From: Candidatus Heimdallarchaeota archaeon
GTDB taxonomy: Archaea > Asgardarchaeota > Heimdallarchaeia > Heimdallarchaeales > Heimdallarchaeaceae
Direction of reading: 5' to 3'
Assembly (NCBI GenBank): GCA_023132955.1
Contig: JAGLXK010000460.1
Coordinates: 1 to 33,705 of the forward strand
Length of the DNA stretch: 33,705 nt
The first letter of the stretch is position 1, and every line of letters begins with the position of its first letter. The notes below the pieces were generated by a model. That model did not search any database. It saw only the letters and a program-made list of their open reading frames with translations, and had not been told where the DNA came from. Shown here one piece after another: positions 1 to 33,705 of the stretch. A program made the translations under genes and the position numbers.

Positions 1-1
1 G

Positions 2-316
2 CTAAAAAATTTCTATTCATCAAAATGCCCCTATTGTTCTAATACCAGTATTGTACATCAAGTCCCAAATTACGCTGTATCACATCTTAATCTTGATCTC
101 AAACTAACAAAAGAAAATTCATATGTAGTTTATTGTGACGATAAGAGAAATGGGTGTGGCTTAGGATTCATTATAGTAAAGGATAAGTTTCAAGGTGGTG
201 TTCATGGGTTTTTTGTTGGAGGAGACCAACAATATGCACATGAAGTTGATAATGCTAGGAGGCAAATTCAGTCAATAGGATTGAAGGCACAATCTTTTGT
301 ACATATTAAGCAATGA
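2..316 (+). CDS. 3' end of a zinc-ribbon protein (5' partial)
   Basis: The frame is open from the window edge to a TGA at 314-316 and gives 104 residues with no start inside the window. It carries CPYC near residues 9-12 and a second pair, C45 and C52 (C-x6-C), about 33 residues later, a layout compatible with a zinc ribbon. The tail (residues 65-104) is hydrophilic with a short glycine-rich turn. I do not recognise the family. The stop codon touches the stop codon of the DUF35 gene on the other strand, so the two genes meet tail to tail with no spacer. It is real coding sequence by its clean frame and cysteine pairs, but function and length are unknown. Confidence 0.6.
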   Translation, partial: LKNFYSSKCPYCSNTSIVHQVPNYAVSHLNLDLKLTKENSYVVYCDDKRNGCGLGFIIVKDKFQGGVHGFFVGGDQQYAHEVDNARRQIQSIGLKAQSFVHIKQ

Positions 317-706
317 TCAGATATGTACGAACTTAAATCCGTACCCGATTAATCCTTCTTCTCCATTTTTTGATAAAGTTCTGAAAACCATTCGAACTTT
401 CATTCCTTCTGTAAGATCCTCAAATTTTGTATCTGTAATTTGTCCAGTTACTCTAATTCTATCATCCAATTCGATGAGAGCAACTATGTACGGAGCGTAA
501 AACATCATTTCTTTTGCAGTTTGCGATACTCTAGTAAAGTACAAAATTTTTCCAGTTTGAGCAAGTTTTACCTCTTCAATATTTCCACTAGTACAATCTG
601 GACAACGTTGAGTGATTGGAAAGTTCTTCTTTTTGCAGTCATGACATAAGACTCCTAGTGCTAGATATTTCTCCCTTCTTTCTCTCCATATTTTTGGTGG
701 CTCCAT
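317..706 (-). CDS. DUF35 zinc-ribbon/OB-fold protein, partner of thiolase and HMG-CoA synthase
   Basis: The 129-residue protein has the usual DUF35 layout: an N-terminal helix, a rubredoxin-like zinc ribbon with C21-x2-C24 and C35-x2-C38, then an OB fold (about residues 48-126). In archaea such proteins bridge acetoacetyl-CoA thiolase and HMG-CoA synthase and form a shared CoA-binding site that passes acetoacetyl-CoA between them. The start ATG shares one base with the stop of the thiolase-like gene (TAATG) and follows a strong GGAGGAGG site, so translation is coupled. It is the third gene after HMG-CoA synthase and the thiolase-like gene, which fits a three-protein complex. The family call is firm. 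The role follows from context, and the unusual thiolase next to it makes the exact reaction uncertain. Confidence 0.9.
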   Translation of the reverse strand: MEPPKIWRERREKYLALGVLCHDCKKKNFPITQRCPDCTSGNIEEVKLAQTGKILYFTRVSQTAKEMMFYAPYIVALIELDDRIRVTGQITDTKFEDLTEGMKVRMVFRTLSKNGEEGLIGYGFKFVHI

Positions 707-1887
707 TATTTATCCTCCTCCAAATTTGAAAAAATATTCACTAAAACACTTGCTCCTGTTCCCATAACATTCTGTGTTAGTCCATACTTAATGTCATCAA
801 CCTGTCTCTGGTCAGCTTCTCTTCTCATTTGTTGGACAATTTCGATAATTTGAGCAATTCCTGTTGCACCGAAAGGATCCCCTCTAGCTTTGAGACCTCC
901 ACTAGTATTTACACTAATATCTGAATTAATCTGAGTTTTTCCTTCAATCGTAGCACTGCCCCCATCTCCTTTTTGGAAGAAACCAAGATCTTCTATTGCT
1001 AGAATCTCTCCTATAGGATATGAATCATGTACTTCTGCAATACTGATATCCTTCGACGAAATTTGAGCCATTTCATAAGCCTTCTTTGAGGTAACTTGAG
1101 TTGCTAGAAGTGATGATAAGGTTTCCCTATGGTGTAGTGCAATTTTATCTGAACTTTGAGCTGAACCTACAACTTTAACCTTCCTTTCAATTTCTGTGTG
1201 GCTTTCCACAAATTCCTTGGAAGCTATTACTACAGCTGCGCTTCCATCACAATGGGTTGCTGGATCAAATCTTCCTATAGGGTCTGAGATTCTCTTTGCA
1301 TCCAGAAATCGTTTCAATGAGATTTCACGTCTGAATTGAGCGATCGGATTATTCACTCCATTTTTGTGGTTTTTGACTGGAACTGACGCTAATTGTTCCA
1401 TGGTTGTATTGAACTCCTTCATATGAGCTTGAGTCATCCAGGCATACAGACTTGTTAACGTGGCCCCTTGCTCAAATTCCCATTGATAATCTATTGTGCC
1501 CCCAAGAATTTTCTCCAGTGTACTACTATTGACAAAATCACTTAATTTCTCTGTACCTAGAATTGCAATACAGTCTAGAAGACCACTTTTTATAGCAATG
1601 AAAGCTTGATGAAATGCTCCCGCTCCACTTGCATTTCCTACATCAATTTTTGTAATCGGTATGTTCAAATTACACTCTCTACTAACTTCTGCTCCTATGT
1701 AAGACTGACCGTTCCTATTTGAAACCAATGACCCAAAATATAGACTCTGAATCAGATCCTTGCTAATCTTTGCATCTTGAATAGCTTTAGATAGAGCCTG
1801 TGATGCACTGGAACTAGGATTCAGTTCATAGTGCTCACCAAATTTAGTTATACCATATCCTATAACATAGACTTCTCTTTTACTCAT
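706..1887 (-). CDS. SCP2-type thiolase-like protein lacking catalytic residues
   Basis: The 393-residue protein has the length and fold signature of the archaeal SCP2-like thiolases that make acetoacetyl-CoA for the mevalonate pathway, and it sits between HMG-CoA synthase and DUF35 as expected. However, the nucleophile position (family motif C-A-S-G) reads N85-A-S-G. The HDCF motif reads HDSY (H288, S289), and the GHP motif reads GDP (D337). Only H288 of the usual catalytic set is kept. The rest of the fold motifs (CDGSAAVV at 213-220, NTSGGLKARG, FGATG) are intact, so this is a maintained gene and not a decayed one. GAGGTGA overlaps the stop of the upstream synthase gene and serves this ATG. 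It may be a structural partner or carry out another reaction, as Ltp2-type thiolase-fold aldolases with DUF35 partners do. Confidence 0.85.
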   Translation of the reverse strand: MSKREVYVIGYGITKFGEHYELNPSSSASQALSKAIQDAKISKDLIQSLYFGSLVSNRNGQSYIGAEVSRECNLNIPITKIDVGNASGAGAFHQAFIAIKSGLLDCIAILGTEKLSDFVNSSTLEKILGGTIDYQWEFEQGATLTSLYAWMTQAHMKEFNTTMEQLASVPVKNHKNGVNNPIAQFRREISLKRFLDAKRISDPIGRFDPATHCDGSAAVVIASKEFVESHTEIERKVKVVGSAQSSDKIALHHRETLSSLLATQVTSKKAYEMAQISSKDISIAEVHDSYPIGEILAIEDLGFFQKGDGGSATIEGKTQINSDISVNTSGGLKARGDPFGATGIAQIIEIVQQMRREADQRQVDDIKYGLTQNVMGTGASVLVNIFSNLEEDK

Positions 1888-1891
1888 ATTA

Positions 1892-2932
1892 TCACCTCAA
1901 TATCCCCTTGTATCTAGAATACTTACCATAGTTAATTTCTTCCTTGTTGTTCACATAATATTCAACTGTTAGTGGATATGATTTGAGTTCTTCAATCTCA
2001 TCAGTAATTGAAAATGAAAATGCATCACTTCCAGCGCCACTGCCATATGAAGTCATAAATACTCTATCTCCTGGGTTGGAATTATTAAGAATATGTGCTA
2101 ATCCTAGCATTGATGAAGCGGAATATGCATTTCCAATGTTCTTGCATATTAAACTGATATCGATTTGGTCAGTTGTAAAACCAAGCATTTTTGCAACTGT
2201 ATGTGGAAACTTAGTATTAGGTTGATGAAATGTAACATGGTTATAATCTGAAGGTTTTGTTCCAAGTTCTTCCATTAATCCTTTGGAAGCATCAACAATA
2301 TGTTGAAAGTATGCTGGTTGTCCTGTAAATCTATTCCCATGAGAAGGAAATACTGCACCTTCTCTTCTCCAAAAGTCTGGTGTATCTGTAGTGATTGAAT
2401 ACGTCCCCTCTAGCTCTGCTACAACTCTCTCCTTACCAATTAGAAAAGCTGCACTTCCAGCTCCAGCTGTATATTCTAGAGGATCTCTTGGTTTAGCTTG
2501 GCTGTCATCTGAACCTATAGCTAATCCAAATTTTATCATTTCAGATTTAACTAATCCAAAACACATTTGCATCCCAGCAGTTCCAGCTTTACATGCAAAT
2601 TCCAAATCTGCAGCAGTTAATTCCTTTTCAGCATCAATAGCTGCTGCGACAATTGTAGCTGTAGGTTTAACTGCATAAGGGTGAGATTCGCTCCCAACAT
2701 AGATTGCACCTATGTCTTTAGGATTCCCTTTCCATCGGCTTATTGTATTTCTTGCTGCTTCAACAGACATCGTAGCTACATCTTCATCCGGTCCAAGAAC
2801 TGATTTACTAAAAACCTGTAATTGTGAGATAATTTCACTTGGATCATCATCCCAAACCTTAGCTATCTCCTCAATAGATATACGATATCTAGGGATATAC
2901 GAACCATAGGATACTATACCTAATTTACTCAT
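1892..2932 (-). CDS. Hydroxymethylglutaryl-CoA synthase, archaeal type
   Basis: The enzyme condenses acetyl-CoA with acetoacetyl-CoA to HMG-CoA, the committed route to mevalonate and archaeal isoprenoid lipids. The 346 residues match the family length. The nucleophile C114 lies in EFACKAGTAG, the histidine H236 in TFHQPN, and a likely catalytic Glu at 82 in GSESHP; the glycine-rich YTAGAGSAAF is also present. I place the start at 2932 because AAGG stands seven bases before this ATG; an in-frame ATG at 2959 would add nine residues and lacks such a site. It is the first gene of the triad with the thiolase-like and DUF35 genes, with four bases between its stop and the next start. An AT-rich 126-bp gap separates it from grpE, so it probably has its own promoter. 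Confidence 0.95.
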   Translation of the reverse strand: MSKLGIVSYGSYIPRYRISIEEIAKVWDDDPSEIISQLQVFSKSVLGPDEDVATMSVEAARNTISRWKGNPKDIGAIYVGSESHPYAVKPTATIVAAAIDAEKELTAADLEFACKAGTAGMQMCFGLVKSEMIKFGLAIGSDDSQAKPRDPLEYTAGAGSAAFLIGKERVVAELEGTYSITTDTPDFWRREGAVFPSHGNRFTGQPAYFQHIVDASKGLMEELGTKPSDYNHVTFHQPNTKFPHTVAKMLGFTTDQIDISLICKNIGNAYSASSMLGLAHILNNSNPGDRVFMTSYGSGAGSDAFSFSITDEIEELKSYPLTVEYYVNNKEEINYGKYSRYKGILR

Positions 2933-3058
2933 GATAATACCTTGAAAGAGTTTATTCATTATAGCTGTAATAGAAACTATAAGTTAATTCTAATCTTTAC
3001 TATCATATTGATAATCAAACCATTAATTAAAATTTCCTACAAAGATATGAAATAAAAC

Positions 3059-3745
3059 TTAACTGCTATCCTCTTCCTCTTTCTTCTTTTGAGGAGGTTT
3101 AGCAATAACAACTCTTGCAGGTTTTAGTAAAATCCCTTCTAACATAAATCCCTTTGACACAACTTCTATTATTTGGTTATTAGCTTTTTTAGCATCTTCA
3201 ACTGTGTATAGAGCTTCATGATATTTTGGATCAAATATATCATCAATTGGATTTATAGCTTTAATTCCTAAAGTTTCGAAAGTGGATTTTGTATTGTTAA
3301 AAATAATCTTAATTGCTTCTTTAGAAGATTTCAAATCATTATTCTCATTCAAAACTGTAAGAGTTCTCTCTAAATCCTCATATAGGGTTGTCAGTTTTAG
3401 CAAAATGCTGCTTTTAGTGCGGGAATTGGAGAATTCTAGATCTTTTTGCATTCTCTTTTTGAAATTTTCAAAATCTGCTTGAACCCTTTGAGCTGTATAA
3501 AGAAATTCGTCTTGCTTGATTTTCGCTTCCCTTAATTCTTGGTTTAATGTCCAGATTATTTCAGTTAATTCATCAACTTGATTATTATTTACCAGATTTA
3601 GTATTTCAACAGATAAATGATTTTTTTCAACTTCTTCTGGAATGAGCTTTATTTCCTCTTGGGAAACTTGTTCCTCAGGCTCACTATCTACATCTACTTC
3701 AATGAATTCTTCTTCTTTATCAGGGTTGTCAGCTTTTTCAAACAT
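3059..3745 (-). CDS. grpE: GrpE, nucleotide exchange factor for DnaK
   Basis: GrpE releases ADP from the DnaK (Hsp70) chaperone. The protein has a very acidic N-terminus, a long helical region (about residues 55-150 here) with the family segment around QADFENFKKR, and the C-terminal beta domain with GFMLEGILLKPARVVIAK. The length, 228 residues, is typical. I prefer the ATG at 3745, which has AAGGTGG upstream and gives a normal acidic start. An ATG at 3793 would add 16 residues and lacks a ribosome site, but a T-rich TATA-like stretch about 30 bp before it means it cannot be excluded. dnaK and dnaJ are not in the window. In archaea this system is found mainly in mesophiles and moderate thermophiles. 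Confidence 0.93.
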   Translation of the reverse strand: MFEKADNPDKEEEFIEVDVDSEPEEQVSQEEIKLIPEEVEKNHLSVEILNLVNNNQVDELTEIIWTLNQELREAKIKQDEFLYTAQRVQADFENFKKRMQKDLEFSNSRTKSSILLKLTTLYEDLERTLTVLNENNDLKSSKEAIKIIFNNTKSTFETLGIKAINPIDDIFDPKYHEALYTVEDAKKANNQIIEVVSKGFMLEGILLKPARVVIAKPPQKKKEEEDSS

Positions 3746-3904
3746 AGGAAAAACCCACCTTTGAATCTCGTTTTTCAGCCCAATTACTGACATTTAAAAT
3801 CTTCTATTCAACCAATAAAAAATCTCTTTTTGTTTGATTTCGAAAATATAAGTTTGGGTCCAACTAAGTATTTATTTAGAGTTTGTTAAAGAAAGCTCGT
3901 ATAG

Positions 3905-3922
3905 GGGAGCTATAAGGCTCTC
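3905..3922 (+). promoter_or_regulatory. Leader hairpin before the DUF438 gene
   Basis: GGGAGC (3905-3910) can pair with GCTCTC (3917-3922) across the loop TATAAG. A TATA-like stretch at 3869-3877 would start transcription near 3898, so the hairpin would lie at the very 5' end of the mRNA, about 30 bases before the ATG. The gene itself lacks a clear Shine-Dalgarno site. A regulatory role is inference. Confidence 0.35.
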
Positions 3923-3954
3923 TCGAACTGCTAAAAACATTGAGTTGACAAGAA

Positions 3955-5175
3955 ATGCACGAGAAAGTAAGTGAAAAATCTATAAGGAATAAAGAAGCTA
4001 TTAAGAAACTCATCAAGAAATTGCATGATGGGGAAGATCCTCAAAAGGTAAAAGAAGAGTTTAAAGAAGTCATTAAAAATCTCTCTTCTTTGGAAATTGC
4101 TCAAGCTGAGGAACAGCTTATAAAGGAAGGTATGCCTGCTGAACAAATTCATCATATGTGTGATGTTCATTTAGCAGTTCTACAAGAGACCCTCGAAGAA
4201 GAGCGGGATTTAGCCCCTGAAGGTCATCCGATTCATATACTTATGCAAGAACATGTAATACTGTTGGAGAATGTCAACAGATTGAGAGACATTCATAAAG
4301 AAATCAGCAAAAAAGATAAGTTTCCTGCAATTATCAATGAATTAACAGAGATTGAGAAAATAGTTGATATAATACAAAAATCAGAAAATCATTATCTAAG
4401 AGAAGAAAATGTTCTATTCGCGTACTTAGAAAAATATGGTGTGACTCAACCCCCCCAAATAATGTGGATAGAACATGATCGGATTCGTGATTTGAAGAAA
4501 AATCTGTTTAGTCTGATTAAAAACAAAGGCGACCATGATTTCCCAACTTTTCTAGAGAAATTCCACCTATATGCTCATGGTTTAGCAGAGATGTTAGCAA
4601 GTCATTTTCCAAAAGAAAACAAAATCTTATTTCCAACAGCTATGAAACTTTTAAAAGACTCAGATTGGGTTGAAGTTAGAAAGCAATTTGATGATATTGG
4701 ATATTTCTCCTTATCTCCTGATGTTATTCCTGAAGACGCTAAAATAGACGAAACTAAATCTGTAATAGTTGATGAAAAACAGATTGATTTAGGTACAGGA
4801 GTCTTAGATTTGGAAATTCTTCAACAGATCTTCAAAACTCTGCCTGTAGATACAACTTTTGTTGATAAAGATGATGTTGTGAAATTTTACAGTGAAGGTC
4901 CTGATAGAGTGTTTATACGAACTCCAAGTGTTATAGGTAGATTAGTTGAAAACTGTCATCCTTCTCAAAGTGTAGACAAAGTGATGAAAATCATTGAAAG
5001 CTTCAAAAATAAAACTCTTGACAAAGCTGAATTCTGGTTAGAGTTAGGGGATAGATTAATTTTCATTCGATATTTTCCTGTTAGAAATAAGGCTGGAGAA
5101 TACCTGGGCGTTCTAGAAGTTACACAAGATATAACTGATATAAGGAAAATTGAAGGTGAAAAAAGACTCCTTTAA
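3955..5175 (+). CDS. DUF438-hemerythrin-PAS sensor protein
   Basis: Three domains are visible in 406 residues. Residues about 5-85 are a DUF438 domain (charged helices, with MPAEQIHHMCDVH near its end). Residues about 88-235 are a hemerythrin-like HHE bundle with candidate iron ligands H100, H146 and E150, H174, H217 and E221. Residues about 280-400 are a PAS-like domain ending in GVLEVTQDITD. Hemerythrin bundles bind a di-iron centre and sense or carry oxygen or nitric oxide, and PAS domains bind small ligands or relay redox state. There is no output domain, so it likely signals by protein contact. It has no signal peptide or membrane segment and should be cytosolic. It stands alone on its strand, divergent from grpE. 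Confidence 0.88.
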   Translation: MHEKVSEKSIRNKEAIKKLIKKLHDGEDPQKVKEEFKEVIKNLSSLEIAQAEEQLIKEGMPAEQIHHMCDVHLAVLQETLEEERDLAPEGHPIHILMQEHVILLENVNRLRDIHKEISKKDKFPAIINELTEIEKIVDIIQKSENHYLREENVLFAYLEKYGVTQPPQIMWIEHDRIRDLKKNLFSLIKNKGDHDFPTFLEKFHLYAHGLAEMLASHFPKENKILFPTAMKLLKDSDWVEVRKQFDDIGYFSLSPDVIPEDAKIDETKSVIVDEKQIDLGTGVLDLEILQQIFKTLPVDTTFVDKDDVVKFYSEGPDRVFIRTPSVIGRLVENCHPSQSVDKVMKIIESFKNKTLDKAEFWLELGDRLIFIRYFPVRNKAGEYLGVLEVTQDITDIRKIEGEKRLL

Positions 5176-5210
5176 TCTCTTTTCCTCTTTTAACGTTCAA
5201 CCACTGATTT

Positions 5211-5218
5211 TTTAAATA
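5211..5218 (+). promoter_or_regulatory. TATA box for the 5237-5311 RNA and/or the UPF0200 gene
   Basis: TTTAAATA lies in an AT-rich run, with its centre about 25 bp before the first base of the 9-bp outer stem at 5237. That is the normal distance from an archaeal TATA box to the transcription start. The same layout recurs before the structured segment at 26650. Confidence 0.5.
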
Positions 5219-5236
5219 TCCTTCTTTTAGTTTATA

Positions 5237-5311
5237 TGGCCAGAGCTTATCATAGACCTCTCTGAGCAATGTTATGGCTAGCGGTGACGAGAGTGAGCTC
5301 TCTGGCCAAAA
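5237..5311 (+). ncRNA. Kink-turn RNA resembling an archaeal H/ACA guide RNA
   Basis: A 9-bp perfect outer stem pairs 5237-5245 with 5300-5308. Inside is an asymmetric internal loop (5246-5257 and 5294-5299), then a 5-bp stem 5258-5262 / 5289-5293. On top sits a kink-turn: CTGA at 5262-5265 faces GTGACGA at 5284-5290. These place the C-G pair, two sheared G-A pairs, a three-base bulge and a short outer helix (5266-5267 / 5281-5282) as in box C/D kink-turns bound by L7Ae. Directly after the outer stem is AAA, acceptable as an ANA box. Stem, pocket, kink-turn and ANA box together fit an archaeal pseudouridylation guide. It could instead be a folded leader of the next gene, which starts 19 bases later. 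The fold is read from the sequence; the class is inference. Confidence 0.5.
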
Positions 5312-5329
5312 TATCTGTAGGTGAAATTG

Positions 5330-5941
5330 GTGAAAATAGTAGTTCTCTCTGGGTTGCCTTTAAGTGGTAAAACAACTAATGCTAAAGTAATTGGGCCAAA
5401 ATATAATATGCCCTTGTATGAAACCGGTACTGAAGTTTTAGAAGAAGTGACAAGTAGAGGTTTTGAATTTACACCTGAAAATATTAAGAAGGTTACTGAT
5501 GAATGTAAGCAGATTTCAGATAGCTTTTTTACAGAAAGGTTAATGAAAAAAATAGATAAACTTTCAAGTGAAGTCCCTGGGGTTTTTATCTCAGGAATAA
5601 GAGCTGTTTCAGAGGTTGAAATATTAAGAAAACATTATGGTGATGATAATGTATTTGTGATTGCTTTTCACACTTCTATGAAAACTAGGTTCAAAAGGCT
5701 TGACAATCCAGATCGCATTGAAGAAACAAAAGGTGCCAAGGCAAAAGAAGATGAGTTACTAAGAAACTTCGACAATTTCTTGGCTAGAAATAAGAAAGAA
5801 CTTGGGTATGGTGTTGGAGATGTAATAGCTCTAGCCGAATATGTGATGAGTACTGAAAATAGAATCTGGCCCTATGTTACTTTGGATGAAAATCAGACAA
5901 GCTTTGAAACGATTATCAGAGAGATATTGAACCTTGAGTAA
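5330..5941 (+). CDS. UPF0200 family P-loop kinase (dephospho-CoA kinase-like)
   Basis: The 203-residue protein belongs to the archaeal UPF0200 group of small nucleotide kinases related to dephospho-CoA and nucleoside monophosphate kinases. The P-loop GLPLSGKTT is at residues 8-16. Later come FISGIRAVSEVEILR, the lid-like arginines in TRFKRLDNPDR, and the family ending KKELGYGVGDVIALAEYV. The substrate is not established for the family. I choose GTG 5330 as the start: AGGTG at 5319-5323 stands six bases before it and the protein then begins MKIVVLSGL like its relatives. The GTG at 5321 would overlap that site. The gene may share a transcript with the folded RNA at 5237-5311. Confidence 0.82.
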   Translation: MKIVVLSGLPLSGKTTNAKVIGPKYNMPLYETGTEVLEEVTSRGFEFTPENIKKVTDECKQISDSFFTERLMKKIDKLSSEVPGVFISGIRAVSEVEILRKHYGDDNVFVIAFHTSMKTRFKRLDNPDRIEETKGAKAKEDELLRNFDNFLARNKKELGYGVGDVIALAEYVMSTENRIWPYVTLDENQTSFETIIREILNLE

Positions 5942-5948
5942 ACAATCC

Positions 5949-5971
5949 AGAGTGTCAATTTTTATCACTCT
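5949..5971 (+). terminator. Small hairpin after the UPF0200 gene
   Basis: AGAGTG (5949-5954) and CACTCT (5966-5971) can form a 6-bp stem around an 11-base T-rich loop, eight bases after the stop codon. Archaeal termination depends mainly on T-tracts, and here the T-run lies in the loop. It is a weak candidate for a 3' end element. Confidence 0.25.
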
Positions 5972-6043
5972 ATTTGTTAACTCCTAAACACTAAATGAAT
6001 AACTTTATTTGATACGGTTCTAAAGAGAAGTTAGGTGAATGGG

Positions 6044-7012
6044 ATGGTTCATAATCCATTTGATGACGAAAATTCTAAAGACGATCCAAAGAAAGCAAAG
6101 TTAAGATCTCAAGCTCAACAGCAGTTTATACAGCAATTGCAACAAAGAATTGCTAATCAGTCCAATAGAATTGAAGAATTGCAGGTAGAAATTTCAAAAC
6201 TTAATCAAGTTATACAAAACAAAGATTTGGAAATACAAGAATATTCTAAGAGAGTAGAAGAAGAAAGAATGTTTTTTGAGCAAGACAAGAAAGCAAGAAG
6301 CGATCGAGAATATGAACTACAAAAAATTGTTCAGCAGAAAGAATTGGAAATTAATGAACTTCAAGAAAGCTCACCACAATCAACTTTTAATCCTCCAACC
6401 CCCCTTCATGAACAACCTAGCGAATCAAGTGTTTCAAATATTCCTGAGTTAGATTTAGGTCCGGTTAACCATTTTGTTGATACTTTAATGGCTTATTACA
6501 AAAAACCAACAGATGATGTCTTTGTTTCTTCACTAAGAGATTTGGCTATTCATTGTAGTGAAAGTGGAACACCAGATCAGCAAATTCTAGGACTTCTTCT
6601 CAAAGCGGAGATGCCTATGACTGAAGATGAAATAAAACAAAAACTAAAAATTGAACCTCAAGATATTTCAAGAGCAATTTTTAGGTTAATGCAAAAGAAT
6701 TTCATTAAGAAGATTGGACGAGGTTTTGCTGTTATCTCATCAGAGTTTGCCGAAATGACAGATATATCAAAGAACTGGGGGGGTCTTACACCAGAGCAAG
6801 TATATGAAAATTTGATATCAGTTGTCTATGTTGAATCTGATAAAGATGAGCTAATACAAGCTTTTACAAAAGCCAGAGATGCATTAATGGAAATGGGTGT
6901 CCTTGCAACTCAAAGAAGACATGATATAAGTCAAATAATTGAAAAAATAAAACGACATCCTTTCACAAATAACGAACTAACTGAAACAATCAAATCATGG
7001 CTAGAATCATAG
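6044..7012 (+). CDS. Coiled-coil protein with C-terminal winged-helix domain
   Basis: I do not recognise a named family. Residues about 15-105 form a glutamine- and glutamate-rich coiled coil. A proline/serine linker (about 108-130) follows, then a helical domain. Within it a winged-helix-like segment (about residues 185-240) reads as helix, MTEDEIKQKLKI, ISRAIFRLMQKNFIKKIGRG. The 322-residue length assumes ATG 6044, which has AGGTGA five bases upstream; the in-frame GTG at 6035 overlaps that site. The protein is cytosolic. It may be a DNA-binding or scaffold protein. Its architecture, coil then winged helix, is shared with the protein at 15997-17631. Its last six bases overlap the 3' end of the convergent PIN gene. 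Confidence 0.75.
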   Translation: MVHNPFDDENSKDDPKKAKLRSQAQQQFIQQLQQRIANQSNRIEELQVEISKLNQVIQNKDLEIQEYSKRVEEERMFFEQDKKARSDREYELQKIVQQKELEINELQESSPQSTFNPPTPLHEQPSESSVSNIPELDLGPVNHFVDTLMAYYKKPTDDVFVSSLRDLAIHCSESGTPDQQILGLLLKAEMPMTEDEIKQKLKIEPQDISRAIFRLMQKNFIKKIGRGFAVISSEFAEMTDISKNWGGLTPEQVYENLISVVYVESDKDELIQAFTKARDALMEMGVLATQRRHDISQIIEKIKRHPFTNNELTETIKSWLES

Positions 7013-8797
7013 GATTATTTTCATACCAAATGGTCCTCTGAAAATGAATTTTGCTTCTTTCTCTTCAACTTGTATGATGAGATCTATTGGAAAACCACCA
7101 ATTGTAGATTCTTTAGGAATTACAACTTTGACCTTCCCTTCATATAGTTTGACTTGTCTTCCAGGACTCGTATCATAAGTAGAGAATGGTGTTTTTCGGA
7201 TTAAACCTATTCTTGGAGAGTAATATGGATTCTTAAGAAGTATAAAGGAGTAAACTTCACCTTCTTTAATGAGAGTACCACTTTGGTAGATATAAAACCA
7301 ATCTTGCAAAAAGATATCTAACTCCTCTTTCAAGACATATTCGTGAGAAATCAATCTTTGTAATTCATTAATATTTGCTATACTAATTATTGGAAGTTCA
7401 TATACTCCTAATTCCTGTAAATCTTCGATTCCTTGATAAATTTCCTCTGTACATCGCTCCTTTATCGCAAAGTGAAGAACTACAAGTAATTCTAAAGTAT
7501 CTTTTGAGAGAACTTGATCTTCAAGATTTAAAGCAAGGTAATGTGATTGGAGGAGTATCAATAAGGCATGTTCAAATTGCTCCTTTTGCAGTAAAATATA
7601 ACCAATCTGAATGAGTAAGGAAATTTCATCTTTTTCTTCAATTACTGCTTTTTTATCTATTAGACCACTTTCCATTATGGTTGATGCTAAAATAACAGCT
7701 CTGGTGAGACCTAGTAAATCTAAACGATCTTGTTTTTCGCATAGAAATAGGAATTTTTCAGAATAATATCCTTTCAATCTTTCGTGATTATCTGTGACTA
7801 GAAAATAAACCATTCTTAGGAAATGAAGATCCATAAAAATGTCTGAAACAAGATTAGGGAAAATTGTAGAAATTTCAATAATAATATTCAGATGACCATC
7901 CAATTTTTCAAAATCCAGAAGTGTAAACTCAACTACACTAAGCAAGTAAAGTATTCTAGCTTTTAACCGAATAGATAACTCCTCAATATAACTTTCCTTT
8001 TCTAGAAGTGCAATTCGAAGTTCTAAAGATTGATCAGATAGTTCAATATAAGCTTCTTCAAGTTCTAACCTTAAAACTTCAAGATTCCCTTTTTCCATTT
8101 CTTCTACGTAATTTGGAAACTCAAATTCTAATTCATTCATTAGTTCGATAAGATTATTCTCTTCTACTAAGGTATGATATTTCGAAGTCTTCCTTTCTGG
8201 AGATATTTGATTTGCAGCAATAATATTCTGTAGCACATTGATTGCATGCTCTTGGATTTTTTTAATTCTAGTTACAGGATCAAACATTTGCCTTTTTTCA
8301 ACAGAATGTCTGATCTCATCTGATAGAACAACATCATGGAGTTTTTCTAAAGCCTCATTATGAGCTTCATGAGAACAAGTGTTTCTTAGTAAGAATACAA
8401 ATGAAGAGCTAATCAAAACAGGAACATTTAAAGATTCACAAGTTTTTACAAGCTTTAAATCACTAGATACCACAACTGCATTGACTTGTTTTGCTGCTAC
8501 TATATTTGATAAATCATTAATTTGAGGAGACGAAAGCTCTTCCTTGTCCAAATTCTCTCTGTAATCTCTAACCTCTTTGATTGGGATTTTTATGATCTGA
8601 ATTGGAGGCTTGATTCTTCTGCGAAGATACCAGCGAATTTCCTGCAAAATATAATTTGTAACAAAAAGTTCAATCCCCATTTCTGTTATTATTTCTAGGA
8701 ATAGTGCAAATTCTGAAGGATTTGTTTCAAATCCACTGATAAAGAAATTAGTATCTAATACAAATTTATTGTTTTGTACCTTATTTGTGGATTTCAT
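7007..8797 (-). CDS. PIN-domain protein with long helical-repeat region
   Basis: Residues about 11-130 form a PIN nuclease domain with acidic residues at D15 (VLDTN), E53, D95 and D113 (VVSSD), the normal metal-binding set, so RNA cleavage is plausible. The next 350 residues are leucine-rich helices resembling tetratricopeptide-like repeats, and the last 90 or so are beta-rich. At 596 residues it is far longer than toxin-type PIN proteins of about 130, and no antitoxin-like gene is nearby. ATG 8797 is chosen because GAAGGA stands seven bases upstream and the previous gene's stop ends one base before it. The longer frame to 8842 would only add residues inside that gene. It is the last gene of a unit with an MMPL transporter and a secreted protein. 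Confidence 0.8.
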   Translation of the reverse strand: MKSTNKVQNNKFVLDTNFFISGFETNPSEFALFLEIITEMGIELFVTNYILQEIRWYLRRRIKPPIQIIKIPIKEVRDYRENLDKEELSSPQINDLSNIVAAKQVNAVVVSSDLKLVKTCESLNVPVLISSSFVFLLRNTCSHEAHNEALEKLHDVVLSDEIRHSVEKRQMFDPVTRIKKIQEHAINVLQNIIAANQISPERKTSKYHTLVEENNLIELMNELEFEFPNYVEEMEKGNLEVLRLELEEAYIELSDQSLELRIALLEKESYIEELSIRLKARILYLLSVVEFTLLDFEKLDGHLNIIIEISTIFPNLVSDIFMDLHFLRMVYFLVTDNHERLKGYYSEKFLFLCEKQDRLDLLGLTRAVILASTIMESGLIDKKAVIEEKDEISLLIQIGYILLQKEQFEHALLILLQSHYLALNLEDQVLSKDTLELLVVLHFAIKERCTEEIYQGIEDLQELGVYELPIISIANINELQRLISHEYVLKEELDIFLQDWFYIYQSGTLIKEGEVYSFILLKNPYYSPRIGLIRKTPFSTYDTSPGRQVKLYEGKVKVVIPKESTIGGFPIDLIIQVEEKEAKFIFRGPFGMKIIL

Positions 8798-8798
8798 A

Positions 8799-10412
8799 TC
8801 AATTCCTTCTTTTGCGTTTCTTCTTAATAATTGAATAAGCAAGAATGCAATAAAAAATTATCTGCTCAAAATGGAAAGGATGAGGTGTTTCAGTTATACT
8901 CACAAACTCAGGTTTAGTGATATTTTCTGATACGGATTCAATATAGTATTCAAAGAAGTAATTATTTCCAAAATCTAATTCAGGTGGGTCATAATATGAG
9001 TGATAGAATTCTTGAAACTCAAGAGAAAATGATTGAAGTTGACCACTTTCGGTATATGCCAACCATCCACTCATGTAGACTTTTGTATCTTGAATAAATA
9101 ATCTTGGAACAACAGTTTGTGTATTATTTGATTGGTAATCAAATGAAAATTCCCACAGAATGTGGTGAAGATCATCACTTTTTTGATACTCAATGTGAAA
9201 ATCTATTTCTCTAATGGTAAACAAAGAGCTTGTAACACCTGTAAGTGTAAATTGAAACCCGTGAAACACTTGATGCAGTTGTTCCCATAGTTTTTCTGCC
9301 AGTATTGTCATCCCCAAATATTTATCCCATGTTGGTATGAGAACAGGAGGAATCTGTGCAATCCATGAACCGTGAACTGGCGTTGATGAGAAATAAGAAT
9401 CGAGAAGTTTGTCATATACATAAAGCGTTTTTTGGAAATTTAGGCCAGATTTGGAAAATAAATATCTTAGACCATATGTTTGATTCAATTGGTTAATCCA
9501 ATGATCCCAAAGCTCTAGTTGGTCTTTAGTAGAATTCCTTAGTTGATAAATTTCATGTCTAGAAGAACTATTCGTGATAAAGAATCGCATAAAAGGTGAA
9601 TCTAATGGGGAGAGAATCTCTTCATAACTTTCTAATGAGATGACCAGAACGCTACTTTTACCACCATATATTAGATGAACAGAGAGAGCAGTTAATAGAC
9701 CACTATACTTATTCCAAGTTGCACGCATCGATATGGAAGTTTCCAGTTTAATATCTAATGAAATTGTAAACTCTTCATCACCTTTATTGTAAATATTGAC
9801 TGAAAAAGATTCATCAAGTAGCAAAGAAGCGAATTCAGCTTCATATCTATCAAAATCTTCCCCAATAATTAGAGGTAAGAAATCAAAATAATTAGCATCT
9901 TTAATCATTGCTCCAAAATTTGGTCTAGTTATGTTAGTGAAGATTTTTGGTATAATTATAGCAGTTTCTTTGGGCAGTTCAGCATGTATAATTTCTGATT
10001 CTACTGGTTCGAAATTAAAACCAATGAACTCTGCGATAAAGTCACTTCCTGTGTTAATTTCAGCAGTTAAAGACTCTTCAAGAATTAAGTAACTTTCGAT
10101 TGAATATACTGTTTCCTGAGTTGGTATGAATTTGTCAGATTCAATATAGTAGATGTCTCTAAATTCTGTGGTCCTTTCCCTTAGTAAAACATTCAATACT
10201 CCATTTGAGAATGATCCATGTAAATCAAATCCTAACTCTTCAAACATGTTATCTAGATTTTCACCTTGAGCAATCCTATAACTGATAAGATATCCTTTAT
10301 CCTCAAAACTAATCTCTCGAAAATTTTCAGTATGTTCAGCTTCTATTTTTGAGACAGAAAGACTAAGTACTATGAAAACAAAAAGAACTGATACTAATTT
10401 GTTATTTCTCAT
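8799..10412 (-). CDS. Secreted, membrane-anchored protein of unknown function
   Basis: The 537-residue protein starts with a clear signal peptide (about residues 1-25, MRNNKL then a hydrophobic run ending SKIEA). It ends with a short hydrophobic helix followed by KKKRKRRN, so it is probably exposed outside and anchored by its C-terminus. The body is beta-rich with many aromatic residues. I recognise no domain. GAGGT stands seven bases before the ATG, and the first 11 bases overlap the end of the MMPL gene; its stop lies one base before the PIN gene start. This tight coupling to the transporter suggests an accessory or substrate-binding subunit, but that is inference. Confidence 0.75.
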   Translation of the reverse strand: MRNNKLVSVLFVFIVLSLSVSKIEAEHTENFREISFEDKGYLISYRIAQGENLDNMFEELGFDLHGSFSNGVLNVLLRERTTEFRDIYYIESDKFIPTQETVYSIESYLILEESLTAEINTGSDFIAEFIGFNFEPVESEIIHAELPKETAIIIPKIFTNITRPNFGAMIKDANYFDFLPLIIGEDFDRYEAEFASLLLDESFSVNIYNKGDEEFTISLDIKLETSISMRATWNKYSGLLTALSVHLIYGGKSSVLVISLESYEEILSPLDSPFMRFFITNSSSRHEIYQLRNSTKDQLELWDHWINQLNQTYGLRYLFSKSGLNFQKTLYVYDKLLDSYFSSTPVHGSWIAQIPPVLIPTWDKYLGMTILAEKLWEQLHQVFHGFQFTLTGVTSSLFTIREIDFHIEYQKSDDLHHILWEFSFDYQSNNTQTVVPRLFIQDTKVYMSGWLAYTESGQLQSFSLEFQEFYHSYYDPPELDFGNNYFFEYYIESVSENITKPEFVSITETPHPFHFEQIIFYCILAYSIIKKKRKRRN

Positions 10413-13323
10413 CCTTAATACCTCTTCTGTTTTTCTTTTTTGTTTTCTCCCCTTTGAAAGTTAATACTATAGCTGGAGGAACAATAAATAACCGTGAGAC
10501 AAAAACATCGATTAGTATTCCAATTCCTAGGCCTAATCCTAATTGTTGCATGTGAATAGATGAAGTGAATAATAAGCTGAAATAAGTTGCTGCCATAATT
10601 ATTCCTGCAACTGAAATATTATTCATTGTTTGTTCTACTGCTTCTACAATTGCTTTTTCTGAATCTTTAACATCAGTATAAATATCTTGAAAAATGCCTA
10701 GAAATAGTACATCAAAATCCAATCCTAAAGCTGTTAAAACCGCATATGCTAGTAAAGGCACAATCCAATATATTGAACCACCTAAGAAAATTAAAGCACA
10801 CAAACTAAACAAGCCCAAGCTTATTCCTAGAGACAAGAGTATAGTTATTAGAACTCTTACAGACATAAAGAAATTTCTTAAAAACAAGAATAATAACAGA
10901 GTAATTGTAACTGAAACAAATAGGAAAATTAAGTTAAAGTCAAATGAAATTCCTGTTTTGGAATCATACAGAACTGGTGCAAAGCCCGTTGCATATGTTT
11001 GCCATTCTGTAATCTCTCTCTGTTCAATAATTTCTGAAATTGTCTTTCTGATAGTTTTAATCTGTTCATCTAATCTTTTGTCCCCTTCCATATATTGGGA
11101 GCCACAATAAACAATAGCATAAGTTTCATCGGAAAAAACAAAATTCTTCATTAGAATTTGTATTTCTTCTGTTACAAACAAAGAAGTGTTCTGGAAATGT
11201 TCATAATATGGTCTACCAAAAGGATGACTTAGCCCTGCAAGAACCGTTATATTCGTTTCAATCTTAATTGCTTCAATTATAAATAAAACCTCGTTTATAG
11301 ATTTATAATTCAAACTGTCATTACTGAAAATAAATGGCTCCACGTCTGTAGTCTTGAAAAGAAGAGAAATTTGACTAATATATTCTGTTCCCATATGTTG
11401 AGTAATTGCGTCCAATCCTTGTCTTGATTGATATGATTGCGGGGCTGATGAAATTTGAGCATAATCTGTTGGTACTGCAATGAAAATTCCTATTCCAACC
11501 AAACTAATGATTACAAAAACAAGTAAAACTTTCTTTGGTTTTTGAACTGCTTTTTTCACATATTTAATGATTGAACCCTTTCTTTTCTGAAATATTTTTA
11601 AATTAATTCTCCACTTGGTAAGAATATTTTGATTCAGTAGAATAAGTATTGCTGGAACCAAAGTTAAGGAAACAACCATGCTTGTTAGAAAACCAATTAT
11701 ACCTGCTATACCCATTCCAGTTGCTAAAGCAAAGCTGCTCAAAACTAATCCTCCAAAACCAAAAGATAAGGAAATTGATGCAATGATTATGCTTTTAGAA
11801 GTACGTTTAAGAGTGGTTCTAAGAGCACTATTCTTGGAATTTGTTTTCTTTAGATTAAGTAGATAATCCCCCATTAGGAATACACAGTAATCAGTTGTTG
11901 CTCCTAAGAGGGTTACACTCAAGATAATAAGACTCGTTGAATCTAGACCTCCTGTTAAAGATCCTATTCCAATGAAGAGCAGACGAGAAACTCCTAAGGA
12001 AATTGCTAGAACAAAGAGTTGAATTAGTGGCAAGATGGGAGATCTATAAACTAGCAGAAGGATAACTACTATAGTAATAAGAACAATCAAATCTGTTTTT
12101 TTTGCTTGATTTTGATAGTCCTGCGAAATCTCAACTATGAATAAATCAATTCCTGTTGCATAAATTTCTAAGGGTTCATTTTCTTCTTTTATTGATGGTA
12201 AAATGTCTAAAATTTCAAGATAAGCTGCTTTTCCTTCTTCATTCAAATGATTAAGCGCCATATTAAACGTTATAATTGTAGTATCAGCATCATCCATACT
12301 TTCTTTATAATTTGTGTATTGCCTTAGAAATGTAAGAATTATATCTTCAGTAATTGGAGGAATTGTGGATTCCATTGTCAGGACTGGTAAAAAATATTTG
12401 TTTTTAGCATCAATGAATCCTTGAATATTACCATCATCATAAACTTCTCTTATGAAATCAACCTCAAAGGAATTATTTGAGTCAAATAAAAATTCAGCAA
12501 TTTTTTCGTAGGAATATGTTGCATTTTGCCATTCGCTAGAATTGAAATTATTAGAAAGTAACCCAAGAAGTTGTGTTTGTCTCGTATCTGCTGAAACCTC
12601 AGAGATAAAAGTTGAATTTGCATTCACTATACTACTTAACAAATTGAAAACGTCTTCTTCACTAGTTGGTGTGGATAAATTCGCAAAATAGTTAAAACTC
12701 TTTGACAATTCATCATAAAAAACATCAACAAAACTATAATATCTCGATTCATTGAACGAATCCAGAAGTGTTTCAAGATAGTTATTTGTTAATTGTTTGG
12801 TTACTGTTGTTGCCAAAAAGGTACTATTTGTGCTATTATATTGATCAAGCCAAGTTGAGCTAAAATATTCTATACCACCCCAAACATAATGAATTGAAGC
12901 AAAAGATAATTGTGTAGCATACCATTGAAGACTTAATATTGTTCTGAGAAGATTATCTGCATCAACATATAACGAAGAATAAGGTTTACTTGGAGATAAA
13001 TATGGACCAATTTTTGGATTATGCGTTATATTAAATACTAAACTTGCTACCTTTAGATACATGGATTCCGAAACTATACTACCATTAGGATTCCTAACTA
13101 TAATCTGAAATGAACTGTTTACTTCGCTAAATGTGGATAAAATCTCGGCACCAATCGAAGATTCAGATTGGCTAGTTGTAGAAAGATTATTACCTTCATC
13201 ACTTACATAATCTGAAATATTCAATATTTTATTGATATTAATTGAGACAAGTAAAATCCAAAATAATAATATTGCAGATGCAACTATTTTTGGTCTCTTC
13301 CATAACTTGTCCCATAATTTCAT
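10402..13323 (-). CDS. MMPL/RND-family membrane transporter
   Basis: The 973-residue protein has the duplicated RND layout: one membrane helix near residue 20, a large outside domain (about 45-405), five helices, a second half starting with a helix near 600, an outside domain (about 625-775) and five more helices. The first half carries TTDYCVFLMGDYL and the second GLDFDVLFLGIF at the positions where MMPL proteins keep the acidic residue for proton coupling. Family members move lipids, hopanoids or other hydrophobic cargo. The C-terminus is lysine-rich. A TATA-like AAATATAAGG about 30 bp before the ATG suggests a nearly leaderless mRNA; AAGGAGG at 13348-13354 is 24 bases away, too far to serve this start. 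It leads the three-gene unit. Confidence 0.9.
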   Translation of the reverse strand: MKLWDKLWKRPKIVASAILLFWILLVSININKILNISDYVSDEGNNLSTTSQSESSIGAEILSTFSEVNSSFQIIVRNPNGSIVSESMYLKVASLVFNITHNPKIGPYLSPSKPYSSLYVDADNLLRTILSLQWYATQLSFASIHYVWGGIEYFSSTWLDQYNSTNSTFLATTVTKQLTNNYLETLLDSFNESRYYSFVDVFYDELSKSFNYFANLSTPTSEEDVFNLLSSIVNANSTFISEVSADTRQTQLLGLLSNNFNSSEWQNATYSYEKIAEFLFDSNNSFEVDFIREVYDDGNIQGFIDAKNKYFLPVLTMESTIPPITEDIILTFLRQYTNYKESMDDADTTIITFNMALNHLNEEGKAAYLEILDILPSIKEENEPLEIYATGIDLFIVEISQDYQNQAKKTDLIVLITIVVILLLVYRSPILPLIQLFVLAISLGVSRLLFIGIGSLTGGLDSTSLIILSVTLLGATTDYCVFLMGDYLLNLKKTNSKNSALRTTLKRTSKSIIIASISLSFGFGGLVLSSFALATGMGIAGIIGFLTSMVVSLTLVPAILILLNQNILTKWRINLKIFQKRKGSIIKYVKKAVQKPKKVLLVFVIISLVGIGIFIAVPTDYAQISSAPQSYQSRQGLDAITQHMGTEYISQISLLFKTTDVEPFIFSNDSLNYKSINEVLFIIEAIKIETNITVLAGLSHPFGRPYYEHFQNTSLFVTEEIQILMKNFVFSDETYAIVYCGSQYMEGDKRLDEQIKTIRKTISEIIEQREITEWQTYATGFAPVLYDSKTGISFDFNLIFLFVSVTITLLLFLFLRNFFMSVRVLITILLSLGISLGLFSLCALIFLGGSIYWIVPLLAYAVLTALGLDFDVLFLGIFQDIYTDVKDSEKAIVEAVEQTMNNISVAGIIMAATYFSLLFTSSIHMQQLGLGLGIGILIDVFVSRLFIVPPAIVLTFKGEKTKKKNRRGIKDEK

Positions 13324-13474
13324 ATTATCAAATGAATATCGTATTTTCCTCCTTATATTTCTATTTCTTGTATTCTTGGAATTTATATCAAAAAACTGTG
13401 TTAGGTAACAATAGGTCTGTTATTTACTTAAGTAAAACAATATTACCGAATAAGGTTCTTTCAGAAAACCGAGT

Positions 13475-13485
13475 GATTTAAAAAC
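13475..13485 (+). promoter_or_regulatory. TATA box of the SIS gene
   Basis: GATTTAAAAAC lies about 90 bp before the ATG at 13572 and predicts a transcript start near 13505. This leaves a leader of about 65 bases that contains the stem-loop at 13516-13541. Confidence 0.4.
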
Positions 13486-13515
13486 ATTATCCAATAGTGT
13501 GCTTAAGAGAGAAGT

Positions 13516-13541
13516 AAATGATAATTTCTGGGTTATCATTT
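13516..13541 (+). promoter_or_regulatory. Perfect 9-bp inverted repeat in the SIS gene leader
   Basis: AAATGATAA (13516-13524) and TTATCATTT (13533-13541) are perfect inverted repeats around TTTCTGGG. It can act as an RNA hairpin if transcription starts near 13505, or as a protein-binding site just after the start. The gene begins 30 bases later. Confidence 0.4.
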
Positions 13542-13571
13542 GAGAGTTAACTTGTAGTAAGTTGTGAGAAA

Positions 13572-14246
13572 ATGGTTAAAAAAAACAATGCAAAAAATAA
13601 GAAGCGTGTCATGTCAGATGAGCGAATTAAAAAACTTGCTAGTTACACAGAACAACCTGCAATTTTTAGAGCAATGGAATTGATGGTATCAAACTTACAA
13701 GATAATATCAAACACATGACTGATCATTATGAGTATGTTCAACAAGTTAGGGATAGGTTAATGGTTGATATACAAGACAAAAAAAGAATCTATATTTTAG
13801 CAAGTGGAAGAAGTGCATATGTAGGTCAGATGTTTCAAACAAGATTAGAGCATTTTGGTGTTGAAAGCCGTTTTATCACAAACACAAGATCTGTCCCTCG
13901 TTTAAGGGAAGGTGATACCATTATGGTAATTAGTGGATCTGGAACAACTCCTATAGTTAAAGCTATGTTAGAAACTTATTTGATATATAATCCGTTTGTA
14001 ATTGTCATTACAAGCTATCCTTTGAGTGTTATTGGGCGATTAGGGGATGTTACCGTGAAACTCAAAGGTAGAACAAAATCTGATTTAGAAAGAAGAGACC
14101 AGGGGTTGGATAGTACATTAGCACCTGAAGGAACAGCCTTTGAACATGCTACATTAGCTTTTTTGGATGGAATTGTCGCAGAACTAGCTGTTTCCCTTCA
14201 TAGAGATGAGAAAAACCTTCTAAATCAACATAATCAAGGTCTATAA
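13572..14246 (+). CDS. SIS-domain protein, 6-phospho-3-hexuloisomerase-like
   Basis: The 224-residue SIS fold shows the sugar-phosphate loops YILASGRSAYVG (about residues 76-87) and VISGSGTTP (about 117-125), the nucleotide-like turn ITSYPLSVIGRLGD, and the C-terminal PEGTAFEHATLAFLDGI typical of hexuloisomerases, with the catalytic Glu in GTAFE. These enzymes interconvert hexulose 6-phosphate and fructose 6-phosphate. In archaea they work with hexulose phosphate synthase to make ribulose 5-phosphate or fix formaldehyde. The partner synthase is not in the window. About 40 lysine-rich N-terminal residues precede the domain, longer than usual. GTGAG just before the ATG is a weak ribosome site. 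Confidence 0.85.
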   Translation: MVKKNNAKNKKRVMSDERIKKLASYTEQPAIFRAMELMVSNLQDNIKHMTDHYEYVQQVRDRLMVDIQDKKRIYILASGRSAYVGQMFQTRLEHFGVESRFITNTRSVPRLREGDTIMVISGSGTTPIVKAMLETYLIYNPFVIVITSYPLSVIGRLGDVTVKLKGRTKSDLERRDQGLDSTLAPEGTAFEHATLAFLDGIVAELAVSLHRDEKNLLNQHNQGL

Positions 14247-14341
14247 TACTTTTATCACATCTCTGAGGTTCGGAATTTAGAGAATAGTTGTTTCATAGTG
14301 AAATTATAGCAAAGTTTAATAGAATTTCATTATAATGGAGA

Positions 14342-14353
14342 CATATATAAATC
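14342..14353 (+). promoter_or_regulatory. TATA box of the first GTPase gene
   Basis: CATATATAAATC is the most TATA-like sequence before the GTPase gene and predicts a transcript start near 14372, about 50 bases before the ATG at 14421. The predicted start falls inside the inverted repeat at 14360-14387. Confidence 0.45.
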
Positions 14354-14359
14354 AAGAAA

Positions 14360-14387
14360 AGGTTTTAGAATTCGCACCTAAAAACCT
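14360..14387 (+). promoter_or_regulatory. Inverted repeat at the GTPase promoter
   Basis: AGGTTTTAG (14360-14368) faces CTAAAAACCT (14378-14387), matching except for one extra A. It spans the predicted transcript start, so it is more likely an operator than a mature RNA hairpin. Confidence 0.35.
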
Positions 14388-14420
14388 AAATACGTAAAAA
14401 TCTTGGCGGCTAGATATAAG

Positions 14421-15188
14421 ATGTCAAGCAGTTTAAAAATAAAAGATATTTTCAAAGTAGATGGTTCTGGAATACCGTATCTAAAATTGGTTATATATGG
14501 ACCTTCATTGTCAGGTAAAACAAGTATGTTAACAGTCTATAATGTTCTAAGGAAAGTTGAAGATCCTGAAACAATCTATTCTTCCTTAAAGAAGATAGAT
14601 GACCCTAGTGGTAGAACAATCTTTTATGATCAAAGTACCTTTGAATTACCAAAAGGACAAGGCGTAAGTGTTCCAAAGCTAAGATACCAAGTTTGGACAG
14701 TAGCTGGTCAGAAAAGACATTATATTCAAAGAAAAGTTGTTCTTGAGGGTGCTGACGGATTGATATTTATGTTCGATCCCAGCAAAAATATGTGGGATGA
14801 CAATGTAGAAAGCCTTGTTGAGCTCATAGCCCTTAAGGGAGATATCTTAGGAAAATCCTTGCCATTCTTAATCGTTCTGAATAAGATTGATCTTCCTCCT
14901 GAAGAGCGTACTCCTACAGATAAGTTTCTTGATTTATTAATTGAAAAGAAACTTGCAGCTAATAAAGGAGAAGCCTACATGCGAGTAATTGAAACATCTT
15001 GTCTTCAAGCTAGAAATGAGTTGATGACTCTTTTAAGAAGTCCTGATATAAAATCAATGCTTGATGAATATGGACGTCTTAAAAAAGGAGCTAGACCTTT
15101 AAGTGTTCAAAAAACTGCTCAGCCAATTGAGCAATTAACACGAGAAATAATTATTCACCGAGTTAAATCTGCTAAAAGCGAATCTTAA
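14421..15188 (+). CDS. MglA/Arf-like small GTPase, 255 residues
   Basis: The G1 loop GPSLSGKTS is at residues 27-35, G3 is WTVAGQ (92-97), G4 is NKID (154-157), and G5 lies in ETSCL near 193. The G3 form T-V-x-G-Q, without the Ras-type Asp, is that of MglA-like GTPases, which control polarity in bacteria and are numerous in Asgard archaea. Two features lengthen the protein beyond the usual 190 residues: an insertion between G1 and G3 and a C-terminal helix of about 50 residues. Start ATG 14421 matches the start of the paralogue at 26869; an in-frame TTG at 14403 has no ribosome site. The glutamine that helps hydrolysis is present. A nuclease-like gene and a coiled-coil gene follow on the same strand. 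Confidence 0.87.
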   Translation: MSSSLKIKDIFKVDGSGIPYLKLVIYGPSLSGKTSMLTVYNVLRKVEDPETIYSSLKKIDDPSGRTIFYDQSTFELPKGQGVSVPKLRYQVWTVAGQKRHYIQRKVVLEGADGLIFMFDPSKNMWDDNVESLVELIALKGDILGKSLPFLIVLNKIDLPPEERTPTDKFLDLLIEKKLAANKGEAYMRVIETSCLQARNELMTLLRSPDIKSMLDEYGRLKKGARPLSVQKTAQPIEQLTREIIIHRVKSAKSES

Positions 15189-15220
15189 TATTCTCATTTT
15201 TATTTTATGTTGATTAGAGA

Positions 15221-15898
15221 ATGGATAACTCAATTGTTACTATATTAAATCATATATTCAATCGCAATAAAGTAGATGTAACTAATCTTAAAGCAGTGGA
15301 AAAAGATAGATGTATTCCCCTTCTTACTTCTTTGAATTATTCATTAGAAGAATTCTTCAATAAGGTTGATTTCACAGATGAAGAAAAGGGTCAAATTCTA
15401 CTTTCTCTTCTTATGCAAGGTATTAGTGTGAAAAGCATACTCGAGTTTATTGATTGGAAAGGATTTGAGAATGTTATTACTGCTCTTTTTGATGAGTTAG
15501 GTTATTCAGTTCTTTCTAATTTTCGATTTAAGGACGAGTTCACAAAATATGAAATTGATGTTCTAGCATTCAAATATCCTTACTTATTTTTGATTGATTG
15601 CAAATATTATAGGCATCCTTCGCCCTCTATCATGAAAGATGCAGCTGTTAAACAAAAGGAAAGAACAGAAGTACTTTATGAAATATTTCCCGTCCTTTCA
15701 GAAGAACTTATTTCAAAACTTGCTTTACCATTGAAGAGGGAAGTGAAGCTTTATCCATTAATTCTCTCTTGGAGAGATCATAATATTCAGTTCTCTTCAG
15801 AAATTCCTATAATTCCCTTTTACCAACTATCAGGCTTTCTTCAAGAAATTGATGAGTTTAGAGATGGTTTATTCTACATTCCATTATATCTGAACTGA
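15221..15898 (+). CDS. PD-(D/E)XK nuclease-like protein
   Basis: The 225-residue protein contains a restriction-endonuclease-like core at about residues 80-140. FENVITALFDELGYSV is the first helix with a conserved Glu, then YEIDVLAF supplies the metal-binding Asp, and FLIDCKYYRH gives the D-x-K motif. This order (E, D, DxK) is as in Mrr and Holliday-junction-type enzymes, so DNA cleavage is plausible. The N-terminal 75 residues are helical and unknown. No methylase is nearby, which argues against a restriction-modification system. It begins 32 bases after the GTPase stop and is probably cotranscribed with it. Confidence 0.7.
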   Translation: MDNSIVTILNHIFNRNKVDVTNLKAVEKDRCIPLLTSLNYSLEEFFNKVDFTDEEKGQILLSLLMQGISVKSILEFIDWKGFENVITALFDELGYSVLSNFRFKDEFTKYEIDVLAFKYPYLFLIDCKYYRHPSPSIMKDAAVKQKERTEVLYEIFPVLSEELISKLALPLKREVKLYPLILSWRDHNIQFSSEIPIIPFYQLSGFLQEIDEFRDGLFYIPLYLN

Positions 15899-15943
15899 AA
15901 ATCAATTTAATGCCATGTTTTTAGTGAAAACAACTGAAAAACT

Positions 15944-15954
15944 CATATATATCG
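15944..15954 (+). promoter_or_regulatory. TATA box of the long coiled-coil gene
   Basis: CATATATATCG lies about 48 bp before the ATG at 15997 and predicts a transcript start near 15975. It suggests the coiled-coil gene also has a promoter of its own. Confidence 0.45.
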
Positions 15955-15996
15955 TTAACTTAATAATTTGTATAGGTAAGCTATGAGCTGAAATAA

Positions 15997-17631
15997 ATGG
16001 CTATAGAAACGCAAAGTCCTTTCAGTGTTGTGCGCTCTCTCGTGAAGAAATTTCTAGGTGAAATGAGAGTTATTCGTACAACTTCAGAAGAACAAGTAAA
16101 AGCTAGAGCTGAAGAAATTAAAAGTAGTTCTTTAGCACCTGGAAAAGCACAATATTCTGTATCCGAAGTTGATAAAATCATTCGAAATTTCAAAGATAGT
16201 TATGTGGGTCTTTTACGAGATATCCATCTAATGGTTGTTACAGAAAGCACTAGTAAGATTCGTCAAGGTATAGAACAGGGATTTGTTGATGCGAAAATGA
16301 TTACTCAAGAAATGCTTGGTGAGCTTGAGAAATTAAGGGTTGAAGCTGCAAAAATTCCTGGGTATGAAACGAAAATTCAAGATGATGCTTTGAAAATTGA
16401 TGAATTAAATGATCAAATTGGAAATCTTAAAGCTGAGACAATCTCTATACAAAATGAATTGACAGATATTCAGTCTGTTCTCAAAAGCAAAGACCAAGCT
16501 ATTGGAGAACTATCTGAAAAAGCAACTACAATGGGTGTGGATCAAACTATAATTGAAGCTAGAGACCAAGTGATAATGGACAAAGACAGAACCATTCATC
16601 AGTTATCTCTGGAAAAGAATAACCTCCAATCTGAATTTAATAGATTAAAAATCGAAAGAGATGCTATGTCTACACATGTTGAAGAAATGGAAGCACGTTT
16701 AAGATCTGTGTCTTCTGAAGCTTTATCCAAAGAGGATCAATTATTCGATGAACTACAAAAACAACTTGATAGCACAAGACAGACAGTTTTCAATCTTAGA
16801 AATAAAATTGCTGAACATGAAGATACTGTAAGAAACCAAAAAATCGATATTCAACAGAAATCCTCTCAAATTGATTCATTAAAGAAACAGATGGAAGATA
16901 TTCAAGATCAAGCCGCTGATCAAGCTGAAGATTCAACACAGCTAGAGGAACTTAGAAAACAAATTCATCAAAGAGATGAGGATATGGAAAGACTTGCTGA
17001 AACTATGGTTGAACTCCAACAAGATATAAGTTCAAAGGAACAAGAACTACATGGTTTACAGACAACAACAGATGAAATGATGTTACAATTTGCTGAGAAG
17101 GAAGCTGAAATTCAAGAAATTAGAGACATTGCTGAAAAAGCTACAGAAGAAAGAGAAAAGGTTGAAGAACAAATTTTAGAAAAACAAGATACTCTCGAGG
17201 ATTTGAAAGCAAGGCTTGAAGAATCAACTAAAGAATTAGCAGACACAAAGAACACTTTACTCACTATGGAAAAGCAAGGAACAATTTCTTCTGAAGAGAA
17301 GTATCAGTATGAACTCAATATACAAAAATTAAGAAAGAAAATTGACAATCTAAACAAAACTCTAAAGTCAGTTGAAGCTTTCCTAAATACAGATCCTAAA
17401 TATAGAGTTCTATATTTGCTCAATGATTTCCAGAGACCTTTAGCTAAAGAAGAACTCTCTAAAATGCTTAATGTACCTGAGGAAGTTGCATCCAAGTATA
17501 TCTTTGAATTGGATTACTTTGGTTACATCAAACAGAATATCGATGCTGGAAAAACATTTATAGAATCAACCGCACTTTTAACACCTCCTCTTTCGTATGA
17601 TGAAGAAGAAGAGGAAAAAGAATCCGAGTAA
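15997..17631 (+). CDS. Long coiled-coil protein with C-terminal winged helix
   Basis: I do not recognise a family. The 544 residues divide into a helical head (about 1-110) and a nearly continuous coiled coil (about 115-455) rich in E, K, Q and L heptads. A winged-helix-like domain follows (about 462-525, YRVLYLLNDFQRPLAKEEL, MLNVPEEVASKYIFELDYFGYI), then a very acidic tail. It has no signal peptide or membrane segment. The general plan, coil plus DNA-binding-like domain, is that of the protein at 6044-7012. Possible roles are chromosome organisation, a scaffold for the upstream GTPase, or transcription control. SMC is excluded because there are no Walker motifs. Confidence 0.75.
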   Translation: MAIETQSPFSVVRSLVKKFLGEMRVIRTTSEEQVKARAEEIKSSSLAPGKAQYSVSEVDKIIRNFKDSYVGLLRDIHLMVVTESTSKIRQGIEQGFVDAKMITQEMLGELEKLRVEAAKIPGYETKIQDDALKIDELNDQIGNLKAETISIQNELTDIQSVLKSKDQAIGELSEKATTMGVDQTIIEARDQVIMDKDRTIHQLSLEKNNLQSEFNRLKIERDAMSTHVEEMEARLRSVSSEALSKEDQLFDELQKQLDSTRQTVFNLRNKIAEHEDTVRNQKIDIQQKSSQIDSLKKQMEDIQDQAADQAEDSTQLEELRKQIHQRDEDMERLAETMVELQQDISSKEQELHGLQTTTDEMMLQFAEKEAEIQEIRDIAEKATEEREKVEEQILEKQDTLEDLKARLEESTKELADTKNTLLTMEKQGTISSEEKYQYELNIQKLRKKIDNLNKTLKSVEAFLNTDPKYRVLYLLNDFQRPLAKEELSKMLNVPEEVASKYIFELDYFGYIKQNIDAGKTFIESTALLTPPLSYDEEEEEKESE

Positions 17632-17641
17632 AATCTCCTTC

Positions 17642-17658
17642 CTTTTTCTTATTTTTTT
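17642..17658 (+). terminator. T-rich terminator after the coiled-coil gene
   Basis: The runs TTTTTCTTATTTTTTT begin about ten bases after the stop codon. Oligo-T tracts end archaeal transcription. The gap is shared with the convergent AAA-like gene. Confidence 0.5.
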
Positions 17659-17707
17659 AATTGTGATACAGGTTAGTCAAATCTTGCTTATACTTTAGAT
17701 TAACCAG

Positions 17708-18931
17708 TTAAACCAAATTAGAAATACTTTCGAGCCTTACATGAGTTTCTTTTTGTTCAAAACTTTTCATTAAGTATGTATCAGATATGGTTTTAAGTTC
17801 CTCTCTCAATCTGTAGAAAGCTTTTCTGTTCACTGTCTTTTTTATAACATATCGTCTTTCTTGAAGTTGCTTTAAATGGTGGGAGGCTGAAGTTTTTTGT
17901 ATCCCTAAATTATTAACAATGTCATCATATGTTATACCAAAATCATAAGCAGTAGACTTCATCGTAATTAGAGCAAGAATAAATGTTTGAGTATTATCAT
18001 TAAGTGTCACAAGATCAAAGAATTCCTTGTTCACGTCAATGGCTAGAAATGATGTAACATCATTAATTAGGGACAAAGAAGAGATATCTAGACCATTGTA
18101 GAAACATTCTTCGCAAACTTTGGTGCAAATCTTTATGGCATTTAACAGACTTCCACTAGCTTTTTTTGAAATTGCTTGAAGTATTTCTTTGGTGAAAGGA
18201 TTTAGAATTTGCTTATTTTTGCTTAATTTCAAACTTAAAATCTCAAATATTTCATCTTCATTTAAGGAATTAATTTGTTGACTTGGTACCATACTATTGA
18301 TTAAATCATAATCAGAAAACGCAAGCTGATTCTTTAACCGTGTCCATCCACCTTGAGAGAAAACAAATACTATGGGTGTATTCTGAAAATCTCTATCTAA
18401 TGCGTATCTGAAGTCTTCAAAGAAATCAATTAAGAAATCAGCATGATCTATAATTAGTAGTGAAATGGTATCTCCTCCTGTATTCTGACTTCCTATGAAA
18501 TTTCTAAAATTCTGAATTGTTTTAGCGATAGAATATTGGTTGTCTTCAAATTCAACTAATTCTTTAGCATCTGAGAAAACAGTGTTTGTTAATTCTTTGT
18601 GAACTTTTATCAAGTATTGATGAACTAAAGAAATTAATGTACTAACACCTGATTGACTTGGACCATACAAAACACCATCCATTATCGCGGTATCAGAATC
18701 TTTCTTCTTTTCCTTACAAGTGTCAAGAAAGCTATTGTGAACCTTGTTGATGTATTTAATAACCACTCTAAAACGAGATTCAATACATTCTTCATTCTGC
18801 AAATCTTCTATAGATGTTTCAAGAAACGGGTTGGCATCAAAGCCAAAAGAGACAAAAGGATCTTGAGGAGTATAAGAACTGCCTTTACTCTCTTCTATTG
18901 CCTCCAAAGCTAGCTTCTCGAACTTATCCAT
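17708..18931 (-). CDS. AAA/Cdc6-like protein with degenerate Walker A and winged helix
   Basis: The 407-residue protein has a P-loop ATPase domain (about residues 25-300) and a C-terminal ArsR-like winged helix (about 325-385, IVNNLGIQKTSASHHLKQL). The phosphate loop reads GPSQSGVST at 90-98, with V96 where Lys is essential. Walker B is LLIIDHAD with His163 where the catalytic Glu normally lies. Nucleotide hydrolysis is therefore doubtful. The N-terminal DANPF and the long second half resemble Orc1/Cdc6 or STAND ATPases. ATG 18931 is used; a GTG at 18940 adds three residues. Divergent from the FtsX-like gene, with TTCGAA palindromes between them, it may regulate itself and that gene. Confidence 0.78.
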   Translation of the reverse strand: MDKFEKLALEAIEESKGSSYTPQDPFVSFGFDANPFLETSIEDLQNEECIESRFRVVIKYINKVHNSFLDTCKEKKKDSDTAIMDGVLYGPSQSGVSTLISLVHQYLIKVHKELTNTVFSDAKELVEFEDNQYSIAKTIQNFRNFIGSQNTGGDTISLLIIDHADFLIDFFEDFRYALDRDFQNTPIVFVFSQGGWTRLKNQLAFSDYDLINSMVPSQQINSLNEDEIFEILSLKLSKNKQILNPFTKEILQAISKKASGSLLNAIKICTKVCEECFYNGLDISSLSLINDVTSFLAIDVNKEFFDLVTLNDNTQTFILALITMKSTAYDFGITYDDIVNNLGIQKTSASHHLKQLQERRYVIKKTVNRKAFYRLREELKTISDTYLMKSFEQKETHVRLESISNLV

Positions 18932-18968
18932 GATGACCACAAAATATTATCTAGACAACATCTGAATT

Positions 18969-19011
18969 GTTCGAATATTTGAACCTTTCGTATCATTCGA
19001 ATTATTCGAAT
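18969..19011. promoter_or_regulatory. Cluster of TTCGAA palindromes (operator candidate)
   Basis: GTTCGAATATTTGAAC (18969-18984) is a 16-bp palindrome with one mismatch. ATTCGAAT, itself a perfect palindrome, occurs twice at 18995-19002 and 19004-19011 with one base between. The centres of the first two sites are 22 bp apart, two helical turns. They lie in the divergent gap between the AAA-like winged-helix gene and the FtsX-like gene, so a dimeric regulator could control both. Confidence 0.55.
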
Positions 19012-19062
19012 TTTCCAATACTTTCCGACAATAATAACCGCTTATGAAATTTCTAGCAAGAT

Positions 19063-22000
19063 GTGAGCAAGAAATATAAGTGCGTAACTGGAGAAAGAAA
19101 AAGGCTTATAGGTGTATATAATTGTCTGGAGCTAATGAAGCAAGCGAATGACATACCTAGAAAATCACGACGTTACATTTTACAAAACTTCTTCATTTTA
19201 ACTAAGACATATTTCCGAAACTTATCCGAGGCAAAATTAAGTGGGAAACCTGATTTTCAGATCGTCATGGATATTATACTATGGGTGCTTTTGCCCGCTT
19301 TAGTTATAGTTCTCCCTATAATAGATGTTTTTCTTCTCTTGTTCTCTCCTGGTCTTCATCTCTTCAAACCACTCTTTAAAGCTGGTTGGAAATATGCACT
19401 TATTTCAGCAATAGGTGTAACTCTTGCAGTATCTGTGATAACACAATACGTATTCTTCATTTATTCTTATCAATTCCAGGCTTTTGATCTTTATTTGGCT
19501 GATGAACCTCGAAGGTTCATCCAAGTTGAATTAGCAGGTATACCAATTGAAGCATCATATCATCAATACAATAGCATTGACAATGTTGCTAAATATGCTA
19601 TGGATTTCATTGATATGACTCATCGTGTTCCACAAAGAGATTTGTTTTTTAAATTGGCATCGTTCACGCAATCACTTGACCCTACAACTAATCTCACGAG
19701 TTTCCCGAATATGCAATTGTATGGATCCGATCTCAAATTGAGGCATTTCATTGAGAGTAATATTGCATACGGTCATGCACCTGAGAGTGATAATGAAGCT
19801 TTGGCTCTAATGACTAGAGATTTTTATAACCATACAACTTTCAGAAATGGTTCAATAATTCCACTCTTTATTCAAATTGCTTTAGACAGAAGTGCTTCTC
19901 TTACAGTTCCTGGAGCTCAAACAACTGTCAATATTACGGGGATTGTCTTTTTGGACGACCTTCCTGTTTATGATGTGATAGAATCTACAATTGGTATACC
20001 CATTAAATATGTGCTGGAATTAGAAGATAATTTAGCTTTGTTTACCCGATGGATACCTGCTGCAAATATAAACAATGATATTGCGCTAACATATAGTCAA
20101 GGAACTGTCTATGAAAATTTATTCTATGACGTATCATTAATTGATGCTTTTCAGATTGATAAAGAGATAACTATTCTCAAAACAATAGGAATCCAACTAA
20201 AAGAATGGTATCAAACTTTAGGTGGTATTAATAATGCTCGAATTAGTTCTTATCTCGTCGATTTAATGGAAAGTTTTAAAGATGAATATGAATTATATCA
20301 AACTTTCATGTTTTCTTTTCTTGCTCCTATTATGGCTTTAACTATTATATTGACAGTGTATGCTGCCAATCTGGTAAGAAAGAAAAGAGATAGACAATTA
20401 ACAATCTTAACTGAAAGAGGGAGTAACAGAGGAGAAATTGGTTCTTATCTAGCCTTAGAATCGCTAATTGTAGGAGGGGTTTCTTTGTTCGTGGGTATTT
20501 TTCTAGGAACACCTATTGCATCCTTATTAACTAGAAGCTCAGGTTTCTTGAAATTTTCAAACACTACTTCTCCTTTGAGAATAGAGCTTTCTTCAGTAAT
20601 TGTAGCAGTTTTAGGCAGTGTTGGAGCAATATTATTTATTCAACTTTTCAATACGATGACACTACTGAGAAAGAGAAGTATTGATGATTATGGTAAAGTA
20701 GAGAAGTCACTACCTCGCTTCTATAAGTACTTTGTAGATATTGTTCTATTACTCTTAGCAGGTACAGTATGGATAGTTTATCAATTACCCATATTAACCT
20801 CCCATAAGGAATCTACTGCACGATATATAGGAATTCCTGCAACAATTTTAATGATTTTTGGTTTAATACTCTTATTCCAAAGATTTTTACCATTATTTTC
20901 TCGCTTATTAATTAAATTAACTACTAAATTGAAAATGGACATTTCTTCTCTCAGTGTAAGAGAGATAAGTAGATATCAGAAAAGTTTTGCTAGGTCTTCA
21001 ATAATTCTCAGCTTATCATTTTCTCTCGTTGTCGCATCAATTGTTGTACCTTTCACTTATCAAAATTACAACCTGAATAGTGCATATTATGATGTTGGGT
21101 CAGATATTATGATACGAGATTTTCCTGTAGATGATTATATACTAAAAGCAACAATAGATAATCTTACTTCTGTTGAATCTACTTCAATTGTTCGTTTGAT
21201 TAATTTAGATAATGTTCAAGGCGATCTTGCCTTAACATATTCGGTCTTAGTTGTTGACCCAATTAGTTATAATAAAACGGCATATTTCAGAGATGATTTT
21301 AGTAAATTTGAGTTTAATGAACTTATGAATGAGCTTAATACTTCTAATGATCTAGCTCCAAAATCTGTACTTGCTCAAGAGGACGAAATAGCTGCTTACA
21401 ATATCAAAACATGGGAGGATAAACCTATAACATATAGAGCTTATAATGAAAGCATGCGTCCTATACTCGGTACTCCATATTGGGATGAGAATATAACTCT
21501 TAAAATAATGGACACTTTCAAGTACTGGCCAGTTCTTGTTAAAGACATATTAACTACTAATGTCCGATCACAGGTTTTTCACTTTGTAGCACCAATTAAT
21601 TTCTTGAACTACATTCAAATAGCTCCTTTCGATGTGATAAGTTATCTTTTTGTTAAAGTCGCTGATGGAGCAGTCATATCTGAGGTTGCTGATGAGATCT
21701 CTTCCTTTAGTACTGGATTCATATTTGATGTTGAAAGAGAAGTATTCGTAAGTCCCGATAGCCCCAGATCATCAATTCTTTACTCAGCTATTAACTCAAC
21801 GCTCCTAATGTCATTCACTATTAATGCAATAATTCTTGCGTTGTTCGCTTCCATTCAATTAATCGATAAATCAAAAGAAATTGCTACAATGAAAGCCATA
21901 GGTATTTCTTCTAGACAATTGATGAAGTATTATATCTCAGTGTATGTCTCTTTACTCGCTTTCACAACAATTGTAGGTCTAATTGTTGGGTATATCTCTT

Positions 22001-22185
22001 CAACGATGCTTATGGCAATATTAGCAATTAATAGAACAATTCCACCGTATTCAATGGCATTTCCAGTTGGGCAAATAGCATTAGTATTATCAATCCTGTT
22101 TGTAACTGCTTTGGTTGGAGCAGCAATACCTACTATAAGTTCTTCAAAACAAGAAATTGGAACTGAATTAAGACAATCTGCTTAG
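19063..22185 (+). CDS. FtsX/MacB-like ABC transporter permease
   Basis: The 1040-residue protein has two FtsX-type membrane domains. The first spans about residues 425-530 (followed by two more helices near 565 and 595), the second about 930-1035, starting at SFTINAIILALFASIQ and containing KEIATMKAIGIS. Large outside domains lie between helices, and two extra N-terminal hydrophobic segments are near residues 70-100 and 110-135. Such permeases transmit ATPase movement across the membrane for lipoprotein, lipid or peptide export, or for activating surface enzymes. The start is uncertain: GTG 19063 opens the frame, and ATG 19135 (GGAG three bases upstream) would remove 24 residues. It is coupled to the ATPase gene eight bases downstream. 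Confidence 0.88.
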   Translation: MSKKYKCVTGERKRLIGVYNCLELMKQANDIPRKSRRYILQNFFILTKTYFRNLSEAKLSGKPDFQIVMDIILWVLLPALVIVLPIIDVFLLLFSPGLHLFKPLFKAGWKYALISAIGVTLAVSVITQYVFFIYSYQFQAFDLYLADEPRRFIQVELAGIPIEASYHQYNSIDNVAKYAMDFIDMTHRVPQRDLFFKLASFTQSLDPTTNLTSFPNMQLYGSDLKLRHFIESNIAYGHAPESDNEALALMTRDFYNHTTFRNGSIIPLFIQIALDRSASLTVPGAQTTVNITGIVFLDDLPVYDVIESTIGIPIKYVLELEDNLALFTRWIPAANINNDIALTYSQGTVYENLFYDVSLIDAFQIDKEITILKTIGIQLKEWYQTLGGINNARISSYLVDLMESFKDEYELYQTFMFSFLAPIMALTIILTVYAANLVRKKRDRQLTILTERGSNRGEIGSYLALESLIVGGVSLFVGIFLGTPIASLLTRSSGFLKFSNTTSPLRIELSSVIVAVLGSVGAILFIQLFNTMTLLRKRSIDDYGKVEKSLPRFYKYFVDIVLLLLAGTVWIVYQLPILTSHKESTARYIGIPATILMIFGLILLFQRFLPLFSRLLIKLTTKLKMDISSLSVREISRYQKSFARSSIILSLSFSLVVASIVVPFTYQNYNLNSAYYDVGSDIMIRDFPVDDYILKATIDNLTSVESTSIVRLINLDNVQGDLALTYSVLVVDPISYNKTAYFRDDFSKFEFNELMNELNTSNDLAPKSVLAQEDEIAAYNIKTWEDKPITYRAYNESMRPILGTPYWDENITLKIMDTFKYWPVLVKDILTTNVRSQVFHFVAPINFLNYIQIAPFDVISYLFVKVADGAVISEVADEISSFSTGFIFDVEREVFVSPDSPRSSILYSAINSTLLMSFTINAIILALFASIQLIDKSKEIATMKAIGISSRQLMKYYISVYVSLLAFTTIVGLIVGYISSTMLMAILAINRTIPPYSMAFPVGQIALVLSILFVTALVGAAIPTISSSKQEIGTELRQSA

Positions 22186-22193
22186 GTGATAAA

Positions 22194-23069
22194 ATGGCAT
22201 TTATTGAAGTACGAGACTTGATAAAAATCTACCACACTAAAGAATTCAATATAAGAGTTCCTGCTTTAAGGGGGATAGAACTTGAAATAAATCAAGGAGA
22301 ATTCATATCAATAATAGGTCCTTCAGGTTCGGGAAAAACCACCCTTCTGCTTGTTCTAGCAGGGATGACTGAACCCTCTGCTGGTCGAATTAGTGTAGGG
22401 GGTGTTCGTTTGGACCAACTAACTGAGGATTCAAGAAGCCTTTATCGACGATTTAAAGTAGGAACTTTATGGCAAATCCCTAATAGAAACTTAATTTGGG
22501 AGATCAATATTTTGGAAAACGTGGAAATTCCTATGCGATTACTTGGTATTCCGCGAGAACAGCGAATAAAAGATGCAAAAGAACTACTAGGTGAAGTTGG
22601 TTTGGCGAAAAGGCTAAAACATAAACCTAGTCAGTTATCTGGTGGAGAAGTACAAAGAGCAGGTTTGGCTTGTGCTCTCGCCCATAATCCAATACTTTTG
22701 CTTGCAGATGAACCAACAGGAGAACTTGATTCTAAAACTGCAGGAGAGCTTTTAAAATACTTTAAACATCTAAATGAAACCCATGGAATTACCGCGATTA
22801 TGGTTACTCATGATTTCGATGTTGCTAAATCAACAGATAAATTGATTCAAATTGTAGATGGTAGAATCTCTGGTTATTCACCTACTGAAAAACTGAAAAC
22901 AATCCGTGATATGCATCATGTATATCTTGACCGTTATGGCGGGATTCAGCTACCAAGACATGTAATTGATAAATTAAAAGTTCAACAAGAGATTTTTATT
23001 GATGAAGAAGATGGTAAAGTCGTTTTACATCAAAACAATTCTAATGATGTGAAAAAAGCAAAGAAATAA
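22194..23069 (+). CDS. ABC transporter ATPase, LolD/MacB type
   Basis: All ATPase motifs are intact in 291 residues: Walker A GPSGSGKTT (about 43-51), Q-loop WQIPNRN, signature LSGGEVQR, Walker B LLLADEPTGELD, and the switch His in MVTHDFD. The order and spacing are those of the LolD/MacB/FtsE group, which pairs with FtsX-type permeases. A C-terminal extension of about 60 residues past the core is longer than usual. AGGTGAT overlaps the permease stop codon and serves this ATG, so permease and ATPase are coupled. Confidence 0.95.
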   Translation: MAFIEVRDLIKIYHTKEFNIRVPALRGIELEINQGEFISIIGPSGSGKTTLLLVLAGMTEPSAGRISVGGVRLDQLTEDSRSLYRRFKVGTLWQIPNRNLIWEINILENVEIPMRLLGIPREQRIKDAKELLGEVGLAKRLKHKPSQLSGGEVQRAGLACALAHNPILLLADEPTGELDSKTAGELLKYFKHLNETHGITAIMVTHDFDVAKSTDKLIQIVDGRISGYSPTEKLKTIRDMHHVYLDRYGGIQLPRHVIDKLKVQQEIFIDEEDGKVVLHQNNSNDVKKAKK

Positions 23070-23165
23070 AAAAGAGAGCACAGTTATATTTTGTGGTAAG
23101 TAATATTCAAATTTCAATTACTGAAAATAAACTATATCAAACAAAGCAGATGAATCCAAATTAGT

Positions 23166-23231
23166 GATAAGAATGACTAAAAAAAAGCCACCCTCAAGGA
23201 TAAGAATGACTGAAAGAAAGCCACCCCCAAG
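23166..23231 (+). repeat. Tandem duplication of 33 bp at the start of a small gene
   Basis: Unit 23166-23198 and unit 23199-23231 differ at three positions. Each contains AAGAATGAC and a CCACCC run. The duplication is in frame and repeats the segment IRMTxxKPPxS, including an ATG, in the small membrane protein. Confidence 0.8.
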
Positions 23232-23463
23232 TAAACTAAAACCAGACAGACTATTTGATCTAGTTGTTATAAAAATGATGACTGCTCTTGCAATGAGTGT
23301 AGCATTATTATTTGGCGGGGGAACTGTCTTTATTTATGCTGTTGCAGGAAACATTGCTGTTGGTTCATATGACAGTTCAGTTGGGACAATATTCGGAGTT
23401 CACATAGCTTTACTGATGTTCTATTATTCTTTTGCACTGTTTAAGTATATTGTAAGTGATTAA
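23173..23463 (+). CDS. Small membrane protein, two helices
   Basis: The 96-residue protein (ATG 23173) has a lysine/proline-rich N-terminus formed by an 11-residue repeat, then two hydrophobic segments (about residues 35-57 and 70-92). It has no recognised domain. The repeat copies the start codon, so translation could also begin at the second ATG (23206) or at GTG 23164. Its stop overlaps the ribosome site of the next membrane gene, showing coupling. Lying after the ABC genes on the same strand, it may be an accessory subunit, but nothing in the sequence proves that. Confidence 0.65.
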   Translation: MTKKKPPSRIRMTERKPPPSKLKPDRLFDLVVIKMMTALAMSVALLFGGGTVFIYAVAGNIAVGSYDSSVGTIFGVHIALLMFYYSFALFKYIVSD

Positions 23464-23464
23464 A

Positions 23465-24286
23465 ATGCGGTTTCCATTTAGAAAAGATAAAACAGAAAAG
23501 GTAGAAATAGATTTCTTGAGTCTTACTCTGAAAGAAAAAATAAAACTAATCGCTCTTTTTTGTTTGAAATGGGGAGGTATAATTGTAGTAATGGAAATCC
23601 TTATCTGGGTACTTCTAGAAGTAACTGTTGGTGGTTTCTTTTTCGAAACCTCCGTGTTCGTTGCTATGGGCGGATACTTCTATTCAGGTGATCTTATAGC
23701 ATTTAATGGTGGTGCAATCTTCGAAACAACCCTTCTTTATCTCCCAGCTGCATCGCTGATACTTGGGGGGTGTATGGGGGGTTTGAGTAGATATAATGTA
23801 CCTCCAAAAATGAGAATAATAGAACCAGATGATCAGGCTGTTACACCAGCTGAGTTTCAAATCAGAATTAGATATGATGAGATCAGAATAGATCCTGAAA
23901 CTATTTCTGTATATGTTAACAACAAAGCTATTCCAAGTAAAATTAACAAGGAAGAAAAAATAATTCATATTCCTAAAGTCTTCAAAACTCCTCCAAAAAA
24001 AGCTGTATCTTTATTCATCAGTGCTATAGCTTATGATGCAAAAGAAAAAGAGATTAAAGACAAAATCCGAGTGATTTGTGATCCTGAATCAGATAGAGAG
24101 GATTATCTTGATTATTGGGAATTCAAGAGAGGCGATGAGACCTTCTGGGGAAAAGAGATGATAGCTGCAAACAAACATGCCAAAAGAAATTTAACAGCAG
24201 TAAAATTGGTAATTTTAGCTGTTGTATTAATTGGAGCTAATTATCTGTTAAGCATTATAGTTAGAGCAATTTCAACGAAATTATAG
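23465..24286 (+). CDS. Membrane protein with an Ig-like/beta domain
   Basis: The 273-residue protein has hydrophobic segments at about residues 25-50, 52-72 and 80-100. A soluble beta-rich domain (about 115-210) starting VPPKMRIIEPDD follows, then a C-terminal membrane helix (about 245-268). The soluble part resembles bacterial Ig-like domains in pattern only. ATG 23465 is chosen because AAGTGAT overlaps the previous stop; the frame opens at GTG 23456 inside the previous gene. Function is unknown. It may be a companion of the ABC permease or of the metalloprotease that follows 71 bases later. Confidence 0.65.
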   Translation: MRFPFRKDKTEKVEIDFLSLTLKEKIKLIALFCLKWGGIIVVMEILIWVLLEVTVGGFFFETSVFVAMGGYFYSGDLIAFNGGAIFETTLLYLPAASLILGGCMGGLSRYNVPPKMRIIEPDDQAVTPAEFQIRIRYDEIRIDPETISVYVNNKAIPSKINKEEKIIHIPKVFKTPPKKAVSLFISAIAYDAKEKEIKDKIRVICDPESDREDYLDYWEFKRGDETFWGKEMIAANKHAKRNLTAVKLVILAVVLIGANYLLSIIVRAISTKL

Positions 24287-24357
24287 ATAGAATTATTGCT
24301 TGATTGTGAACATTTTTAATGATATTTGTCACTTATAATCTAAAGAGGTCACTTTTC

Positions 24358-26556
24358 ATGAATAGAAGAACGAGGAAGATAGCTTATTTTAGTATTAGTT
24401 TGGTATTCATAGTTCTCTTAGGGAACTCATATGCCACTTTAGGAATTGACACTGAATTTAATTTAGAGCAGAATGAATATGCAAAGGTTGCTTACGATTT
24501 ATTCAAAAGTGATCCTACAAATCCCACACAAGTTCTGAAATACAAATATTTGTCAGAAAATTCCCAACCTGTTTCAGACTTACCAAAACTCAGTGTTCCA
24601 GTCAAAACAGATGTTATAGATGAAGTACAAGATTTTTGGATGATTGATTCCTTTGAATCCTATCCTTATACATATGTGAAAAGATCAGCTCAATTACTAG
24701 CTATAGGAGCAAACAGTTATGTCTATATTTTGAATAGTTTAATTTCATACCATGGACTATCCAATGCAAGAGCAAAAGCAGAAGATTGGAGAGATGAATT
24801 TGAAACAACGATATACCCAAATGATGTTCTCTACTTTGGTGATCCTGATGGATATCTAGGAGATATCGATGGCGATTCTCATATAACAATCCTAATATCT
24901 GATCTGGATGGTGGAGTTGCTGGGTATTTTGATCCAAATAATGAAGGAACTGGACCAACTTCAAACCAAAGAGAAATGGTTTATGTTGATTACGATACAA
25001 CATATGGTGTTTTAGCTCATGAGTTCCAACATCTAATTCATTTTAATCATGATGAAGATGAATTCTGGTGGGTTGATGAAGGTTGTGCTGAACTTGCCAA
25101 ATATCTCAATGGATATGATGTCACCAATAATTTAACAGTTTTTGCTCGAGATTATTTTGCTCATAATGTTGATGACTCACTATTATATTGGAATTATGAG
25201 AGCATAGGTGGAAAGGATGTACGTATTGATTATGGAGGAGCTTATCTCTTTATTTTCTATTTAGCTGAGAAATATGGGGTTGATGCAATAACCTTCTTAG
25301 TCAATGAGACGGCTGGTGGAGCACTTGGTGTTGAAAATGCTCTTGCAAACGTTGGATATATTATAGAATTTAATGATTTGTTTCTAAATTGGGCAACAGC
25401 ATTATATGTAGACGATACATCATTCGGAGGAGGATTATATGGTTTTACTAATCTCGATATTATGATGGACTATGAATTAATTTCAACAGTTCCAACATCT
25501 GAAATTAATAAATTAAATCGGTTTTATGGGCTTTATGTTGCAAAGTTGAATTCGCCTCCTGATTACCTTATGTTTGAACCAACTGATCCAGCTTCAACTT
25601 ATTTAGGAATGTCTTTCGCTGTTCATGACATGAATGGGTGGACAGTAACTAAAAGTATTCAAGATACAGACATTGTTGAATTCTTGAATGGAACGCTTGT
25701 AGATGAAGTATATATAATAACTAGTTTGATGGCAGCAACAACACCGATAATCCCAGTAGTGAATCAATTTGGTTTGGGAACTACAGATTATATCGATTTT
25801 ACATTATTACCAGGTAGCCCTCTTACAGTAGATTCTTTTAGCTATAATTATGTAAGTGGAAATTGGAATTTTTCGTTGTACAATGTAGTCATTTTAGATG
25901 AAAATTCAACCCCTATTACTGATTCAAGTGGAGTAGATGTGTATGTTCAATTCCAGTTTGATGGGTCCTCAACAATTTATACAATTCTTGCTATGAATTA
26001 TTCAGTATCTCTTGATTGGTACATTACACTATCCTTGCAATCTTTTGATGAAGCTACTTATGATGTGTCAATTATCGCATCTGGATCATCACAATATGGT
26101 GAATCAGCAGTAGATCTGATTAATGTTGATCACATTCTAGCAGTTGAAGAACCTTCTTTCGCTTTGAACAGTGAATCAACGGGAATTTATGTAAGGGCAA
26201 ATGCAAGCTACACTCAACTTGATGCGTGGAATTCATTCTCAGAAAATGTTCTTGTGATGATTCTCTTATATGATTCACAAGGAGTACCTGTAGATGCATT
26301 TTCAATGCTTTATAATCCATCTACAAATGACTGGGAAAGTGGTTTAATCGATCTCAGTATGTACTTCGGAAACTATCATATTAAAGTAAGCTTCAGATAT
26401 GCAGGTCGAACTGTAAAATCTGTAGTTTCGGATACATTTGCTATTAAAGGTAATCCACTTCCAACAGCTTCGCTAGATTTTTCATTCTGGATGGGAATAA
26501 TTGTTATCAGTATTGGAATATCAATTGTAACAATTAAAAGAAGAAGTAAAAGATAG
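24358..26556 (+). CDS. Secreted zinc metalloprotease, membrane-anchored
   Basis: The 732-residue protein has a signal peptide (residues 1-26, ending GNSYA) and a zinc site HEFQH at 221-225 with E222 as catalytic base. E241 in WVDEG is the likely third ligand, a gluzincin-type pattern similar to M6/M30-like proteases. Just before it, GDIDGDSHITILISD looks like a calcium-binding turn. Beta-rich domains of Ig-like pattern fill residues 400-690, and a C-terminal helix (about 705-725) followed by KRRSKR anchors it. GAGGT stands nine bases before ATG 24358; an earlier ATG at 24319 would put 13 residues before the signal peptide. It digests or matures proteins at the cell surface; the target is unknown. 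Confidence 0.85.
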   Translation: MNRRTRKIAYFSISLVFIVLLGNSYATLGIDTEFNLEQNEYAKVAYDLFKSDPTNPTQVLKYKYLSENSQPVSDLPKLSVPVKTDVIDEVQDFWMIDSFESYPYTYVKRSAQLLAIGANSYVYILNSLISYHGLSNARAKAEDWRDEFETTIYPNDVLYFGDPDGYLGDIDGDSHITILISDLDGGVAGYFDPNNEGTGPTSNQREMVYVDYDTTYGVLAHEFQHLIHFNHDEDEFWWVDEGCAELAKYLNGYDVTNNLTVFARDYFAHNVDDSLLYWNYESIGGKDVRIDYGGAYLFIFYLAEKYGVDAITFLVNETAGGALGVENALANVGYIIEFNDLFLNWATALYVDDTSFGGGLYGFTNLDIMMDYELISTVPTSEINKLNRFYGLYVAKLNSPPDYLMFEPTDPASTYLGMSFAVHDMNGWTVTKSIQDTDIVEFLNGTLVDEVYIITSLMAATTPIIPVVNQFGLGTTDYIDFTLLPGSPLTVDSFSYNYVSGNWNFSLYNVVILDENSTPITDSSGVDVYVQFQFDGSSTIYTILAMNYSVSLDWYITLSLQSFDEATYDVSIIASGSSQYGESAVDLINVDHILAVEEPSFALNSESTGIYVRANASYTQLDAWNSFSENVLVMILLYDSQGVPVDAFSMLYNPSTNDWESGLIDLSMYFGNYHIKVSFRYAGRTVKSVVSDTFAIKGNPLPTASLDFSFWMGIIVISIGISIVTIKRRSKR

Positions 26557-26576
26557 AACATCCTCTTCTAATCTCG

Positions 26577-26583
26577 TTTTTTT
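26577..26583 (+). terminator. T-run after the metalloprotease gene
   Basis: Seven T residues follow CTCG about 20 bases after the stop codon, fitting an archaeal oligo-T terminator. The gene-free stretch 26584-26868 follows. Confidence 0.45.
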
Positions 26584-26626
26584 CATTTATTAAACACCAT
26601 TTACTATGACATGAATTTTGTACAAA

Positions 26627-26636
26627 TTTTTTAAAG
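26627..26636 (+). promoter_or_regulatory. TATA-like box before the GC-rich segment
   Basis: TTTTTTAAAG predicts a transcript start near 26655, where the GC-rich hairpin segment begins. It resembles the box before the kink-turn RNA at 5237. Confidence 0.4.
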
Positions 26637-26641
26637 TACCT

Positions 26642-26780
26642 AGAGCACATCATGGGGACGCCACATCCCCCCTACCCCACCACATCTTTACGCAAAGATG
26701 CTTACGGTTCGCTTTTGCATGATTGTTGGATGTAAACCCGAGGATCACCATAAAGTTGGTGCATGTCTACAATCCTTCAG
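26642..26780 (+). ncRNA. GC-rich, hairpin-rich intergenic segment, candidate RNA
   Basis: The 312-bp gap between the metalloprotease and the second GTPase holds no gene, but its middle is much richer in G and C than the flanks. It can form GGGGA/TCCCC (26654-26658 / 26666-26670), CATCTTT/AAAGATG with loop ACGC (26683-26689 / 26694-26700), and GATTGT/ACAATC (26721-26726 / 26769-26774). The last encloses either GATGTA/TGCAT or CACCA/TGGTG. Stable RNAs often stand out this way in AT-rich archaea. It is not a tRNA, RNase P or SRP RNA by any motif I can see, and no box C/D pair is clear. A leader of the next gene is unlikely because that gene has its own TATA box. Confidence 0.45.
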
Positions 26781-26837
26781 ATCAGAAATTACATCACTAT
26801 ATTTAAACACCAAAAAAATGTACAAAGTTATGTATAA

Positions 26838-26847
26838 TTTTATATAC
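26838..26847 (+). promoter_or_regulatory. TATA box of the second GTPase gene
   Basis: TTTATATACT is centred about 27 bp before the ATG at 26869, and no Shine-Dalgarno site lies between. The mRNA is probably leaderless. Confidence 0.6.
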
Positions 26848-26868
26848 TAATTCTCTAAATAAATATTC

Positions 26869-27627
26869 ATGAGTCAACTAGAGTTATCTGACCTTTTTTC
26901 AGTTGATAGGGAAGGAAAACCAACAATTAAGATAGTTCTGTTTGGACCTCCGATGAGTGGTAAAACAAGCATGTTGACAGTTTTCAATGCACTCAGAAGA
27001 ATGGAGAATCCAAAAACTATTGTTTCGGCATTAACAAAAATACAAGATGATTCAGGTCGTACAGTATTTTTTGATCAAGGCGTCTTTCAAACACCTCCAT
27101 TTAAAGGAAATAATTTTGATAGATTGCGATACCAACTCTGGACAGTTCCTGGAGAAGAAAGACACAAAGTTCAGAGAGATATTGTCATGAAAGGTGTCGA
27201 TGCAGTTATTCTATTTTTGAACTTCGAAAAAGCAGCAAAGGAGCAAAATGAAGCAATTATTAAGGAAGCTAAGGAAATAGTAGGTGAGAAATTTGGATCC
27301 GAGATTCCTGTAGTTGCTTATATCAACAAATCTGATTTACCTGCTGAAGAAAGACTTGATAAGAGAGATATTATCCAAAATCTACTTGATGAAGGCGCCA
27401 TTCATAGTGATAAAGCCGCAAACTTAGTATTAACTGGAAGCTGCTTAAATGCAAGGAATGAATTACTTTCTATCCTAACATCTCCAAAAAGAGATGAGCA
27501 TTTTGATGATAGTAATAGATTGAGAATAGACAAGAGACCAGATTCAGTTTGGTTGATTGTTAAACCTATTCAAAAACTCACTCAGTTAGCTGTAGAACAA
27601 AGATTGGAATACGTCCAGAACATCTGA
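26869..27627 (+). CDS. MglA/Arf-like small GTPase, second copy
   Basis: The 252-residue protein is a paralogue of the GTPase at 14421 and aligns with it from the first residue. G1 is GPPMSGKTS (26-34), G3 is WTVPGE (91-96) and G4 is NKSD (153-156), with GSCLNARNEL for the G5 region. The G3 glutamine that aids hydrolysis in MglA and Ras families is Glu here, so intrinsic hydrolysis may be slow or depend on a partner. The insertion between G1 and G3 and the C-terminal helix are shared with the first copy. It stands alone, with its own promoter and no coiled-coil neighbour. Confidence 0.87.
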   Translation: MSQLELSDLFSVDREGKPTIKIVLFGPPMSGKTSMLTVFNALRRMENPKTIVSALTKIQDDSGRTVFFDQGVFQTPPFKGNNFDRLRYQLWTVPGEERHKVQRDIVMKGVDAVILFLNFEKAAKEQNEAIIKEAKEIVGEKFGSEIPVVAYINKSDLPAEERLDKRDIIQNLLDEGAIHSDKAANLVLTGSCLNARNELLSILTSPKRDEHFDDSNRLRIDKRPDSVWLIVKPIQKLTQLAVEQRLEYVQNI

Positions 27628-27733
27628 AATTCCATTCTTTTCCAGTTTTAAATCTATTATAATAATTGGATTAATTTTAAACACCAAATAGCAAAAAAAG
27701 ATAAGACAACTTTCTTACAAAAGAGATGAGTGT

Positions 27734-28297
27734 TTAGAATTGAATTACGTTATCTACACTAATTTTTGCTAATTCGTATGGGGTGTTGCGTGGAACTTCA
27801 ACTAAACGGAGTTCAAAATGGCTTCTTCTGAAATATCTACCCTCGAAGCTGAAATATTCGTCCATTGTTTTTCTTAACATTCTGTTAAGAGATTCAGTGA
27901 TATCTCTTGTTCCAACAGGTTTGTGATTAAAGTATTTGCTTTGAACTACTCTAATTAGCTCATATTTGCTTATTTTAGTTTGATCCCTTAGACGTAACAA
28001 CTCGAGCATTAAAGCTGAGTTTACCTGACCACTATAACAATTTAATCTATTGATGATTCTCTTATAGCGGATAGGATGCGCGTCTTCTATCCTAAATCGG
28101 TCAACGCTTAAGAAAGCACCTGCGCTATAGGCTATAATCAACCCCATAACTGCATTAAATTCTCGCAAACGAATTGCTTCATTTAAACGAACTCTTTTAC
28201 CACTCTCAGTTGTAAATAGTTGAGCTGATTGTCGTAGAACAAGATCAATCCGGGCCCTCACCTCTAGTTCGTCCATATCTTGCTGAAATATGCCCAC
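27734..28297 (-). CDS. Conserved-looking cytosolic protein of unknown function
   Basis: The 187-residue protein has no recognised domain. It is helical and rich in Arg and Leu, with a segment RLREFNAVMGLIIAYSAGA that is moderately hydrophobic but too polar for a sure membrane helix, and a C-terminal half with RRSHFELRLVEVP. GTG 28297 is preferred because AGGTGAT stands five bases upstream; a GTG at 28306 overlaps that site. A TATA box and a perfect palindrome precede the gene, so it is likely regulated. It is divergent from the actin-like gene and convergent with the second GTPase. Confidence 0.6.
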   Translation of the reverse strand: MGIFQQDMDELEVRARIDLVLRQSAQLFTTESGKRVRLNEAIRLREFNAVMGLIIAYSAGAFLSVDRFRIEDAHPIRYKRIINRLNCYSGQVNSALMLELLRLRDQTKISKYELIRVVQSKYFNHKPVGTRDITESLNRMLRKTMDEYFSFEGRYFRRSHFELRLVEVPRNTPYELAKISVDNVIQF

Positions 28298-28317
28298 AGT
28301 TATCACCTGGGTTTACG

Positions 28318-28340
28318 TGTGCTAGCCATAAAATAGCACA
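28318..28340. promoter_or_regulatory. Palindromic operator candidate
   Basis: TGTGCTA (28318-28324) and TAGCACA (28334-28340) are perfect 7-bp inverted repeats with nine bases between, typical of a dimeric repressor site. It lies between the TATA box (28345-28355, minus strand) and the start of the unknown gene, over the predicted transcript start. Confidence 0.5.
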
Positions 28341-28344
28341 TGCC

Positions 28345-28355
28345 TTTATATACTT
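28345..28355 (-). promoter_or_regulatory. TATA box of the unknown 187-residue gene
   Basis: On the minus strand this reads AAGTATATAAA and predicts a transcript start near 28322, giving a short leader with the AGGTGAT ribosome site. Confidence 0.6.
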
Positions 28356-28508
28356 TTTCCAGTAGCATATAATCTTCTAAGCTACTTTAAGGCTTTGAAA
28401 CCTTTAAATTTATGCTTTTTACATTTTAATAATTGGAATAAAAAACTCTAGAATGAAACCTCGAGCTTTTATAGTAATTTAAAGATATTAGAATGAAATA
28501 AGTGGGTG

Positions 28509-28532
28509 CAAAGAGCTAAGAGATTAGCTTTG
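28509..28532 (+). other. Stem-loop with GAGA tetraloop upstream of the actin gene
   Basis: AGCTAA (28514-28519) and TTAGCT (28524-28529) form a perfect stem closed by GAGA, a GNRA-type loop. CAA/TTG extends it outward past a two-base bulge. It lies before the actin gene's TATA box, so it is not in that mRNA; a TATA-like stretch near 28475-28485 could start a separate short RNA. This is speculative. Confidence 0.3.
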
Positions 28533-28550
28533 TTGTGAACTTACAAATGG

Positions 28551-28560
28551 TTTAAATAAT
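28551..28560 (+). promoter_or_regulatory. TATA box of the actin-like gene
   Basis: TTTAAATAAT lies about 38 bp before ATG 28593 and predicts a transcript start near 28580, just before the GGTGA ribosome site. Confidence 0.5.
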
Positions 28561-28592
28561 GAAATCATGAGATAAAAACTGTGGTGAAAAAT

Positions 28593-29642
28593 ATGCCTAT
28601 CGCGCCCATGACAAATGCTGTTGGAATTGATTTAGGAACAAGTACAATAAAACTTACTTCAGGAGACAATAAGTATAGGATTCCTTCTGTTATAGGAACA
28701 CCTAATCCTGGTTGGCAAGGTATGTCTTCTGATAAAAGTTGGCTAAACAATCTTATCATAGAAGATGCAAAAGGACAAGAGGTTTACATAGGTGAACTAG
28801 CTAGGCTGCAAAGTGAGATTAGAAAGCCTTTAGCTTCAGAAGGAAAGATGAAATCAATTCAAAATAGTCTTCTGGCTTTGAAAGCTATTTTGAGTCTTAT
28901 TATGAAATCCAGTTATGAACAATTTGTAGTTGCTACAGGTGTTCCCATTGCAACTGGCGTTAATGAGAGTAAGGAACTAAGTAGAGGTCTCAAAGGAACT
29001 CACGAAATTAAGGTTCGAAATGATGCTACTGGTGAATCAAAGCAGATGAAAATCTTAATTGAGCAAGTATTCATTGCACCAGAACCTTACGGAACTTACT
29101 GGCACACATTAAAAACAAGCGGTGTTCAAACTGCAGTAGATTCGATAATTGTAGATGTTGGTCACGGAACTACTGACATTCTATGTATGTATAAAGGTAA
29201 CATGATGAGAGCTGCATCAGGTACTTTAGAAGAAGCTGTAGACAGTTTAACAAGTGCTCTATCTAGAGCAATTCAAGAAAAAGCTGGTAAAATCATACGA
29301 CCATTTGATTTAATGACAGCTATAGAACAAGGTAAGAAAAATATTCTAGTTGGTGGAAAAGCTCTAGATATTACCTCAGCAATGGATCAAGCAGTTACTT
29401 CTATTGCTGACGTGATTGTTGATGAAAGCAATCGGCTTCTAAACAATCTTCCTCCTGATGCCTGGATCGAGAAAGTTATTGTCTGTGGTGGAGGAGCATA
29501 TGTCTTTGGTGATTATCTAAAACAAGCCTTCTTTGAAGCGAACATAGTTAAGAACACCAATGAAGTATTGCAACCAACTGATGCTGTGATGTCAAACGCT
29601 TTAGGTTTTGAGCAAATCGCTCTAACAAAATTAAAGAAATAA
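28593..29642 (+). CDS. Actin-like ATPase of the ParM/Ta0583 group
   Basis: The 349-residue protein has the actin-fold signatures in order: phosphate-1 AVGIDLGTSTIKL (about residues 9-21), phosphate-2 IIVDVGHGTTDIL (about 185-197), and the adenosine loop VIVCGGGAYVFGDYL (about 298-312). The region following phosphate-1 matches the N-terminal domain of ParM-like archaeal and plasmid actins more than MreB, FtsA, crenactin or eukaryotic-type actin. Such proteins form ATP-driven filaments that segregate DNA or shape cells. No partner (ParR-like adaptor or centromere repeat) is adjacent. ATG 28593 follows GGTGA by five bases; two GTG codons at 28581 and 28584 overlap that site. Confidence 0.85.
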   Translation: MPIAPMTNAVGIDLGTSTIKLTSGDNKYRIPSVIGTPNPGWQGMSSDKSWLNNLIIEDAKGQEVYIGELARLQSEIRKPLASEGKMKSIQNSLLALKAILSLIMKSSYEQFVVATGVPIATGVNESKELSRGLKGTHEIKVRNDATGESKQMKILIEQVFIAPEPYGTYWHTLKTSGVQTAVDSIIVDVGHGTTDILCMYKGNMMRAASGTLEEAVDSLTSALSRAIQEKAGKIIRPFDLMTAIEQGKKNILVGGKALDITSAMDQAVTSIADVIVDESNRLLNNLPPDAWIEKVIVCGGGAYVFGDYLKQAFFEANIVKNTNEVLQPTDAVMSNALGFEQIALTKLKK

Positions 29643-29653
29643 GAAGTATCAAG

Positions 29654-29661
29654 TTTTTTTT
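29654..29661 (+). terminator. T-run after the actin-like gene
   Basis: Eight T residues start 12 bases after the stop codon, followed by more T-rich sequence, as in archaeal oligo-T terminators. It lies in the short convergent gap before the synthase gene. Confidence 0.5.
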
Positions 29662-29670
29662 ACTTTTCTT

Positions 29671-30456
29671 TTATTCTTTCACATCTTTTTTAGGTCCCAA
29701 TTTCAAATTTTTATCAAGTTTCATAGCATAACCTGGACCCGCAATAAGATAAATTATCATTAGAATTGCAATACCATAAGCAGGATAAACCATCCAATTT
29801 GGATTGAAAGGAAGTACAGCAAAAAGAACAACACACAGTGTAGTAGATACTATCCAAAACATTTCAAATTTTGTGGGTACTCCCTTAAAGGAGGGAAATG
29901 GGATTTTTGATAACATGAATCCTGAAATTATTACTGTCGATAACATAATTACCCATTGTTCTGTGTATGGAAAAATAACTAAACAAGCAACAACCATCCC
30001 TGCAAATGGACTAGGCAGTCCATTAAAATAAGGTGTATAAAGTGGATCTCGCTTAACGAAACGATAAAGTCTAAACCATACTGCGCCTAAATAAACTAAC
30101 CCTGTGAAAATGCCTGCAACAATATTCCATGTTTGAATAGACCAAGAAGCAACTGTGTAACCCAAGTATATAGCTGGAAAGATTCCAAAAGAAATAGAAT
30201 CCACAATTGTATCAATATCAACAGCCAATTTTCTACTGCCGCTTATTCTTGCTAATTTTCCATCTGCAAAATCAAATATAGAACATAATGCTATTATTTT
30301 TGCAAACCAATAGTTAAAATCTGTTGGATTAATAAAAGTGAAAACAATTCCAATAATTGCCAGAATCAAGCTTGAAAAAGTAAGGAAATTTGCCAAAATC
30401 CAAGCTGTCTTTTTTATCCAGTTTTTTTGCAGAAATGTTACGTCTTGCCATTCCAT
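29671..30456 (-). CDS. CDP-alcohol phosphatidyltransferase, serine synthase type
   Basis: The 261-residue integral membrane enzyme has the catalytic motif start DFADGKLAR (near residues 62-70) and its end DTIVDSISFG, with about seven hydrophobic segments. With a decarboxylase gene immediately upstream it most likely joins serine to CDP-archaeol (archaetidylserine synthase) or CDP-diacylglycerol. The family motif is D-x2-D-G-x2-A-R-x8-G-x3-D-x3-D. Here the glycine is replaced (LAVDID) and the spacing is one residue shorter, an uncommon variant. The acidic residues are kept, so activity is likely. Its ATG directly follows the stop of the decarboxylase gene with no spacer. A short C-terminal lysine-rich tail follows. 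Confidence 0.85.
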   Translation of the reverse strand: MEWQDVTFLQKNWIKKTAWILANFLTFSSLILAIIGIVFTFINPTDFNYWFAKIIALCSIFDFADGKLARISGSRKLAVDIDTIVDSISFGIFPAIYLGYTVASWSIQTWNIVAGIFTGLVYLGAVWFRLYRFVKRDPLYTPYFNGLPSPFAGMVVACLVIFPYTEQWVIMLSTVIISGFMLSKIPFPSFKGVPTKFEMFWIVSTTLCVVLFAVLPFNPNWMVYPAYGIAILMIIYLIAGPGYAMKLDKNLKLGPKKDVKE

Positions 30457-31107
30457 TTAATCACATTCAGCTAACACTGTCTTCCCAGCTCTTACTACAT
30501 CAGATATACCTATCTTAAATTTAAACTTTTTATCGCTTTTGATTTCTAAACTTGTTAGTGAACCAAACCTGATGGTTCCTATTACTTCCCCTTGTTTTAC
30601 GCTATCTCCACCCTTAACATAAGCAACTGTTCTTCTTGCATAGATACCCGAAATCTGAGTTACAACTGCATTAATGTTTCCTACTTCATCAATAATTTCT
30701 ATCTTATTCCTCTGGTTTTTCTTTGCATAATTTGGAAAATATGCAGGCCAATGAGCCCCCTTCTTGAATACTGTTTTTGTTACTTTTCCTTTAATTGGAC
30801 TTCTTGTCATATGAACATCAAATGGTGACATTCTAATTACACAATAGATTATTCCTTCTTTTTCTTCCACTTCCATAATTCTTCCATCAGCTGGAGCTAG
30901 AATTTTTTTGATGTCTATACCAAAGAACCTTTCAGGATCTCTAAAACTCCAAATAATGAAAGAACTTGCTATTATAATTAAGCCGAGTATAATAAAATGC
31001 CAATAGAAGCTGGTTAGATACCATATTACAAATGATAAAACGAAACATAGAGCTGAAAAAGCTAGTAAAAACAAAACAATGAACTTTGTTCCTTTTGCTA
31101 TAGTCAT
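30457..31107 (-). CDS. Phosphatidylserine/archaetidylserine decarboxylase
   Basis: The 216-residue proenzyme has two N-terminal hydrophobic segments (about residues 8-30 and 35-54) and the family features APADGRI (71-77), FDVHMTRSP (96-104) and the cleavage site RFGS with S183. That serine becomes the pyruvoyl cofactor when the chain splits between G182 and S183. The product is the ethanolamine head group. The short size and site place it with the archaeal-type and Psd-like short enzymes. ATG 31107 has GAGG seven bases upstream; a TTG at 31119 would overlap this site. It precedes the synthase gene, so both steps of serine-to-ethanolamine lipid formation are in one transcript. Confidence 0.92.
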   Translation of the reverse strand: MTIAKGTKFIVLFLLAFSALCFVLSFVIWYLTSFYWHFIILGLIIIASSFIIWSFRDPERFFGIDIKKILAPADGRIMEVEEKEGIIYCVIRMSPFDVHMTRSPIKGKVTKTVFKKGAHWPAYFPNYAKKNQRNKIEIIDEVGNINAVVTQISGIYARRTVAYVKGGDSVKQGEVIGTIRFGSLTSLEIKSDKKFKFKIGISDVVRAGKTVLAECD

Positions 31108-31198
31108 TTGAATCCTCAAACTTCCCTTGTGTAACTAATCTCGTGAGAATCTCAAGAGGATTAAAGAAAACAGTGTTAAAAATGTTTGCCAAAGGGAG

Positions 31199-31228
31199 AA
31201 AAAAGAGGAAGAAAAAAGAGGAAAAAAA
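31199..31228 (-). terminator. T-rich terminator after the S8 protease gene
   Basis: On the minus strand three T-runs (7, 6 and 6 T) directly follow the stop codon at 31229, the pattern of an archaeal oligo-T terminator. Confidence 0.55.
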
Positions 31229-33705
31229 CTAGTTTTTCCTTTTTCTTAAGTAAGTAATTAGAGCTGCTATAGATAACAACCCTAATATTGCATAAAATGT
31301 GTTCACTGGACTTCCTTTTGGTTTCTTTGTTGGAATAATATATGTAGCTTCAATTACATTACCTGCTGCATCTCTTGCATAGATATACAATGTGTTATCT
31401 CCTTCAATTAGAGCAGAAACTAATACAACAAAGGTTCTCACTTTTCCGGTTCCAGATATGCTAAGGCTTCCACCATTAAGTTCTACAGCCGTTGAAATAA
31501 TGTCTGTAGTCGTATCTTGAATCTTGAAATCCAATCTAGCAGATTCTGGGACTGTATAATTTGCCCAAGTTCCACTGGTAATTACTGGTGGGCTTGAATC
31601 AAATAGAAACTCACCAATCCATTTATCATCAGCAGATTCAAGAATGAATGTGTAGATACCTTCATCTGTATAAGTAAGTCTGTAGCTATATAATCCAACA
31701 CCAACATCAGTTAACGATACAAAATAGAATGTTGTTCCAGTTGGCCCTACAATTTCAACAGAGGCAGTAATATATGCAAGTGGATCAAGTGAGTATATGT
31801 CAAAATCTACACCTGTTTCATCTTCACTGTAATCTGCTGTGATTTTTTCTCTAGCAGTTAACCAGTTGAATGCATTTATTGCAAAAATCTCATTTTGTGT
31901 TCCGGAATTGTACAAATCACGATATCCTTTTGTATCTATATGGAAATTAGTTGAAGTTATCAATACTCTTCCTCCAGCTAAATTCTCCCAGAGAGCAACT
32001 GTTGGTTTGTTTGAATACTTTGCTAGAGCAATAGCATCACCTGTGACAGTTAACGTTGTACCATAATGATCTATGAAATCAACACCTTCAGTAACAGCAT
32101 GAGTCTTAGTTATTGGTACTTTAACTGGAGAACCAAAATCATACAAATTGGATGAAGCTTCAATTCCATAAATTGAAATGAGTTCATTTAATCTTGTAAT
32201 GTTAGTTCCAAGATTTCTATCTCCAGCAGACGTTTCCTGTAATGATAATCCTAAGAAGTCTACAAATAAACCACCTCCACCAGTTACGTAATTTTGAATG
32301 GCCGTAATTTCACTGTCTGTTATTTCTGTATAACCAGAAATGGTATAATTTTCATCAAGTCGCAACTCAAAGGGATCTGGTATCCAAATAACATCATGTT
32401 GATTTAACAAATCTTCAGTAATGACGTTTTCTTCTCCAGTTATGTTAAGAAATCTATACTCATTAACGGCAATTCCCTTTAATAGAAGGTCTTCAATGGC
32501 ATATCTATACTGACCAAGGAGATTATCTATTCCATAATCAGTAAATAACTTTGCATATAGTATTTTTCCTTTACCTTCTTTAACTGTGATTTCTATTGAA
32601 GTGGTATCTGTTACACCTGCAGCAGTCTCATAAGTAATAAAACCTGTATAAAGACCTAAAGCAGCATCGTCAGGAACATTTATTGCCAGATAATAATTTT
32701 TTGTCCATGGTCCTGTAACAGCTGTAGAGTTCAAATCCAGAATAGATGTAATATTCCCACTAAGAACTGGAGCTAAATCTTCCCAAGGAGTTGAAGATAC
32801 TGATTGGACAAATAATTCTGCATGAAATCCTTGAGGTATATTCTGGTATTCAATAATTGGGAAGTATGAATGTGCGTAAAGAATAACTGGGAAACCAGAA
32901 CCATTAGTGGGCGCAGATTGGATGTTGGTGTAAGCAGTACCAAAGTTTGCGAGTCCTGCACCGTCACTGAGATAACCGTAAATTCCAGGATTTGCTGACT
33001 TCATAAGAGCTGCTTTTATCAAACCTGCATCATAAAGTATTCCTTGATCTTTTAATGCTTCAATTAGAACTGCTACACCTCCAGCTATATGTGGAGTTGC
33101 CATTGAAGTTCCACTTAGAGAAACATAAGCTGAAGGACTGTCAATTCCACAACTCATTATATCCATACCTGGAGCTCCAATGTCTGGTTTAGGAAAACCA
33201 TCCGCTGTGGGCCCATTTGAACTAACAGCATATCTTCCACCTGTTACTGTTGTTCCAGAAACGCTTAATGCATTTGGTGCAGATCCTGGAGAATCTAATG
33301 AGTAAAAACCTCTATCACCTGCATTACCTGCTGCAGCAGCAACAACCACTCCTTGAGCAATCATTTCTTCTACTGCAATTTCGGTTAAATCCATTCCTTC
33401 GCTGTCTCCCCCGCCCCAACTGAGGTTGACAACATCTACACCTATAGTCAGACCATATTCCATTGCGGCTATTCCAGCTAAAGCATAGACTACTGAACCA
33501 GCACCACCTATTTTTGCTACTAGAATGTCTGCATCTGGAGCCATTCCTATATAATCTCCATTAGCGATTCCTCCTCCAGCAGCTATTCCAGCAGTATGGG
33601 TTCCATGTCCATTCAGGTCATCGATTGAATAATCATCGTGTGGAGCTCCATAGACTGTTAGATGGAATGATTGGCTTGTACTCAATATTCTATCCTCAAA
33701 ATCGA
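31229..33705 (-). CDS. Subtilisin-like S8 protease, secreted and anchored (5' partial)
   Basis: The frame stays open to the window edge, so the true N-terminus, signal peptide and catalytic Asp lie outside; the first residues, DFEDRI, fit the region after that Asp. The His motif NGHGTHTAG and the Ser motif GTSMATPHIAGG are intact, with the oxyanion Asn in AAAAGNAGD. After the catalytic domain (about 260 residues) come beta-rich domains and a GATase-like segment with a YVTGGGGLFVDFLG turn. At the end is a C-terminal helix (SPVNTFYAILGLLSIAALI) before RKRKN, which anchors it in the membrane. It likely degrades proteins or peptides outside the cell. Of the 824 residues present, about two thirds are non-catalytic, as in large archaeal pyrolysin-like proteases. 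Confidence 0.93.
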   Translation of the reverse strand, partial: DFEDRILSTSQSFHLTVYGAPHDDYSIDDLNGHGTHTAGIAAGGGIANGDYIGMAPDADILVAKIGGAGSVVYALAGIAAMEYGLTIGVDVVNLSWGGGDSEGMDLTEIAVEEMIAQGVVVAAAAGNAGDRGFYSLDSPGSAPNALSVSGTTVTGGRYAVSSNGPTADGFPKPDIGAPGMDIMSCGIDSPSAYVSLSGTSMATPHIAGGVAVLIEALKDQGILYDAGLIKAALMKSANPGIYGYLSDGAGLANFGTAYTNIQSAPTNGSGFPVILYAHSYFPIIEYQNIPQGFHAELFVQSVSSTPWEDLAPVLSGNITSILDLNSTAVTGPWTKNYYLAINVPDDAALGLYTGFITYETAAGVTDTTSIEITVKEGKGKILYAKLFTDYGIDNLLGQYRYAIEDLLLKGIAVNEYRFLNITGEENVITEDLLNQHDVIWIPDPFELRLDENYTISGYTEITDSEITAIQNYVTGGGGLFVDFLGLSLQETSAGDRNLGTNITRLNELISIYGIEASSNLYDFGSPVKVPITKTHAVTEGVDFIDHYGTTLTVTGDAIALAKYSNKPTVALWENLAGGRVLITSTNFHIDTKGYRDLYNSGTQNEIFAINAFNWLTAREKITADYSEDETGVDFDIYSLDPLAYITASVEIVGPTGTTFYFVSLTDVGVGLYSYRLTYTDEGIYTFILESADDKWIGEFLFDSSPPVITSGTWANYTVPESARLDFKIQDTTTDIISTAVELNGGSLSISGTGKVRTFVVLVSALIEGDNTLYIYARDAAGNVIEATYIIPTKKPKGSPVNTFYAILGLLSIAALITYLRKRKN

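Follow-up and report, generated by a model that had tools for sequence, protein, structure and literature searches.

A thiolase homologue lacking the nucleophilic cysteine in the HMG-CoA synthase operon of Heimdallarchaeaceae is probably a pseudo-thiolase subunit

The window analysed here, a stretch of 33,705 nucleotides from the fragmented MAG of Candidatus Heimdallarchaeota archaeon (GCA_023132955.1, contig JAGLXK010000460.1), carries on its minus strand a three-gene operon encoding an archaeal HMG-CoA synthase (HMGS; 1892..2959), a Cys-less SCP2-type thiolase homologue of 393 amino acids (706..1887) and a DUF35 / OB-fold Zn-ribbon protein (317..706; PF01796). The genes are tightly packed in the order HMGS, a 4-bp gap, thiolase homologue and DUF35, the last sharing 1 base with the stop codon of the thiolase gene, which is the arrangement of the 6ESQ-type operon. 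The early committed steps in archaeal membrane-lipid synthesis are commonly pictured as the work of a single channelled complex: acetoacetyl-CoA is formed by the thiolase and passed on to HMGS. The HMGS of the window scored over the cut-offs of NCBIfam NF003274 and TIGR00748, and its catalytic Glu/Cys/His motifs are whole (GSES, FACKAG, FHQPN). In the profile search the thiolase homologue scored over cut-off for PF00108, PF22691 and PF02803 and slightly below the cut-off of NF004720 (407 vs 420). It thus has the fold and family profile of an SCP2-type acetoacetyl-CoA thiolase, while the nucleophilic Cys and the His of GHP that belong to such an enzyme are missing. Elsewhere in the window we observed an actin-like protein with ALP_N and archaeal MreB-like C-terminal domains (28581-29642, plus strand), a CDP-alcohol phosphatidyltransferase that adjoins a phosphatidylserine decarboxylase gene (29671-31119, minus strand), and two similar-looking GTPase-like proteins on the plus strand, one with weak Ras/Roc matches (14403-15188) and one left without a Pfam match at the threshold applied (26869-27627).

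Alignment to 6ESQ and 7YVY placed Asn85 (codon AAT, 1633..1635, minus strand) on the Cys of CASG, Ser289 (codon TCA, 1021-1023, minus strand) on the third residue of HDCF/HDAF and Asp337 (codon GAT, 877..879, minus strand) on the His of GHP/GHA. At the second of these sites HDS replaces HDC (1021..1029, minus strand), with His287 (codon CAT, 1027-1029, minus strand) and Asp288 retained. In the thiolase subunit of M. thermolithotrophicus the active residue is Cys85 (PMC6392133). The replacement of Cys85, of the HDCF Cys and of the GHP His by N85, S289 and D337, as read in the initial annotation, is thus borne out by the codons and by both structures. Its further statement that three of four catalytic residues are lost is literally right, but the weight it gave to S289 is not: Ser or Ala also occupies this position in relatives whose Cys is intact. 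HMGS-linked relatives that keep both Cys85 and His337 carry S, A, T or Y at site 289, and Ser289 was therefore rejected as a mark of lost catalysis. The true catalytic loss is that of Cys85.

The gene is present in 21 of 23 genomes of the Heimdallarchaeaceae, a family that includes the complete genome of Ca. Heimdallarchaeum endolithica PR6 and lies in an archaeal class often placed near eukaryotes. All copies are open frames without stops, with 57-96% identity to the window copy. Site 85 is Asn in 19 copies, Thr in two and Cys in none, site 337 is Asp in all 21, and site 289 holds Ser 20 times and Ala once; His287 is invariant. By the Nei-Gojobori method dN/dS was 0.07-0.16 in most family pairs and 0.21 in the most distant pair, in the range of the values for HMGS and DUF35. 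That the variant stems from a sequencing, assembly or frameshift error, or that the gene is a pseudogene in decay, has next to no chance of being true: the 21 copies agree, their frames are open and dN/dS is mostly 0.07-0.16, and on these grounds we rejected it. Same-lineage relatives with the normal Cys and His, which would have pointed to a local error, do not occur among the family copies. A conserved fold, lost catalytic residues and purifying selection, the marks of a pseudoenzyme, are thus found together in this protein.

We also considered whether the protein is an ordinary thiolase that uses another Cys or a shifted residue as nucleophile. The candidate would be Cys213, which is invariant in the family; however, it lies in a CDGSAA segment where 6ESQ has Ser and 7YVY has Cys, both of them beside the usual Cys, and in the wider set most proteins have Ser there. 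We saw no other conserved nucleophile at the homologue's active site, and a relocated nucleophile, Cys213 in particular, is highly improbable.

The loss of the Cys extends far beyond the window's family. Among the families compared, coded f1-f29 with f1 being the Heimdallarchaeaceae, the HMGS-linked thiolase of the same class is Cys-less in f1, f3, f4 and f6 and canonical in f7, and elsewhere in the Asgard phylum f10, f25 and f27 have a Cys-less copy as well. Besides the Heimdallarchaeaceae, eight Asgard families have a Cys-less HMGS-linked thiolase. The families f13 and f20 each carry two HMGS-thiolase-DUF35 operons, the first with the Cys and the second without it; in the paired operons L176/L180, L179/L183 and L184/L185 of these families the thiolase site is Cys in one and Asp in the other. 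A scan of named genomes by the GDP pattern, and hence biased, yielded roughly 45 Thermoplasmatota records plus a single Chloroflexi record with the GASG/HD[NS]/GDP operon; the same biased scan returned GDP forms in Njordarchaeota with no HMGS within 3 kb flanks. In a less biased sample of 118 genomes drawn evenly from the Thermoplasmatota, 70 HMGS-linked loci were read, 24 with the Cys and 46 without it, the replacement being G, D, E, S or T. The catalytic motifs of HMGS are whole in the Cys-less operons read. The assumption in the initial annotation that the operon everywhere else starts lipid synthesis is therefore wrong, as Cys-less copies are common in it in Asgard archaea and Thermoplasmatota. 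Our search of the open-access literature, itself incomplete, found no paper on this Cys-less variant. As a separate observation, most genomes of f5 (G036-G047) gave no archaeal HMGS match at E 1e-50, most have HMGR, and many carry a PASG thiolase-like protein unlinked to HMGS.

A tree of 154 proteins was built with the three sites left out, by a quick method that leaves the deep joins uncertain. Among the 151 HMGS-linked rows it requires no fewer than 10 switches between Cys and non-Cys, always within the same operon type, counts that give no direction of change; an earlier tree of 102 rows had given 8. The window family clusters with the Cys-less clade of f3 and f4 (SH-aLRT 95), which makes it probable that the Cys was lost before the family arose. 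An exchange of the GDP form between Heimdallarchaeaceae and Thermoplasmatota was unsupported, the trees separating the two and placing the family beside f3 and f4. Furthermore, we set 55 HMGS-linked proteins with the Cys against 96 without it, weighting by similarity, over 384 columns. The largest drop in conservation was at site 85, which follows from the definition of the groups, and site 337 ranked fifth of the 384 columns, while mean conservation elsewhere was nearly equal (0.607 in Cys-keeping vs 0.591 in Cys-less proteins). His337 is present in all Cys-keeping proteins but one, which has N; of the Cys-less proteins roughly half retain it. The Cys is replaced by G, D, E, S, N or T and, once it is gone, His337 gives way to D, N, Y, Q, A, R or F. 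Such varied residues at sites 85 and 337, with conservation elsewhere, are what is expected of a relaxed active site, and it looks from this comparison as if the active site decays after the loss of the Cys while the rest of the protein is held.

If the subunit does not make acetoacetyl-CoA, another enzyme would have to do so. The initial annotation had proposed that another thiolase supplies it, and the remaining Cys-less lineages that were tested agree with this. In f3, f4, f6, f10, f25 and f27 we read a canonical second thiolase, those of Njordarchaeota are of the SCP2 type, and a bacterial-type thiolase scoring >300 bits occurred in all 23 Thermoplasmatota and Chloroflexi genomes tested, a plain co-occurrence observed among Cys-less genomes. 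A pattern search located the CxSG, GHP and CxGGG motifs in 22 of 23 fetched bacterial-type copies, one copy remaining unmatched, and NEAF was missed by a simple pattern in three of the fetched thiolases. The proposal fails in the window's own group. Neither a protein search nor PF00108 found a second thiolase in the window genome, and in 22 of the 23 genomes of the family PF00108 gave, besides partial ketosynthase-type matches in very long ORFs, no other thiolase over cut-off. The family exception is H. endolithica, which has a second, canonical thiolase (CASG/HDCF/GHP). A chance miss in all 22 genomes is not credible, because they are 78-92% complete. Of the 21 family genomes drawn for an HMGR search, 18 have HMGR, the window genome among them.

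Several matches from these searches proved to be other proteins. Most Heimdallarchaeaceae genomes encode a very long PKS-like protein, which is unusual for archaea; a partial copy in the window genome (G000:C510; L112:1-5940, minus strand) has ketosynthase, acyltransferase and nitronate-monooxygenase-like domains, and two relatives have PKS-like ORFs of 3,371 and 3,515 amino acids (L362:4016-14131 and L363:1390-11937). The weak C510 matches, tried as a second thiolase of the window genome, belong to the ketosynthase of this PKS-like protein. A KAS III (NphT7-like) acetoacetyl-CoA synthase was likewise rejected, since the PF08545 matches examined in the family are a type III PKS-like protein, the PKS-like giants and the H. 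endolithica thiolase. The type III polyketide synthase-like protein (L358:9114-10223, minus strand; 369 amino acids) has chalcone/stilbene synthase domains and resembles DpgA well below the model cut-off, and several family genomes have ORFs of similar length. In 22 of the 23 family genomes we found a lone gene for an Hbd-type 3-hydroxybutyryl-CoA dehydrogenase, as at L350:1190-2050 (plus strand); its flanking genes are conserved, with a DNA polymerase B gene nearby. As a guess, Hbd could form acetoacetyl-CoA from 3-hydroxybutyryl-CoA, and it is named as a candidate source only, since no beta-oxidation-type neighbourhood was present where examined.

The missing second thiolase is also what speaks for an enzyme of a new kind. 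The Heimdallarchaeaceae protein might still form acetoacetyl-CoA, or another C-C bond, without an acyl-Cys, for instance by direct or decarboxylative condensation using His287, Asp337 and an oxyanion hole. It is the sole thiolase in 22 of the 23 family genomes, the ketosynthase-type matches aside, HMGR is present, His287 and Asp288 are kept, and the invariant Asp337 and nearly invariant Asn85, more fixed than free drift suggests, are the main reason for entertaining a new activity. These same two points, the lack of another thiolase and the fixed residues, count against a pseudo-thiolase. On the other side, where a separate thiolase exists the subunit has lost the Cys too, and its residues vary between lineages; no replacement nucleophile was seen at the active site, and the family sits within a Cys-less clade together with f3 and f4; for this last reason the loss of the Cys probably predates the loss of the second thiolase. 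A Cys-free enzyme is thus unlikely, and so the new-enzyme half of the initial annotation's proposal of a scaffold or a new enzyme is the less supported one. Its most specific form, proposed because no other thiolase remains in 22 genomes, is that Heimdallarchaeaceae make acetoacetyl-CoA inside the HMGS complex by a Cys-free thiolase-fold enzyme (Asn85, His287, Asp337) with no acyl-enzyme, and this we consider quite doubtful.

The better supported half of that proposal is the scaffold: the gene probably encodes a pseudo-thiolase kept as a CoA-binding and assembly subunit and fed with acetoacetyl-CoA made elsewhere. The AF2 model of the window thiolase homologue (pLDDT 92.3) has 6esq_A as its best PDB match (TM 0.94, rmsd 1.4, 36% identity). 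In 6ESQ, CoA is held at the interface by residues of all three proteins, and in PhlABC the HMGS-like PhlA has lost its Cys and Glu and is yet required, which shows that assembly can depend on a condensing subunit that is catalytically dead (PMC6392133). From this three-protein CoA site and the PhlABC precedent we infer that HMGS relies on the Cys-less subunit to complete its CoA site and its assembly; complex formation, the absence of thiolase activity, the structural role and the entry of free acetoacetyl-CoA all have this standing. Retention of the pseudo-thiolase would most likely reflect a need of HMGS and DUF35 for it, both in assembly and at the CoA site common to all three; acetoacetyl-CoA from another enzyme would enter this site, where condensation with acetyl-CoA by the intact HMGS would give the HMG-CoA of the mevalonate pathway.

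If the subunit is inactive in many Thermoplasmatota and several Asgard lineages, the picture of a channelled complex fails there, the complex must take acetoacetyl-CoA from outside, and genes of this operon annotated as acetyl-CoA acetyltransferase are in many cases mislabelled. Moreover, the many natural cases of nucleophile loss, including f13 and f20 with both versions, could be used to learn what the thiolase subunit does for HMGS.

Among known systems, the 6ESQ complex has the same three proteins as the window and the closest thiolase subunit in fold; its thiolase has Cys85, HDCF and the His of GHA where Asn, Ser and Asp stand in the window protein. ST0096 of Sulfolobus tokodaii (4YZO) is another archaeal thiolase-like protein with no Cys nucleophile and a good fold match, but it keeps GHP and has HDMA; we know of no function for it. 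The trypanosomal SCP2-thiolase-like protein TbSLP (5AB6, 5AB7), known from structures with acetoacetyl-CoA and malonyl-CoA and as a very slow malonyl-CoA decarboxylase, is also thiolase-like, but it has 21% identity and no associated DUF35. The Ltp2-ChsH2(DUF35) aldolase and Sal share with the window a thiolase fold, a DUF35 partner and a rebuilt active site, but have their catalytic Tyr in YDHF or YDCY where the window family has His (PMC12329534). An aldolase of this type working with DUF35 would fit a thiolase fold without the Cys nucleophile and with such a partner, and 6ok1 is among the fold matches, although far below 6esq (TM 0.84 vs 0.94). It is nevertheless very unlikely, as the Tyr of the YD[HC][FY] motif, needed at its first position, is replaced throughout the window family by the invariant His287 and the operon carries HMGS and no hydratase; the comparison with Ltp2 drawn in the initial annotation is accordingly weak. 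PhlABC, the Friedel-Crafts acylase (5M3K), combines like the window HMGS-like, thiolase-like and DUF35 proteins, with one condensing subunit catalytically dead yet required (PMC6392133). There the dead subunit is the HMGS-like PhlA and the thiolase-like PhlC is active, whereas in the arrangement proposed for the window these roles would be reversed, with a normal HMGS as the partner of the pseudo-thiolase.
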